Shown here: positions 1-57,531 of the stretch, piece after piece
Layout: each line of letters opens with the position of its first letter
Position numbering within the stretch: position 1 is the first letter of the stretch
Assembly (NCBI RefSeq): GCF_001552255.1
Contig: NZ_BCQV01000029.1
Location: 1-57,531, forward strand
Length of the DNA stretch: 57,531 nt
DNA from: Alicyclobacillus shizuokensis NBRC 103103
Lineage (GTDB): Bacteria > Bacillota > Bacilli > Alicyclobacillales > Alicyclobacillaceae
Reading direction: 5' to 3'
Translations under genes and position numbers: made by a program
Notes under the pieces: generated by a model
Database searches by the model: none
The model's input: the letters and a program-made list of their open reading frames with translations, nothing else
What the model was told of the DNA's origin: nothing

Positions 1-53
1 ATCTGTATATCAGGGAGGTTGCCGTCCACGCTCGCCGAAAACATCGGCCGGCT

Positions 54-603
54 TCAAGTGAACAGCGCTCCGTCAAGGTTTTTCCATCCGTAGGCCAGCT
101 CACGCAGACGCTGCCCGCCGAGTTCAACCTCCGCTTCCCGCACAAGCTGTCCACCGAGGCGCTCATAGAAACGCCGCGACGGGTTGTCCGCCAAAACCCA
201 AATCAGCATCCCGCGAAAAGTGATTTTCTGCGAGATGCAGGGTAACCTGTTGAAGCAATCGCCTGCCCAGGCCATGGCACCGATGACCTTCGAGAAGATA
301 GATGGCGTACAGCTCACCGTCATACTCCGCGTCTCCGGATCGTTCCGGGCCGCCGTCGGCAAACCCGATAATTCGCCCCTGTGCATCTTCCGCCACGAAC
401 ATCGCGTAGTGACGTTCGGGGTCACACCCCATCTGCAGCCGAGCGCGCAGATTCTCCTCCCGTGCCGCGTACGATAGGCTGTCCAGATATGCGTCCGACA
501 GGATGCCGCGGTATGCGCTGCGCCAACTGTCGACATTCACCCCGGCCACCTCCGCCGCGTCCTGGACGACAGCACGGCGAATCGTGTACCCGCCACTGCC
601 CAT
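54..603 (-). pseudogene. GNAT-family N-acetyltransferase, frameshifted
   Basis: Acetyl-CoA-dependent N-acetyltransferase of the GNAT fold. From an ATG at 603 (SD-like GGGGGG about 8 nt upstream), one frame encodes the N-terminal half, with IRRA near the start and the acetyl-CoA loop region GHRCHGLGRRLL. That frame then runs into unrelated sequence and stops at 163. The C-terminal GNAT half (MLIWVLADNPSRRFYERLGG, then a stop at 54) continues in the next frame. The break falls in the run CGCGGGATG at about 205-215; removing one G would join the halves into a protein of normal length (about 180 residues). It is either a real frameshift mutation or a base-call error. The substrate is unknown. It lies just downstream of prfB on the same strand. 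Confidence 0.75.
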
Positions 604-613
604 AGACACGCCC

Positions 614-655
614 CCCACGCTCGCCTCCAACAGACCCACGCTCGCTTCCAACATG
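614..655. repeat. 21-bp tandem duplication upstream of the GNAT start
   Basis: Two adjacent 21-bp units (614-634 and 635-655) begin CCCACGCTCG and differ at three positions. They lie just upstream of the GNAT initiation codon. In frame they would extend the protein with a repeated LEASVG sequence, which argues for the downstream start at 603. Confidence 0.7.
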
Positions 656-765
656 CCACTCTCCGGACATCCGCAAAGCCGCAAAGCCGACCTCGGTGCA
701 ACCCATGCTGCGCCGAGGCCGGCCGCTTTCTTGTCCGGAATCCGGGCCAGAAGGCTCCTCGCTCC

Positions 766-1921
766 TTACACGTCCAAATCGCCGCCGGCTGCGGCCACCG
801 CCTTTCCCTGCTGAAGGGCGAGCTGCCAGCGCAGATAGGCGTCGATGAACGGATCCAGCAAACCATCGACCACCGCCTCGACGTTGCCGATCTCCTGACC
901 GGTGCGATGGTCCTTGACCAGGGAATATGGGTGGAACACGTACGAGCGGATCTGGCTGCCCCAGGCAATCTCCTTCTGCTCGCCGCGCAGCTTCGCCATC
1001 TGCTCCTCCTGCTCCTGCCGCTTCTTTTCGGCCAGGCGGGCGCGCAGCAGGTTCATCGCCCGCTCGCGGTTCTGAATCTGCGAACGCTCGCTCTGGCAGG
1101 TGACGACGATCCCGGTGGGCAGGTGGGTGATGCGCACCGCCGAGTCGGTCGTGTTGACATGCTGCCCGCCGGCCCCACTCGATCGGTACACGTCGATGCG
1201 CAGTTCCTCCGGCTTGATTTCGACGGTGTCGTCCTCGTCGATCTCCGGGATGACATCCACAGACGCGAACGACGTGTGGCGCCGCCCGGAGGCGTCGAAG
1301 GGCGAGATGCGCACCAGGCGGTGCACGCCTTTCTCCGCCTTCAAATACCCGTACGCGTTGTATCCTTTGATGAGCAGAGTGACACTCTTGATGCCCGCCT
1401 CGTCGCCGGGCAGATAGTCGAGAGTCTCTACCTTGTATCCCTTGTCCTCCGCCCAGCGCGTGTACATGCGCAGCAGCATGGCGGCCCAATCCTGGGACTC
1501 GGTGCCCCCGGCTCCGGGGTGGAGTTCGACAATGGCGTTATTGGCGTCATGCGGGCCCGAGAGCATCAGCTGCAGCTCGAACTTCTCGATGTCCTTCTCC
1601 AACGCCGCCGCGGCCGCGTTGGCCTCGGCGAACAGGTCCATGTCGTTCTCCTCGGCCGCCAGCTCAATCATCACTTCGAGGTCGTCTTTAGCCGACTCCA
1701 GCTTCCGCAGCTGCTCCACATATCCACGCAGGCTGTTGGCCTCGTTGATGACCTTTTGCGCGGCCGCCTGGTCGTCCCAGAAACCGGGATCGGCCATCTG
1801 TTCCTCCAGTTCGGCAATCCGCTGCTCCTTGGCAGCGACGTCAAAGAGACCTCCCGATTTCCGCTAATCGCTTAGCCATAGTCTGCGCTTCGCCGCGCAG
1901 TTCCCCAAACGTCTCTGCCAT
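766..1921 (-). CDS. prfB: Peptide chain release factor 2 (with programmed +1 frameshift)
   Basis: RF2 recognises UAA and UGA stop codons and triggers peptidyl-tRNA hydrolysis on the ribosome. Translation starts at ATG 1921 (SD GAGGTGA). The first 26 codons run into an in-frame TGA at 1843-1841; the rest of the protein lies in the +1 frame, giving about 384 residues after frameshifting, slightly longer than usual. The full product shows SPF at about residues 206-208 (stop-codon reading motif) and GGQ at about 251-253 (catalysis), both at the RF2 positions. An internal ATG at 1797 could be mistaken for the start, but the 41 residues before it (ending RIAELEEQ) are typical RF2 sequence. It follows secA by 102 nt and is probably co-transcribed with it, as in B. 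subtilis. Confidence 0.96.
1840..1855 (-). promoter_or_regulatory. prfB programmed +1 ribosomal frameshift site
   Basis: On the minus strand the site reads GGGAGG-TCT-CTT-TGA-C. It has the three known elements: an SD-like GGGAGG just upstream, the slippery CTT codon, and an in-frame TGA followed by C. Slow termination at this UGA when RF2 is scarce lets the ribosome slip forward one base, so RF2 autoregulates its own synthesis. Confidence 0.95.
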
Positions 1922-2023
1922 GAAACTTCACCTCTGCTGAAAATTCGTCGCTGTGTGAGGCTGTGCCACCCACTTCGCCCGCGGGCCGCCGCCACCCGGC
2001 AAAACCCGCGGCCGCCTCTGGCA

Positions 2024-4411
<2,388 letters not shown>

Positions 4412-4497
4412 CCGAAGGTCACGCCCCTCTCTGTGCGTGGGCCCCCGCAGTCGCCGAATCGCGGCGGGTGCCGGAGCCCAACATCTCCTAGCATAGA

Positions 4498-4526
4498 ATT
4501 GTACAGGGAGACGACGGGAATCACAA
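4498..4526 (-). promoter_or_regulatory. Predicted sigma-A promoter of secA-prfB
   Basis: Minus strand: -35 TTGTGA (4526-4521), 17-bp spacer, -10 TACAAT (4503-4498). The predicted start is about 80 nt before the secA GTG codon. Confidence 0.65.
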
Positions 4527-4583
4527 CTCGGAGGAGTCTTTTTCCAAACGAGGAGCAGAACATCAGGTCGCGCCTGATCATGC

Positions 4584-4606
4584 ACGCCCGCCGTGTGGGC
4601 GGGCGT
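4584..4606. repeat. Perfect GC-rich stem-loop between hpf and secA
   Basis: ACGCCCGCC / GGCGGGCGT is a perfect 9-bp inverted repeat with a 5-nt loop. It lies downstream of hpf (minus strand) and upstream of the secA promoter. There is no immediate T-run on the minus strand, so it is at most a weak terminator or an mRNA end-stabilising hairpin for hpf. Confidence 0.55.
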
Positions 4607-4694
4607 GGTGGACTTTTCATATTCACATGGCCGGCGGAGCGAAGGCGGCAGGAATTGAACGCCGCCAGTTGCCAGCGTCAATCCGACGGCAAGG

Positions 4695-5240
4695 TCACTG
4701 GGGTTCAATCAGACCGTAGTTGCCGTCGCGCCGACGGTATATCACATTCACCTCTTCGGTGTCCGCATTCGTGAAAACGAAGAAATCGTGGCTCAGGAGT
4801 TCCATTTGCAAAACCGCTTCCTCCACGTCCATCGGCTTGATAGGAAAGCGCTTGGTCTTGACCACGCGCAGCTCCGCATCATCCGACGCACGGCGGGCGG
4901 CTTCCTGTCGGGAGGATTTGATCCGAGTGCGCAGACCCTGCTCGCGAAACCGTTGGTTCAGCTTCGCCTTGTATCGGTTGAGCTGCTGCTCCAACTTATC
5001 GACCACCAGGTCAATAGAAGCGTACATGTCGTCCGATTCCTCTTCGGCGCGGAACAGCACACCGTGCAGCTGCAGGGTCACTTCGACGCGGTGTTGGTTG
5101 CCCACCACCGACATCGTCACGTGCGCCTCTTTCTCAGGTGGAGTGTCAAAGTACTTTTCCAGGCGACCGAGCTTCTTCGCGGCATACTCCTCAAGGGCAC
5201 CGGTTACTTCCATGCGGTCACCACGTACCAGTACGTTCAT
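4695..5240 (-). CDS. hpf: Long-form ribosome hibernation promoting factor
   Basis: Long HPF (B. subtilis YvyD type) dimerises 70S ribosomes into inactive 100S particles in stationary phase or stress. The 181-residue product starts at ATG 5240 ([12 protein letters not shown]) behind the strong SD GGGAGGAG. The N-terminal S30AE/RaiA domain occupies about residues 1-100; after a charged linker, the C-terminal dimerisation domain includes [12 protein letters not shown] and the end motif [17 protein letters not shown], which is diagnostic of the long form. It sits between the flagellar genes and secA as in B. subtilis. A perfect TATAAT lies immediately upstream. Confidence 0.96.
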
Positions 5241-5265
5241 GTTTGACTCCTCCCTTCCTGGCCCC

Positions 5266-5294
5266 ATTATAGCACAGGCGCGGAGTCGACACCA
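5266..5294 (-). promoter_or_regulatory. Probable hpf promoter
   Basis: Minus strand -10 TATAAT (5271-5266), giving a short leader that carries the SD. The -35 position (TGGTGT) is poor, so the promoter may need an activator or use another sigma factor. I could not identify a sigma-B or sigma-H element with confidence. Confidence 0.4.
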
Positions 5295-5300
5295 TAATTA

Positions 5301-5723
5301 TCAGATAGTTTCGTCAGAAACAATGCCGCCTACATCGCCCTCCAAAATCCGCCGCACGCCATCCGGCGGGATCTCCAGCAACAGTTGGCCCGTTTTGGCA
5401 TCCAGCAGGTTGACGAACACCCGGTTGGCCTTGTCGTCATATTGAAACTCAACCCGCATTTGACGCGGCGCAAGCTGCTGATTCACCGCGTCGATGGCCT
5501 TCTGCAGGGTTGGGCTGTCCACTCGTCCGGGGGCGCTGCTTGGGTAGCCCGCTCCCGTTCCGGGATGAGGCGCTGCCGCCGCCCCATTCGGCGTTATCGT
5601 TGCGACCGACAGCTCCGTTTCTTGGGCATCAGGCTGGCGCTGCACTGGATTGGTGCCCCCCACCGGAGCGGCGCGTAAAAAGTCGACGGACACAGCGTGA
5701 TGATTCGGATAGCGTACGTCCAT
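5301..5723 (-). CDS. flaG: FlaG-family flagellar protein
   Basis: A 140-residue protein with a variable Gln/Pro/Ala-rich N-terminal half and a conserved FlaG domain at about residues 65-140 (LQKAIDAVNQQL, FQYDDKANRVFVNLLDAKTG, EIPPDGVRRIL). FlaG proteins affect flagellar filament length and sit near hag/fliD in many bacteria; the exact biochemical role is unsettled. The start at ATG 5723 has an ideal SD (AAAGGAGG); the longer open frame upstream is not supported. Neighbours are an FlgN-like gene upstream and hpf downstream, the B. subtilis yvyC-to-hpf order with the filament genes absent. Confidence 0.88.
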   Translation of the reverse strand: MDVRYPNHHAVSVDFLRAAPVGGTNPVQRQPDAQETELSVATITPNGAAAAPHPGTGAGYPSSAPGRVDSPTLQKAIDAVNQQLAPRQMRVEFQYDDKANRVFVNLLDAKTGQLLLEIPPDGVRRILEGDVGGIVSDETI

Positions 5724-5839
5724 AGGCCCCCTCCTTTCCAACCTGCACCAAAAGAGCACCCACAACGCGAGGGTGCACCCTTGACCCCTGTAGATTTGTG
5801 CATAGCGGGCCTGGCCAGCCTCAGGTTCAACGGCTTGTC

Positions 5840-6292
5840 TCACCCTTGCTGATTGACACGCAGGCCTGGCGGTAACGGCAATCCCCCGCCTCGGTATGCG
5901 GCGGTGAACCGCAGCGACCGACTCACACGCGCCAGTCTGTCCTGCAATTCGCCCTGGACCGCGTGCAACCGCTCACCCAACTCCTGACTCTGCCGCGCCG
6001 TTTCCTCCAACCGACCCGCTACGGCAACAGCCGCCTTGCGCACCCGTCCGTCCGCGTGCTGCGCCAACTCCCATACTGTGTACCTGTCCGACAGCCGCAA
6101 CTCTCGCAACAAACGAAACGACTCGTCGCGGCGGCTGAGTGCGTCCAGGATTTCATCGATCCGCTCGGCAAACCGCTCTCCGTCCGCATCGGTCTCCGGC
6201 AAATCGGCCAGTACAGCCTGCCCCAGCGTGAGCATCTCATCCAAACGCCGCTGCACCTGCTGCAACAAGAACAACAGCTGCTCCGCTTCCAT
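5840..6292 (-). CDS. Probable FlgN-like flagellar export chaperone
   Basis: A 150-residue, almost entirely helical protein (heptad-rich at about 1-60 and 75-130). It starts at ATG 6292 behind AAGGGG. FlgN proteins are about 140-160 residue helical chaperones for the hook-junction proteins FlgK and FlgL. Their B. subtilis member (YvyG) follows flgM, exactly the position seen here. Sequence similarity is not strong by eye, so the call rests mainly on size, helical character and location. Oddly, no flgK or flgL follows. Confidence 0.5.
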   Translation of the reverse strand: MEAEQLLFLLQQVQRRLDEMLTLGQAVLADLPETDADGERFAERIDEILDALSRRDESFRLLRELRLSDRYTVWELAQHADGRVRKAAVAVAGRLEETARQSQELGERLHAVQGELQDRLARVSRSLRFTAAYRGGGLPLPPGLRVNQQG

Positions 6293-6490
6293 TCCGGCCT
6301 CGCCCCTTGTCTCCGGCCTAAACTCCTGGTCCTGCCGCGCAGTTCTGCGCGCCTCCCGTCTGCCTCAGACGCCACCCATCAAACACCCGTATTTTTTTGC
6401 TTCTCTCAACCTTACCCCATGATGAATAGTCTGAGGCCCGACGTTCATCGACCTGCGCTCAGCCGTTCTGCAGCGAACCGTTCGATGGAC

Positions 6491-6829
6491 TCACCAGGCA
6501 TTGGAGGCATCGGAAGACAGGACACCGCTCTCCAGCAGTCTGTCTGCCAGCGCCTCCAGGTCCAGCGGCTGCCCGGATTGAAATGCCTGTTTGAGTGCCG
6601 CAACCTTATGGGATCGAGCGACCCCTTCCGCTTCTTGAGCCGACGTGGCGGAGCCGGATGCCGCAAGGTCAGCAGCCGCACTTCCGGCTGTCTCTTCCGC
6701 AGCCCGGACCGCCTGCTCCGTGCGGGAATCCACCACCTCTGTCTCTCTTTGCTGTCCAGCGCTGCTGGGCCGCAGTCGCTCGGCATTAGGACCTAAACCG
6801 ACCGGCCAACCGGCCTCGCCAATGCGCAT
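6491..6829 (-). CDS. flgM: Anti-sigma-28 factor FlgM
   Basis: FlgM binds and holds the flagellar sigma factor (FliA/SigD) until the hook-basal body is complete and FlgM is exported. The 112-residue product starts at ATG 6829. The C-terminal half carries the FlgM signature: a VAALKQAFQSGQ segment followed by LDLEALADRLLESGVL, i.e. the pattern K-V-x2-L/I-K-x4-G-x2-hydrophobic-D-x4-A-x2-L. The N-terminal half is Ala/Glu-rich and probably disordered, as expected of FlgM. Its target sigma gene lies immediately upstream (66 nt), a tidy sigma/anti-sigma pair. Confidence 0.85.
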   Translation of the reverse strand: MRIGEAGWPVGLGPNAERLRPSSAGQQRETEVVDSRTEQAVRAAEETAGSAAADLAASGSATSAQEAEGVARSHKVAALKQAFQSGQPLDLEALADRLLESGVLSSDASNAW

Positions 6830-6894
6830 GTTCTCACCACCCGCTCCTCTTCTCACTCTGTATATCGGAAACGCGGCAAAAAACTTGCAGACAG

Positions 6895-7719
6895 TCAAGT
6901 GTCGGATTGGCGGTTCTTCTTGGCGCGCCGGCTCGCGGCTCCTGGATTGGCCGAATCCCCGACCTGCGCTTCCGTGCGAGCAGGGGCCCCTCTTTGCTGT
7001 CCCCCAAGCAAATCGCGCAGCTTGGCCAAAGCCCGGCTGTGAATGCGCGATATCTGTGACTCACTGACGCCCACCACATCCGCCGTTTCTTTCATCGTCA
7101 ACTCCTCCACGTAGTAGGCGTAGAGGACCTGCTGCTCGCGCACGTTCAACTGTCGCAGGGCGCGTATCAGCTCAGCGCGGGTCTCCTGCCAGTCCATGGT
7201 CGCCTCTGGACTCGCCTCAGCGCGCTCCTCGACCACATCGAACTGGCCCGCCTGCTCCAATTCCTCCACCGACCAGACGGCCGTCCAAGCGCAGTCGGCC
7301 AACCAGGACTGATACTCCTTCTCTGACAGCCCAAGCTGCGCCCGCACCTCCTCATCGCTCGGTGTCCGCATGAGCCTCTGGCTCAGTTCGTCCACCGCAC
7401 GGTGCAGACGCACTTGCTTGTCACGCAGGCTGCGCGGCAACTGGCGATGTCGCGCCACTTCATCCAATATGCGCCCTCTGATATGGCGGCCGGCAAACAC
7501 CGCGAACGGCACGCCGCGCCCTGCATCATACCTGTCTATCGCGTCGTACAAGCCGAGGATGCCAGCGTTGACCAAGTCTCCATACTCCAAGCGACCGTCC
7601 TGTCCGACGGCGGCAAGCACCCTGCGAGCGATGCGGTAGACCAAGTCCAGGTTCTGTTCGACCGTCTCCTGGCGGCGTGTCTGCTGCCACTGACGATACG
7701 CGTTGTAAGGTGTCGCCAC
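6895..7719 (-). CDS. fliA: Flagellar RNA polymerase sigma factor (sigma-28 / SigD type)
   Basis: A 274-residue sigma-70-family factor starting at GTG 7719 with an excellent SD (GGAGGTG). Region 2 (about residues 20-90) includes LVYRIARRVL, the core-binding DLVNAGILGLYDAIDRYD and GRHIRGRILDE. Region 3 follows (SLRDKQVRLHRAVDEL). Region 4 holds the -35-binding helix-turn-helix (LTMKETADVVGVSESQISRIHSRALAKL). The RGRILDE and VSESQISRIH segments are typical of FliA/SigD. It probably directs late flagellar, motility and autolysin genes. In B. subtilis sigD lies in the large fla/che operon; here it lies between yvyF and flgM. Confidence 0.9.
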   Translation of the reverse strand: MATPYNAYRQWQQTRRQETVEQNLDLVYRIARRVLAAVGQDGRLEYGDLVNAGILGLYDAIDRYDAGRGVPFAVFAGRHIRGRILDEVARHRQLPRSLRDKQVRLHRAVDELSQRLMRTPSDEEVRAQLGLSEKEYQSWLADCAWTAVWSVEELEQAGQFDVVEERAEASPEATMDWQETRAELIRALRQLNVREQQVLYAYYVEELTMKETADVVGVSESQISRIHSRALAKLRDLLGGQQRGAPARTEAQVGDSANPGAASRRAKKNRQSDT

Positions 7720-7745
7720 GCTCGCACCTCCGCTCCCGCTGCGTT

Positions 7746-8147
7746 CTAGCGCGAATAATAACCGTGTCTGCGGGAAAGGGGCTTGTCCGTTCGAGCCTTG
7801 GCACTGTCCTTGCCTTTCTCGGCAATCCCGAGCAGGTTCGACAGTTCTTGCGTGCAGCGAGCACAAAAGCGTCCCACCTGAATGGGCGCGCCACACCGCT
7901 CACAGGTATAAGCAAAGTTCGGAAAGTCGCGGACGATCAACCGTCCGCTCTTGACCATGTCGACAATCAGGTCCAGGTCGACGTCCGTCGCTTCGCTCGT
8001 TTCGGGTATGGTGGCATAGCGGTGTTCCTTGAGGTACGCGCGCACTTTCTCGAAGGCCTCGTCCTCCTCCGCGACGCAGGCTGGGCAGATGTCGCGCGAC
8101 ACGCGGTTGAAGATGCGCCCGCAGCGTTTGCAATTGGCAATGGTCAT
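7746..8147 (-). CDS. yvyF: YvyF-type flagellar-operon zinc-ribbon protein
   Basis: A 133-residue protein starting at ATG 8147 (SD GGGTGGG). Two CxxC pairs near the N-terminus (CKRC, CPAC) and two more (CERCGAPI, CARC) suggest two small zinc ribbons around a helical middle. This matches the family found between comFC and flgM in Bacillus (YvyF, flagellar operon protein family); its members are linked to motility but lack a settled biochemical role. The context here (comFC upstream, fliA/flgM downstream) agrees. Confidence 0.8.
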   Translation of the reverse strand: MTIANCKRCGRIFNRVSRDICPACVAEEDEAFEKVRAYLKEHRYATIPETSEATDVDLDLIVDMVKSGRLIVRDFPNFAYTCERCGAPIQVGRFCARCTQELSNLLGIAEKGKDSAKARTDKPLSRRHGYYSR

Positions 8148-8336
8148 GAAACGTCCCACCCTAGACCGGGCCTGCCGCGACCTGGCAGCCGTTCAGCAGC
8201 CCGAAATCCATTCATGAAACATTTCCACTTGCCACCGTCATTTTCCTGCTCCATTCGACAAAATCCGCACAGTCAGAACCAGGGCCGCGTCTCCCGAGCG
8301 GATCTCCGCAAGCGGCGCCGCACAGGCCGAGCGGAC

Positions 8337-9203
8337 TCACTGGACGCGGGCAATCGCCACCCCGGCCACTTGCACGGCGCCAGCGGAGAACAGTGCGTCG
8401 GCGCACGCAGCCAGGGTCGATCCGGTCGTCACCACGTCATCCACCAGCAGAAACCGTTGCGCCCGTACTCCTGCCCGGAAGAATGAGTGGACCAAGGCAT
8501 CGGGACGAACGGCGTAGCGGCCGGCCGTTCCGGCGCTGCGCTGGGCCGCCGATTTAGCGGTCTGTGATTGCGTGGGACCGCTCCCCTCATCGGCGCGCCT
8601 CAGCAAACCCGGCCATACGGGCAGACCTGTTTGCGAGGAAATCCGCTCCGCCAGCAGGAGCACGTGGTCGTAGCCGCGCTGCTGCCACCGATCAAGCGAT
8701 GTGGGAACAGGAACCAAAAGCCACGGCTGCGCGCCGAACACCCGCGCCAACCGCTGCCAGGCCGCCTCGACAAAGACGGCGAGCCAAGGGGTTAGGGCGA
8801 GCAAGCCGTCGTATTTCCAGGCGCGGATGAACGCCGGGATGTCCTTGTCGTAGGGAAGGCCGCAGGCCAGCGGCACACGCCCCAGCCGAGTCTGCAGGCA
8901 ACCCTTCCAAACCCGCGGCTGCAGGGCGGCGAGGCGCTGGAGACAAAACAGGCAGAATCGGCTGTCATCCGAACGCACCGCATCCGTGATCGCCACGCCG
9001 GGCAACGGGCGATGGCAAAGAGGGCAGATGGGCGAAGCATCCGGATACAACCACGACGCTGCTGCCTGCATCAGGAGGCGTGCCCGAAAACGAGGCGTCA
9101 GGCGGGCCGGCGCACGCTGTCGCAACCTCCCTCCTCCTCTCGCCCAGCCACACAGAAGGTGGCTCGTTGGCCAGCGCGGGAACGAGGGTTTGCCGGCGCT
9201 CAT
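8337..9203 (-). CDS. comFC: ComF-family phosphoribosyltransferase-like competence protein
   Basis: A 288-residue ComFC/GntX-type protein required in transformable relatives for DNA uptake or processing. A four-cysteine zinc ribbon lies near residues 59-90 (CPLC and CLFC). The C-terminal phosphoribosyltransferase domain has the PRPP-binding loop FLLVDDVVTTGSTLAAC. The ATG at 9203 overlaps the degV stop codon (ATGA), so translation is probably coupled. In B. subtilis comFA (helicase) and comFB lie between degV and comFC; both are missing here. Confidence 0.88.
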   Translation of the reverse strand: MSAGKPSFPRWPTSHLLCGWARGGGRLRQRAPARLTPRFRARLLMQAAASWLYPDASPICPLCHRPLPGVAITDAVRSDDSRFCLFCLQRLAALQPRVWKGCLQTRLGRVPLACGLPYDKDIPAFIRAWKYDGLLALTPWLAVFVEAAWQRLARVFGAQPWLLVPVPTSLDRWQQRGYDHVLLLAERISSQTGLPVWPGLLRRADEGSGPTQSQTAKSAAQRSAGTAGRYAVRPDALVHSFFRAGVRAQRFLLVDDVVTTGSTLAACADALFSAGAVQVAGVAIARVQ

Positions 9204-10066
9204 TGTCCATCCCGCCGGGATGAGAGCCGCGGGTAATAGACCAAGGCGAGCACTCCCGGGCCGGTGTGCGTGCCGATGACTGGGCCCAGTTCACTGATAT
9301 CCGCCTGGACGTTGGGGTAGCGGGCGAGCAGGTCCTGTCTGAGCCTCTCCGCATCCTCCAGGCGCCGCGAGTGCACCACCCCCACCTGAAGTGGGCGTCC
9401 GTCCCTAGCGTCCTCGTCAAAGCGTGCCAACATCCGCTCCATCGCTCGGCGGTGTGTGCGGACCTTTTCAAACAGGTCGATTCGCCCGTCGTTCATCGTC
9501 AAAATCGGCTTGATCTGCAGCAGCGCGCCGAACACCGCAGACGCTCCGCCAATGCGTCCGCCCTTATGCAGGTACTCCAGTGTGTCGATGACAAAGTAGG
9601 CGTGCATCTCTTCCAACTCACGCCGCCAAAGATTCAGCACATCCTCTTTGCTGCCTCCCTGCCGTGCCAGCGCCGCCCCGTCCAATAGCGGCCCGGCGAT
9701 GCCGTAACTGGAAATACGAGAGTCCACGACGGTGACGTCGCCTCCCACCTGCTTGACCGCCATTTCAGCCGACTGCACCGTACCGCTCAGACCGCCGGAG
9801 AGCAAGAGACACAGCACGCTGTCATGGTCCTTCAGGAGCCGTTCAAACACCGCTGCAAACTCCCCCGGGGTCGGTTGGGACGTGGTCGGCAGCTTGTCTG
9901 CGTGCGCCAGCCGGGCGTAAAACTGCTCTGCGGTCAGGTCCACACCTTCGCGGAACGTCTCACTGCCGAACAAGACCGACAGCGGCACCACCTCAATCCC
10001 ATACTCGTTCGCCTGCTCTGGTGTCAGATAGGCCGTGCTGTCGGTGACAAATGCGATATTTCCCAT
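9200..10066 (-). CDS. degV: DegV-family fatty-acid-binding protein
   Basis: A 288-residue DegV protein: a two-domain fold that binds a fatty acid and, in the FakB branch, presents it to the kinase FakA. The N-terminus FVTDSTAYLT is the family hallmark, followed by TSQPTPGEF, LSGGLSGT and, in the second domain, DTLEYLHKGGRIG. The start at ATG 10066 is preceded by GGAGG at 8 nt. It is translationally coupled to comFC. Its proximity to degSU, separated here by a TPR regulator, mirrors the B. subtilis degSU-degV arrangement. Confidence 0.93.
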   Translation of the reverse strand: MGNIAFVTDSTAYLTPEQANEYGIEVVPLSVLFGSETFREGVDLTAEQFYARLAHADKLPTTSQPTPGEFAAVFERLLKDHDSVLCLLLSGGLSGTVQSAEMAVKQVGGDVTVVDSRISSYGIAGPLLDGAALARQGGSKEDVLNLWRRELEEMHAYFVIDTLEYLHKGGRIGGASAVFGALLQIKPILTMNDGRIDLFEKVRTHRRAMERMLARFDEDARDGRPLQVGVVHSRRLEDAERLRQDLLARYPNVQADISELGPVIGTHTGPGVLALVYYPRLSSRRDGQ

Positions 10067-10335
10067 ACATTGGACCTCCATATCTCCCCGAGACGGATGC
10101 GCCGGGCCTGAAGCCCCGCATCAGGGATGAATTTTCCCAGTGATGTATATATATTCTTTCCGATATAGGGCTAGGATTTCTCGTCAGTATCCTGTAAAAT
10201 TCCATTAGTATTCTGTCTTGTATCTTGTATTCCTGAAGCTTCTATCGATCCGCCCCCACAGCTCGCCATAAACACAGAGAGGAATACACAGAAAGACCAC
10301 ACCAGACATCAGGCAAAGGGTTGGTGAACTTTTCC

Positions 10336-11658
10336 ATGAGCTCCATCGGCGCAAAGGTGCGTGAAATCCGACAACAGCGGGGGATGACGCAGGCGGAGTT
10401 GGCGAACGGCATCGTCACCTCCAGCATGATCAGCCAGATTGAATCCGATAAGGCGCGTCCATCCTATTCCCTGTTATGTCAGTTGGCCAACCGCCTGGGG
10501 ACCTCGGTCGAGTACTTTTTAGGAGAACTGGGCGATCCGTACACCCCGACGGCGATGCTGCGCACCGCCGAGTACTGGCTGTTGGCCGACCAGCCGAACA
10601 AAGCCCTGGAGACGCTGCACCAACTGCCCGTACCCACTCCGCCAGGATACGAGTACCTGGAATACCACCTGCTGCTCGTCCAGGCGAAGCGTATGCTGGG
10701 CGATTACAACGAGGTTATACCGCTCCTGGAGCAACTGCGCGAATACGCCCTGCAGACGCAGGAGCAGCGAGCCTTGCTGCGCATCTACAGAGAGTCCGGG
10801 CAGGTCGAGTATGCCATGAACAACCCGGACGGAGCAATTCATGAATGGGAAAATGCGGTCATCTTAGGAGAACGCTTGGTGAATAAATCAGAATACTCGC
10901 GTACACAAGTGGAGACGGACCTGACCGAGATCTACCTGTTACTCTACCAATTGTTGACGGAGCAGGGACGCGAGACGGAAGCAGCCGCGTGGGTGGAACG
11001 GGCGCTCCACCGATCACCCCGTCTTCACCGCCTGCACACGATAGCCGCATCGCTGGCGGAAGATGCAGACCGGGCCCTCGCCCGCAACGACCCAGGTGGA
11101 GCCCGCGCGCTCATGGACAAGGCGATTGCCTTTTTAGAAGCGGCGCGGCACCTGGAAGGCCAGATGATGTTGGAATCCATCGGGGGCCAGCAGGAGCCGT
11201 GGTCTTCCCCTTGGCTGCGCGTTGGCCTCACCATGGCCAAGAACGCCGAATCCCTTGTCAGGATAGAGGAGCTCTTGATTCGACACTGGCTGGATGAAGG
11301 GCGAATTCACGTAGCGCTGGAACGCACCGAGGAGTGTCTCGCGTCCATGGTCAGACGTATGCCAGAACAGTCGCAGGCAGAGCGAAGGCCAGACCTGACT
11401 GTCCGCCTGCGCCTGCTGCGCGCGCGGGCTTGGTATGAACTCGGGGACACAGACAAGGCGCTGCGCGAGGTCATGGAGGTTGTCCAGGCGGCCGAGGCGT
11501 GTGAGGACACCGAGTGCCTGCTTGAGGCCTATGAATACCTGCTGACCTGGTTGTCGAAAACCGAGGCCGATACAGAGACGGTATTCGCGTGGAGCGAGCG
11601 CGTGGACAAGCTGATTGACAAACTTAGTGACAACAGAATCGGATCATATCCTCTGTGA
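10336..11658 (+). CDS. XRE-family transcriptional regulator with C-terminal TPR repeats
   Basis: A protein of about 440 residues. An N-terminal helix-turn-helix occupies residues about 5-60 (VREIRQQRGMTQAELA, MISQIESDKARPSYSLL). It is followed by about 370 residues of tetratricopeptide-like helical pairs, e.g. WLLADQPNKALETL and LLRARAWYELGDTDKAL. This architecture is that of the RNPP superfamily (Rgg, PlcR, PrgX, AimR), whose TPR domains bind imported oligopeptides and alter DNA binding; peptide responsiveness here is inference. The ATG at 10336 follows GGTGA at 7 nt; in-frame TTG 10321 and GTG 10324 are alternatives. It is divergent from degV. No obvious pheromone gene lies beside it. Confidence 0.85.
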   Translation: MSSIGAKVREIRQQRGMTQAELANGIVTSSMISQIESDKARPSYSLLCQLANRLGTSVEYFLGELGDPYTPTAMLRTAEYWLLADQPNKALETLHQLPVPTPPGYEYLEYHLLLVQAKRMLGDYNEVIPLLEQLREYALQTQEQRALLRIYRESGQVEYAMNNPDGAIHEWENAVILGERLVNKSEYSRTQVETDLTEIYLLLYQLLTEQGRETEAAAWVERALHRSPRLHRLHTIAASLAEDADRALARNDPGGARALMDKAIAFLEAARHLEGQMMLESIGGQQEPWSSPWLRVGLTMAKNAESLVRIEELLIRHWLDEGRIHVALERTEECLASMVRRMPEQSQAERRPDLTVRLRLLRARAWYELGDTDKALREVMEVVQAAEACEDTECLLEAYEYLLTWLSKTEADTETVFAWSERVDKLIDKLSDNRIGSYPL

Positions 11659-12055
11659 CGTCCCGCGGCGCCCGAGCCGCCCGCAAATCGTAGATGCAGC
11701 CGACAAATGGCTCGGTGAGGCAAGTTCGCGTCAAGATGCGGCGAACCTCGTCTTCACTCTCCGCCCGCTGCCAATGGATGCAGTCGTGCTCGCCCGCCAG
11801 ACGTTCGAGGATGAGCGGAGTATCATCCACGGACGCCAAATCAATCACAAGCACCCGCCGGAGTCGCGTGGACCACGCTGTCCGCAAGGTTAGGGAGCGT
11901 AGCACGCCCTCAATGTGCGCCTCGGCATCCTGCACAATGAAGACAAAGGTCAAGGGATTGGCGGCCAAGCGGCGCTTGAGCCGCTGGCTCACCTGCCAGA
12001 CGAGCATCACGGCCCCATACAGGGCGAGCCCCCAAAATACCAGGGCTTCCACCAT
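11624..12055 (-). CDS. Small membrane-anchored protein resembling a truncated GT2-type glycosyltransferase
   Basis: A 143-residue protein of unknown function. An N-terminal transmembrane helix (residues about 3-22) is followed by a segment that recalls the start of a family 2 glycosyltransferase: TFVFIVQDAEAHIEGVLRSL then RVLVIDLASVDDTPLILERL, where the usual acidic DD(G/A)S site reads DLAS. The catalytic remainder is missing. The start at ATG 12055 has the SD GGTGAGGG. Its 3' end overlaps that of the convergent TPR regulator by 35 bp. It may be co-transcribed with degSU upstream. Confidence 0.6.
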   Translation of the reverse strand: MVEALVFWGLALYGAVMLVWQVSQRLKRRLAANPLTFVFIVQDAEAHIEGVLRSLTLRTAWSTRLRRVLVIDLASVDDTPLILERLAGEHDCIHWQRAESEDEVRRILTRTCLTEPFVGCIYDLRAARAPRDVTEDMIRFCCH

Positions 12056-12129
12056 GCCCTCACCCCCTGCAGCAGTATATGCGGGGAGGGAAAAGGAGGA
12101 ACCCCCACGAAGACCGGGAACTCGGAATC

Positions 12130-12786
12130 TTACGACGGAATCCAGCGGCGCTTCATGGCCACTACCACGGCTTGCGTGCGGTCGGTCACGCCCAGCTTGG
12201 CCAGGATATTGGAAATATGATCTTTGACCGTCTTTTCCGTGATGCCGAGGGCTTGGGCAATCTCTTCATTGGATTTGCCCTGCCCCAACTCGCGCAGAAC
12301 ATCCATCTCCCGATTGGTCAGCGTCTCTTTCCATTCGTCGCTGAGCAGGGCCAAGTCGTGAAACTGCGAAATGATGGTGTGCGTTACCTGCGGATGCACC
12401 ATCCCGCGACCCGCCGCGACCTCACGAATCGCGCCCACCACGTCGGTGACGGACCCGTCCTTGACCAGATACCCGGCGGCGCCAGCCTTCAACGTCTCCA
12501 ACACGTAGCCTTCATCGTCGTACATGCTGAGGATGATGATCTTGAGGTCCGGATGTGCGGCCTGTAGCCGGTGTGTCGCCTCGACTCCATTGAGCACAGG
12601 CATGTTGATGTCCAACAGCAGTACATCCGGCTGCACGTGCTCCAAGCCCTCCACCGCGTCGGCGCCGTTTTTCCACGTGGCGATGACCTGAAGGTCGGAT
12701 TCGTAGCTGAGTACCTCGCGCAGTGTCTCGCGAAATTGGTCGTTGTCATCCGCGATGGCCACGCGAATGGGTTGCTGTGTTTCCAA
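12130..12786 (-). CDS. degU: Two-component response regulator, DegU/NarL family
   Basis: A 218-residue transcription factor. The receiver domain (about 1-125) has the acidic pair ADDND, phospho-acceptor Asp in LLLDINMPVLNG and the Lys in GYLVKDGS. The LuxR-type helix-turn-helix (about 150-215) reads LTNREMDVLRELGQGKSNEEIA then TEKTVKDHISNILAKL. DegU in relatives governs secreted proteases, competence and motility; the secreted acid protease at 18.9 kb is a possible target (inference). TTG 12786 is chosen because AAGGAGG lies 8 nt upstream; GTG 12813 in frame is an alternative. It overlaps the degS 3' end, implying translational coupling. Confidence 0.88.
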   Translation of the reverse strand: METQQPIRVAIADDNDQFRETLREVLSYESDLQVIATWKNGADAVEGLEHVQPDVLLLDINMPVLNGVEATHRLQAAHPDLKIIILSMYDDEGYVLETLKAGAAGYLVKDGSVTDVVGAIREVAAGRGMVHPQVTHTIISQFHDLALLSDEWKETLTNREMDVLRELGQGKSNEEIAQALGITEKTVKDHISNILAKLGVTDRTQAVVVAMKRRWIPS

Positions 12787-13942
12787 CCATTCCCCCTCCT
12801 TCTGCCTGTACACGCGTGAGATCGCCGCGCCGCAGGGGCAGGTGGATGATCACTTCAGTCCCTCCGCTTTCTCGCCGCCGCACTTCCAGGCCCCCTTGCA
12901 GCAGCTGCAGGCGTTGATTGACCATCGTCAGGCCGATGCGCCCCTCATGCAGCCAACCCTGCCAATCAACCACAGCCAGACCGACGCCGTCGTCGCGCAC
13001 ATGCACCAACAGCGTATCCAAGCCGTAGACGACGAAGATGTCCACTTTTCGCGCGTGGGCGTGCTGTTCCACATTGTGGAGCGCTTCCTGAACGGATCGA
13101 AACACCGCCATCTTTTCAGCCGCCCCCAGAGGCACCTCGATGCCGCTGAGATGAATCTTGGCTTGGACTTGCGTCCACTCGGTCCACTGTTGGACATACC
13201 GCTTGAGCGCCGGAATCAGTCCCAGGTCGTCGATCAGCGGCGGACGCAGATCAAACGCCACCCGGCGCAGATCACGAATCACCGCGCGCAGCTGCTCCTG
13301 CACCTCCTGTTTGACTTCGCCGTCCAGGTGACCATGAGCTTCAAGCCGCATGGCGGCGCTGGCCAGCAACTGCATCGGGCCGTCGTGCAGTACCTGCGCC
13401 AGGAAGCGCCGTTCCTCCTCCTGCATCTGCAACATCTGAAAGCCCAGCAGAGTCTGCAGTTGGGCCAATTCAAGCGTACTGGAGAGACCAGCGAGGCCGT
13501 TGGCGAGATAGTCGCGGACGTGGTCGAACTTCATCAGCAGCGACTCGGCATTGTGCAGGGTCACCTGCATCGTCTTCAGCTGACGGGCCAATTCGTCGCG
13601 CCGCCAGCGCAGGTTGGCCTCTCGTTCGCGCCAGAGCCTCAGGTCGGTCTGCGCGTTTTCGGCTGCCGTGTAAGCCTCGCGCATCTTTTCCTCCGCCCCT
13701 GGCCCTTCCAGCCGGCTGATCTCGGCCAAACGTGTGCGCGCCCGGCGCGCTTGCATCTCGGCCTGTGCCACCTCGGCAATGGCCTTCATGCAGGCCTCCT
13801 TCGCCTGCTCATACTCCGACTCCAGACGTTGCAGTTCCCGGGACGTGGATTCGACAATCTGCCCGACCTGCCCGCGCCCTTCGGAAACAGCTGCCAGTGT
13901 CTTGTCAATAGCCTCCTGCAGCGCAGCGAAATTGGGATTCAA
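12746..13942 (-). CDS. degS: Cytoplasmic sensor histidine kinase DegS
   Basis: A 398-residue soluble kinase with no membrane segment. A long N-terminal coiled-coil sensor region (about 1-180, rich in Glu/Gln/Arg) precedes the HisKA_3 segment EEERRFLAQVLHDGPMQLL with its phospho-acceptor His. The HATPase domain follows: N-box SVQEALHNVEQHAHA, G1 VRDDGVGL, G2 GRIGLTMVNQRL and the end GGTEVIIHLPL. This is the DegS layout, and degU is directly downstream and overlapping. The start codon read is TTG 13942 with a weak SD (GGAAGGG about 12 nt upstream), so the exact start is uncertain. Confidence 0.9.
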   Translation of the reverse strand: MNPNFAALQEAIDKTLAAVSEGRGQVGQIVESTSRELQRLESEYEQAKEACMKAIAEVAQAEMQARRARTRLAEISRLEGPGAEEKMREAYTAAENAQTDLRLWREREANLRWRRDELARQLKTMQVTLHNAESLLMKFDHVRDYLANGLAGLSSTLELAQLQTLLGFQMLQMQEEERRFLAQVLHDGPMQLLASAAMRLEAHGHLDGEVKQEVQEQLRAVIRDLRRVAFDLRPPLIDDLGLIPALKRYVQQWTEWTQVQAKIHLSGIEVPLGAAEKMAVFRSVQEALHNVEQHAHARKVDIFVVYGLDTLLVHVRDDGVGLAVVDWQGWLHEGRIGLTMVNQRLQLLQGGLEVRRRESGGTEVIIHLPLRRGDLTRVQAEGGGMVGNTATHSRGHRG

Positions 13943-14092
13943 CTCGCACGTCGCCCTTCCGTTCAGCGTGGTCTATCCTTGCGGACCTGTTCCACATAGG
14001 AGAATCATAGGTACGAATCGCAGTGTATTATGAATAATTCTGGATACCCTTATGATTTTCCTGCTGAACTTTGGTGAACAAAAGCAAAAGAT

Positions 14093-14135
14093 GGATAAAA
14101 AAGAAATGGCGTCAGCCGAGTTGCCAGCCGACGCC
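14093..14135 (-). terminator. Rho-independent terminator after metK
   Basis: Minus strand: an 11-bp stem (GGCGTCGGCTG with CGGCTGACGCC, two G-U pairs, loop GCAACT) followed by ATTTCTTTTTTAT. It lies about 70 nt downstream of the metK stop and separates metK from degS. Confidence 0.85.
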
Positions 14136-14206
14136 CAAAACATGGGGTAAGGGTGATGCTATATCCTTCGCGCTGGATCCTCCGTTTGTGGGGGTGGATT
14201 GTTGCT

Positions 14207-15394
14207 TCAAAGCGCCCGGCGCAACGCCTCCACCTTGTCCGTCCGCTCCCAGGGCAAGTCCAAATCCGGCCGCCCAAAGTGGCCGTACGCCGCTGTCTGG
14301 CGATAAATCGGCCGCCGCAGGTCCAGGTCACGAATGATGGCAGCGGGCCGCAGGTCGAAGTGCCCGCGGATGAGTTCGACGATCTTCTCCTCCGAGATCG
14401 CGCCCGTCCCGTAGGTGTCAACCGAAATGGACACCGGTCGGGCGACACCAATTGCGTACGCCACTTGGACCTCGCACTTGCGCGCCAGCCCCGCAGCCAC
14501 CACGTTCTTTGCCACGTACCGGGCGGCATAGGCGGCACTGCGGTCAACCTTGGTCGGGTCCTTGCCGGAAAACGCCCCGCCTCCATGGCGCGCGTAGCCA
14601 CCGTAGGTATCGACGATAATCTTACGCCCGGTGAGGCCCGCGTCTCCCTGCGGGCCGCCGATGACAAACCGCCCGGTCGGGTTGATGAAGTATTTCGTGT
14701 TGGCATCCAACCACTGCTCCGGCACCACATGAGCAATCACGTGCTCCTGGATGTCCCGCTCGATGGTCGCCAGGTCTACCTCCTCCCCATGCTGGGTGGA
14801 GACGACAATCGTATCGACGCGCACCGGCTTGTCCCCATCGTACTCAATCGTCACCTGGGTCTTGCCGTCCGGGCGCAAGTAGGTCAACGTCCCGTCCTTG
14901 CGCACCTCACTGAGCCGGCGCGCCAGCTTGTGGCTGAGCGAGATCGGCAATGGCATCAACTCGGGCGTTTCGTCACAGGCAAAACCGAACATCAGGCCCT
15001 GGTCGCCGGCGCCGATGGCATCCAGCTCGGCGTCGGTCATGTTCTTCTCGCGCGCTTCCAGCGCCCGATTGACGCCGGCCGCGATGTCGGGCGACTGTTC
15101 GTCAATCGACGTGATGACCGCGCAGGTTTCAGCGTCGAAGCCGAACTTCGCGCGTGTATAGCCAATCTCCGCGATGGTGCGGCGGACGATTTTCGGAATA
15201 TCCACATAACAAGTGGTGCTGATTTCACCGGAGACCAGCACCAAGCCGGTGGTCACCGCCGTCTCGCAGGCGACGCGCGCGTTCGGATCATCCGCGAGGA
15301 TGGCGTCCAGCACCGCATCGGAGACTTGGTCACAGATTTTGTCCGGGTGGCCTTCGGTCACCGACTCAGACGTAAACAACCGACGTGCCGCCAT
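14207..15394 (-). CDS. metK: S-adenosylmethionine synthetase
   Basis: Makes S-adenosylmethionine from methionine and ATP. The product of about 395 residues begins [23 protein letters not shown]-like, with the ATP-binding GHPDK and the metal and active-site motifs [12 protein letters not shown] and [19 protein letters not shown] all present. ATG 15394 (7 nt after GGGGGG) is preferred; the adjacent in-frame ATG 15397 is nearly as good. No S-box (SAM riboswitch) elements are visible upstream, unlike B. subtilis metK. A strong terminator follows. Confidence 0.97.
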
Positions 15395-15539
15395 CATTGT
15401 TCCCCCCTTTGCGGATGGTGGATCACGCCAAACAATCCGAAAAGGCTTCGGACTCTCGGAAAAAAACCGATATGGATCGCAATCCGTATCCAAAACAACG
15501 TAATGGTATTATATTTGCCTGTGTCCGTCAATCAGGAAC

Positions 15540-15564
15540 AGGCGAGACCCTGTGGGCCTCGCCT
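15540..15564 (-). terminator. Hairpin downstream of the SASP gene, possible terminator
   Basis: AGGCGAG / CTCGCCT form a 7-bp stem extended inward by CCC/GGG around a short loop, 20 nt after the SASP stop. No clear T-run follows on the minus strand, so termination efficiency is doubtful. Confidence 0.4.
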
Positions 15565-15583
15565 GCTTCAACAAGGTATGCAG

Positions 15584-15799
15584 TTAACTTGACCTGCCGC
15601 CGGACGCCAACACCTGCTCGGCGTAGGCGACCAACCGTGCCGTGATGCGGCCGCCGACCGCGCCCGTATCCCGGCTGGCAATCTCGCCCCAATAATCTTC
15701 GCTGCCCTGGTACACAGGGATGCCCAGTTCATGGGCAATCTCGTACTTCAGATCGTCGAGCGCTTTGTGGCAGCCCGGAACCACGTGCGTCTTGCTCAT
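15584..15799 (-). CDS. Alpha/beta-type small acid-soluble spore protein
   Basis: A 71-residue DNA-binding spore protein that coats and protects the chromosome in dormant spores. Motifs: ALDDLKYEIAHELGI near the N-terminus (the GPR germination-protease region in this family) and GAVGGRITARLVAYAEQVL, the second DNA-binding signature. Start at ATG 15799 with SD GGGAGGTG. It contains YWGEIASRDTG, a more divergent centre than in classic SspA/B. It shows the organism sporulates. Expected regulation is forespore sigma-G; I could not identify its promoter reliably. Confidence 0.92.
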   Translation of the reverse strand: MSKTHVVPGCHKALDDLKYEIAHELGIPVYQGSEDYWGEIASRDTGAVGGRITARLVAYAEQVLASGGRSS

Positions 15800-15921
15800 C
15801 CGCCAGCACCTCCCCAGAAGCGCCAGCCTCACCGGCTGACGTACTCCTAGGGTTTGCCACCACGGCGGGGCGCACACGCTGGGAATCTTTCCTCTCCCGT
15901 CAGGCACGGGGAGCCGATCCA

Positions 15922-16680
15922 TCACGATGCCTGACGCCGGCTCCGCACCACGCGCCAGGCGAAGCGCGGCAAAGCCAACTGGCGGCGCCAGCGTGCAGGT
16001 TGGCGCAGCAGCCGGTACAACCATTCCAAATTCATCCGCCGCATCCAGGCCGGTGCTCGCCTGATGGTACCACCCCAGACGTCGATGCTGCCGCCGACCC
16101 CGATGCCGACACAGGCGGGCAGGTCGCGCAAGTGCTCAAAGATCAACTTCTCCTGCCGCGGTTGCCCAAGCCCCACCAACCACAGGTTGGGCCTGAACCG
16201 GGCCACCTCCTCCAGCACCTTGGGCAAATCCTCGGGCGCAAAGTAGCCGTGATGCCCGGCAAACTGACACCCTGGGTAACGGCGGGCAAACTCGGCCAGG
16301 CAGGCGTTCAGCGACGCAGGCGTCGCGCCGAGCACAAACACACGCAGCGGCTGATGCCGTTCGCAAGCGGCGGCGAGCACGTCTTCAACCAATTCTACGC
16401 CGCTCACCCGCTCCACGCCGCGCAGGCCCGTCCGCCGTGCCGCCCAGACAATCCCCACTCCATCCGGCGTGACCAGGTCGGCCACATGGAGGATGCGCTG
16501 TAGGTCCACATCCGCCGCCGCCTGCATGACCAGTTCCGGACCAGCCGTGACCACCATGTGGCGACTGCCTTCCGCCATCCAGCCGAGGATTTGCTCCACC
16601 ACGTGGGAACGCGGCATCAAGTCAAACCGCACACCCAACACGTGGACGTGTTCTGCCGCTCCCGTCAATGTGCCCAGCAA
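15922..16680 (-). CDS. tagA: WecG/TagA/CpsF-family glycosyltransferase (GT26)
   Basis: A 252-residue enzyme of the TagA family, which transfers a hexosamine (ManNAc in TagA) onto undecaprenyl-PP-GlcNAc at the inner face of the membrane to begin wall polymer or polysaccharide synthesis. Hallmarks: TPDGVGIVWAARR, VFVLGATPASL, LWLVGLGQPRQEKLI and GVGGSIDVWGG-x-IRRAP. The C-terminal basic tail (RRMNLEWLYRLLRQP) is the membrane-recruiting appendage. Start TTG 16680, with GAGAGGG 8 nt upstream. No other teichoic acid gene is in the window, so the polymer it serves is unknown. Confidence 0.9.
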   Translation of the reverse strand: MLGTLTGAAEHVHVLGVRFDLMPRSHVVEQILGWMAEGSRHMVVTAGPELVMQAAADVDLQRILHVADLVTPDGVGIVWAARRTGLRGVERVSGVELVEDVLAAACERHQPLRVFVLGATPASLNACLAEFARRYPGCQFAGHHGYFAPEDLPKVLEEVARFRPNLWLVGLGQPRQEKLIFEHLRDLPACVGIGVGGSIDVWGGTIRRAPAWMRRMNLEWLYRLLRQPARWRRQLALPRFAWRVVRSRRQAS

Positions 16681-16760
16681 CGCGTCATCCCTCTCCCGGA
16701 ATCAGCCTGTCCGTACGGTTTCACCCCACAGTATACACCAGATCCGGCAACGCTTTGCGC

Positions 16761-18314
16761 TCACCCGACGGCACTGGGTCCAGCGGCCAGCAGCGGCAGG
16801 AGAGGATTCGTCTGGGTGTGCTCCGTCGCCCTATCGACGCGAACCGAAAACAGGCTTGGCTGCTCCAGGTACGTCGTGTGCCCGTCCGCCGTCGTCACCC
16901 AGGCGTCGACAAATCCGTATAACCCGTCGTGGTAGTCAAAGGCGAAGCCGCAGTTCGTCACCGTCTTGCCATGCCAGGTGTACGGTTGGTCCGGGCTGAT
17001 GTTGATATACAGGGTTCGACTGTCTGGCGGCGCCGAGTCGCGGGTCTTCGTGACCGACTGAGGGGTTCCGGTTAGACGCTGACCTGCCGTGACGGTGAGA
17101 TGGAGGTCCCCAAGGGTCGCGCGGAAACTCTGCCACACCTGGCTGTCGCGCGGCAAAATCCGGATATAACCGCGAAAGCCATTCGGGATCGACAGCGTGA
17201 GGTCCAGACCCGGGTCCGACTGACGCGCCGCCTGGTTCACCAGACTGCGCAGGTGCGCGTCCAGTCCGCTGCGAGTGGTGTGAAAGGCGTCGGCAAAGGC
17301 GGTGTCCGGGGCGACGCCGGCTTGAAGCCGCTGGAAGTAGGCCGACAGGCCACCCGTTCCCTGGCGGGTGAACAGATCCGCCACCGCCAGCCAGTCTTGT
17401 AATTCTAGGTCGTAGGGAGCCTGTCCACTCAACAGCGCAGATTCACTGTTGGCCAACGGCACCCATTTCCCCTGCGCGCTGGCTGCCACCACGGACTCGG
17501 CCAGCTGACGGGCGTATCCGGCGTAGGCCACCGACGACTCCAGGCGACGCTGGACAGCCATCCCGGTATACACGGCGAGACCCTCGTTCATCCAGCTGGG
17601 CACCGACCCCACATCCTGATTGAGCACGGTATGCACCAGCTCATGCCCGAGCGTGTCGCCCAGATCCGGCGTCGTCTCGTTTTGGTAGAGCGGAATGATG
17701 ATGGTCGAGTCCTGAGCAAAGCCGCCCGTATCCTGACTGAGCAAGCGCGCCTGTTGCTGCGACATGCCCTCGTTCGCCAGCGCCTGCGTATAGGCGGCCT
17801 TGCTGCTGGCAAGCAGGATGTTGACGGGGGTGCGCAGGTGCAGCCCGAGCACGCCGGTCACATCGTCGAGAATGCCGCCTTTGTCTAGAAGTCGACGCAC
17901 TAGGGCCACTTGGCTGGACGCGACTCCCTTATCCGCGGCCTTGACCTGAACCAACGCGGTGTCGCTGGCGCCGGTGCCGCTCCCGGCCCCCTGCGCCGGC
18001 GACGCTCCTCCCCCCGACACGGTCGAATTCGCCCCCTGGGCGGGAGTCGGTGCCGCGCTGCCCGGCCCTCCGCCGACCGTGCCTTGACCTCTTGGGGACG
18101 ATCCGCCCGGCGGGGTGACGCCGCCCCCTTTGTCCGAAGCCGAGCTGCCCCCGGATCCAAACTGCGGCAGCCCGCCAGTCAGAAGCGGCCGGACGACGCG
18201 CAGGACTGTGTCCGGATGGTATTGATACCAGAGAGCGGCGCCCGATGCCGCCGCCAACAGCAAGGCAAACACCGAGACCGTCAGGTTAAACCCTCGTCCC
18301 GTCGCTTTGGCCAT
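16761..18314 (-). CDS. Membrane-anchored extracytoplasmic HExxH metallopeptidase (gluzincin-like)
   Basis: A 517-residue protein. An N-terminal signal-anchor helix (about 10-30) is followed by a low-complexity Gly/Ser/Pro/Ala linker (about 55-125). The peptidase domain carries the zinc motif HELVH (in GDTLGHELVHTVL), and 16-20 residues later WMNEGLAVYTG supplies the third zinc ligand Glu of gluzincins (peptidase MA family). The C-terminal 150 residues look like a beta-rich domain of unknown role. It would act outside the membrane; the substrate is unknown. Start ATG 18314; the longer frame upstream lacks support. It is divergent from cspA. Together with the sedolisin it makes this a protease-rich stretch. 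Confidence 0.82.
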   Translation of the reverse strand: MAKATGRGFNLTVSVFALLLAAASGAALWYQYHPDTVLRVVRPLLTGGLPQFGSGGSSASDKGGGVTPPGGSSPRGQGTVGGGPGSAAPTPAQGANSTVSGGGASPAQGAGSGTGASDTALVQVKAADKGVASSQVALVRRLLDKGGILDDVTGVLGLHLRTPVNILLASSKAAYTQALANEGMSQQQARLLSQDTGGFAQDSTIIIPLYQNETTPDLGDTLGHELVHTVLNQDVGSVPSWMNEGLAVYTGMAVQRRLESSVAYAGYARQLAESVVAASAQGKWVPLANSESALLSGQAPYDLELQDWLAVADLFTRQGTGGLSAYFQRLQAGVAPDTAFADAFHTTRSGLDAHLRSLVNQAARQSDPGLDLTLSIPNGFRGYIRILPRDSQVWQSFRATLGDLHLTVTAGQRLTGTPQSVTKTRDSAPPDSRTLYINISPDQPYTWHGKTVTNCGFAFDYHDGLYGFVDAWVTTADGHTTYLEQPSLFSVRVDRATEHTQTNPLLPLLAAGPSAVG

Positions 18315-18411
18315 GACCACACCCCGCTCGCGCGCCAAAAAAATCCGCGTGTTTCTGGTCTTAGTCTGGCCGCCAGCGACAAGGGACAAACCTGATTCGC
18401 CCACGCCGCAT

Positions 18412-18440
18412 GCAACTTTGCGGGCACGATGTGATATACT
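18412..18440 (+). promoter_or_regulatory. Probable cspA promoter (extended -10)
   Basis: TGATATACT (18432-18440) matches the extended -10 form TGnTATAAT in 8 of 9 positions if the C is counted as the only mismatch. A weak -35 (GCAACT, 18412-18417) is spaced 17 bp away. It predicts a long leader of about 140 nt, which is usual for cold-shock mRNAs. Confidence 0.45.
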
Positions 18441-18511
18441 CTTATCAGAGGGTGCGTTTGACACACCTGCGTGTCGATGTTATATTTAGATCGGCACCAA
18501 ATATCTTTTAG

Positions 18512-18566
18512 TACGATGGTACGGCGCAGGAGTACGGAGAAGTACTTGGCTCTGGTACGATGGTAC
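18512..18566. repeat. Repeated GTACGATGGTAC element in the cspA leader
   Basis: The 12-mer GTACGATGGTAC occurs twice (18512-18523 and 18555-18566), 43 bp apart. Two further GTAC sites lie between (18533, 18542). Each 12-mer can form a small GTAC/GTAC hairpin. It lies in the untranslated region directly before the cspA SD. Confidence 0.7.
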
Positions 18567-18585
18567 TGAGTGGGAGGCATTACGT

Positions 18586-18783
18586 GTGCAAGGAACTGTA
18601 AAGTGGTTCAATGCGGAGAAGGGTTATGGTTTCATCCAGATGGAGGGCGGCAACGACGTGTTCGTGCACTACACCGCCATCTTGGGTGAAGGTTTCCGTA
18701 CTCTTGAGGAAGGCCAGGCTGTCGAATTCGACGTCGTCGAGGGTCAGCGTGGTCCGCAGGCTGCCAACGTCCAGAAACTGTAA
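18586..18783 (+). CDS. cspA: Cold-shock protein (CspA/CspB family)
   Basis: A 65-residue single OB-fold nucleic-acid chaperone. RNP1 KGYGFIQ and RNP2 VFVHYTAI are intact, and the family N-terminus reads [13 protein letters not shown]. It starts at GTG 18586 behind GGGAGG at 8 nt. It is monocistronic, with a long leader and a strong terminator 35 nt after the stop. VFVHYTAI with Tyr where most CspA proteins have Phe or His-Phe is a small variation. Confidence 0.97.
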
Positions 18784-18817
18784 ACTTCTCTGAGTTGTAC
18801 TCACATGGAAATCGAAT

Positions 18818-18843
18818 CGCCCCGCAGATGCGGGGCGTTTTTT
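18818..18843 (+). terminator. Rho-independent terminator of cspA
   Basis: Perfect 8-bp stem CGCCCCGC / GCGGGGCG with loop AGAT, followed by six Ts. Confidence 0.95.
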
Positions 18844-18944
18844 GCGTTGCGGATGACGACTCTTGTCGAATCCGGGCCGATTGCCCGTAAGCCGTGGGTC
18901 CGGTCGCCCTGTACAGGCGTCCGGGCTTCATGTCGCGGCAGTCG

Positions 18945-20861
18945 TCAACGGCCGTGGTGGGATTCAGACACGAGACCGGTTAAGACCTTGTCCAGATTCG
19001 CGACGTTGGGCGTCCCGATGCCCGTAGCCTGATCATACCCCTGTGTGCCTTGCCAGTACCAGTTATCGCCCGCCGTGATATCGTTGAACGGACGCTGGGG
19101 CCCGTAAGCGGAACCGGAGCGGGCGATGGTGTAGAGCAGCGGGTTCCACAGACCGACTCGCCCATGCACGCTCTGGTCCAACAGCGCCGCGATGCCGTTG
19201 AATTGGGGCGCCACGAAACTGGTCCCGCCATATCCGGCTATCCAGCCTCCATCCGGGGTCGAATAGACGAGGTAGCCTGTCTCTGGGTCCGCGTTCATCG
19301 AGAGGTCCGGCAGATTGCGCCCGGCAAAGTGAGCCGGCAGGTCATAGTAATCCTGCGGCGGCGAGGTGCCGTTATCCACGACGCTCTGTCCAGCCGGCGT
19401 CCTGGCGATGCCCGCAAGACCACGCTGGTACCAGGGCAAGGACCAGTACGTGCTGACGCCGCCGCCGTCACCCACCGGGAACAAGATGGACTCGTCATAC
19501 CCGAGCGGCAGCAGATAGTCCCAAGCCCAGGCGCGCTCCTGCTCAATCGTGACCGTGCCCTTGGACAGCGTCAGGGTGGCCGGCACCGTCGTGCCGCCGG
19601 CCGCGGTCACATACGGATCGGCCGCCGGGGAATCGACCGACACCACCTTCGAGAAGGCAGGGTACGGCAACACACCGTTGACATCGTACGCACCCGCATC
19701 GCCGCTGGACGCGAACAACGACTGCCCCTGGACGGCCGCTTCCATAAACACTTGGTGGAATGCCTGTAACTCGCTCGTGTAGTCGACGCCACCATTCAGT
19801 TCAGCATTGTAGAGTACTTCCGGCAGTCCCCAGCTGACGGACAGGCTGTCCGCCAGGTTGGCGGAGATGGCCTTGTAGAACGCGTCGATGAACCCGGCAT
19901 CCGTGTTCGGTGCGTCGTAGACGAGGATGTCGGCGTCTGGAGCGAGTCCCCCGGCCTGCTCCACATCCAGGGTTGTCTCGCCGGATCCATCCTCGGCGCT
20001 GAGGGGCCCTCCGCCGTCCACGTGCACCTGGGTAATCCGGTTGGGTTTGTACTTGAGACCGATGGTGTCCCAATACGTGTACGCGTCGCTCGGTTCGAAA
20101 TCGGCCAAAGTGACGATGCCGACCGTCTGGCCCTTGCCGGTGATGCCGTGCTGGTAGAGCGGGTTCACGTCATACAGGTTGGCGACGTCACCTACCGTAT
20201 AGTCCTGTGGGACGCCGGTGGCCGTGCTGCCGCCTTTGGGCAGAACCACGCGCGCCGGCTGGCCGTCCACCTGCGCGGTCCGGGCGCTCATCGGCCGCGC
20301 TAGCGCCTGGGTGTCGAGACCGACAATGGCCAAGACGCTGTCGCTCAGCGCCTTCGGCATGCGCGGGAGGCGCGTGGGTGCGTAGAAATGGTGGCCGCGC
20401 TGTACATAATTGTGGAGTGTGGTGTCAAACACCGTGTTGAACTGCTCTGCCGTCCCTTCTACCTTCAGCAGCAGGTTGTCCGGGTACACCTCGCGCACGC
20501 GCAAACCGTTGGTCTCCAGGTAGCGAGTGATGGCTGCAATCTCCGAATCGGACGGGGCATACCGGCGTTTGAACTGCGCAACCGACAGGAAGCAGCGGTA
20601 CTGCGGGCTGCCCGGGGTCGACACGTCCTGGATGTAAGCGGCCAAGGCATTCTGATTGCGCACCTTGAGTACCAGGCTTGCGGTGATCACCTGCCCTTCA
20701 TCAGTCGGCCCCAAGTCCTGGGCTCCGGCCGCAGCCACGGAGGCTTCAGTGCCTGCCTTCCCAGTCGCCGCCAGCGCCGTCATCCGGTTCCCGTACGGCA
20801 TCAACGCGGTGGCGATGGTCATGGCCGCCGGTGCCACCAAAAGAGCAAACCCCTTCTTCAT
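18945..20861 (-). CDS. Secreted sedolisin (kumamolisin-like acid serine-carboxyl protease, S53)
   Basis: A 638-residue preproprotein. The signal peptide (about 1-30, MKKGFALLVAPAAM) precedes a pro-kumamolisin activation domain (about 45-190) and the S53 catalytic domain. Catalytic residues are visible: Glu and Asp spaced by four in GETTLD, the oxyanion Asp in SSGDAGAY, and Ser in GGTSFVAP. The C-terminal calcium site lies in FNDITAGDNWYW to GYDQATGIGTPNV. Sedolisins work at acid pH and are typical of acidophilic Alicyclobacillus relatives. ATG 20861 is preferred (GGGGGTG at 8 nt); upstream in-frame starts exist. The gene stands alone behind a possible TATAAT at 20932-20937. DegU control is plausible but unproven. 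Confidence 0.94.
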   Translation of the reverse strand: MKKGFALLVAPAAMTIATALMPYGNRMTALAATGKAGTEASVAAAGAQDLGPTDEGQVITASLVLKVRNQNALAAYIQDVSTPGSPQYRCFLSVAQFKRRYAPSDSEIAAITRYLETNGLRVREVYPDNLLLKVEGTAEQFNTVFDTTLHNYVQRGHHFYAPTRLPRMPKALSDSVLAIVGLDTQALARPMSARTAQVDGQPARVVLPKGGSTATGVPQDYTVGDVANLYDVNPLYQHGITGKGQTVGIVTLADFEPSDAYTYWDTIGLKYKPNRITQVHVDGGGPLSAEDGSGETTLDVEQAGGLAPDADILVYDAPNTDAGFIDAFYKAISANLADSLSVSWGLPEVLYNAELNGGVDYTSELQAFHQVFMEAAVQGQSLFASSGDAGAYDVNGVLPYPAFSKVVSVDSPAADPYVTAAGGTTVPATLTLSKGTVTIEQERAWAWDYLLPLGYDESILFPVGDGGGVSTYWSLPWYQRGLAGIARTPAGQSVVDNGTSPPQDYYDLPAHFAGRNLPDLSMNADPETGYLVYSTPDGGWIAGYGGTSFVAPQFNGIAALLDQSVHGRVGLWNPLLYTIARSGSAYGPQRPFNDITAGDNWYWQGTQGYDQATGIGTPNVANLDKVLTGLVSESHHGR

Positions 20862-20931
20862 CACCAGGGCACCCCCATCCATAAGGTAAGATCCCAACTG
20901 TATGGATTTGTAAGATAGACTCACAAACTTT

Positions 20932-20960
20932 ATTATATCTACGGGGAAAGTCGAAAAGTA
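20932..20960 (-). promoter_or_regulatory. Possible sedolisin promoter
   Basis: Minus-strand -10 TATAAT (20937-20932) about 70 nt before the start codon. The -35 position (TACTTT at 17-bp spacing) is poor, consistent with a promoter needing an activator. Low certainty. Confidence 0.35.
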
Positions 20961-21037
20961 GGGAAACTTAGCGAGGAAAAAATGCCAGCCATGGGGGGCA
21001 ACAGCGTGGGGGGCCCGGATGGCCCCCGCCCACTAGC

Positions 21038-22777
21038 TCAATCAGCCAGCGCGGTGATCTTCTCAGACAGCTGGTTGAGCCTCTGGATTTGCGTCGCACA
21101 CCCTTCCTCGTTCGGGGCCTGGGCGCCCAGGTACAGCTTCAGCTTGGGCTCCGTACCGGAGGGTCGAATGGCCAACCACGATCCGCCCGCAAACGAGTAC
21201 CGCAACACGTCGGAGCGGGGCAGCGTCAACGCCTCCACCCCTCCGCCGCCGTCGGCGCGGCGGCGCTCCCCGGCCTGATAGTCTTCCACCGTCTCCAACA
21301 CCAACCCATCCACCTCCGGCAGCCCTTGCTCGCGCAGGCGCCGCATCACCGTCTGAATGCGCGCCAGCCCGTCAGCTCCAGGCAGGGTGACGCTGACTAG
21401 CCGTTCCTTGAAGTGGCCGACACGTCCGTACAGCGCCGCCAACGCGTCCAGCAGCGTACGCCCGTGCATCTGGTGAAACGCCGCCATCTCGGCAATCAGG
21501 AGGCAGGCCTGAACCGCGTCCTTGTCGCGGACAATCGGCGAAGCGAGGTAGCCGTAGCTTTCCTCGTAGCCGAACAAGAACGTCTTCTCGCCCGTCGCCT
21601 CATAGTGGCGGATGCGATCCCCTATATACTTGAATCCGGTCAGCGTGTCTTCTGATCTGACGCCGTACCTTCTCGCCGCGGCCGCTCCCAACCCGGAGGT
21701 GACGATGGTCTTGAACACCACGCCGTTATCGGGCAGTTGCCCACGCGCCTGTCGCTGCGACAAGACGAAATCCACCAGCAAGCCGCCCACTTGGTTGCCC
21801 GTCAAGAGATGGTAGTCGCCGTCCTGCCCGCGCACGGCGATGCCCACACGGTCAGCGTCCGGATCGGTCCCCATCACCAGGTCAGCCTGTTGGCGGCGCG
21901 CCTCGTCGATGGCTAGCTCCAGCGCCTCCGGCTCCTCCGGATTGGGTGAGCGGACGGTGGAAAACTCTCCGTCCGGCGCCTCTTGCTGGGCGACCACGAA
22001 CACGTTCTTGTAGCCAGACTGGCTCAGCACCTGGCGCACCGGCAGGTTGCCCGTGCCATGCAGCGGGGTGTAGACGATGCGCAGTTGCTCGCGCGCCTGT
22101 GCAGCCACCGCCGGTTCCCGTACCGCGTCGACCACGGCCTTCGTGTACGCGTTGTCCATTTCCTCGCCAATCCAGGTCAGGAGCCCAGCCGCCTGCGCCT
22201 CGTCGGCGTCCATACGCGGAATCGAAAACAGGTCTGTGACGGCCTCAATTTCCTCCATGACCAACTTCGCCTCATCGGGCAGCAGTTGGCCGCCGTCCTC
22301 GTTGTACACCTTGTAGCCATTGTATTCCGGCGGATTGTGACTGGCGGTAATCATCACGCCGGCGGCCGTCTGCAGACGGCGCACCGCAAACGACAGCTCG
22401 GGCGTCGGGCACAGGTGCTCAAACAGGTGCGCCCGCACCCCCGAAGCCGCCAAGACACAGGCCGCCTCCAGGGCGAACTCGCGCGACATGCGGCGGCAGT
22501 CATAGCCGATGGCCACCCCGCGGGCTTTCGCGTCCTCACCTCGATTGGCCACGTACCGTGCCAGGCCCACCGTCGTCCTGCGCACCGTGTAGACGTTCAT
22601 CCGGTTGGTGCCCGGCCCCAGCACCCCCCGCTGGCCACCCGTGCCAAACTCCAGATCGCGATAAAACGCGTCGTAGAGCGCGTCAGGCTGCTCAGCCAGA
22701 GCTTCCAACTGCGCCCGGAAATCCGGCGAATGGCCTTTGTAGCTGAGCCACTGTTGATATCGCGTCGTCACGTCCAC
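21038..22777 (-). CDS. pgcA: Phosphoglucomutase / phosphomannomutase (PgcA type)
   Basis: A 579-residue alpha-D-phosphohexomutase interconverting glucose-1-P and glucose-6-P, feeding glycolipid, wall polymer and glycogen synthesis. The four canonical segments are present: FGTGGQRGVLGPG at the N-terminus, the active-site Ser in GVMITASHNPPEYNGYKVY, the metal loop GTDPDADRVGIA, and the phosphate-binding RPSGTEPKLKLY near the C-terminus. Length matches B. subtilis PgcA (about 580). It starts at GTG 22777 behind GAGGTGGG. A GC-rich hairpin (GGGGGCC/GGCCCCC) follows the stop, without an immediate T-run. Confidence 0.95.
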   Translation of the reverse strand: MDVTTRYQQWLSYKGHSPDFRAQLEALAEQPDALYDAFYRDLEFGTGGQRGVLGPGTNRMNVYTVRRTTVGLARYVANRGEDAKARGVAIGYDCRRMSREFALEAACVLAASGVRAHLFEHLCPTPELSFAVRRLQTAAGVMITASHNPPEYNGYKVYNEDGGQLLPDEAKLVMEEIEAVTDLFSIPRMDADEAQAAGLLTWIGEEMDNAYTKAVVDAVREPAVAAQAREQLRIVYTPLHGTGNLPVRQVLSQSGYKNVFVVAQQEAPDGEFSTVRSPNPEEPEALELAIDEARRQQADLVMGTDPDADRVGIAVRGQDGDYHLLTGNQVGGLLVDFVLSQRQARGQLPDNGVVFKTIVTSGLGAAAARRYGVRSEDTLTGFKYIGDRIRHYEATGEKTFLFGYEESYGYLASPIVRDKDAVQACLLIAEMAAFHQMHGRTLLDALAALYGRVGHFKERLVSVTLPGADGLARIQTVMRRLREQGLPEVDGLVLETVEDYQAGERRRADGGGGVEALTLPRSDVLRYSFAGGSWLAIRPSGTEPKLKLYLGAQAPNEEGCATQIQRLNQLSEKITALAD

Positions 22778-22931
22778 GTCGCCATCCCACCTCGTTTAGG
22801 ATGCGTTCATGTTATTCGCTGCGTCCACCTCAAGATCATGCCGGATTGCTGCGCCTAAGGCAACCACCGGTGGGACAAAAGTCCGATGTCCTCCATTGGC
22901 GATTGTGTTTATATGAAAGCAAGGAGAGCAC

Positions 22932-22966
22932 ACAAAAAAAGAACCACAAGCGAGACTGCTTGCGGT
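22932..22966 (-). terminator. Rho-independent terminator of the 41-residue peptide gene
   Basis: Minus strand: ACCGCAAGC / GCTTGTGGT (9-bp stem with one G-U, loop AGTCTC) followed by TCTTTTTTTG. Its position 15 nt after the stop of the small ORF is strong evidence that the small ORF is a real transcription unit. Confidence 0.92.
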
Positions 22967-22980
22967 CCTCTGCCAGAACC

Positions 22981-23106
22981 TCACAGGTTGGCCGAGTGCG
23001 AGAAGGGAGTCGGCGGAACACACCCGTCGTTAGGCAGAATCACGAGCGCCGCCGCAAAGGCCGCGACCGTTGACAGAGCGGCAGCCAGACAGGCCAGTTT
23101 TTTCAT
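22981..23106 (-). CDS. Small secreted peptide precursor, candidate signalling peptide
   Basis: A 41-residue product: MKK, a hydrophobic Ala/Leu/Val helix (about 4-23), then a polar tail of about 17 residues (LPNDGCVPPTPFSHSANL). It looks like an export signal plus a short exported tail, as in Phr- or SHP-type pheromone precursors. The start ATG 23106 has an excellent SD (AAAGGGGTGA, 5 nt) and a strong terminator lies directly after the stop. Only 55 bp separate it from the divergent XRE/TPR regulator gene, the arrangement seen in rgg/shp pairs. Function is inferred from this context; no homologue is recognised. The tail motif SHSAN recalls THSVN in the peptide at 47.6 kb. Confidence 0.72.
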   Translation of the reverse strand: MKKLACLAAALSTVAAFAAALVILPNDGCVPPTPFSHSANL

Positions 23107-23161
23107 TCCACTCACCCCTTTATCACCATGATTTCGGCACACCGAGAGGGGGTCTCGCGCT

Positions 23162-24520
23162 GTGACAGACACCCATCGCGAACTGCTCGCCTTCGTCATC
23201 GGCCATCGCATCCGCAGCCTGCGCCAGCGCCGGAGGCTTTCCCAAGCGGACCTGGCGCACGGCATCTCCAGCCAATCGCTCATCAGCCTGTGTGAAAGCG
23301 GTCGACAACTGCCCTTGCCCGACATGCTGCAATTGATTGCCGAGCGCCTTGAGGACAAGACGCTGGCCGAATACGCATCCGCGCTGGCCGCGGGCGATCT
23401 GTCGTTCAGCCGCACCATCACCGGCAACCGAGAACTGTTGCTGGAGGCCTTGACCTCGCTGCGCGGACACTGGCAGGACGTGCATGAACAAGTCGCGACG
23501 GAACTCTGTCAACACTACTATACGACTAGAGATTTCGATATAGTACACCAGATCGGCCGCATGATCTTGGATCACGCCCGGGACCCCCGCACACAGGCGG
23601 CGGCCTGCTTCTATTCTGGCAGCAGTTGCCTGTTCACGCACGATTACGAAGAGGCGGAGCGCTGGCTGGTGATGGCCGAGCAGTGCTTGGCCGACGCCGA
23701 CAGTCCACTGCGGCCGAAACTCCTCTACAACCTCGGGTACACGTACACGCAGCTGGACAACCCCGTGATGGCCCTGTGGTACGCCCATCAAGCGGCGGAA
23801 TCCTTTCAGGCCCAGCAGGACCTGCCCAGTTATGCCAAGGCGCTGGGGCTGTTGGGGGTGATTCAGGTGCGGGCCAAGCGTCCGGAGTACGGGGTGAAAT
23901 CCCTGCGCCTGGCATACGACGTGCTGATGCGCTGGGAGAGCGAGCGGGCGGACCGAGCGCGCATCGCCTGCAGCCTGGCCGCCGCCTACCTGGAACAAGG
24001 ACAGCTGCAGGAGGCGAAGACGTGGGCCGAGGAGGCGCTGGCCGGGGCGGAGGCGGCCGACGACGGCCTCTGCGCCTGCCTCGCGCTGCGCAATCTGGCG
24101 CTATGGTGCCATCGCCAAGGCGACTTCGCACAAGGGCTGGAGTTCCTCCACCGCGCCCTTTCCATCGCTCACGCACACAGCCTGCACAAGACGACAGCGG
24201 AACTGTTGCTGCTTCGCTCGGAGACGAAGTGCGACGAGGCCGAGAAGTTGGCCGACGCGCGCCAGGCGTTTGAGGCCGCTCTAGCCGCGCACGACCATGT
24301 ACTGATTGCGCTGGCCGCCGAGGCGGTGGCGAATCTGTTAGAAGGCACAGGAGGCCCGGCCTCCGATGAGACGGCGTGTGAGATCCAGCAGTACCGCAAG
24401 CTGGCTCTCAGCCACTACCGCGCCTACGTGCGCGCCGTCTCCTATGATTACCCGGGGATAGACCGGGTGGCGCCGGTGCGGCCCGACCTCCCCTCAGCCT
24501 TTGACCGATCCGGCCAGTAA
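23162..24520 (+). CDS. XRE-family regulator with TPR domain, partner of the divergent peptide gene
   Basis: A 452-residue protein. The N-terminal helix-turn-helix (about 12-65) reads RIRSLRQRRRLSQADLAHGIS then LISLCESGRQLPLPDML. The remainder is TPR repeats, e.g. CFYSGSSCLFTHDYEEAERWLVMAE, LYNLGYTYTQLDNPVMAL and ACSLAAAYLEQGQLQEAKTW. This RNPP-type architecture binds small peptides in characterised members (established for PlcR, Rgg, PrgX). The adjacent divergent secreted-peptide gene makes a regulator-pheromone pair likely (inference). It starts at GTG 23162 after GAGAGGGGG. Its 3' end overlaps the convergent sugar permease gene by 27 bp. Confidence 0.86.
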   Translation: MTDTHRELLAFVIGHRIRSLRQRRRLSQADLAHGISSQSLISLCESGRQLPLPDMLQLIAERLEDKTLAEYASALAAGDLSFSRTITGNRELLLEALTSLRGHWQDVHEQVATELCQHYYTTRDFDIVHQIGRMILDHARDPRTQAAACFYSGSSCLFTHDYEEAERWLVMAEQCLADADSPLRPKLLYNLGYTYTQLDNPVMALWYAHQAAESFQAQQDLPSYAKALGLLGVIQVRAKRPEYGVKSLRLAYDVLMRWESERADRARIACSLAAAYLEQGQLQEAKTWAEEALAGAEAADDGLCACLALRNLALWCHRQGDFAQGLEFLHRALSIAHAHSLHKTTAELLLLRSETKCDEAEKLADARQAFEAALAAHDHVLIALAAEAVANLLEGTGGPASDETACEIQQYRKLALSHYRAYVRAVSYDYPGIDRVAPVRPDLPSAFDRSGQ

Positions 24521-25315
24521 CCCGCGCACGAAGTACTTGCCGAGGAAGATGTAGACGATGAGTGTCGGCAGGGCGGCCATGATGGCGCCCGCCATCTGTA
24601 CGTTCCACTGAACAATCTGGCTGCCGGAAAGGTTTTGCAGCGCCACCATGACCGGTTGGTGCGGCGGTGTGGTCAATGTGGCCGCGAACAGGAATTCGTT
24701 CCACACCTGCGTGAACTCCCAGATGCCGATGACGACGAACGCGGGCACCGACAGAGGCAGGATGATGGAGCGGAAGAGTCCCCAGTAGCCGGTGCCGTCG
24801 ATACGCCCCGCCTCCAACAAGTCATCCGGGATGCCGACATAGAAATTGCGAAAGATGAGCGTGGCTATCGGGAGCCCGTAGATCACGTGCACCAGGACCA
24901 ATCCCGGCACCGAGTTGTATAGGCCAATGCTGTCCATCACCTTGAGCAGCGGGATCAACACACTCTGGTAAGGGATGAACATCCCAAACAGCAGCCACTG
25001 AAACAGGGTACGGCTGCCGGGAAACCGCCACTTGGACAGGGCATAGCCGTTGCAGGCGCCGACAATGGCGACAATGATAGTGGCAGGGATGGCCAACTCC
25101 AGGCTGGTGGCCAGCCCCGGCGACAACCTCTCAAACGCCTGCCCCCAACTGGACAAGTCGATACGGGTGGGAAGCTGCCACATGCGGGCGAGATCGACCT
25201 CGCTGTTGGGCTTCAGGCTGGTGATGAGGGCGACGTACACCGGCATCAGATAACCAGCAGCGAAGATGCACAGGACCAGGTAGAGAACCGCCCGGTTTAC
25301 ACGGCGCAGACTCAT
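24494..25315 (-). CDS. Carbohydrate ABC transporter permease (MalG family)
   Basis: A 273-residue inner-membrane permease with six predicted membrane helices, the second subunit of a CUT1-type sugar importer. The EAA loop that contacts the ATPase is LLEAGRIDGTGYWGLFRSIILPLS, at about residues 180-205. Its start ATG 25315 overlaps the stop of the preceding permease gene (TGATG), so the two subunits are translationally coupled. The substrate cannot be told from sequence. No ATPase gene is in the operon; a shared MsmK/UgpC-like ATPase elsewhere is expected. Confidence 0.92.
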   Translation of the reverse strand: MSLRRVNRAVLYLVLCIFAAGYLMPVYVALITSLKPNSEVDLARMWQLPTRIDLSSWGQAFERLSPGLATSLELAIPATIIVAIVGACNGYALSKWRFPGSRTLFQWLLFGMFIPYQSVLIPLLKVMDSIGLYNSVPGLVLVHVIYGLPIATLIFRNFYVGIPDDLLEAGRIDGTGYWGLFRSIILPLSVPAFVVIGIWEFTQVWNEFLFAATLTTPPHQPVMVALQNLSGSQIVQWNVQMAGAIMAALPTLIVYIFLGKYFVRGLLAGSVKG

Positions 25316-26283
25316 CAGGGCTTCTCCCCCCTCAGGCTGTAGGTCAGGTACGGGACGATGAAAATGGCCAACAGCAGCAGCATGATGATGGAGATCGCCG
25401 CGCCCTGGGCATAGTGGTTGCCCTGAAAGGTGGTCTGGAACATGTCCATGCTCGGCATGTCGGTCACAAACGCGGCGCCGGGGCCCGTCATCGCGTAGAT
25501 GAGATCAAACGTCTTCATGGAAATGTGGATGAGCATGATGACCACGGTCACCGTGACCGCGTTCAGCTGGGGCAGGATGACGCGCCAGAAGGTTGTCCAG
25601 GCATTGGCGCCGTCCACCGCGGCGGCTTCCTTCAAGTCATCCGGGATGGACCGCAGCCCGGACAGGTACAACGCCATGGCAAATCCGGACATCTGCCAGA
25701 CGGCGGCGATGATGACCGCGAGCAGAGCCAGCGGCAGGCCGAACTTGATGTGTCCCCAGGGAATGGAGGGGACGATGGTGATATCCACATACCATTTCGG
25801 CAGGTGCGTCAGCCCCAGCGCCTTGAGAATGAGATTAACACCGGTGGAGGGGTTGAGCAGCCACTGCCAGACGACGCCGGTGACGATGAAGGCTATCGCC
25901 ATCGGGAAGATGAACAGGCTGCGAAACAGCCCTTCCAAACGGATTTTTTGATCCACCAGCACGGCGAGGAACAGCCCGATGATCATAGAGACAAGGACAA
26001 ACAGGACGGTGAAGAACAACAGGTTGCGCAGGTCCGACTGGAAGCGAAAGTCTTGAAAGATGGCCCGGTAGTTGGCAAACCCGTTCCACGAGAGGTCGGG
26101 CACCAATGTGTTCCACTTGGTAAAGGATACGACGCCGGTCCAAACGATGAACCCATACACAAACACGGCGATGGCGATGATGGACGGCAGCAGGGTCAAG
26201 ATGGGATAGACGCGCTCCCACGTCCACGGCTTGCGCGCCCGTCGTGGCTGCGTAATGGTCATCTCCGCGGGCTGCATGGCCAC
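25315..26283 (-). CDS. Carbohydrate ABC transporter permease (MalF/UgpA family)
   Basis: A 322-residue membrane protein with six predicted helices, partner of the downstream MalG-type permease. The EAA loop is EAAAVDGANAWTTFWRVILPQL at about residues 215-235. GTG 26283 is chosen for its SD (GGGGGAG, 6 nt); in-frame ATGs follow at 26277 and 26262. The order binding protein, MalF, MalG is standard for CUT1 systems. Confidence 0.92.
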   Translation of the reverse strand: MAMQPAEMTITQPRRARKPWTWERVYPILTLLPSIIAIAVFVYGFIVWTGVVSFTKWNTLVPDLSWNGFANYRAIFQDFRFQSDLRNLLFFTVLFVLVSMIIGLFLAVLVDQKIRLEGLFRSLFIFPMAIAFIVTGVVWQWLLNPSTGVNLILKALGLTHLPKWYVDITIVPSIPWGHIKFGLPLALLAVIIAAVWQMSGFAMALYLSGLRSIPDDLKEAAAVDGANAWTTFWRVILPQLNAVTVTVVIMLIHISMKTFDLIYAMTGPGAAFVTDMPSMDMFQTTFQGNHYAQGAAISIIMLLLLAIFIVPYLTYSLRGEKP

Positions 26284-26409
26284 TGGTAGCTCCCCCTTCC
26301 TGGCAGAAAGCGGGCCAGGCAAACGAAAAGTCCGCCTGGCCGCCGAGCTTTTTGGATTCCAGCCGCCATCGGTCGGAGACCGTGGCAGTCCTCACGTCCG
26401 GTTGATGAG

Positions 26410-27726
26410 TTACACGGGCGGGTTTTGCTGAAATGCGGACTGCAGCTGCTGGATGCAAGTATCGATGTCGCCTGTGTTGACGAACTGGTTGATGGCCTTG
26501 TTGGCCGCGTCCAGGAACCCTGGCGAGGCGGCGGCACCGTGGGCGAGGCTAGGCGTCAACTGGTCTTTCTTAAAGTCGGTCATGGCCTGCTGGCTGTACA
26601 CGTCGTACTTGCTCTTGTCCGCGTCGATGCGGGCTGGAATGGAGCCCTTCAGCGGGTTGAACACGTCCTGGCCCGGGACAGACCCGAGCACCTTCAGCCA
26701 ATCCTTGGTGCCCTCAGGGTGTTTGACCCCCTTGGGCAGGCCGAAGCAGTCGACGATGACCATAAAGTCGTGTTCGGTACCGGGCGTGGTGGTCCAACCA
26801 AAGTCAACATTGGGCTTGAGGTGCAGGTCGCTGGTGAAGTAGCCTTTGGCCCAGTCGCCCATCACATTCATGGCCGCCGTGCCTTTGGCCACCATCTGAG
26901 AAGCGTCCTGCCAGACCTTGGCCGCGTGGTCGGAGTTCACATCGGACATCAGGGCCTTCAGCGTCTGGAGCGACTGTTTGACGCGCGGATCGTCAAACGA
27001 GATCTGACCCTGCCACAATTTGTCGTAATCCTGCGCCCCGAGTTGCCCGAGTAGAATGTCCTCCCAGAGCATCGTCGTTTCCCACTGGTCCTTGTCACCC
27101 AGGGCCAGCGGGGTGATGTTGTGCTGTTTCAGCACCTTGGCGTCCTGAATCACGTCGTTCCACGTCTTGGGCGGGGTCAGGTGATACTTGTCAAAAATTT
27201 TCTTGTTGTACCACAACACGTTGCCGCGGTGCACATCGACCGGCACGGCGTACTTGTGCCCATCGTGGCTGACCATGTCAATCAGCTGTTTGGGGAACTT
27301 GCTGTTCCAGCCTTCTTGCTGGTACAGGCTGTCGAGCGGCTCCATCTTGCCGGCGTCCACCCAAGACAGCAGCTCCTGCCCGACGTGCACCTGGAAGGTA
27401 TCGGGTGGGTTGTTGTTCTGCATGCGGTTGGCCAGGACCGCCTTCGCGTTCGATCCGGCGCCGCCCGCGACGGCTGAGTTGATCACGGTGTAGCCGGGAT
27501 AGTCCTTCTTGAACAGTTTGATGAGCGCTTTCAAGCCGTCCGACTCGCCAGCCCCTGTCCACCAGCTGAAGATCTCCACTTGTTTGGCACCGCCGTTGCT
27601 CACCCGGTTCGCCGTGTTGCCGGATGCGTTGCTGCTCGTGTTGTTGCTGGACGCACTGCCGCAGGCGGTGACCGCCAGCGCCACCGCGACAACAGATGAG
27701 GCGGCCAAAACGCGACGCATCTTCAC
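26410..27726 (-). CDS. Sugar ABC transporter substrate-binding lipoprotein
   Basis: A 438-residue extracytoplasmic solute-binding protein (family 1). The signal peptide ends with the lipobox VTACGS (Cys about 22), giving a membrane-anchored lipoprotein, followed by a Ser/Asn-rich linker. The mature part begins with VEIFSWWTGAGESDGL and has the typical VLANRMQNNNPPDTFQVH and FGWTTTPGT segments. The W/Y-rich pattern suggests an oligosaccharide or sugar ligand, as in glucose/mannose-type binders, but the specificity is not determined. GTG 27726 has GAGGGGG 7 nt upstream. It heads the operon with the two permeases. Confidence 0.93.
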   Translation of the reverse strand: MKMRRVLAASSVVAVALAVTACGSASSNNTSSNASGNTANRVSNGGAKQVEIFSWWTGAGESDGLKALIKLFKKDYPGYTVINSAVAGGAGSNAKAVLANRMQNNNPPDTFQVHVGQELLSWVDAGKMEPLDSLYQQEGWNSKFPKQLIDMVSHDGHKYAVPVDVHRGNVLWYNKKIFDKYHLTPPKTWNDVIQDAKVLKQHNITPLALGDKDQWETTMLWEDILLGQLGAQDYDKLWQGQISFDDPRVKQSLQTLKALMSDVNSDHAAKVWQDASQMVAKGTAAMNVMGDWAKGYFTSDLHLKPNVDFGWTTTPGTEHDFMVIVDCFGLPKGVKHPEGTKDWLKVLGSVPGQDVFNPLKGSIPARIDADKSKYDVYSQQAMTDFKKDQLTPSLAHGAAASPGFLDAANKAINQFVNTGDIDTCIQQLQSAFQQNPPV

Positions 27727-27921
27727 GACATTACCCCCTCGTCATGGCGCTTGGTATCTGGACTGCTCGTGTTATGGATACGTGCGCTTACATTCGGAAC
27801 ATGAACATGGGTATTCTCTATGGTTTGTCGTTGTAATACACTATGCCTGAGCAAGCCCAGATAGAATGAGGCCGCGCGGTTCAAGCGGGCGCCCAAAGGA
27901 GAGCGGAAGGATGGGGAATAC

Positions 27922-28413
27922 ATGGACAGGTATACGGCAGCGGTGCTGACCGCCAGCGATGGGGTCGCAGCCGGGACACGCCAGGACAAAAGCGGAGACA
28001 CGCTGCAGAGACTGTTGGAAGAGGCGGGGTTTACCGTCGTGGAACGGACGGCGGTTGCCGACGACCAGGCCCGTTTGGCGGCGGTTCTTGGGCGCTGGGC
28101 GGGCGATGCGCGGATTCACCTGGTGCTGACCACCGGGGGTACAGGTGCCGGGCCGCGTGACGTGACACCTGAAGCGACGCGTCAGGTCATCGACAAAGAA
28201 CTGCCCGGCGTCGCCGAGGCGATGCGCAGCGAGAGCCTGCGGCACACACCGTTTGCCATGACCTCGCGCCAGGCGGCGGGGATTGCCGGAGACACGGTCA
28301 TCATCAACCTGCCGGGGAGCGAGAAGGCGGTCCGGGAGTGCTTCGCCGTGATTCGGCCGGTTCTGCGCCACCTGGTGGATTTGGTCTGCGGCCATACGGC
28401 GCACGGCGCCTGA
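27922..28413 (+). CDS. mog: Molybdopterin adenylyltransferase / MoaB-type molybdenum cofactor protein
   Basis: A 163-residue MogA/MoaB-family protein, which adenylylates molybdopterin before metal insertion. Motifs: AVLTASDGVAAGTRQDKSGD near the N-terminus, LVLTTGGTGAGPRDVTPEAT (the MPT-binding loop), and INLPGSEKAVRECF near the end. Length matches the family. The ATG at 27922 follows GGAAGG. It stands alone on the plus strand, divergent from the sugar-binding gene, with no other molybdenum cofactor gene nearby. Confidence 0.9.
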   Translation: MDRYTAAVLTASDGVAAGTRQDKSGDTLQRLLEEAGFTVVERTAVADDQARLAAVLGRWAGDARIHLVLTTGGTGAGPRDVTPEATRQVIDKELPGVAEAMRSESLRHTPFAMTSRQAAGIAGDTVIINLPGSEKAVRECFAVIRPVLRHLVDLVCGHTAHGA

Positions 28414-28547
28414 GCGGCCGCCGCAGAGCCTCGGCGGTTGTTACCCGCCACCTGGGGGCCGCCTCGCTGCCTCCCTCCCGAGGGGCATTAGGCCCGGACA
28501 TTCGCTGTGAAGTCGCCCGGACAATACCAAGGCTCCACCGCTGGGGG

Positions 28548-29027
28548 CTATCCGTTCAGGTGCTGCCGCAGCCAGCGCGCCCGTTCCACATAGGCTCGCT
28601 GGTCTTCGTTGACCTGGCAGAACTCATCCGGGTGCATCCAACGCCGCTCGGCGATTTCGGCACTGGCGGCGAAGGGAGACTGCTTAACGAGTGACGCCAG
28701 GAGCACCACGTCGAAGGTATACACCGCAGGTTCCGCTTCGACAATCCACTCGGGCCGAATGTCGCAACACGCCTCCTCGCGCACCTCGCGGGCGGCGGTT
28801 TCGTAGACCGACTCACCCCGTTCCATCAGACCGCCAGGCAGGCGCCAGGACGGCTGACCGTATGTGTGGCGAAGCGTCAAAAGCCGATCCGCCCCATCAA
28901 ACACCACGGCGGCCACGCCGATGGGATACTGCCCCTTGACCAGCCGGACCACCGGATTGGTCATCCACCGCGGCGCGTGGGCGTAGGTCTGCACCACAGC
29001 CCGCTGCCAAAACCCTGGACGAGCCAT
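28548..29027 (-). CDS. NUDIX hydrolase
   Basis: A 158-residue NUDIX protein that hydrolyses a nucleoside diphosphate linked to some other moiety. The Nudix box is GGLMERGESVYETAAREVREEAC at about residues 70-92, satisfying GX5EX7REUXEE. ATG 29027 has AAAAGGGGG at a good distance. It follows the alpha/beta hydrolase gene by 13 nt, so the two form an operon. The substrate cannot be deduced. Confidence 0.9.
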   Translation of the reverse strand: MARPGFWQRAVVQTYAHAPRWMTNPVVRLVKGQYPIGVAAVVFDGADRLLTLRHTYGQPSWRLPGGLMERGESVYETAAREVREEACCDIRPEWIVEAEPAVYTFDVVLLASLVKQSPFAASAEIAERRWMHPDEFCQVNEDQRAYVERARWLRQHLNG

Positions 29028-29040
29028 GCTCGGCCCCCTT

Positions 29041-29796
29041 TTATGCAAGAAACCCACGGATTGCGGCGAGCACTTCGTTCTCCCACGCGTGCCCGTCAAA
29101 GGTGTGGTTGGCGTCCGGTACGATGTGGATGGAGGCGCAATCACCGTACGCAAGATCGCGGTATTGCTCCGAAACCTGATACGGCACCGTTTCGTCCTTC
29201 TCGCCGTGAATCAGCAGCACCGGTCCTCGGTAGCGCGCGGCCCGCGGGAACACCTCCAATCCCCTCAGATCATCGGCAAACGCGCGACCGACCAAGTTGC
29301 CAGCGTGATCGAACACCTCGGCATCCGGCTGGACCGCTTGGCTCGACTCGATGGAACGGACGATGCCGGGCATGTTGCCGGCTGGCGCCATGAGAATCAG
29401 GCGCCACACGTCGTCCGGCCGGTCCCCGGCCACCAGACTGGCCACGAGGCCGCCCATGCTCAATCCGAGCAGCACCACGCGCCTGGCATCCACCTTCGGA
29501 TGCTGTTTGACCCAATCGACCATCCTGTGCGCGTCCGCCATCTCGGTGGAAAGGGTCATGTCCTCGAAGTTGCCGTCGCTCTCGCCGCTGCCCATAAAGT
29601 CAAAGCGGAAACTGGCGTAGCCGATGTCCTCCAGCATGCGGGAAATCTTCAGGAACATGCGGTGCGGTTCCAACCGGTTTCCGGTAAACCCATGAAACAA
29701 CAGGACCGCCGGGTATGTCTCCGCCGCTTGGTCGGGGATGTGCTCCATCCCGCGCAGGGTCGCGCCGTGACTGACCAGTTCGACAGCTCGCTGCAT
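29041..29796 (-). CDS. Alpha/beta hydrolase (serine esterase-like)
   Basis: A 251-residue cytoplasmic alpha/beta hydrolase. The oxyanion region reads LLFHGFTGNR; the nucleophile elbow GLSMGG is at about residues 113-118; the acid is in GEKDETVP; the catalytic His is in DANHTFDG. The arrangement resembles feruloyl/cinnamoyl esterase-like hydrolases. Start ATG 29796 with SD AAGGAGA. It shares an operon with the NUDIX gene downstream. Confidence 0.9.
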   Translation of the reverse strand: MQRAVELVSHGATLRGMEHIPDQAAETYPAVLLFHGFTGNRLEPHRMFLKISRMLEDIGYASFRFDFMGSGESDGNFEDMTLSTEMADAHRMVDWVKQHPKVDARRVVLLGLSMGGLVASLVAGDRPDDVWRLILMAPAGNMPGIVRSIESSQAVQPDAEVFDHAGNLVGRAFADDLRGLEVFPRAARYRGPVLLIHGEKDETVPYQVSEQYRDLAYGDCASIHIVPDANHTFDGHAWENEVLAAIRGFLA

Positions 29797-30107
29797 CGGT
29801 TCGTCTCCTTCACCTGAGTCGTGAGTCGGCCTTCACAGGCCGCGGTTGATTCGCCCTCTCTCATCATTATGCCGAAATCGGGAATGCATGCAAAAGGTGT
29901 CATGTCTCGCTTCGAACATGACACGGCGGCTCGGGGTCCTCGCACTGGCTTGGTGCCGATACACCAACGCGCGCCCGCCCCGGGGGCTTTCCATGGGGCC
30001 ATATCCATGTTTTGCAGCGAGAGCGCCCGGACATCCAGGCGCTCTGCACAATCAGTCCCCTTTTTTCAGTCAAACTGCCTGGCGGCGATTTCACCGCCGT
30101 AGAGGCA
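29797..30107. other. Intergenic region between APC permease and hydrolase genes
   Basis: This 311-bp stretch holds no convincing gene. It contains a perfect 9-bp inverted repeat (29897-29924, listed separately) and two short GC hairpins just after the APC stop near 30080-30115. Short open frames on the plus strand lack ribosome binding sites. Confidence 0.6.
29897..29924 (-). terminator. Perfect inverted repeat, possible terminator of the APC permease gene or operator
   Basis: GTGTCATGT and ACATGACAC form a perfect 9-bp inverted repeat around a 10-nt loop. On the minus strand it is followed by CCTTTTGC, a short T-run, so it may terminate the APC transcript. It also lies about 100 bp upstream of the hydrolase start and could instead be a palindromic operator. 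Confidence 0.5.
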
Positions 30108-31718
30108 TTACGCCTCAGCTCTCTCCGAGACCGCTTCGGCGTCTTCAAAGCCAGCACGGTTGAGCGTCTCCGCATCTTGCAGGTATTCGTTCGCCCAGCC
30201 GCTCTTAACGCCCCAGAAGTAGAAAATGAGCGACGACGCCGCGACCACCAGCATGTCCCACCCGTACGGGATGACGTTGTGGCCACCGAATTTCGTGCTG
30301 CCGAGCGAGGACAAGAGTGCCATCCATCCCAGGTACACGAGCAGCCAGATGCCGGCCTTCAGGTGCCGGGTGAAGCCGCGGAAGCCGCCCTTTGCCTGGT
30401 AGTAGAAGTAGATGGGCAGGCCCATCAGCATGATGATGATCACCTTGCCGGTCAGCGGCCAGCGCGCCCAGTAGAGAATCAGCGACGCGAGCATGAACGC
30501 CAGCGGCGCAATCACCTGCAGCCCCTGGATGCGCGACGGACGGTGCAGGTTAGGCGCCGTGCGGCGCAGCACCATGACCGTAATCGGTCCGGTCACGTAC
30601 GAGATGATTGTGGCCACCGAGATCACGTCGGCCATTGACCCCCAGCCCCGGAACAGCACCAGAAACACGTACGCCACCAGCAGATTCAGCCACATCGCCG
30701 GCCGCGGCACGCCAAAGCGCGGATGGATACGGCCGAGCACCTTCGGGAAGTAGCCGTTCTTCTCCATGCCGTAGACCATGCGCGCAGTCGAAGCGGTGTA
30801 GGTGATGCCGGTTCCAGACGGCGATACGAACGCGTCCGCAAACAGGATGATAGCCAACCAGTTCAGGTTGATGGCCAGCGCCAGATCCGCAAACGGCGAG
30901 TTCAGCACCACGTTGTTCCATCCGTGCAGCAGGCTGTGCCCCGGTACAGCGCCGATGTAGGCTATCTCAAGACCGACGTAAATCAGGCCCGCAATCAGGA
31001 TAGATCCAATCACCGCGAGCGGCACGGCCCGCGCCGGGTTTTTCGCCTCACCGGCCAGGTTGATGGGGCTCTGGAAGCCGTTGAACGCAAACACCACACC
31101 CGACGTGGCGACCGCAGTCAGCACCGCCGACCAACCGAACGGGGCAAACCCGCCATGCTGGTGGAAGTTCCCGGCATGGAAACCGGCGACAATCAAGCCA
31201 ATGAAGGTCAGCGTCGGCACAATGAACTTAAACACCGTAATGAACGTATTGGCGCGAGCAAACAGTTTGACCGTCCAATAGTTCAACAGGAAGTAAATGA
31301 AGACCAGCACCGCGGCAAAGAACAACCCCAAGGGCTGCAGTGTATGTCCGTTGTACAAGGACTGCGCCCACGCCCATGGCCAGGAACTCATGTACTGAAC
31401 CGAGGCCTCGGCCTCAATCGGGATCACCGAGACAATCGCAATCCAGTTTGCCCATCCGGCAATGTATCCGACCAGTGAGCCATGCGAATACTGGGCATAG
31501 CGGACCATTCCACCGGCCTCTGGAAACATGGAGCCCAATTCCACGAACGTCAGACCAATGAACATAATGACGATGGCTCCGATAATCCACGCGAACACAG
31601 ACGCCGGGCCGGCCACATTGGCCGCCTTCCAGGCGCCGAACAGCCAGCCGGATCCGATAATCGATCCAAGCCCCGTCATCATCAGGGCAAATGCGCCTAC
31701 ATTGCGTTTGTATCCCAT
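30108..31718 (-). CDS. APC-superfamily amino acid permease
   Basis: A 536-residue transporter with about 12 predicted membrane helices. The first helix has the APC signature GLGSIIGSGWLFG, and the discontinuous sixth helix reads GVVFAFNGFQSPINLAGEAKNP. It probably imports an amino acid or related compound with protons; the substrate is unassigned. ATG 31718 is chosen for the SD AAAGGGGTGA at 8 nt. The charged C-terminal tail (DAEAVSERAEA) is cytoplasmic. It appears monocistronic. Confidence 0.9.
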   Translation of the reverse strand: MGYKRNVGAFALMMTGLGSIIGSGWLFGAWKAANVAGPASVFAWIIGAIVIMFIGLTFVELGSMFPEAGGMVRYAQYSHGSLVGYIAGWANWIAIVSVIPIEAEASVQYMSSWPWAWAQSLYNGHTLQPLGLFFAAVLVFIYFLLNYWTVKLFARANTFITVFKFIVPTLTFIGLIVAGFHAGNFHQHGGFAPFGWSAVLTAVATSGVVFAFNGFQSPINLAGEAKNPARAVPLAVIGSILIAGLIYVGLEIAYIGAVPGHSLLHGWNNVVLNSPFADLALAINLNWLAIILFADAFVSPSGTGITYTASTARMVYGMEKNGYFPKVLGRIHPRFGVPRPAMWLNLLVAYVFLVLFRGWGSMADVISVATIISYVTGPITVMVLRRTAPNLHRPSRIQGLQVIAPLAFMLASLILYWARWPLTGKVIIIMLMGLPIYFYYQAKGGFRGFTRHLKAGIWLLVYLGWMALLSSLGSTKFGGHNVIPYGWDMLVVAASSLIFYFWGVKSGWANEYLQDAETLNRAGFEDAEAVSERAEA

Positions 31719-31828
31719 AGACTCTTTCACCCCTTTACTGTGCATGAAACGCTTTCAACGCCATGAATCAGAGCAGAAAGGTCGCATATCCTACTATACA
31801 CAATACCTCAAGCAAATTAAAAGCTTAT

Positions 31829-31856
31829 ATGACAAGAAATTATTGGATGGTATAAT
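31829..31856 (+). promoter_or_regulatory. Strong promoter-like sequence with no obvious plus-strand gene
   Basis: ATGACA (31829-31834), 16-bp spacer, then TATAAT (31851-31856) preceded by TGG, so both the -35 (5/6) and the extended -10 are near perfect. No plus-strand gene follows until 32982. It lies in an unusually AT-rich patch. Confidence 0.45.
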
Positions 31857-31905
31857 TTTGGAAAATAACTGATTGGACTGAGAATGCAGTCTGGGTCTGC
31901 ATACG

Positions 31906-31927
31906 AAAAGGCGGCCGAGCGGCCGCC
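31906..31927 (-). terminator. Rho-independent terminator of bioY-ykuS
   Basis: Minus strand GGCGGCC-GCTC-GGCCGCC (7-bp perfect stem) followed by TTTTCG, 33 nt downstream of the UPF0180 gene. Confidence 0.82.
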
Positions 31928-31959
31928 CTAAAAACCCTGATGTACTTGGTTGCGCACAG

Positions 31960-32208
31960 TCACTGCAAGTAGCCCTTGACCCGCTGGTACACCTGTTCAG
32001 GGGACAGTCCTTCTGCAGAGACAATCGGCACGTCCGCCACGATGTCCTGCATCCCCATCAGGTTGTTGTCTCCGCCAGTCACCACCATGACCGAAGCCCC
32101 GGCCGGTGTGCTCTCGGCGGCGTTCTCCAGGTCCACCACCGGGCAGCCTTGCGCCTCAAGGTACCGCTTCACGTTACCGAGGCCCTGTTCCACGGCCACC
32201 GCCTTCAT
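31960..32208 (-). CDS. ykuS: UPF0180 (YkuS) family protein
   Basis: An 82-residue protein of the YkuS family, uncharacterised. It shares the pattern of an N-terminal VEQGLGNVKRYLEAQG helix, VVDLENA, then VVTGGDNNLMGMQDI and a C-terminal helix. Start ATG 32208 with SD GAGGGGGG. It follows bioY by 55 nt and shares its terminator, so it may be transcribed with the biotin uptake component; whether that is functional is unknown. Confidence 0.85.
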   Translation of the reverse strand: MKAVAVEQGLGNVKRYLEAQGCPVVDLENAAESTPAGASVMVVTGGDNNLMGMQDIVADVPIVSAEGLSPEQVYQRVKGYLQ

Positions 32209-32263
32209 ATTCGTCCCCCCTCGCCAATAGCTACAGGCTCAAGGTATCCGAACCGCCGCTCGG

Positions 32264-32890
32264 TTATGCATCCCCCGCCTCGAGCGAGACCACCTGCGAT
32301 GCCGCGCCGATGGTCAGCCGCTGCGGCGGATACACCGTGTAGACAGCCCGCGCGATGACCGCCGTGGCCGCCGCTTTCAGGGCATCGCCCGGCAGGTATG
32401 GGTAGCAGCCCGCCACCATCGCCTTGCCGAAGGTCAAGTGCAGCGTGTGCATCAGCCAAGGAATCGCGAGCACATAATCCAGCCACGATCCGCACACCTC
32501 GACGACGACAAACAGCCCGACGAGCGACACGACGCCGCGCCACGCCCCGCTGCCGCGGCCTCCGCTCTGTGCCTGTGCGAGGGCGCCAATCACGAACGCG
32601 CAGACCGGCCACATCCAGATGTATCCACCCGTCGGCCCCAGGATGACCCCCATGCCGCCTGAGTTGTGCAGCATAGGCAACCCCAGCGCTGTCAACACCA
32701 GCACCAGCAGCATGCTGAAAAACCCGTACCAGGGGCCGAGAATCGCCCCAGCCAACATGACCGCCATGTTTTCCAGCGTTATCGGCACCGGAGATCCCGG
32801 AATGTGAATGCTCGCGTAGCTCATGACGACCAACAGCGCCGCAAACAGGGCGGAAAAGACCACTCCCCGCACCGTCAGGCGAAACTGCAT
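32264..32890 (-). CDS. bioY: Biotin ECF transporter substrate-binding component BioY
   Basis: A 208-residue S-component with about six membrane helices that binds biotin and docks on an ECF module. Family segments: IHIPGSPVPITLENMAVMLAG near the N-terminus, GPTGGYIWMWPVCAFVIG in the middle and the lumenal AGCYPYLPGDALKA near the C-terminus. ATG 32890 follows GGAGGG at 6 nt; ATG 32896 has no spacing to the SD. A BirA-type palindrome lies 25 bp upstream. Divergent ECF genes on the other side of that operator suggest a dedicated biotin transporter. Confidence 0.95.
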   Translation of the reverse strand: MQFRLTVRGVVFSALFAALLVVMSYASIHIPGSPVPITLENMAVMLAGAILGPWYGFFSMLLVLVLTALGLPMLHNSGGMGVILGPTGGYIWMWPVCAFVIGALAQAQSGGRGSGAWRGVVSLVGLFVVVEVCGSWLDYVLAIPWLMHTLHLTFGKAMVAGCYPYLPGDALKAAATAVIARAVYTVYPPQRLTIGAASQVVSLEAGDA

Positions 32891-32909
32891 GCCCATCCCT
32901 CCAACCTGC

Positions 32910-32938
32910 TTGGTTTGTAAACTCCATGATGATATCAT
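32910..32938 (+). promoter_or_regulatory. Promoter of the ECF ATPase operon overlapping the BirA operator
   Basis: TTGGTT (32910-32915), 17-bp spacer, TATCAT (32933-32938). The spacer and -10 lie inside the BirA palindrome, so repressor binding would block RNA polymerase. The -10 is part of the self-complementary ATGATATCAT, so a divergent bioY promoter could use the same bases. Confidence 0.5.
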
Positions 32939-32946
32939 GTTTACAA
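32915..32946. promoter_or_regulatory. BirA (biotin repressor) operator, shared by bioY and the ECF genes
   Basis: Perfect inverted repeat TTGTAAAC-N16-GTTTACAA. This matches the known BirA consensus (TTGTAAACC-N15/16-GGTTTACAA in enterobacteria; similar in Firmicutes). It lies between the divergent bioY and ECF ATPase genes. The same two half-sites with identical spacing occur before bioB at 56320-56351. Confidence 0.9.
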
Positions 32947-32981
32947 TTGGATTCTAGCACAACCATGGGAGGATGCAATGA

Positions 32982-33968
32982 GTGGACGCATTGGGGGCTG
33001 TCATCCAACTCGAGCAGGTGGACGTCCTGTTTCACACCGATGCGGGTCCCAAGCCGGTACTCCGCCAGATCCATTTGGCCGTCTCTCGCGGGCAATGGCT
33101 CTCGGTCGTCGGCCCAAACGGCAGCGGCAAGAGCACGCTGGCCCGCGTATTGGCTGGCCGCCTGCCGGTATCGAGGGGGCGTGCCGAATTGCTGATCGAC
33201 GGGCAGCGGGTCCCGCTCAGCCGACGGGCGGAGGCGGATGCGCGGACAGAACGACGGGCGGATCGACACGCGGATACACAGCGCAGCCGCCCGCCCGCGC
33301 CGGCACCCAGCACATCCTTGGCCGCGGCCGTTCCCGGCGCTGTGGTGCAGCTGGTTGGACAGAACCCGGACGCGCAGTTGGTGGGGGAAACGGTGGCCGA
33401 GGACGTCGCCTTTGGACTGGAGAATCTCGCCCTGCCGCCGCAGGAAGTCGCCCGCCGCGCGCGCGCCGCCATTTGCCAGGTGGGGCTCTCCGGTCTCGAA
33501 GACCGGCCAATTGCCACCCTGTCGGGCGGGCAAAAGCAACTGGTGGCCGTCGCCGGCGTACTGGCTGTACAGCCGCGGGTGGTGGTGTTTGACGAAGCCA
33601 CCTCCATGCTCGATCCGTCCTCCCGCCGCAACCTTCTCGCGGTCGCGCGGCGGCTGCGGCAAACGGGGATCGCCGTTGTCTGGGTTACGCAGTGGCTGGA
33701 TGAGCTGGCCTACAGTGACGCGGTGCTCGCCTTGCGGGACGGTCAGGTGGTGTACCACGGCAGCCCGCAAGGATTCTTCTACAGTGATGACGCACGTGGT
33801 GGCGCATCCGCGTCGTGCTGCCGGCGCCTCGGCTTGACACCGCCCCCAGCCGTCGCGGTAGCTCTGCGGCTGCGGGCGGCCGGATGGCCCATCGGTCAGC
33901 CGCTGTGCGCGGAGGCGTTGATGCAGGAGGTGGTTGGGTGCCCATCGTCGTCCGCCAACTGGATGTGA
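32982..33968 (+). CDS. ECF transporter ATPase (EcfA1-like), probably for biotin
   Basis: A 328-residue ABC ATPase. Walker A GPNGSGKST is at about 44-52, the Q-loop at VGQNPDAQLVG, the signature LSGGQKQ at about 180-186 and Walker B VVVFDEATSMLD at about 200-211. Two oddities: an insertion of about 45 residues rich in Arg, Ala and Pro between Walker A and the Q-loop (about 76-120), and Gln at position 237 (VTQWLDE) where most ABC ATPases have the switch His. GTG 32982 follows GGGAGG. It overlaps the next gene by 31 bp. It lies behind the BirA operator and so is probably part of a dedicated biotin transporter. Confidence 0.87.
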   Translation: MDALGAVIQLEQVDVLFHTDAGPKPVLRQIHLAVSRGQWLSVVGPNGSGKSTLARVLAGRLPVSRGRAELLIDGQRVPLSRRAEADARTERRADRHADTQRSRPPAPAPSTSLAAAVPGAVVQLVGQNPDAQLVGETVAEDVAFGLENLALPPQEVARRARAAICQVGLSGLEDRPIATLSGGQKQLVAVAGVLAVQPRVVVFDEATSMLDPSSRRNLLAVARRLRQTGIAVVWVTQWLDELAYSDAVLALRDGQVVYHGSPQGFFYSDDARGGASASCCRRLGLTPPPAVAVALRLRAAGWPIGQPLCAEALMQEVVGCPSSSANWM

Positions 33969-35737
33969 CGACACCGTCGACAAACCGGCCGCTCATCAAA
34001 GGCGTTGACCTACACATTCCAGACGGACGTGTGACGCTCCTGGTGGGCCGCAGCGGCGCCGGCAAGTCGACGCTGCTTGGCGCGCTGGCCGGGCTGACGC
34101 CCCCAACCCGCGGGGAGATCATCTGCGATGGGGAGCCGCTCTGGCGCGCTGGCCGCATCCACGCGGCGGTGCAACGGCGGCTGAGCCTCGTCCTGCAGTC
34201 TCCGGAGGAATACCTGTTTGCGCCCAGTGTGCTCGGTGAGTTTCGCTATTCCCTGAAGCCACTGCAGCTCCCGCGCGAACAGGAGCAGCGGCGGATAACG
34301 GAGGCGATGGCCCAGGTGGGGCTGGACGCGGCGCTGCTTTCTGCCTCCCCGCTCACCCTGTCCGGTGGGCAAAAGCGGCGCGTGGCGCTGGCCACCGCGA
34401 TGGCCGTTCAGCCGGACTGGCTCCTGCTCGATGAGCCGACGGCCGGACTCGATCCAGCCGCCACCGCCGCCTTCTGCCGCTGGCTGCGCGATTGGGGGAA
34501 AGGGAGGACGTCGGGCGGCGTGATTGTGGCCACACACGACCTGGACGCCCTGCTGCCGCTGGCGGATGGGGTGATTGTGCTGTGTGACGGGAAGGTGCGC
34601 TTTTCCGGCGGCGCGGCGTCGCTGCTGGACCGGCCGCAGATTCTGGCGGAAGCCGGGATGGAAGGTTGCGAGCTGGTGCGGATTGCCCGCTTTGTCAAAC
34701 AAGTGGCAGGAGACCTGCCGACGCCCTCGACAGCGGACAACCTGGCCGCCTCCCTGCTGCAGTGGCGAAGCAGGGCTCCGGTGGCAAGCGCGGACAGTCC
34801 CGGCCCGCAGCTTATGCCACAGGCCCTGGACTCACCCTCGGCGCGGGTGGCCCCGACAGCGCCCGCCGGTGCGCCGCCGAATGGTTCTGAGCCAAGTGAG
34901 GCGACAGCCGATGCGGCGCCGCCGGTCAATCCCGCCGCTCCGCGGGCGGCATGGCGCGGCGCCGCCCACCGCTTGGATGTGCGGGCCAAATGGGCGTGCT
35001 GCCTGATGCTCTCGGCCGCGCTGCTGATGCAGAGCCATGCCGCCGGTTACGCTTTGGCCACCCTGCTGACGGCGGGGGTGCTGCTCGTCTCCGACGTCCC
35101 GCGCCAGCAGCTGTGGCGCCTCCTGAAGCCATTGGTCGTCCTCCTGCTGGTCTCCGGGCTGCTTTCCGGCCTGCGCTGGGACAGCGTCACGGGCGACGCC
35201 TGGCCGGCCGGGGTGGCGCACTGGGGATGGCTAGGGTTTGCGCCGCAGCAGGCGCTGGCTACACTGGCGCAAACGTACCGTTTCCTGTTGCTGGCGGCGG
35301 TGGGTGTTGTACTGCCCGTCACCACGCCCGCGCTGCAGATGCGACGCGGCATCGAACGGATGCTGCGGCCACTCGCGCGCATAGGGTTCCCGAGTCAAGC
35401 GGTGTCCCTGGCCGCTTCGCTCATCCTGCGCTTCATCCCGGTCCTGTTGGACGAGTTGAACCGCTTCGCGCGGATTGCCCGCGCCCGCGGGCGCGCCCAT
35501 CCCCGCCGCGGCGGCCTGCGGCTGCGCGACCTGCCGGCGGTCATCATCCCGCTGCTCCTGTCCGTCCTGCGCCTGGCCGACGAGTTCTCAGAAGCCCTGG
35601 AGATGCGCGGGTATCGCCTCGGCGAGCGGCGGACCGAAACGTCCCCCCTCGTCTGGCGCCCGACGGACACCGCCAGCGTGGTGGTGGTCGGCGCGTGCAG
35701 CCTAGTATTGATAGGCCTCAGCCTTTGGACGCCGTGA
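33938..35737 (+). CDS. Fusion of ECF ATPase (EcfA2-like) and transmembrane component EcfT
   Basis: A 599-residue single polypeptide from GTG 33938 (SD AGGAGGTG). Residues 1-270 form a second ABC ATPase: Walker A GRSGAGKST about 37-45, LSGGQKRR about 141-148, LLLDEPTAGLD about 162-172, and the switch His in THDLDAL about 200. A Pro/Ala/Ser linker (about 280-340) leads to a complete EcfT domain (346-599) with about five membrane helices and both coupling motifs, FARIARARGRAH and EALEMRGYR. These are normally separate proteins. Upstream in-frame sequence to 33815 overlaps EcfA1 and lacks an SD. With BioY it would form a full transporter. Confidence 0.88.
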   Translation: MPIVVRQLDVTTPSTNRPLIKGVDLHIPDGRVTLLVGRSGAGKSTLLGALAGLTPPTRGEIICDGEPLWRAGRIHAAVQRRLSLVLQSPEEYLFAPSVLGEFRYSLKPLQLPREQEQRRITEAMAQVGLDAALLSASPLTLSGGQKRRVALATAMAVQPDWLLLDEPTAGLDPAATAAFCRWLRDWGKGRTSGGVIVATHDLDALLPLADGVIVLCDGKVRFSGGAASLLDRPQILAEAGMEGCELVRIARFVKQVAGDLPTPSTADNLAASLLQWRSRAPVASADSPGPQLMPQALDSPSARVAPTAPAGAPPNGSEPSEATADAAPPVNPAAPRAAWRGAAHRLDVRAKWACCLMLSAALLMQSHAAGYALATLLTAGVLLVSDVPRQQLWRLLKPLVVLLLVSGLLSGLRWDSVTGDAWPAGVAHWGWLGFAPQQALATLAQTYRFLLLAAVGVVLPVTTPALQMRRGIERMLRPLARIGFPSQAVSLAASLILRFIPVLLDELNRFARIARARGRAHPRRGGLRLRDLPAVIIPLLLSVLRLADEFSEALEMRGYRLGERRTETSPLVWRPTDTASVVVVGACSLVLIGLSLWTP

Positions 35738-35888
35738 GCGCCCCGTAAATCCCGTCGACCTTCGCCGCCTCATCGAAATCGGCTGCGGTCAGACCGCCCG
35801 CGTGCCAGGAGGTGAGGCGCAAGGTGACCTTCTTATAATCCATGGCAATGAACGGATTTCCTCCTCACTCAGCAGATGGACAGCGTTT
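35718..35888 (-). pseudogene. Remnant of a pterin-4a-carbinolamine dehydratase gene
   Basis: Two pieces of a PCD/DCoH-like sequence lie together on the minus strand. About 35885-35846 encodes HLLSEEEIRSLPW, the usual start of these roughly 95-residue proteins. 35843-35718 encodes YKKVTLRLTSWHAGGLTAAD then FDEAAKVD, the usual C-terminal part. About 45-50 central residues, including the HHP catalytic region, are missing, and the two pieces are in different frames. The remnant overlaps the ECF fusion gene 3' end by 20 bp. Identification is by eye. Confidence 0.6.
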
Positions 35889-35918
35889 CTCCCCTTCGTA
35901 GCCAGGCCTTGTCGCCCG

Positions 35919-36905
35919 CTATGAATCGACCCTGAGCACAATCTTGCCCGTGTTGCGGTTTTCCTCCATATATCGGTGGGCCGCCACGACGTCTGTCCAA
36001 GGAAAAACCGTATCCACCACCGGCCGTAAACGGGCACTCGCGAAGCGTTCCTCCGCAAAGAACCAAAACGCTTGCGTTAGGCGCATTTTTTCGGCGACCG
36101 GGCGAGATCGCAAGGCGGTGCCGATGATTTGCAGCCGGCGGCCGAGCAGGTAGCCCAGGTCCACCTCATCCACCTTGACGCCGCCCATGGTGCCAATGAC
36201 CACCAGACGTCCGTCCATCGCCAGAGAACGCAGATTGTCGTGGAAATACGGCGCCCCGACGAAGTCCAGGACGATGTCGACGCCCTGGCCGGCCGTCTGC
36301 TCGGCCACAAACGGCGCAAACGATCCGTCATGGTAGTTCCATCCGGCCTCCGCCCCTAGCTCCAGGCAGCGTGCAATTTTCTCCGTCGATCCGGCCGTCA
36401 CCCAGGATCGGCCGCCCGCTTCGCGCACCAGCTGGATGGCGGCGGTCCCGACGCCGCTGGCGCCGGCGTGGATGAGCACCCGGTCATGCGCGGCAAACCG
36501 GGCCAGCCAGAACAGGTTGAGGTAGGCGGTCAGGAACACCTCCGGGATGGCCGCGGCCTGCTCAAAGCTCAGATTGGGCGGAATGCGCATCGCCATGCCC
36601 GCCGGAATGACGGCGTACTGTGCGTATCCGCCCCCTGGCAACAGGGCGCATACGCGGTCGCCAATCCTCCAGCCGCTTGTCCCGGCGCCCACCTCGGCCA
36701 CCTCCCCAGCGATCTCGAGCCCGAGGATGTCCGAGGCTCCCGGTGGAGGCGGGTAATGACCCCGCCGTTGCAACAGATCGGCGCGGTTGAGCGCCGTCGC
36801 CCGCACTCGCACCAACAGCTCACCCGGGCCCAGCCGCGGGGCGGGCGCCTCGCCGATGAATAAGACGTCCGGATCGCCAAAGCCGGACATGAGCACCGCT
36901 TTCAC
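35919..36905 (-). CDS. NAD(P)H:quinone oxidoreductase, PIG3/zinc-less alcohol dehydrogenase family
   Basis: A 328-residue medium-chain dehydrogenase/reductase without the zinc ligands. The N-terminal GroES-like domain has LNRADLLQRRGHYPPPPGASDILGLE; the Rossmann domain has HAGASGVGTAAIQL; the end reads HRYMEENRNTGKIVL. This pattern fits the PIG3 (TP53I3-like) quinone oxidoreductases that reduce quinones with NADPH. GTG 36905 follows AAGGAAGGG. It is co-oriented with the acyl-CoA ligase gene upstream (78-nt gap) and may be transcribed with it. Confidence 0.92.
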   Translation of the reverse strand: MKAVLMSGFGDPDVLFIGEAPAPRLGPGELLVRVRATALNRADLLQRRGHYPPPPGASDILGLEIAGEVAEVGAGTSGWRIGDRVCALLPGGGYAQYAVIPAGMAMRIPPNLSFEQAAAIPEVFLTAYLNLFWLARFAAHDRVLIHAGASGVGTAAIQLVREAGGRSWVTAGSTEKIARCLELGAEAGWNYHDGSFAPFVAEQTAGQGVDIVLDFVGAPYFHDNLRSLAMDGRLVVIGTMGGVKVDEVDLGYLLGRRLQIIGTALRSRPVAEKMRLTQAFWFFAEERFASARLRPVVDTVFPWTDVVAAHRYMEENRNTGKIVLRVDS

Positions 36906-36983
36906 GCGTATACCCTTCCTTTCTCACGCATCATCCAAGTCTATGATACCACCACGACTCGCATGCCGAACGTGGCAACGCAG

Positions 36984-38672
36984 TCAGACGGTGTCGGCCG
37001 GCGGTGCAGCCGTCCCCGGCTCGGACGCGGCGGACGCCGCCGTGTCGACGCCCGCCTGCAGGGCCAGGTCCCGATAGCGAACCCGCAGCTCTCGCTTCAG
37101 GATTTTCCCGCTCGGATTTTTCGGGAGCGTATCGGTGAACACCACGTATTTCGGCACTTTGAAGGGAGCCAGCCGACGGCGGCAGAACGACAACACCTCG
37201 TCCGCGTCGGCCGCAGCCCCCGAGCGCGGAACGAGCACCGCCGTGACCGCTTCCCCCCAATACGGATGCGGCACCCCTATCACCGCCGCTTCCTGGACAT
37301 CGGAGTGCTGGTACAACACCTCCTCCACCTCCAGACTGCTGACGTTCTCGCCGCCGGTCTTCACCATGTCCTTCTTCCGGTCGACAACCGTGAGGAAGCC
37401 GTCCGCATCAAAGAAGCCGAGATCCCCGGTGTGGAACCAACCGTACGCGAAGGCGGCCTCCGTCCGCGGCTCATCTGCGTAGTAGCCGAGCATCACGTGT
37501 GGAGAACGGTGAACGATTTCGCCGAGTTCTCCCGGCGACAACAGGTGCCCCTCCTCATCCATGATGGCGGTCTCCATGTTGAGGCACGGGCGGCCCACGC
37601 TGCCCGGTTTGATCCGCTGTTCCTCCGGGCGCAGGACGGTCGCGAACGGAGCTACCTCGGTCTGCCCGTACGTGTTCCAGATGCGCACTTGGGGCAACTC
37701 ACGGGCAGCGGACTCCATCACCTCCATCGGTGTGGCAGCCGCGCCGAAGTAGCACTTGCGCAGGGCGGTCAGGTCGGTGTGCGAGTAATCGGGATGGTTG
37801 GTCATGGCTATCCATACCGTCGGCGGGCAAAAAAACTGCGTGACCCGCGCCTCTTGGAGGGTGCGCAACAGGCGCCCCGGTTCCGGACTGTCGAGGATAA
37901 CCCCGGTGGAACCGATGTAGATGGACGGACCAAGAAAAGCATGCAACTGGGCGCTGTGGAAGAACGGCATCGCGTGCACCAACACGTCATCCGGCTGAAA
38001 CTCGAAGTCGACGATACAACTGACGTACTCCCAGATCAGGTTCTGGTGCGTCAACATGACGCCCTTGGGGCGGGATTCGGTGCCGCTGGTGTAGAGAATG
38101 TGCGCCACGTCCGTGTCGGCAAGCTCCACGTCCAGTTCCTCGCGCGGCTGTCCGACGGAAAGCTGAGCCAGCGTCGTCCACCCCGGTACCGTTTCGTCAC
38201 TGTCGATGACAATCCGCAGGAAAGACGCTTGGGCGGCTTTCCCTGCAGAGGCATGGCGTACGCCGTCTGCCGTCGATGCTGGCGGCCACGCGGCCAGCAC
38301 GTCCTCCGCCACCCGGAGACGATTGGGTGTGACGAACAGGGCCTTGGGTCGGCAATGATTGAGGATGTACAGAATGTCGGACTGTTCGAACATGAAGTTG
38401 ATGGGAACGAGGATGGCGCCGGTGCGAGCCACCGCGAAGTGGACGATGACGAAGTCGAGGCAATTGGTGGCCAGAATGGCCACCCTGTCCCCTTTGCGCA
38501 CCCCATGGGTCAGCAGGGCATGGGCGAGTTGGTTGGCCCGCTCGTCCAGCTCACCGTACGAGATGCATTCATTCCGCCACATGAGGGCCCGCTTGTGCGG
38601 GTGACGCATGCGGCTGCGACGCAGCGTGTCGCCCAGGGTTTGGCGGCGCCAGGGTGCACTGGCTTGGGTCAT
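36984..38672 (-). CDS. AMP-forming acyl-CoA synthetase (fatty-acid-CoA ligase-like)
   Basis: A 562-residue ANL-superfamily ligase that activates a carboxylic acid as acyl-AMP and then acyl-CoA. The P-loop is ILYTSGTESRPKGVMLTH (about 195-212), then YGQTEVAP, the core GWFHTGDLGFFDADG, the hinge DRKKDMVKTGGENV and the C-terminal catalytic Lys in PKNPSGKILKREL. The family resembles medium/long-chain fatty acyl-CoA ligases, but substrate is not settled. ATG 38672 is 7 nt after GGGGGG; GTG 38675 is adjacent. A promoter with direct repeats lies upstream. Confidence 0.93.
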   Translation of the reverse strand: MTQASAPWRRQTLGDTLRRSRMRHPHKRALMWRNECISYGELDERANQLAHALLTHGVRKGDRVAILATNCLDFVIVHFAVARTGAILVPINFMFEQSDILYILNHCRPKALFVTPNRLRVAEDVLAAWPPASTADGVRHASAGKAAQASFLRIVIDSDETVPGWTTLAQLSVGQPREELDVELADTDVAHILYTSGTESRPKGVMLTHQNLIWEYVSCIVDFEFQPDDVLVHAMPFFHSAQLHAFLGPSIYIGSTGVILDSPEPGRLLRTLQEARVTQFFCPPTVWIAMTNHPDYSHTDLTALRKCYFGAAATPMEVMESAARELPQVRIWNTYGQTEVAPFATVLRPEEQRIKPGSVGRPCLNMETAIMDEEGHLLSPGELGEIVHRSPHVMLGYYADEPRTEAAFAYGWFHTGDLGFFDADGFLTVVDRKKDMVKTGGENVSSLEVEEVLYQHSDVQEAAVIGVPHPYWGEAVTAVLVPRSGAAADADEVLSFCRRRLAPFKVPKYVVFTDTLPKNPSGKILKRELRVRYRDLALQAGVDTAASAASEPGTAAPPADTV

Positions 38673-38702
38673 CACAGATCCCCCCTTTTCCAGACAAGCG
38701 AA

Positions 38703-38731
38703 ATCCTACATTTTCATTTGGGAATTCTGAA
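38703..38731 (-). promoter_or_regulatory. Candidate promoter of the acyl-CoA synthetase gene
   Basis: Minus strand -35 TTCAGA (38731-38726), 17-bp spacer, -10 TAGGAT (38708-38703). Each hexamer matches 4 of 6. It lies 31 nt upstream of the coding start. Confidence 0.4.
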
Positions 38732-38734
38732 CTT

Positions 38735-38754
38735 GTTGAGCAAGCGTTGAGCAA
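38735..38754. repeat. 11-bp-phased direct repeat upstream of the acyl-CoA synthetase promoter
   Basis: GTTGAGCAA occurs at 38735-38743 and 38746-38754, one helical turn apart, immediately upstream of the predicted -35. It is a candidate regulator binding site; the first copy is part of the short palindrome CTTGTTGAGCAAG. Confidence 0.5.
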
Positions 38755-38918
38755 ACGCATACATGAGCCATGGACATGCCTGTTGGAGCTTCGACATTTC
38801 CTGAGAAATACCGTGCCCGCGTGTCGTCGGCTGTCTGTCGCAAGCTGTCGGCCACCCCTCGGACAAGACGCGGCCGGTCTCGTCGCGCGAGCCGCAACGA
38901 GCGGCCGGTCCAGGGACC

Positions 38919-39563
38919 TCACACCTCCAACAGTTGCAGGACATGCTGCAGGATCCGGGCGGTCATGCCCCAAATGACACGTCCGTCCACCTCATAAAAC
39001 ATCTGCGTGGCCACCATCCTGCGCCACCGATGGTCGCGGCCGCCGGAGATGAGGTGAAAAGGGAAGTCGTCAGCCGGCGCGGGCTGCAAAAACAGCTCGT
39101 AGACGCGTGGCTGCACCGCCCATAGGCGAGCGAGGGGCACGATGAATAGCTCAGCCACCTCGGAAGGGTTGGGAGCTACTCGGCTCATGTCCAGGATGCG
39201 ACCCAGAAACGGATGCACCTGCAGGCCAGACCAAGTGATGAGCACATCGAGATCGGCCAAGACCTGCAGGTTATCCTGTGACGTCTGCAGTTCTTCGCAC
39301 GTTTCGCGCAGCGCAGTGGCGCGCAAATCAGCGTCCGTCGGCTCGAAGTGTCCGCCCGGGAACGCGACCTCCCCCGAATGACGGCGCAGGGATGTCGATC
39401 GTTGTTCAAACAACAATCCCCACTCGCCGCCCTCCAGCTGCACGAGCGGCACCAGGACGGCCGACACCTGTGCGGCAGCGCCCTGGGTCATGATGCCAGC
39501 CCGGCGCGGCGCCAGTATGGAACGAATATGTTGAAGCCAGGAGTCACCACGTGGAATGTTCAT
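38919..39563 (-). CDS. CoA pyrophosphatase (NUDIX, CoAse type)
   Basis: A 214-residue NUDIX hydrolase of the coenzyme A diphosphatase group, which cleaves CoA or acyl-CoA into 3',5'-ADP and phosphopantetheine. The CoAse signature LFEQRSTSLRRHSGEVAFPGG precedes the Nudix residues TALRETCEEL (about 70-105). ATG 39563 has no strong SD, so the start is uncertain. The pairing with an acyl-CoA ligase next door is suggestive of CoA housekeeping but they are in separate transcription units. Confidence 0.9.
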   Translation of the reverse strand: MNIPRGDSWLQHIRSILAPRRAGIMTQGAAAQVSAVLVPLVQLEGGEWGLLFEQRSTSLRRHSGEVAFPGGHFEPTDADLRATALRETCEELQTSQDNLQVLADLDVLITWSGLQVHPFLGRILDMSRVAPNPSEVAELFIVPLARLWAVQPRVYELFLQPAPADDFPFHLISGGRDHRWRRMVATQMFYEVDGRVIWGMTARILQHVLQLLEV

Positions 39564-39628
39564 GACTCTACGCTACGTCAGCGCGACGCCTTCGTCAATC
39601 CACGGCGATGAAAAGATCACTGTCCAGG

Positions 39629-40417
39629 TCAATCGTCCTCGTTCTTCAGAATGACGATGTTGACGCGCCGATTCTTCTGCCGGTTGGCGTCTGAGTTGTT
39701 GGGAGCGACTGGGTGGTAGGGCCCATACCCGGTACCGGCCAGCCGCTGCGGCTGGATGCCGTTGTCGGCGAAAAAGTGCACGACGCCGATGGCCCGCGCG
39801 GCCGACAGCTCCCAGTTGCTCGGAAACTGCGAATTATGGATGGGCCGGTTGTCGGTGTACCCTTCGACCACGATATTGTTGTCCACCTGTTTCAGAAACG
39901 GAACCAACGCCTTCAACGTACGCTTTGCGTGCGGCGTCAGTGTAGCCTTGCCGGTCGGAAACAGAACGGCGTCGGGAAAGGTCACCTGCACCCCGCGCAC
40001 GGTGTTCAAAACCAGCACCATGTTTTGTAGGTGATGCGATTGAATGTAGTCGCGAATCTGCTCGTACAGCTGATTGAGGGCTTGGTCTTGCTGACTGCCC
40101 ACAGACCCGTGCGAGGTTGTGGTCGCCTTGGCCGGTGCTACCAGGTGATGACCCGTGTCGGTTGGATTCGCCGACTGAATGAGCGAGCTTTTGCCCGATC
40201 CGGTCAGCATATCGTGGCTCTGGTGCAAGGCCTGCGCCAAGGATTGCTCCAATGTGTAGAACTTGACCTGGTTCACCTTCGACATGGCGTACATGATGAC
40301 GAAAAAGATCATCAACAGGGTGATGAGGTCCGAGTACGTGATCAACCACCGCTCGTTGGACACGTGGCCTCCGTGCCGATGGGACGACCTTCTGCTACGC
40401 CTCGACGGTCTCGCCAT
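39629..40417 (-). CDS. motB: Flagellar motor stator protein MotB (MotS-like)
   Basis: A 262-residue stator subunit. A basic N-terminus precedes one membrane helix that starts WLITYSDLITLLMIFFVIMY, with the ion-binding Asp in SDL. The C-terminal OmpA-like peptidoglycan-binding domain (about 130-260) has EGYTDNRPIHNSQFPSNWELSAARA and NRRVNI. The helix resembles the MotS/PomB branch (SDLITL) more than B. subtilis MotB, which hints at but does not prove sodium use. ATG 40417 lies inside the motA 3' end, so synthesis is coupled to MotA. Confidence 0.92.
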   Translation of the reverse strand: MARPSRRSRRSSHRHGGHVSNERWLITYSDLITLLMIFFVIMYAMSKVNQVKFYTLEQSLAQALHQSHDMLTGSGKSSLIQSANPTDTGHHLVAPAKATTTSHGSVGSQQDQALNQLYEQIRDYIQSHHLQNMVLVLNTVRGVQVTFPDAVLFPTGKATLTPHAKRTLKALVPFLKQVDNNIVVEGYTDNRPIHNSQFPSNWELSAARAIGVVHFFADNGIQPQRLAGTGYGPYHPVAPNNSDANRQKNRRVNIVILKNEDD

Positions 40418-41201
40418 CGACCTCACCCACCTTGTCCGCTCTCTTGTCTGACCTCTGGTGCGGAGACAGGAACGCTTTCAGTTTTTGCCGCAGGATATTG
40501 GGATTCTCACCCGCTTGGATGGAGAGAATGCCTTCCAGTGTCATCTCGCGCAAAAGCGCCTCTTCCGCGCTCCGCCGTCTCAGTTTGCTGGCTATCGGAA
40601 GCCAGAGGATGTTGGCACTGGCGACACCGTAGAGTGTGGCCGTAAACGCGGTGGCAATTTCCGGTCCCAGCTTGTTGACATTCTGCAAGCTGCTTAGGAC
40701 GTGAACCAACCCCATCACGGTGCCGATGATGCCCATGGTTGGGGCGTACCCGCCTGCGGTTTCGAACAGACCTGCGGCAGCCGCGTGCCGTTCTTCCACA
40801 TAGTCAAGCTCGGTCTCCAGCATGGACTTTACGAGCTCTGGATCCACCCCGTCGACCACCAGCTGCAGCCCACGCCGCAGGAAGTCATCATCGAAGTCTT
40901 CCAACCGCTCGTCCAACGCCAGAATCCCCTCGCGCCTGGCGATGGTGGCCAGCTCTGCCAACTCCTCAATCAACTGCAGGGGATTGGAACGGCGTTGAAA
41001 GAAGGCAATCTTCAGTTGTTTGCCCACACCCATGAATTGCCGCAGGGATACGGAGGTTAAGGTGGCCCCGATGGTGCCGCCGAAGACAATCAGGGCGGCG
41101 GGCGCCTGCGCCAATGCGGAAAGAGTGCCCCCGTCCGCGACAAACGACAAAATCAGGCTGCCAATGGCAAGAACGAGACCAAACAGCGTTGCAATATCCA
41201 T
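40395..41201 (-). CDS. motA: Flagellar motor stator protein MotA
   Basis: A 268-residue membrane protein with four helices that forms the ion channel and force generator with MotB. The N-terminus is MDIATLFGLVLAIGSLILSF; helices 3-4 contain TAGGYAPTMGIIGTVMGLVHVL and IATAFTATLYGVASANILWLPIA. The charged cytoplasmic loop between helices 2 and 3 (about 80-150) contacts FliG. ATG 41201 follows GGGGG at 8 nt; the open frame upstream is not MotA-like. It overlaps motB by 23 bp. Confidence 0.94.
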   Translation of the reverse strand: MDIATLFGLVLAIGSLILSFVADGGTLSALAQAPAALIVFGGTIGATLTSVSLRQFMGVGKQLKIAFFQRRSNPLQLIEELAELATIARREGILALDERLEDFDDDFLRRGLQLVVDGVDPELVKSMLETELDYVEERHAAAAGLFETAGGYAPTMGIIGTVMGLVHVLSSLQNVNKLGPEIATAFTATLYGVASANILWLPIASKLRRRSAEEALLREMTLEGILSIQAGENPNILRQKLKAFLSPHQRSDKRADKVGEVDGETVEA

Positions 41202-41342
41202 CACCGATACCCCCATGTGCGCTGCAGCCCGACCTTGCCAAGCGTCCGGAAAAACATCCGCTCCTCTCTTTCTCTGTTCCAGAGCCCAAATCACGAACGC
41301 CTGTTACGGCTGCACGGACCCAACGATGCCCGTCTCGCACGT

Positions 41343-42665
41343 TTACGTTTGGTGAGGCGGCGCCGAGTCGACGTCCACAAATACGTTCTCGTACGAATTT
41401 CCGGACATCCGGGCTTTCAGATACAGCGTTTGAAACAGCCCGACACGGCGCCGCCGGTAACTGGGCACCCCCGGGACATCGGGGGCCAGTATCAACCCCA
41501 GTTTGGCCCTCTCCCCACTGAACACCGGTTTCCCGACCAGCCGCATCTCGCCACGCGCGTCATAGACCTGCAGCTTCGCGTAGGCCGGGTTTTGGTCGAG
41601 CGCGAAGTGCAGGTCGTAGCTGGTCTGAACCGGAACCTGATTGATGTGCGTGATGATCTCGCCCGGCTTCAGCCCCATGGTGTCGGCCAAGGAACCGGGT
41701 ACCACAGCCAGCAACTTGACACCGTCCGGAACCGGGGCGTAGAGCGGATCGGCCAGAAGCTCTCGCCAGTGCACATGCCAAGTGGCAGCCTCCTGACCCA
41801 ACAGAGCAATCACCACGCCAGCCCACGCCCAGGTCGGACCCAGGTGGACGACAGCCCACGCGTCAGCAGCCAACAACACGCCGCAAACCGCGTCATAGGC
41901 GGCTCGGATGCTCGCTGCCCTCTGCGGTGTGAGTGCCGCATACAGGCCGCTTTGCCCGAGCACGAGAGGTATACCGGCCAGCGTCGCCCCCGCTGCGCCC
42001 AGCCCGCCGAGTAACGGCCAAGGCCACGGTGTATGTATGAGCGGATGGCCGCCCGGAGCCACCCAGAGCACGGGTACGACGAAGGCCAGTTGGCTCGTCC
42101 ACGCGCCAATCGCCCGCCCCCTTTTGCTCTGGACGAAGGCAGGCGCGACGGAGCGGTAGCGCCCGGAAAGCAACAGGCCCGCCTCCAGGAGCAAACACAG
42201 CGCAGCCGCTGCCAGCCACGAGCCAACCGGTTGGTGCGCCAAATGCAGCCACGTCCGACGCAACCACAACGGCCCGGACGGACCGGGCAGCACGAGCAAC
42301 ACGCGACTCAGGGCGACGAGGATGGCAATGGCGTACGCGCTGGCGCACAGGCGCAGACGGATGCAGGCGAGCAGGATGCTCAGCACCACCACCGCGCCAA
42401 CGCCCCAGACGTCTAAGGTTAAGCCTAACGCGACGCTGACGGCGCTGGCAATCAGCCCGGCGATGAACGCGGATGCCCAGCGCAACCCGACAGAGCGCCA
42501 GGCACGCGTCAGGCGGAAGCCGAAAAACCCACGCTCCTGGCGACTGGTGCAATACGTCTCTGCAAACATGAGAGCCGTGCCCAGGTAGAGGAGCGGGTTT
42601 TCCAGCAACATGCGCGCCCCGTCCCACAAAGCGTTTACGATTTGCCATCCATCATAGGCACCCAC
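41343..42665 (-). CDS. minJ: PDZ-domain membrane protein, probable cell-division protein MinJ
   Basis: A 440-residue protein with 8 or so hydrophobic helices in residues 1-310 and a C-terminal PDZ domain (LLAVVPGSLADTMGLKPGEIITHINQVPVQTSYDL). This is the layout of MinJ, which bridges DivIVA and MinD at the division site. It lies directly downstream of ftsEX, as minJ does in B. subtilis (there with ctpB between). GTG 42665 is preferred because AAAAGGGAG lies 8 nt upstream; ATG 42686 in frame lacks an SD. ctpB is absent. Confidence 0.8.
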   Translation of the reverse strand: MGAYDGWQIVNALWDGARMLLENPLLYLGTALMFAETYCTSRQERGFFGFRLTRAWRSVGLRWASAFIAGLIASAVSVALGLTLDVWGVGAVVVLSILLACIRLRLCASAYAIAILVALSRVLLVLPGPSGPLWLRRTWLHLAHQPVGSWLAAAALCLLLEAGLLLSGRYRSVAPAFVQSKRGRAIGAWTSQLAFVVPVLWVAPGGHPLIHTPWPWPLLGGLGAAGATLAGIPLVLGQSGLYAALTPQRAASIRAAYDAVCGVLLAADAWAVVHLGPTWAWAGVVIALLGQEAATWHVHWRELLADPLYAPVPDGVKLLAVVPGSLADTMGLKPGEIITHINQVPVQTSYDLHFALDQNPAYAKLQVYDARGEMRLVGKPVFSGERAKLGLILAPDVPGVPSYRRRRVGLFQTLYLKARMSGNSYENVFVDVDSAPPHQT

Positions 42666-42751
42666 AACGAAGACTCCCTTTTCCATCCGGCAAGCTGGCT
42701 TCCACGGACCCTACACATGTGATTCGATGCAACTGCCCACGCTCCTGCTTG

Positions 42752-43648
42752 TCATACGCGCAAGAACTTGCGGATGGACATGATGCCGCCCCAGAGGCCA
42801 ATCAGGAGTCCTATGCCAAACATAATGACCGCCAGTTTTCCCAATAACGCACCCGGCTGCAGCAGGGGGAACGTCAGCGCGATGAAGCTGCCGTTCAGAT
42901 GGGAGAAGATCTGACGGTAGACCACCCAGATGGCGGCAAACGGGACCACGGCCCCAATGGCGCCAATCAGCATCCCTTCCACCAGGAACGGCCAACGAAT
43001 AAACCAGTTTGTAGCGCCCACCAGTTTCATGATTTCAATCTCACGGCGGCGGTTGAAGATGGCAATCTTGATGGTGTTGGAAATGAGGAACATCGCCATC
43101 AGGATGAGGGCCACCACGAACACCAGCCCGATGTTGCGCACCGTATCCATGAAACGGTAGAACTTGTCCACATACGATTTGCCGTCGAGCACCGTCTCGA
43201 CGTTGCGCATGCCTTGAATCTTGTTGCTGATGGCCACCGTTTGCCGCGGGTCTTGCGCCTTGACCACCAACTTGACGGGTATGGTCTGGTTTTTCGGCAA
43301 TCCATCGAGCACGTTCTTATACTGGCTGCCCAACGAGTCCTGCAGCTGCTTGAAGCCTTCCTCGTGGGTCACCAGGTGGACCGATTCCACCCCGTGAATC
43401 TGTTTGACAGCTGCGGCCGTCTGCGCCCCCTCACTGTCCGAAACCTGCGGCTTGAGAAAGACCGAAATCTCCAACTGCCCGGAGACATAGTTCGACATCT
43501 GCTGCGCGTTCATGGCCAGCACCAACGTGGATCCCAGAATCAGCAGGGTCACGGCCACAGCGCTGATGGATGCGAACGACATCCAGCCGTTGCGGATGAG
43601 ACTCTTGCTGCCTTCGCGGAGGTGCCGCCCAATGCTGCTAATCCTCAT
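42752..43648 (-). CDS. ftsX: Cell-division ABC transporter-like permease FtsX
   Basis: A 298-residue membrane protein with four helices. After the first helix (AVAVTLLILGSTLVLAMNA) comes a large extracytoplasmic domain (about 55-165), which in Bacillus activates the hydrolase CwlO. The FtsX core follows (RRREIEIMKLVGATNWFIRWPFLVEG). ATG 43648 lies inside the ftsE 3' end (11-bp overlap), so the pair is coupled. It ends with the short cytoplasmic tail RKFLRV. Confidence 0.95.
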   Translation of the reverse strand: MRISSIGRHLREGSKSLIRNGWMSFASISAVAVTLLILGSTLVLAMNAQQMSNYVSGQLEISVFLKPQVSDSEGAQTAAAVKQIHGVESVHLVTHEEGFKQLQDSLGSQYKNVLDGLPKNQTIPVKLVVKAQDPRQTVAISNKIQGMRNVETVLDGKSYVDKFYRFMDTVRNIGLVFVVALILMAMFLISNTIKIAIFNRRREIEIMKLVGATNWFIRWPFLVEGMLIGAIGAVVPFAAIWVVYRQIFSHLNGSFIALTFPLLQPGALLGKLAVIMFGIGLLIGLWGGIMSIRKFLRV

Positions 43649-44324
43649 ATTCGTACAGTCCCTTTTGCTCGTCTCGGGCGATCCGCCCTTCTTCAATGGC
43701 AATGACACGCTTGCGCATCGTGTTGACAATGTCCCGGTTGTGCGTCGCCATCACGACGGTGGTACCTCGGTCATTAATGCGCTGAAACAGCTTCATAATG
43801 CCCCAGGAAGTGTCGGGGTCTAGATTGCCGGTCGGCTCGTCGGCGATGATGACGCTGGGGTTATTGACGAGCGCCCGCGCCACGGCCACCCGCTGCTGCT
43901 CCCCGCCAGAAAGCTGGGTGGGCAACACATCCGCCTTGTCCTCCAGCCCGACCCACGCGAGGGCTTCCGGGACGCGCCTGCGGATGTGCCGCTGCGGGGC
44001 CCCAATCACCTCCAAGGCAAACGCCACGTTCTCGTACGCGGTCAGCTTCGGCAACAACTTGAAGTCCTGAAACACCACACCAATGTGCCGCCTCAATAGA
44101 GGGATCTTCCGATGGCGCAGCCGTTCGATGTTAAACCCGTTCACAAAGATCTGCCCCTTGGTCGGCCGCTCCTCACGGTACATCAGCTTGATGAAGGTCG
44201 ATTTCCCAGCGCCGCTGGGCCCGACCACATAGACAAATTCACCTTTCTTGATATTTATCGTGATGCCGCTGAGCGCCATCGTCCCATTCGGGTATTGCTT
44301 CCAGACGTCCTGCATCTCAATCAC
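43638..44324 (-). CDS. ftsE: Cell-division ATP-binding protein FtsE
   Basis: A 228-residue ABC ATPase that drives FtsX to regulate cell-wall hydrolysis. Walker [10 protein letters not shown] (about 36-44), Q-loop [12 protein letters not shown], signature LSGGEQQR, Walker [12 protein letters not shown] and the switch His in MATHNRD are all intact. The sequence is close to the conserved FtsE type ([12 protein letters not shown]). Start GTG 44324, about 10 nt after GAGGAG; ATG 44315 is an alternative. Confidence 0.96.
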
Positions 44325-44498
44325 TCAGGCATCGCTCCTCGCAGAAGGGTCAGATCACTCGACGAGAATCGTGGATGATTGACAACCGGGTGCAATCCGG
44401 CTCCATTCATCGCGCGAGACCACGAGCGTTTACCCGCCGCGCCTTACCAGTTCGACACCGTGCGCCAAAAATCCTGTCGGGAATTGCTGTAAAGAAAT

Positions 44499-45242
44499 TC
44501 AATGGAGGCGTGTGAAGCCGGAGCGGATGGACCAGAGCACCGCCTGCGTGCGGTCGTTCACACCAAGCTTGCGGATCAACGTGGACCACATGCCACGCAC
44601 CGTCTTTTCCGTCACACCAAACACTTCGGCAATCGCCCGGTTGTTCAGTCCGTCGGTGGCCAGCTGCAGGAGCATCTGCTCCCGCTCATTCAAAGGTACG
44701 TCAATTTCTGCTGTGAACACGGCCTGATCCGGCCGTCGAATCTCAGCCAAGACCAACGGGGTCAGGTGAGTCTGGATGTACGCCTTCCCTTCCAGCACCG
44801 TGTTCACCGCCTGCTCCAGCACTTCGACCGGCGCCGTTTGAAACAGGTATGCGTCGGCGCCCCAGCGAAACGCCTGCACAATCACCGCCGCGTCGTCGGT
44901 CTCCGGAATCAGGTGGACGACCGCCAACTGCTGCCGCAATTGTCGAAGTTCGGCCATCAACCGCGGCGTCGTACGCGCGTTTGGCGTGATATCGGTGATG
45001 AGGATATCCATCAACTCGTCTTCCGGGCCTCGCAGCCCATGCAGGAGGTCTTCCAGGCCGTGAAACGAGTTCCCGGATTCAAAGTTCGGTCGCTGGGAAA
45101 ACAGGGACCTCACGGCGACATCAAACAGCGGATGGGTCATCAAAGTGTGAACGCGCACGCGGACCTTCGAAAAAACCGGCGCAGAGGCTGTAGACCCTTG
45201 ACGGGTGTGTGGGAGGGGTGGATGTCGCAGCAGGTAGTTCAT
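44499..45242 (-). CDS. LuxR-type regulator with degenerate receiver domain
   Basis: A 247-residue protein with a strong SD (AAGGAGG) at ATG 45242. The N-terminal 145 residues follow the receiver pattern of NarL/DegU regulators, but the acidic pair is replaced (VHTLMTHPLF where DDHPLF is usual) and the conserved Lys is Gln (AYLFQTAP). The acceptor-position Asp survives in ITDITPN. The C-terminal LuxR-type helix-turn-helix (about 183-245) is intact: LNEREQMLLQLATDG, then TEKTVRGMWSTLIRKL. It is probably not controlled by ordinary phosphorylation. It lies 61 nt downstream of the TPR/HD gene and appears to be the output of that operon. Confidence 0.85.
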   Translation of the reverse strand: MNYLLRHPPLPHTRQGSTASAPVFSKVRVRVHTLMTHPLFDVAVRSLFSQRPNFESGNSFHGLEDLLHGLRGPEDELMDILITDITPNARTTPRLMAELRQLRQQLAVVHLIPETDDAAVIVQAFRWGADAYLFQTAPVEVLEQAVNTVLEGKAYIQTHLTPLVLAEIRRPDQAVFTAEIDVPLNEREQMLLQLATDGLNNRAIAEVFGVTEKTVRGMWSTLIRKLGVNDRTQAVLWSIRSGFTRLH

Positions 45243-45303
45243 GTCATCCTCCTTCAGGTTCCATCTCGCCAGTTGATTGTGAGAAAGGATGCGATACCAG
45301 CAC

Positions 45304-46749
45304 TTATACCATCATCTGAGCGCGGAAAGATTCTACCACGCGCGGATCGTAGAGATGGTAGCGACTGGCTTCCAATTCTTGCATGGCCTCGTCATGGGAT
45401 AGTCCATACAGTTCCATGAGCTCCACGTAATCCAGCGACAAGCCGAGACACTCCGCCATCAACCGGTCTTCGTCGGTCAAGCCCGAGACGTCCGCGCCTT
45501 TACGGCAGGCCGGAATCAGATAGCGATAGTTTTCGCTGTGCGGATACGCCTCAAGCAGGCGCACACCAAGCTGCCCAATCTCAGGAATGGAAGAGCGGTC
45601 GCTGAGAATCGAGACAGCTTCCTCGTCGTTCGATGTCATGACGGTCAGCCCTAGGTACACGAGCCGTCCCGCCACCTGCAACCGCCGTATATCATCCCAC
45701 GCTGCGTCCGGCACGATCCGCTCGTACAACTGTGCCGCCAGGTTGGCCTCATACCGCGGCACATAGGACAGCCTCGGGAACATGGTCTCGAAGCTATCGA
45801 TGAGGCTCAACTCATCCAGAAACTGGTGCCAGAGCGGCCAATCAAAGGTGTCTTCGGGAATGACGATGTCACGCTGGCTGACCCAAGAATCGAAATCGCG
45901 GACCTTGAGCCACTCATTCCAGTAACAAGCCTGGCCCAAGTAAATTTCAGCCTTCTCAACACATCTTTTGCTCAAATCGGTTTGTCCAGCATAATGTGCA
46001 AATAATCCTATGAGATACAAGCTATCGGCCAACTTGACGTTCTCATTCGCCATCGAGTTGCCCCAAACATTGCGATAAAGTTCAGACGTATAGCGAATCG
46101 CCTCCATGGGACGTTCCAGAAACAGGTGCATACGTGCGATGCCTTGATAGGGCTCCGGCAGCGGCTCTACATCAGCCGCCTTGAGATAATAGTTCAGGGA
46201 CGTCGCATAATCCTCCAATGCTTCGGACGCGCACCCGGCATTGTAATATAGGAGACCCTCAACTACCTTTCTCAATCCAAGATCAGGAACCCTCGAAGCG
46301 AGGTCCAGTGCCCTGGGTATTTCAATCAGGACCTTCTCATATAACTCTGCCCTGATCAACGAGTAAATGTAAGAATTAAGTAACACTGACGACTCATACG
46401 GGATCTTTTCCGATACAAGCTGCAGAACCGAGTGACAAACCCGTAGGGCGACATCCTCGTGTCCTTCATATCCCAACGCATGAGCAAGGTTCGCCGTACT
46501 TTTTAACTTGATCCCGATGTATCCTTCGTCATCAGCGAATTGGTCGAGAAGGGAGATGGCTTCTTCATAATAGGGCCTGGCTGCATGCAGACTCTTCAGT
46601 CTTGATACAGCGGCTCCTGTAGAGTTTAGAAACGTGGCACGTGCAACAGAATTTTTCGCGTGAACAGCTTGTGTTTGGCAAATGTCTATGGCCGCGTAAT
46701 AATTTCCAATGGCGAAATGCCGGTACGCAATCTCCCACCAGCTACTCAT
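45304..46749 (-). CDS. TPR protein with C-terminal degenerate HD-GYP-like domain
   Basis: A 481-residue protein without a DNA-binding domain. Residues 1-280 are TPR-like helical pairs (AIDICQTQAVHAKN, YYEEAISLLDQFADD, SLYLIGLFAHYAGQTDLS). Residues about 329-478 follow the HD-GYP domain: ANLAAQLYERI, then RLQVAGRLVYLGL where the HD metal pair would be, then PEIGQLGVRLLEAYP, then KGADVSGLTDEDRL and the typical end LSHDEAMQELE and YDPRVVESF. All catalytic residues (HD, HHE, GYP) are absent, so no phosphodiesterase activity is expected. This reading is mine and unverified. Its ATG overlaps the kinase stop by 8 bp, so translation is coupled. A sensory or scaffold role is inferred. Confidence 0.75.
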   Translation of the reverse strand: MSSWWEIAYRHFAIGNYYAAIDICQTQAVHAKNSVARATFLNSTGAAVSRLKSLHAARPYYEEAISLLDQFADDEGYIGIKLKSTANLAHALGYEGHEDVALRVCHSVLQLVSEKIPYESSVLLNSYIYSLIRAELYEKVLIEIPRALDLASRVPDLGLRKVVEGLLYYNAGCASEALEDYATSLNYYLKAADVEPLPEPYQGIARMHLFLERPMEAIRYTSELYRNVWGNSMANENVKLADSLYLIGLFAHYAGQTDLSKRCVEKAEIYLGQACYWNEWLKVRDFDSWVSQRDIVIPEDTFDWPLWHQFLDELSLIDSFETMFPRLSYVPRYEANLAAQLYERIVPDAAWDDIRRLQVAGRLVYLGLTVMTSNDEEAVSILSDRSSIPEIGQLGVRLLEAYPHSENYRYLIPACRKGADVSGLTDEDRLMAECLGLSLDYVELMELYGLSHDEAMQELEASRYHLYDPRVVESFRAQMMV

Positions 46750-47389
46750 TACGATCGGCCACCTCGCAGATGACCTGCGTTCCGTGGCCGGGCTCGGACT
46801 GCACCGTCACGCGGCCACCCACTAACTCCATCCTCTCTTTCATGCCCTGCAAACCGTACGAAGTCGTTGACGTTTTGTCTGTCACGAATCCCACGCCGTC
46901 GTCTGTGACCAACGCTCTGTACAGGCCGTTTTCACGTTTCAATTCAATTTTGACTTTAGAGGCTTTAGCGTGCTTATGGATATTATTTAGAGCCTCCTGC
47001 ACGACCCGAAACATTGCCACAGCCACACTCCGGGACAGTTTTGGATTTTCCCATGAACACTGCACATCGATTGACAAGCCGGACATTTGGGAAAACCTCT
47101 CCGCGTAGAGTTGAATGGCATCCGAAACGCCCCGCTCTAAAAACGTTGGCCTTAGATCAAAGATGAGTCTTCTCACATCATTCATTGCCGTTCGCAGCAT
47201 CATCTGGAGTCGCTCAATCTCACGCACTGACTCCTCCACGCGTCCGCTTTCAAGCATCCGCTTGGTAACTTCGAGTCGCATGGTGACATTTGTCAGACTT
47301 TGGGCCGGCCCGTCGTGGATATCTCGGGCTACGCGCTTCCGCTCTTCTTCCAATAACTCTATCGTCCGTTCCGAGCTAAAAGTCTCCAC
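46742..47389 (-). CDS. Soluble sensorless histidine kinase (DegS-like, HisKA_3)
   Basis: A 215-residue kinase consisting only of the dimerisation/phospho-acceptor and ATPase domains. HisKA_3 is LLEEERKRVARDIHDGPAQS with the acceptor His at about 24-27. The HATPase has VVQEALNNIHKHAKASKV, TDDGVGF, YGLQGMKERMELVGG and GTQVICEV. There is no membrane segment or recognisable input domain, so input must come from a partner, most likely the coupled TPR/HD protein. GTG 47389 has AGGGGT 7 nt upstream; GTG 47395 is too close to it. It is divergent from a secreted-peptide gene. Confidence 0.88.
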   Translation of the reverse strand: METFSSERTIELLEEERKRVARDIHDGPAQSLTNVTMRLEVTKRMLESGRVEESVREIERLQMMLRTAMNDVRRLIFDLRPTFLERGVSDAIQLYAERFSQMSGLSIDVQCSWENPKLSRSVAVAMFRVVQEALNNIHKHAKASKVKIELKRENGLYRALVTDDGVGFVTDKTSTTSYGLQGMKERMELVGGRVTVQSEPGHGTQVICEVADRNE

Positions 47390-47489
47390 AGCCACACCCC
47401 TGACGCGATATCAATTACACCTTCTCGCATCAAACCATCACATCCCTATCATAACCGAAAAACAATCTTGAAGAAATCTCACACCAACA

Positions 47490-47519
47490 TTGACAATTAT
47501 CCAGACTGATAGCTAAAAT
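47490..47519 (+). promoter_or_regulatory. Promoter of the 49-residue peptide gene
   Basis: Perfect -35 TTGACA (47490-47495), 18-bp spacer, -10 TAAAAT (47514-47519, 5/6). Transcription would begin about 64 nt before the start codon. It is one of the best sigma-A promoters in the window. Confidence 0.75.
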
Positions 47520-47589
47520 CATCCACAAGGAAGTTCGACACATTTCTCGATTCATGTGAGGCCCGGGGGGCAAAAGAGGTGACAGTTCT

Positions 47590-47739
47590 ATGAAAAAACT
47601 ATTGGCGTTGGTTTCCGTAGTAGTGACGCTATCGGCTATCGCCCCGATCACAATTACGGCTCTTTCTACTACATTGTCCGTTGATTCGACTCACTCAGTT
47701 AATCCTAATTCCAATCCTGGCGGAATATCGTACTTCTAA
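47590..47739 (+). CDS. Small secreted peptide precursor, candidate signalling peptide
   Basis: A 49-residue product: MKK, a hydrophobic signal helix (LLALVSVVVTLSAIAPI), a signal-peptidase-like site after ITITA, then a 25-residue polar Ser/Asn/Pro/Gly-rich tail ending NSNPGGISYF. There are no cysteines in the tail, unlike most bacteriocins. A strong promoter, the SD AGAGGTGA and a perfect terminator make it a complete single-gene transcription unit, although it is too short for most gene finders. It is divergent from the kinase-TPR/HD-LuxR operon. A pheromone-like role is inferred; an antimicrobial or other secreted peptide is possible. Confidence 0.75.
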   Translation: MKKLLALVSVVVTLSAIAPITITALSTTLSVDSTHSVNPNSNPGGISYF

Positions 47740-47803
47740 GACGCCCTACGGGATCTTACGTTGCCGCAGCTCTAATCAACACTAGGCCGTTCACCCCGGG
47801 AGC

Positions 47804-47841
47804 ACACCCAGGCGGCAAGCGGTTTCGCCTGGGTGTTTTTG
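47804..47841 (+). terminator. Rho-independent terminator of the 49-residue peptide gene
   Basis: Perfect 11-bp stem ACACCCAGGCG / CGCCTGGGTGT with an 11-nt loop, followed by TTTTTG. It lies 64 nt after the stop codon of the peptide gene. Confidence 0.95.
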
Positions 47842-47917
47842 TCGTCTGCCGTCGAAAGTTCGCGATGCGTGACGCCGTCCTGACAGCCCACGCGCGCTTA
47901 CCGATTGCCGCCGTGTC

Positions 47918-48865
47918 TCACTCGGCGTCTTTTCCTGCGTCTCCTTTGTTTGCCGCGGTTTTCAAGGCACCCAGCGCCCCCAGGACGCCGACAGCCTCCG
48001 ATGGGATGAACAGCGTCGTGGCCGATCCGTTCGCCATCCCCTGCAGTGCCTCAAACGACTGATACGTCAGCACATTGGCGTCCAATTGCGCCTGGCGAAT
48101 CATCTCGATACGGTTGCGCTCCGCCTCCGCGACCAAGCGAATGGCCTGAGCGCGCCCTTCCGCCTCCAGGCGCTGCGCTTCACGCACGCCCTCTGCCTCG
48201 CGAATTCGCGACTCCCGCAGCCCTTCCGCGCGCAGGATGGCGCTCTGCTTTTCACCCTCGGCCTTGAGAATCGCCGCCTGGCGCTCACCTTCCGCCTGCA
48301 GGATGTTCGCCCGCTTTTCGCGTTCCGCCTTCATCTGTTTCTCCATGGCATCCTGGATCTCCGCCGGCGGTTTGATGTCGACCACTTCAACGCGGTCGAT
48401 GCGGACGCCCCACGACTCGGTCACCTCGTCGAGGGCGGTGCGCAGTGCCATGCTGATCTTGTCACGGCCAGCCAGCGTCTCGTCTAGCTCCATATGACCG
48501 ACCACCTGGCGAATGTTGGCGGCGGTGATGTTCTGAATGGCTTGCACCACATTGGCGATGTTGTAAGTCGCCGTGCGCGCGTCGATAATGGTATAGAAAA
48601 ACACCGTGTCAATCTGAATCTGCACATTGTCCTTCGTGATCACCATCTGCGGCGGCACGACGACCTGCTGCGTACGCAGGTCAACCATGCGCACCACGCG
48701 GTCGATAAACGGGATAATCAGGTTCACGCCCGGCTGCAAGGTCGCGTGATACTTGCCCAGGCGCTCCACAATCGCCAGGCGCTGCTGCGGGATGATGCGG
48801 ATGCCGCGCACGATGAGCAGCACCACCAGCACAACCAAGATCAGGACGACTATCGTACCGACCAT
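47918..48865 (-). CDS. SPFH/stomatin-family membrane protein (paraslipin/QmcA type)
   Basis: A 315-residue protein. An N-terminal membrane anchor (about 3-20) is followed by the SPFH domain (about 22-180: RIIPQQRLAIVERLGKYH, LRTQQVVVPPQMVITKDNV) and an Ala/Glu/Arg-rich coiled coil (about 190-260, repeated AEGxR units). The C-terminal segment resembles slipin/paraslipin oligomerisation regions. Such proteins form membrane scaffolds and usually pair with NfeD proteins, as here. ATG 48865 follows GGGGCAGGG. Confidence 0.94.
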   Translation of the reverse strand: MVGTIVVLILVVLVVLLIVRGIRIIPQQRLAIVERLGKYHATLQPGVNLIIPFIDRVVRMVDLRTQQVVVPPQMVITKDNVQIQIDTVFFYTIIDARTATYNIANVVQAIQNITAANIRQVVGHMELDETLAGRDKISMALRTALDEVTESWGVRIDRVEVVDIKPPAEIQDAMEKQMKAEREKRANILQAEGERQAAILKAEGEKQSAILRAEGLRESRIREAEGVREAQRLEAEGRAQAIRLVAEAERNRIEMIRQAQLDANVLTYQSFEALQGMANGSATTLFIPSEAVGVLGALGALKTAANKGDAGKDAE

Positions 48866-48931
48866 ACCATTCCCTGCCCCTTTCCGGACTCAAACCCCCA
48901 GAAATTTTCACTTCTTGTCGCCGGCAAGCGT

Positions 48932-49387
48932 TTACTTGGCGCCCGCAGGCGGTTCCTGCACGGCCGGCTGGACGAACAGCACGCTCGATTCCGCCCGTAC
49001 GACGACCACCTGACTGCCCGGTTCCAGCACCGCGTCACTCTGGGCGCTCCATAGCTCGCCCCTGACGCGGACGGTGGCCATGCGGCCAGGCGCGGCCCCT
49101 TTGACGACCACCGCCCGTTCCCCGACCATCCCCTCCAAGCGCGTCGTCGGGTAGCGCCGGTTTTTCCGCCACTTCTGCGCCACCGGCCGCGTGGCCAGGT
49201 ACAGGCCCACGCTGACCACCGCAAAGATGAGCAGCTGAATCCACACGTCGGGCACGACCAGGCTGACCACGGACGTCACAAACGCGGCGATGGCCATCCA
49301 CAGGAGAACGAAGGTCACCGTGGCCAACTCGATGACGCCAATCCCGAACGCGATGACCAACCAGATCCACCAGGCCAAAACGTTCAC
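48932..49387 (-). CDS. NfeD-family membrane protein (short form)
   Basis: A 151-residue protein with two or three membrane helices in residues 5-70 and a C-terminal OB-fold domain (about 85-140: GMVGERAVVVKGAAPGRMATVRVRGELW), typical of short NfeD proteins lacking the ClpP-type protease domain. It probably binds the stomatin-like protein encoded 66 nt downstream. GTG 49387 is the likely start, but its SD is weak. Confidence 0.9.
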   Translation of the reverse strand: MNVLAWWIWLVIAFGIGVIELATVTFVLLWMAIAAFVTSVVSLVVPDVWIQLLIFAVVSVGLYLATRPVAQKWRKNRRYPTTRLEGMVGERAVVVKGAAPGRMATVRVRGELWSAQSDAVLEPGSQVVVVRAESSVLFVQPAVQEPPAGAK

Positions 49388-49626
49388 CCACTTTCGTGGT
49401 TCATCTTACGCTCATCTATACCAGACCTTCACCCTCTTCGCACTATGTTTTTTCCAGCGGCTCCAGGGACTGTCCCATTCCAGGAGCGCCAGGAGCGACG
49501 GATGGGCGGCACGGTTTGCCCGGCGACCCACTTGCGACGAGGAGCGACGGGTTGAGGTTCGGTATAGGCCGATTCCCATGCGGAGAGAATGATCATTTGA
49601 ACGGCGACGTCTTGGAGGAATTCTGA

Positions 49627-50775
49627 ATGCGGATTGCAGTGTTTTCGGAGACCTTTCTGCCGGGGACCGATGGGGTGGTCACGCGATTGTGCGCGACACT
49701 GGACCAGTTGGCCCATCAGGATCATGAGATTTTGCTCTTCGCGCCCGAAGGCGCGCCGCCCCAGTACGCGTCGGCACGGGTCATCGGTGTGCCTTCCTTT
49801 CGCTTTTACCTCTATCCGGAGAAGCGATTTGCATGGCCCTTTCCGCGCGTCGGGCGTATCCTGCGCGAATTTCAGCCCGATTTAATCCACTCGGTCAACC
49901 CCGGATTTCTCAGTTTCGCCGCCATTTACTACTCACGGCGGTTGCGCGTGCCGTTGATTGCCTCCTACCACACCCACATCCCCGCCTATGCCCGCTATTA
50001 CCGGCTGCATTGGTTGGAACCGATGCTGTGGTGGTGTTTTCGCACCATCCACAATCGGGCGGCCATCAACCTCTGCCCCTCCGAAGCGACCATGGCGGAG
50101 CTGCGGGCCCGGGGATTTCGCAACCTCGCCCTCTGGGACAGAGGCGTCGACCTGCGCCGCTTTTCACCGGATCACCGGTCCCTTGAGATGCGTCGACGGC
50201 TGCTGGGCCGGCCGGGGGCCGACGCGAAAAGCGTGCGCGACACCCGCATTCTGTTGTATGTAGGACGCTTGGCCGCGGAAAAGGGGATTGAACGGTTGCG
50301 CCCCTGCTTAGACAAGATGTCGAACATCCACCTGGCCATCGTCGGGGACGGCCCGCACCGTGCGGCGCTCGAGCAGACTTTCGCGGGAACCAACACCACC
50401 TTCACCGGCTACCTGTTCGGCGACGAACTGGCGCAAGCCTACGCGTCGGCGGACGGATTCGTCTTCCCCTCCACCACCGAGACGCTCGGCCTGGTGCTGT
50501 ACGAGGCGATGGCAAGCGGATTGCCCATCATGGCCGCGGAGAGTCCCGCGACGCTCGAGGTCCTTGAGCACGGGCGGGCCGGTTGGTTGTTCAATCCGCT
50601 GAGCCCAGATTCCATCCTCGCCACCCTGACGGATTTGTTCACCAACCAGCGCCGCCGACAGGCGGTTCGGAAACGCGCACAGGAGTTGGTCTCGCAGCTG
50701 GACTGGAGCGGTCCGACGCAGCAGCTGATTGATTACTATTACCGACTGTTTCACATGCAGGATCCGGCCGGCTAA
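49627..50775 (+). CDS. GT4-family glycosyltransferase (GT-B fold)
   Basis: A 382-residue glycosyltransferase. The N-terminus FSETFLPGTDGVVTRL is typical of the SQD2/MgtA/PimB group of glycolipid or mannosyl transferases. The acceptor domain has SYHTHIPAY; the donor domain has YVGRLAAEKGIE, VGDGPHR and the nucleotide-sugar motif FPSTTETLGLVLYEAMASG. ATG 49627 follows GGAGG at 10 nt. It lies next to a lipid kinase gene and near an acyltransferase, so a membrane glycolipid product is likely (inference). Confidence 0.9.
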   Translation: MRIAVFSETFLPGTDGVVTRLCATLDQLAHQDHEILLFAPEGAPPQYASARVIGVPSFRFYLYPEKRFAWPFPRVGRILREFQPDLIHSVNPGFLSFAAIYYSRRLRVPLIASYHTHIPAYARYYRLHWLEPMLWWCFRTIHNRAAINLCPSEATMAELRARGFRNLALWDRGVDLRRFSPDHRSLEMRRRLLGRPGADAKSVRDTRILLYVGRLAAEKGIERLRPCLDKMSNIHLAIVGDGPHRAALEQTFAGTNTTFTGYLFGDELAQAYASADGFVFPSTTETLGLVLYEAMASGLPIMAAESPATLEVLEHGRAGWLFNPLSPDSILATLTDLFTNQRRRQAVRKRAQELVSQLDWSGPTQQLIDYYYRLFHMQDPAG

Positions 50776-50829
50776 AGCGCGAATGTACAACCTGCTCAAC
50801 AGGCACAAGTCGGACGAGAGGATGTGGCC

Positions 50830-51750
50830 ATGAACACCCTGTTCCTGGTGAATCCAGCGGCTGGTCGGGGCCGCGGCTTCCGGCGCTGGCGGGTGATGGC
50901 CCGCGCGCTGCGCGAAGGGGCGAAATTTCCGTTTGATGTCGTCTTCACTGAGGCCCCCGGACAGCCGGAGGCCCGCGCGCGCGAGGCCGCCAACAGCTAT
51001 GAGCGCATCGTCGTGGTCGGCGGCGATGGTACCGTGAACGAAGTGGTCAACGGCGTCTTCGGCCGCAATGTCCGCATCGGTATCATCCCGTGCGGGACGG
51101 GCAACGACCTGGCGCGCGCCCTGGGTTTGCCCAAATCCACCCGGCGTCTGCTGAACATGCTCAATCACCCGAGCGAAGTGGAAGTCGATGTGGCGACACT
51201 TAACCATCGCCACTTCATCATCGCCGCCGGCATGGGCTTCGATGCGATTGTCGCCGATTACATCAACCGTCACAGCGCCGTCAAGCACCTCGGCCCCTTG
51301 GGCTACGCGTACAGCGCGCTGCGCATTCTGACCACCTTCGCGCCGACTGAAGTCCAGCTGCGCATTGATGGTGAAAGCCTACGAATTACGGATGTATGGA
51401 TGCTGGTTGTCGGCAATTGCCCCTACTACGCGGGCGGCATGAAGCTGTTCCCGAACGCCCGCTTCAACGACGGCGTACTGAACATCTGTGTGGTCTCCAA
51501 GCTGGACAAGGTGAAGTTCCTGCGCCTGTTTCCGCTGGTGTACAGCGGCCAGCATATCCGCCGCACCGACGTCGTCACCGCCCTGCGCGGCCAAACGATT
51601 GATGTGGAGTTTCCGGCCGACACCTACGCGCACGTCGATGGCGAACCCCTGGCCATCCAGACCCTGCGCATCCGTCTCGCGGACAAGCCGATGCGCTTCA
51701 TCAAGCCATCAGCCCCGGAGCTGTCACACCCCCTCCTGAAGCGAACGTAA
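50830..51750 (+). CDS. Diacylglycerol/lipid kinase (DagK family)
   Basis: A 306-residue lipid kinase with the N-terminal LFLVNPAAGRGRG, the ATP-binding VVVGGDGTVNEVVNG at about 60-75 and GIIPCGTGNDLARALG. In Gram-positives DgkB recycles diacylglycerol left by lipoteichoic acid synthesis; related enzymes phosphorylate other lipids. ATG 50830 has GAGAGG 8 nt upstream; GTG 50824 is in frame but too close to it. It follows the glycosyltransferase gene by 54 nt, probably as an operon. Confidence 0.92.
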   Translation: MNTLFLVNPAAGRGRGFRRWRVMARALREGAKFPFDVVFTEAPGQPEARAREAANSYERIVVVGGDGTVNEVVNGVFGRNVRIGIIPCGTGNDLARALGLPKSTRRLLNMLNHPSEVEVDVATLNHRHFIIAAGMGFDAIVADYINRHSAVKHLGPLGYAYSALRILTTFAPTEVQLRIDGESLRITDVWMLVVGNCPYYAGGMKLFPNARFNDGVLNICVVSKLDKVKFLRLFPLVYSGQHIRRTDVVTALRGQTIDVEFPADTYAHVDGEPLAIQTLRIRLADKPMRFIKPSAPELSHPLLKRT

Positions 51751-51773
51751 ACCTCCGTCGATCCGGATGCCAA

Positions 51774-52481
51774 TCAACCGCTCCCATCTGGTGCTCCCGT
51801 CTCGTACTGGCCGTCCGACTCCTCCTGCAGGGGTGCCGACAACGTGGGCGCAGGTCGGGCGTGAATCCCCCTGCCCCATGCTCTGTCAGGTGTTGGCACG
51901 CGGGCCAGCAGGTCGTCCACGGCCGCCATGACCTGCCGAGACAGAGCCCGGGAATCCGCCCATGCATTGGGTTCCACCACAATCGGCCGACCGATGAGGA
52001 TATAGTTGCGCCGGAAGACCCGGCGCGGGCGCAGGGTGATGGCCACAGGCAGGATGACGCTGCCCGTGCGCACCGCCAGAAATCCAACACCCGGCTTGGC
52101 GGGCAGGAGACCTTGTGCGCGGTTACGCGTCCCTTCCGGAAAGATGCCGACCACACCTTGCTGCTCCAAAATCCGCAATCCGGTACGGATGGCGCCGATA
52201 CCGACGCCTCGTCGATTGACCGGAAACGCGCCCATGCGCCGGATGAGCCACGAGACTCCCGGTACGCGGAACAGCTCCTCCTTCGCCATGAAGCGAATCG
52301 AGGGGCTGAGGAAGGCCGAGAGCAGAACCGGATCGTTCATGGAGACATGATTGCCGGCCACCAGCAGCGGGCCTTGCTTCAGCCGCCAGAGCCGGTGCCG
52401 GCCGACAATATGGACGCGATAGAACACCCGGTAGTACAGTCGAACGAGGCAAGCGGCGATGCGAATCAGCCCGTGCTTCAT
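51774..52481 (-). CDS. plsC: 1-acyl-sn-glycerol-3-phosphate acyltransferase
   Basis: A 235-residue membrane-associated acyltransferase that makes phosphatidic acid from lysophosphatidic acid. The catalytic block NHVSMNDP (His and Asp four residues apart) is at about 44-51, then GAFPVNRR, the glycerol-phosphate-binding FPEGTRNR at about 113-120 and ILPVAI. The C-terminal 35 residues are variable. It converges on the lipid kinase gene with a 23-bp gap and no visible terminator. Confidence 0.93.
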   Translation of the reverse strand: MKHGLIRIAACLVRLYYRVFYRVHIVGRHRLWRLKQGPLLVAGNHVSMNDPVLLSAFLSPSIRFMAKEELFRVPGVSWLIRRMGAFPVNRRGVGIGAIRTGLRILEQQGVVGIFPEGTRNRAQGLLPAKPGVGFLAVRTGSVILPVAITLRPRRVFRRNYILIGRPIVVEPNAWADSRALSRQVMAAVDDLLARVPTPDRAWGRGIHARPAPTLSAPLQEESDGQYETGAPDGSG

Positions 52482-52626
52482 GCTGCGCGTGTCTCCCTCT
52501 CGCGGTGGGCTCAGGATTGACGATACCTAGCGTATCCCAGGCCCTGCCCGCGCATGCGGCCGCTGGGGTTCATCCGTTTCGCCTACGGATATACTGGTAG
52601 CAATTCCGTAATCAGGAGGACGGTCT

Positions 52627-53475
52627 ATGCGAGCGCAGACAGAGTCACCCATCGTCGTCATCATCGGTGGATCCGGCGGCATCGGCCGAGCGGTGACGGC
52701 GCAACTGGCAGAACAAGGCGCCCATGTGGTGCTGGTGGCCCGCGGCAAACCGGCGCTGGAGGAGGCGGCGGTCGAGATTGAGCGCCGCACAGGTAGAAAA
52801 ACGGGGGTCTATGCCGCCGATTGCACCGAGGCCCCAGAGGTCACCGGGCTTGCGCGGTGGCTGGCGCAAACATACGGGAGGGTGGACATCCTCGTCTACG
52901 CGGCCGCCGTGTTTTCCCTCGCTCCCGCAGAGTCGCTCGACGTGGAAGAGGCGAAACAGGCCATGGAGATCAACTATTGGGGCGCGGTGAGAACGACCCA
53001 GGCCCTCCTGCCACTCATCCGGCGCAGCCAGGTGCGCTGCATCTACTACGTCTCATCGCTCTCGGTGCAGTGTACGCCCGCGTTTTTCACCGCCTACGCG
53101 GCCAGTAAACACGCCCTGCGCGGATTCGCGTTGGCCCTGCGGCAGGAGCTGCGGCCCCAGGGCATTCATGTCGGCATCCTTTCGCCCGGGCCCGTCCTGA
53201 CACCGCTGATTGAAGGGCACATTCACAGCGGGATGTACCGCGTCCCTCCCGGTGTGCCAGTGCTACGCCCAGAGGCCGCTGCGCGCCAAATCGTGCGCGC
53301 CATCCAGAAAAGGCGCACGGACGTCACCATCCCGCGTCGTTTCGCCCCAGCGGCGCGGATTTCCCACATGTTTCCGCGACTGATGGAGGCTTACTACCGA
53401 CTCACCATTCGCGACTGGGACAAGCTCGTCTTGGAACAAACGGATCGGCAACGCGATTCCACACCCCATCGCTGA
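52627..53475 (+). CDS. Short-chain dehydrogenase/reductase
   Basis: A 282-residue classical SDR. The nucleotide-binding GGSGGIGRA is near residue 14, the NxAA equivalent is VYAAAVFSLAP, the catalytic Ser is in YYVSSLSV, and Tyr and Lys are in YAASKHA. An Arg in VLVARGKP at the end of the second strand suggests NADP(H). The substrate is unknown. ATG 52627 has the SD AGGAGG. It is monocistronic and faces the aldolase-family gene. Confidence 0.93.
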   Translation: MRAQTESPIVVIIGGSGGIGRAVTAQLAEQGAHVVLVARGKPALEEAAVEIERRTGRKTGVYAADCTEAPEVTGLARWLAQTYGRVDILVYAAAVFSLAPAESLDVEEAKQAMEINYWGAVRTTQALLPLIRRSQVRCIYYVSSLSVQCTPAFFTAYAASKHALRGFALALRQELRPQGIHVGILSPGPVLTPLIEGHIHSGMYRVPPGVPVLRPEAAARQIVRAIQKRRTDVTIPRRFAPAARISHMFPRLMEAYYRLTIRDWDKLVLEQTDRQRDSTPHR

Positions 53476-53518
53476 CAGCGGGTGTGGGTCTGCGCCGCAT
53501 ACGCAACCGCGCCGCATC

Positions 53519-54601
53519 CTACGCCATGGGCACCTGCGGGATCACCTTGCCGTCGATCCGCTCGAAGATGTCGTCCAAGTCGGGCCCGGTGATGGTCATG
53601 CCGTGGTTCTTGAGTCCGATGATGGCGCGCGTGGGGTCCTTTGCGCGACGCACCTCGTCGGCCACTGCGCGCGCCAATTCCACCGTGCCGCACGGGTAGT
53701 TGATCTGCGTCGACGGGATGCCCTCTATCCAGGCGTGGATGTGCACGATGGCGCCGACGTTCGGGTGCTCGGTGTAGATCATCCAATGCTCTATGGCATC
53801 CACCGACACCCGTCTCGGTGTCACGTGCGGCGGTACGCTCAACTGCATCGCCTTGCGCCGCTCGTCAAACTGCTTGACGAGCAGGATGTCCTTCCCTACC
53901 GTCCGCAGGTTGGCCTTGTTGACCCCGCTGGCGCTCATCCAAAAGCGCCGCCTGTCCTTTCTGGCGCTCAGGTTGCCGTAGCTGAGCCCGCCGATGCCGT
54001 ACAGGTGCCTAACATGGCGCAAGTCCTCGGGCGGCAAAATCTCTTGAATCGGAAACGGGGCCGGCCACAGGTCCATCGCCTCAATCTGCTTCGCCGCACG
54101 GCTGACCTGCCGGGTGATGTCGTCGCCTTCCCAGAGTTCTTCGGGTAAATCGGTGTGGAAGTCGTTGTTGATGATGAGGTTGGAAGTGGCCAGCGGCTCC
54201 AGGCGCTGATACACGCGCGCGAAGTAGTCTTCGTCGTGTCCCTTGTGGGGCACGCGATAAAATCCTTGCTCCAAGGTCACAAAGTAGGTGTCAAAGTCGT
54301 CTGGTGCGTTGACCAGCAAAATCAGCAGATTGGACAGGGACCGCACCAGAATAGGATAGCCCGCGCGCAGGATGCTCTCCGGACGCTCGTCCAGCTGCGC
54401 CACGGTGACCACGTAGGTGGCCTGCGCCTTGCGCCGGTAAGGACGCGGGTGGTCCGAATCGGCAAAGTTGAGCACCAGCCGCAGGTCCTCGTCCCCCGGC
54501 TCCACCCGGGTGTGGCCTCTCTGCTGAAGCGTTCTGTCCAGCCCGTCGGCCAGCCAGCGCTGGCGCGGACTGAGGCGCTCTCCGACGATAGCGAAACGCA
54601 T
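53519..54601 (-). CDS. Two-domain protein with C-terminal class II aldolase/adducin domain
   Basis: A 360-residue protein starting at ATG 54601 (SD GGAGGTG). Residues about 195-360 match the class II aldolase/adducin fold: GGLSYGNLSARKD, FWMSASGVNKANL, the metal-binding HIHAW and the LKNHGMTI loop; one domain of this type typically cleaves or epimerises sugar phosphates. Residues 1-190 form a separate domain with LRLVLNFADSDHPRP and YVVTVAQLDERPES that I do not recognise. The function is therefore open. It is downstream of a MenC-like enolase gene on the same strand. Confidence 0.82.
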   Translation of the reverse strand: MRFAIVGERLSPRQRWLADGLDRTLQQRGHTRVEPGDEDLRLVLNFADSDHPRPYRRKAQATYVVTVAQLDERPESILRAGYPILVRSLSNLLILLVNAPDDFDTYFVTLEQGFYRVPHKGHDEDYFARVYQRLEPLATSNLIINNDFHTDLPEELWEGDDITRQVSRAAKQIEAMDLWPAPFPIQEILPPEDLRHVRHLYGIGGLSYGNLSARKDRRRFWMSASGVNKANLRTVGKDILLVKQFDERRKAMQLSVPPHVTPRRVSVDAIEHWMIYTEHPNVGAIVHIHAWIEGIPSTQINYPCGTVELARAVADEVRRAKDPTRAIIGLKNHGMTITGPDLDDIFERIDGKVIPQVPMA

Positions 54602-54914
54602 CGATGTACACCTCCGACGGCCGGTGGCCATGCGCACGAGGTCAGATATCCCGCTCGTCCCACGCCCTGTTGTGTCTATGGCGCGGGGACACGGACACTC
54701 GCCGCCGCTGCGCTGGGCGCCGGGGGACGGCCTCGAAGTACATCGAAGATCGTCCCGTGTCGATCTCTTCACCAATGAAAAACGCCAACAAGGCATCCAC
54801 GATGTCCAGCTTCACGCCCATTCCCCCATTCTACGCGCCACCGGTTCACTCCTCAGCAGTGTTCCCCCAACAGGCGGAAATTATGTCTGGGGGTGCCACC
54901 GCGCCCCCGGCCCA
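54602..54914. other. Intergenic stretch between MenC-like and aldolase-like genes
   Basis: 313 bp. It contains the SD of the aldolase-like gene (near 54609-54616) and a possible 57-codon minus-strand ORF (54642-54815, listed separately). A short inverted repeat with GGGGG/CCCCC arms lies near the menC stop (about 54890-54910). No clear terminator or promoter was found. Confidence 0.5.
54642..54815 (-). CDS. Possible small hypothetical protein
   Basis: A 57-residue ORF from GTG 54815 (59 from the in-frame ATG 54821). GGGGGAATGGGC provides an SD-like GGGGG 7 nt before GTG. It begins with a hydrophobic helix (LDIVDALLAFFIGEEIDT) and ends in an Arg-rich tail (RRPAQRRRVSVSPRHRH). It lies in the only gap of a same-strand pair, 40 nt before the aldolase-like gene. 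Homologues are unknown to me and it may be spurious. Confidence 0.35.
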   Translation of the reverse strand: MKLDIVDALLAFFIGEEIDTGRSSMYFEAVPRRPAQRRRVSVSPRHRHNRAWDERDI

Positions 54915-56063
54915 TCATTCCGCGCGGCCCTGCCTCGTCAGGTGCGCCTCCTCCACTGTCCACTTTTCCAGCCGATCCGTCCGCACGCGCGCGCCCACTC
55001 CGGCCAGCCGCTCCACCGCCAAAAAACCCGGACGGGCAAAGGTGACGGGCGGATCGACAATGTCCTCGGCAAAGTACCGGGCACTTGGGGCGGTATCCCC
55101 CGGCAGCGTGAAGCCGGGTAGGGCGGTGACGGCGATGTTGTGCAGGCGTCCGATGCCGGTCTCCAACATGCCGCCGCACCAGAGCGGGATGCCATGCGCT
55201 TGGCACAATTGGTGAATCGCCAGCGCCTCGCCAAACCCGCCGACGCGCCCGAGCTTCAGGTTGATGATACGGCAGGCGCCAAGTTCAATCGCCTTGCGCG
55301 CGTCCTCCGCGTGGTGGATGCTCTCGTCCAGACAAATGGGGGTCGCCAACTGTCGCTGCAGCGCGGCGTGGTCAACCAGGTCGTCGTGGGCCAGCGGCTG
55401 CTCTATCATCGTCAGGCCAAGACTGTCCAGGCGCTGGAACGTGTCCACAGCCGCCAGGGTGTAGGCGCTGTTGGCGTCGGCCATCAGCGGGATGTCGCCG
55501 AACTCGCGGCGCAGGGCGGACAGCGGATGGTAATCGTACCCAGGCTTGATCTTCACCTTGATACGTTGGAAGCCCTGCTCAAGGTATCCTTCCACCTTCT
55601 TCAGCAGCGCATCTATGCTCGGCTGAATGCCGACGCTAATCCCGACCGGGATGGCCCCTTTGTCGCCCCCGAGCAGGTCGGTCAGAGGCCTACCAGTGTC
55701 GGCAGCGAACGCGTCCCACAGGGCCATCTCCAGCGCGGCCTTGGCCATCTGGTTGCCTTTGAAGTGGGCAAAGTGGCGGCGGATCTGGTGCAGGTCCTCC
55801 ACGCTGGAGAAATCCATCAGTTGAGGCACCCGGAACAGATACGGGATGAAAAACTCGGTCAATACGTGCCAGGCCGTGCCGGTGGTCTCGTCGGAATAAA
55901 GAGGCGCGGCCATGGCCACACATTCCGCGTAGCCGACGGCCCCGCTATCGGTTTCGAGCTGGACGATGATGACATCCTTGTCCGTTTCGACGCCGAACGA
56001 CGTCTCGAACGGCTCCTGCATGGGTAAGCGCAGGCGGCGCAGGTGAACGGCTGCGACTCTCAT
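54915..56063 (-). CDS. menC: Enolase-superfamily enzyme, o-succinylbenzoate synthase / N-acylamino acid racemase type
   Basis: A 382-residue muconate-lactonising-type enolase-superfamily protein. Catalytic pieces: the KxK pair in RIKVKIKPG (about 163-170), metal ligands in LMADANSAY, MIEQPLAHDD and CLDESI, and the general-acid Lys in NLKLGRVGG. The closest pattern is the OSBS/NSAR branch (MenC of Gram-positives), for which some members make o-succinylbenzoate for menaquinone and others racemise N-acylamino acids. No other men gene is present, so the symbol is tentative. ATG 56063 follows AGGGGGGG at a good distance. Confidence 0.85.
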   Translation of the reverse strand: MRVAAVHLRRLRLPMQEPFETSFGVETDKDVIIVQLETDSGAVGYAECVAMAAPLYSDETTGTAWHVLTEFFIPYLFRVPQLMDFSSVEDLHQIRRHFAHFKGNQMAKAALEMALWDAFAADTGRPLTDLLGGDKGAIPVGISVGIQPSIDALLKKVEGYLEQGFQRIKVKIKPGYDYHPLSALRREFGDIPLMADANSAYTLAAVDTFQRLDSLGLTMIEQPLAHDDLVDHAALQRQLATPICLDESIHHAEDARKAIELGACRIINLKLGRVGGFGEALAIHQLCQAHGIPLWCGGMLETGIGRLHNIAVTALPGFTLPGDTAPSARYFAEDIVDPPVTFARPGFLAVERLAGVGARVRTDRLEKWTVEEAHLTRQGRAE

Positions 56064-56440
56064 GTTGCCCCCCCTTGCTCTCGATGATTCCATCCAGACA
56101 CATGGACACATTGTTGCTCACAACGCTCCTGACCCTCGGCAATCGTCGTGTTCCCCCGCTGCGATGGGCACCTTCGTCACGGGCTCCATGCATCTGGCCT
56201 CCGGACTCGCATGCTAGCCCGATCTTAACAGAGCCCCGAGATGGCGGAAAGAGCGGGGCGCGCAGGGGACGTTTGCGATTTGTATAAATTCCGTTTCCGT
56301 GACAATTCCCTCGGGCTTATTGTAAACTTTAATTATGATTTTGGTTTACAACATGCGTCATACAGAGGAGTGAGTCGTACAGTGAGGCAGACAATCACCG
56401 TGGGGCGGGTCTGGACGATACTTTCACAGGAGGCGGAAGG
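56064..56440. other. Divergent regulatory region between menC-like gene and bioB
   Basis: 377 bp without a certain gene. It holds the BirA operator (56320-56351), a possible 20-codon leader ORF (GTG 56382 to a stop that overlaps the bioB ATG), and the bioB SD AGGAGG (about 56427-56432). I could not assign the bioB promoter confidently; GTGACA (56299) with TAAACT (56323), spaced 18 bp, overlaps the operator. Nothing convincing is seen at 56090-56290. Confidence 0.6.
56320..56351. promoter_or_regulatory. BirA (biotin repressor) operator of bioB
   Basis: Perfect inverted repeat TTGTAAAC-N16-GTTTACAA in an AT-rich patch 89 bp upstream of bioB. It is identical in both half-sites and spacing to the operator at 32915-32946. 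When biotin is plentiful, BirA-biotinyl-AMP would bind and repress. Confidence 0.9.
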
Positions 56441-57457
56441 ATGACAACTATCACGAGCAACACCATTTGGCATGAGCTCGCCGAAAAGGTGATTGCGGGA
56501 TACGACGTCACGCGCGAGGAAGCACTGGCGATGCTCACAGTGAAAGACCATGAGATCCTCACATTGCTCGATGCGGCCTATCGAATTCGGTATCACTACT
56601 ATGGGAATCGGGTCAAGTTGAACATGATTGTCAACGCCAAGTCGGGGCTTTGCCCGGAAGACTGCGCCTACTGTTCCCAGTCCATCGTCTCGCAGGCGCC
56701 TGTCGCGAAGTACCCGCTGCTCTCGCGAGAGACGCTGGTAGCCAGGGCCGCCGAGGCGAAGTCCCGCAAGGCAGGGACCTATTGCATTGTGATGTCCGGC
56801 CGTCGACCGTCAAATCGCGAGATCGAAGAAGTTGCAGCTGCGGTAGAGGAGATTCGACGCACGACCGATCTCAAAATCTGCTGTTGCCTCGGCTTGCTCA
56901 CACCGGAACAAGCAGAGCGGCTCGTGAAGGCAGGGGTACACCGTTATAACCACAATCTAAACACGAGTCGCCACCACTATGGAAACATCTGCACGACGCA
57001 CACGTATGACGACCGAGTCGCCACTGTTGAGTTGAGTAAACAGTCCGGCATGTCCCCATGTTCCGGTGCCATCTTCGGCATGGGCGAAAGTGATGAAGAG
57101 CGAGTAGAGATTGCGTTTGCCCTCAAAGCGCTCGATGCCGATTCCATCCCCTGTAACTTCCTCAATCCTATCGAAGGGACTCCACTTGGCGGCACCGCCG
57201 TGCTAACGCCCCGCGAGTGTTTGAAGATCCTGGCCATGATGAGGTTTGTCAATCCCGCTAAAGAGATTCGCATCGCCGGCGGTCGCGAAGTCAATCTGCG
57301 GTCGCTGCAACCACTTGGCCTGTACGCGGCCAATTCGATATTCGTCGGCGATTATTTGACGACCGAGGGCCAAACCCCAGAAGCGGACTGGAAGATGATT
57401 GCAGATCTTGGCTTTAAAATCGAGTCGTCAGCACTCGGCCCGATGCCTGCGCGGTGA
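56441..57457 (+). CDS. bioB: Biotin synthase
   Basis: A 338-residue radical SAM enzyme that inserts sulfur into dethiobiotin. The radical SAM cluster motif CPEDCAYCSQS (CxxxCxxC) is at about residues 71-81, then YCIVMSGRRPS, the 2Fe-2S-ligating Cys in CCCLG and NHNLNTS, and FNFLNPIEGTPL-like NFLNPIEGTPLGG with GGREVNLRSLQPL (Arg ligand). ATG 56441 follows AGGAGG. A BirA operator upstream shows biotin control. No bioA, bioD or bioF lies in the window. Confidence 0.97.
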   Translation: MTTITSNTIWHELAEKVIAGYDVTREEALAMLTVKDHEILTLLDAAYRIRYHYYGNRVKLNMIVNAKSGLCPEDCAYCSQSIVSQAPVAKYPLLSRETLVARAAEAKSRKAGTYCIVMSGRRPSNREIEEVAAAVEEIRRTTDLKICCCLGLLTPEQAERLVKAGVHRYNHNLNTSRHHYGNICTTHTYDDRVATVELSKQSGMSPCSGAIFGMGESDEERVEIAFALKALDADSIPCNFLNPIEGTPLGGTAVLTPRECLKILAMMRFVNPAKEIRIAGGREVNLRSLQPLGLYAANSIFVGDYLTTEGQTPEADWKMIADLGFKIESSALGPMPAR

Positions 57458-57531
57458 GTTCCACCATCCACGTTAAGTTTCATGCCGCAAATCTGAATTC
57501 CGTAGACTGGAGATACAAAAAGCACCTGGAA

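Follow-up and report, generated by a model that had tools for sequence, protein, structure and literature searches.

A candidate peptide-signalling cassette linking a secreted propeptide, a TPR/degenerate HD-GYP protein and a sensorless histidine kinase in Alicyclobacillus shizuokensis and related bacteria

The window, a 57,531-nucleotide contig (NZ_BCQV01000029.1) of Alicyclobacillus shizuokensis NBRC 103103, harbors a small secreted-peptide gene divergent from genes for a histidine kinase, a TPR-repeat protein and a LuxR-type regulator. All four genes were found where the original prediction had placed them. The kinase and TPR genes overlap by 8 bp and a gap of 61 nt separates the TPR gene from luxR, in agreement with the spacing first described. 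The features of the locus are as follows.

44499..45242, minus strand: LuxR/NarL-type regulator with a pseudo-receiver (Pfam, receiver residues)
45304..46749, minus strand: TPR/degenerate HD-GYP protein of 481 residues, proposed peptide receptor (Pfam, family profile)
45307..45762, minus strand: HD-GYP region, degenerate and lacking the motif residues, residues ~330-481 (approximate boundaries)
45880..46749, minus strand: TPR-repeat part, about residues 1-290 (approximate boundaries)
46001..47800, no strand: divergent low-G+C island of ~1.8 kb, proposed specificity cassette (comparison with A. kakegawensis)
46742..47395, minus strand: sensorless cytosolic histidine kinase, HisKA_3 and HATPase_c (Pfam, residue check)
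47490..47519, plus strand: promoter-like site TTGACA-N18-TAAAAT of the peptide gene (11/12 matches)
47590..47739, plus strand: secreted propeptide gene of 49 codons (ORF, coding pattern, 30 such adjoining genes across the order)
47804..47841, plus strand: intrinsic terminator of the peptide gene, 12-bp outer stem and T-run (same hairpin in A. kakegawensis)

The propeptide begins with Lys-Lys followed by a hydrophobic core, the export signal covering residues ~1-26, and its C-terminal part is variable; the mature pheromone is presumed to lie within the last ~12 residues. Comparison with the A. kakegawensis ORF showed that 18 of the 19 codons changed at one base were synonymous (0.27 expected), with 21 more codons differing at two or three bases. 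By this substitution pattern the window ORF is coding, and the same pattern was seen in 7/7 pairs compared (weakest p 0.018). Across loci the peptides vary largely in sequence and length. The promoter claimed for the gene is present, but such a site is not above chance by itself: the scan found three against 2.0 expected, so the hexamers on their own prove nothing. Similarly, the terminator described as perfect does possess its 12-bp outer stem and T-run, but its folding energy is ordinary compared with shuffled sequences (z -0.59), and the hairpin was not among the sites listed by a terminator scan with a loop limit of 8.

The kinase comprises 217 amino acids, with HisKA_3, the class to which the ComP kinase belongs, starting at residue 18. 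Pfam agreed with the description of a protein having HisKA_3 and ATPase domains only, since no sensor domain was found above the cut-off, and no membrane-like segment was seen. The catalytic His and the checked ATP-site residues are present in the window kinase; catalytic His and ATP-binding residues are conserved in 23/24 aligned kinases and lost in L039.

The TPR protein was matched by Pfam TPR models, as were all 24 aligned family members. In the window protein the match begins at residue 11, too close to the N-terminus for an HTH or three-helix bundle effector to precede it, and no HTH was present among 25 of the 33 Pfam families, the matches listed for the 24 members. HD_5 was matched by 19/24 members (best 4e-23), and the C-terminal domain of L047 matches the HD-GYP structures 5z7c, 4mcw and 4r8z; the window protein has no HD match in Pfam. 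The "dead HD-GYP" assignment was borne out by the motif residues: 24/24 members carry another residue at the position of the first HD-motif His, and the window protein additionally lacks the dyad Asp, both HHE His and the later Asp, as do all five members of its clade. Across the family, 17-19 of the 24 retain HHE and the later Asp. An AlphaFold model of the TPR proteins of the window and A. kakegawensis (two sequences) was poor (pLDDT 50.6).

In the LuxR receiver, the reported loss of the acidic pair and the Lys was confirmed, the phospho-acceptor Asp (LITDITP) being retained; the same combination occurs in L032, L033 and L035. It suggests that the regulator is controlled via protein contact and not by ordinary phosphorylation. 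LuxR genes of this kind were present at 4/5 loci of the window's clade and seen only there. In a distant genus, a NarL-type regulator occupies the same place at 3/3 loci: its receiver is intact in L119, and homologues follow in L121 and L120, the L120 copy consisting of the first 53 residues before the contig end. No response regulator adjoining the cassette was seen in most loci.

The family was defined with a profile search; a single query sequence had produced numerous weak matches (28/61 genomes). The family is represented in 32/59 genomes of the window's order, with 38 loci. Of the loci that could be evaluated, 33/36 encode a sensorless HisKA_3 kinase directly upstream of the TPR gene and 30/35 have an adjoining small gene for a secreted peptide, usually with the kinase gene between peptide and TPR gene, so that the predicted association of the peptide with the operon holds across the order. 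No peptide was found at the five remaining order loci (L034, L053, L057, L119, L120), nor at L161. Of the four-gene set predicted for relatives, the linkage of peptide, kinase and TPR genes was thus found (in 4/5 members of the window's own clade), but a luxR gene encoding a degenerate receiver was seen in that clade only. With fixed criteria, chosen after the peptides had already been seen, a same-strand peptide ORF preceded 21/32 test genes as compared with 4/228 control genes (Fisher p 3e-19). Opposite-strand ORFs, the layout of the window, preceded 3/32 test and 13/228 control genes, which is not above the control; the case for this layout therefore rests on a gene order conserved in four genomes. 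Peptide and kinase genes diverge in the window, L032, L035 and L155, the peptide gene having a terminator of its own in the first two, and in the other clade the small ORF starts at most ~550 nt upstream of the kinase operon on the same strand. Hairpin-plus-T sites follow the small ORF in 15 of 26 same-strand loci, a raw count without shuffle control.

The kinase is absent at three loci of two lineages, L042 and L049 (one genus) and L054, where peptide and TPR gene remain together. This linkage without a kinase makes the TPR protein the likely receptor, in line with the peptide-sensing role originally proposed for it. Peptide, kinase and TPR genes also occur together at 11 loci of a distant family, five of them with a riboswitch before the peptide. 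Two distant genomes (L162, L219) show a riboswitch, a TPR protein with intact HD and HHE motifs and, downstream of the TPR gene, a secreted ORF, and have no kinase. A profile built from these two loci matched only G254 and G451 at 1e-65 among 398 genomes of the phylum; G567, the source of L219, was not among the matches and evidently lies outside that sample, and this kinase-free, intact-HD-GYP layout is known from the two genomes.

The peptide-linked signalling system proposed earlier is supported by these observations, to which the analysis adds a c-di-GMP riboswitch in the relatives of the window and a divergent island. A c-di-GMP-I riboswitch (Rfam models RF01051 and RF03167) lies ahead of the peptide gene, on its strand, at 28 of the order's 30 peptide loci, a total that includes the window; L035 and L155, where the peptide diverges from the kinase, are included. 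The distance from aptamer to start codon is 21-36 nt at 27 of the 28 loci and 83 nt at one. The two peptide loci without a riboswitch are those of the window and A. kakegawensis; in the window no match was obtained at the gathering threshold, nor at E<=10 within 44300-48500. In the favored reading, the window's lineage has lost the riboswitch. In 25 of 26 leaders, bases just past the aptamer can pair over 3-6 bp with a segment further downstream that contains GG and is usually the ribosome-binding site. The pairings take the forms C-C-C/G-G-G and C-C-T/A-G-G, and L054, one of the 25, was counted in a different register. Counted without shuffle control, this pairing is only a hint that the riboswitch may act by translational control. 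As the propeptide gene stands under the riboswitch in most relatives, signal production in those relatives probably follows the c-di-GMP level. Among the papers listed in literature searches, none was noticed that connects a c-di-GMP-I riboswitch with a pheromone gene.

Comparison with A. kakegawensis revealed that the island is 52-72% identical between the two species and the surrounding DNA 75-100%, with sharp edges. The island is low in G+C, 0.496 versus 0.616. It takes in the peptide gene, the kinase gene and the TPR repeats and ends inside the TPR gene. Synonymous divergence is near saturation (pS 0.80-0.93) in the peptide gene, in all but the last quarter of the kinase gene and over TPR residues 1-180, as against 0.13 in luxR, 0.04 in ftsE and 0.25 in the SPFH gene outside the island. 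Residues 301-480 of the TPR protein are 92-97% identical between the sister species, the fast-diverging part being the TPR repeats. The island resembles the specificity cassettes that are exchanged in peptide quorum-sensing systems, an analogy drawn from one species pair: three further close pairs, whose C-termini are identical or nearly so, gave no comparable island. In the L045/L064 pair, low-identity stretches lie outside genes and at the TPR C-terminus. Peptide and TPR distances are correlated (Mantel), with rho 0.40 for the last 10 residues, 0.16 for the last 6 and 0.53 for the export signal; the C-terminus does not exceed the export signal in this respect, and co-inheritance can explain the correlation.

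It is likely that the window harbors a pheromone-receptor-kinase peptide-signalling cassette. The propeptide would be exported by Sec and cleaved at the signal sequence; further trimming would leave a short pheromone from the C-terminus, which would re-enter via an oligopeptide permease; the nine OppA-type binding proteins (SBP_bac_5) of the window genome are only permissive for this step. The conserved linkage, the kinase-free loci and the shared island point to the TPR superhelix of the 481-residue protein as the putative binding site. Bound and free receptor would act differently on the sensorless kinase encoded by the overlapping gene, and the TPR protein would thereby replace the missing sensor domain. 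Output would pass to a response regulator, the co-encoded LuxR protein in the window's clade and an unlinked regulator where none is adjacent.

That the peptide is instead an antimicrobial or surface effector under c-di-GMP control, with kinase and TPR protein only regulating its production or immunity and the TPR protein not sensing it, is considered unlikely. A riboswitch-controlled secreted product beside a regulator would fit this explanation too, as would the great variation of the peptides in length and sequence, but no immunity, modification or export genes were recognised by eye among the ORFs listed, the peptide stays with the TPR gene where the kinase is absent, and an island that spans the TPR repeats and stops within the gene is what a receptor, unlike a mere regulator, would show. 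It is quite improbable that the degenerate HD-GYP domain senses c-di-GMP and renders the kinase responsive to it, the peptide being a co-located downstream product. Retention of the HHE residues and later Asp in most members and the riboswitch at peptide loci favor such a role, but the first HD His is missing throughout, the window's clade has lost the other motif residues in 5/5 members while 4/5 keep peptide, kinase and TPR genes, and it is the repeats that diverge fast while residues 301-480 stay nearly constant in the sister species. The suggestion that the small ORF is a mere leader or attenuator of the kinase operon, for which the same-strand position and uncontrolled hairpin counts of the other clade could be cited, was rejected as highly improbable because divergent copies exist (two with their own terminator), besides which L162 and L219 have a secreted ORF on the far side of the TPR gene, downstream of it, and a coding pattern was seen in 7/7 pairs.

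The best reading of the pheromone-receptor-kinase cassette is that it works like the RRNPPA and ComQXPA systems and is a member of neither. RRNPPA receptors include Rap, NprR, PlcR, Rgg, PrgX and AimR; 5-9 TPR motifs form their peptide-binding domain, the N-terminal effector is an HTH or three-helix bundle, and the product of an adjoining propeptide gene is re-imported by Opp in its mature form and binds the receptor (PMC9765709). Compared with that description, the cassette likewise has a propeptide gene near a soluble TPR protein, a signal sequence, a presumed C-terminal pheromone and oligopeptide-permease binding proteins in the genome. Unlike in RRNPPA systems as described there, the TPR repeats stand at the N-terminus, ahead of a degenerate HD-GYP part, no HTH was found, the window protein has no effector domain ahead of the repeats, a dedicated sensorless kinase is encoded in the operon, and the relatives' peptide gene carries a c-di-GMP riboswitch. 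The ComQXPA locus of Bacillus is highly polymorphic with diversity lowest in ComA (PMC4008528). The combination of peptide, histidine kinase and response regulator in a polymorphic locus is shared, but the window kinase has no membrane sensor domain, a TPR protein standing in its place. No ComQ-like polyprenyl synthase is encoded in the window, the two polyprenyl_synt (PF00348) matches of the genome being on other contigs. With two-component systems of the HisKA_3/NarL type the cassette shares the kinase catalytic His and ATP-binding residues, but not, in the window, L032, L033 and L035, an intact receiver in the co-encoded regulator. Unlike other genes controlled by c-di-GMP-I riboswitches, the target in the relatives is a secreted propeptide.

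Likeness to HD-GYP phosphodiesterases is seen in the HD_5 matches and in the intact motifs of L162 and L219, but the aligned members lack the first dyad His and the window protein lacks the HHExxDGxGYP residues. The layout of L162 and L219 suggests that the cassette may descend from a peptide-gated c-di-GMP phosphodiesterase, the degenerate HD-GYP domain then being left over from an ancestor whose peptide directly controlled that enzyme. Slightly more belief than doubt attaches to a broader signalling class in which a c-di-GMP riboswitch sets pheromone output, a TPR receptor derived from a peptide-gated phosphodiesterase later handed its output to a sensorless kinase, and a pherotype cassette of peptide, kinase and TPR repeats is exchanged while the regulator stays constant. 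If true, a peptide quorum-sensing layout with soluble receptor and soluble kinase would stand beside the membrane-kinase and RRNPPA types, and the riboswitch would directly wire the second messenger of sessile and motile life to pheromone production. The propeptides supply defined C-terminal sequences for synthesis and testing, and L162 and L219, which have no kinase and keep the HD-GYP motifs intact, encode a testable candidate for a peptide-controlled phosphodiesterase.

All four genes of the cassette, i.e., a secreted-peptide gene and, divergent from it, genes for a kinase, a TPR/HD-GYP protein and a LuxR-type regulator, were located where the original prediction had placed them, including the 8 bp overlap between the kinase and TPR genes. 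The kinase (217 aa) lacks a membrane-like segment, and only HisKA_3 and HATPase_c exceeded the Pfam cut-offs, in agreement with the domain content proposed for it. The TPR matches of the window's TPR protein were weak when it was searched alone (Pfam). Alignment with 23 relatives showed its C-terminal part to be homologous to HD-GYP; an HD_5 match was found in 19 of the 24 aligned members (Pfam), and the HD-GYP domain of one of them (L047) matches PDB 5z7c, 4mcw and 4r8z. None of the 24 retains the first His of the HD dyad, and the five members of the window's clade, supported 100/100 in the tree, have also lost the dyad Asp, both His residues of HHE and a later Asp, as expected of the dead HD-GYP domain described initially. 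The degenerate receiver of the LuxR protein was likewise borne out: the acidic pair and the Lys are gone, and the phospho-acceptor Asp is retained.

A profile search of the taxonomic order revealed full-length TPR family members at 38 loci in 32 of the 59 genomes, with a wide gap between members (E 5e-51 or better) and the next matches (1e-22). In a class sample of 200 genomes, at least 16 of them from the window's own taxonomic family, the best match outside that family among the matches listed was partial (E 5e-27). The arrangement of the window is found in Alicyclobacillus kakegawensis NBRC 103104 (L031; genome G002, taken as this strain) of the same genus, with a TPR protein 75% identical. 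Another genome of the genus (G001, L037) carries the other clade of the system only, with a riboswitch, a same-strand peptide and different neighbours. The kinase gene lies directly upstream of the TPR gene in 33 of the 36 evaluable loci; L061 (interrupted by a transposase-like gene, judged by eye) and L121 (contig end) were excluded from this count. The kinase is absent at L042, L049 and L054, which represent two lineages, as the first two belong to one genus. At L039, the kinase (9069–9719, minus strand) has lost the His and ATP-binding residues, and the peptide, riboswitch and TPR gene are retained. In another genus, a NarL-type regulator follows at all three loci (L119, L120 and L121), with an intact receiver at L119 and a copy cut by the contig end at L120. 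The kinase and peptide of the predicted four-gene set recur in relatives; an adjoining LuxR-type gene with a degenerate receiver was seen only in the window's clade (4/5 loci, the exception being L034).

The expectation that the peptide is conserved with the operon was upheld, as a small ORF that has a ribosome-binding site and encodes a basic N-terminus and a hydrophobic core adjoins 30 of the 35 evaluable loci of the order (L036, L061 and L121 were not evaluable); none was found at L034, L053, L057, L119 and L120. The peptides comprise 44–73 residues, with a Ser/Thr-rich middle, an AxA-like cleavage site in most (by eye) and short C-terminal tails, e.g., ..PIWD, ..LPIVVE, ..HDGWRTAL and ..DGMVLIW. 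With criteria that were uniform for all genes but set after examples had been seen, a same-strand peptide ORF preceded 21/32 test genes vs. 4/228 control genes, and an opposite-strand ORF 3/32 vs. 13/228 (L033, L036 and L118–L121 left out). Coding-type evolution was observed in 7/7 pairs compared, the weakest being L046/L047 (p 0.018). The peptide gene adjoins the TPR gene at all three kinase-free loci; together with the L039 kinase devoid of catalytic residues, this indicates that the TPR protein is, at the level of gene content, the steady partner of the peptide. Peptide distances correlate with TPR distances more strongly in the export signal than in the C-terminus, and hence co-inheritance alone could produce the correlation. 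Elsewhere in the window, a secreted-looking 41-codon ORF (22981–23106, minus strand) lies upstream of a phosphoglucomutase-type gene.

A c-di-GMP-I aptamer (Rfam RF01051 or RF03167) is present on the peptide's strand at 28 of the 30 peptide loci of the order; the Rfam search found none at the other two, the window and A. kakegawensis. The aptamer lies 21–36 nt before the peptide start codon at 27 loci and 83 nt before it at L035 (distances for L042 and L064 were taken from ORF positions). At L035 and L155 (which gene order identifies as the partner contig of L033), peptide and kinase genes are divergent, the layout of the window, and it is the peptide, not the kinase, that the aptamer accompanies. 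The riboswitch precedes the kinase at L119 and L120, where no peptide was found. Genomes of the order contain 0–20 such aptamers; among 30 aptamer loci sampled from nine genomes, two of them below the family cut-off, a small secreted-looking ORF followed three, of which two are this cassette and the third (L135, G017) is doubtful. Additional c-di-GMP-I aptamers occur in the neighbourhoods of L037, L040, L048, L051, L060 and L063, and in L118 (1708–4132) a second c-di-GMP-I riboswitch is followed by genes for a FapA-like protein and a stand-alone receiver. At L043, L046, L047 and L056, an other-strand LuxR-type gene (HTH only at L047) lies upstream of the cassette with an extra c-di-GMP-I riboswitch just past it; a KaiC-like ATPase was confirmed at L043.

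Among 299 genomes of the phylum, three besides the window's own had matches to the family with E values no higher than 1e-35. One, G396 (L160), has the riboswitch, peptide, kinase and TPR gene in the same order, and the family occurs in it and in 13 of the 40 genomes around it (14 loci). Peptide, kinase and TPR gene are together in 11 of the 14 (L160, L207–L214, L217 and L218); contig ends cut L215 and L216, and L219 has a second layout. The riboswitch lies 30–31 nt before the peptide at 5/11 loci (L160 and L208–L211); an aptamer was looked for and not found at L207 and L212–L214, and the nearest is >2 kb off at L217 and L218. The L208 TPR gene has an internal stop. G451 (L161) has the kinase and a TPR protein with a changed HD motif; a peptide was not found at this locus. 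The second layout, in G254 (L162, 131–2083) and G567 (L219, 3856–5750), consists of a riboswitch, a TPR protein with intact HD and HHERxDGxG motifs, and then a secreted small ORF, with no kinase seen; it may represent a peptide-controlled c-di-GMP phosphodiesterase. The phosphodiesterase may be ancestral and the kinase a later acquisition, the TPR-family tree being midpoint-rooted with a root position not informative on the order of events.

The window and A. kakegawensis align over 13 kb at 75–100% identity (200-base steps), except for an island at 46001–47800, where nine successive steps of 65 show 52–72%. It includes the peptide and kinase genes with the intergenic promoters, as well as ∼250 residues from the N-terminus of the TPR protein. 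Synonymous differences approach saturation (pS 0.80–0.93) in the peptide, TPR residues 1–180 and all of the kinase but its last quarter, where pS is 0.57; outside the island, values were 0.13 (luxR), 0.04 (ftsE) and 0.25 (SPFH gene). Identity is 54% over TPR residues 1–195 and 90% over the remainder, and 73% in the export signal of the peptide and 48% after it. The G+C content is 0.496 vs. 0.616 for the window, undercut by just one of 279 overlapping 1.8-kb segments. Three other close pairs examined had no comparable island, and their peptide tails were the same or nearly so. The ComQXPA locus is described as polymorphic, least so in the regulator ComA (PMC4008528). The island, from this one species pair, may represent an exchanged pherotype cassette.

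The cassette was not assigned to ComQXPA because the kinase has no membrane sensor and the window no polyprenyl-synthase gene. In RRNPPA receptors, an HTH or a three-helix bundle comes before the TPR repeats (PMC9765709); the window's TPR protein was not assigned to this group because it has neither ahead of its repeats, although it probably works like these receptors. No such system was noticed in the literature among the matches listed, as far as titles and abstract openings show. Linkage, riboswitch, coding peptides, catalytic-residue loss and island are established by sequence. As in known families, the propeptide would be exported by Sec, trimmed and imported by Opp (the window's genome encodes nine OppA-type proteins); the peptide would bind within the TPR superhelix, and the peptide-responsive TPR protein would control the kinase, with output via the LuxR protein. 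Elsewhere in the window's genome (contig C14; L122, 5741–7183), a protein of 480 residues, partly helix-turn-helix-like and partly TPR-like, appears RRNPPA-like by eye; its gene adjoins spoIIAA/spoIIAB/sigF-like genes (names by eye).
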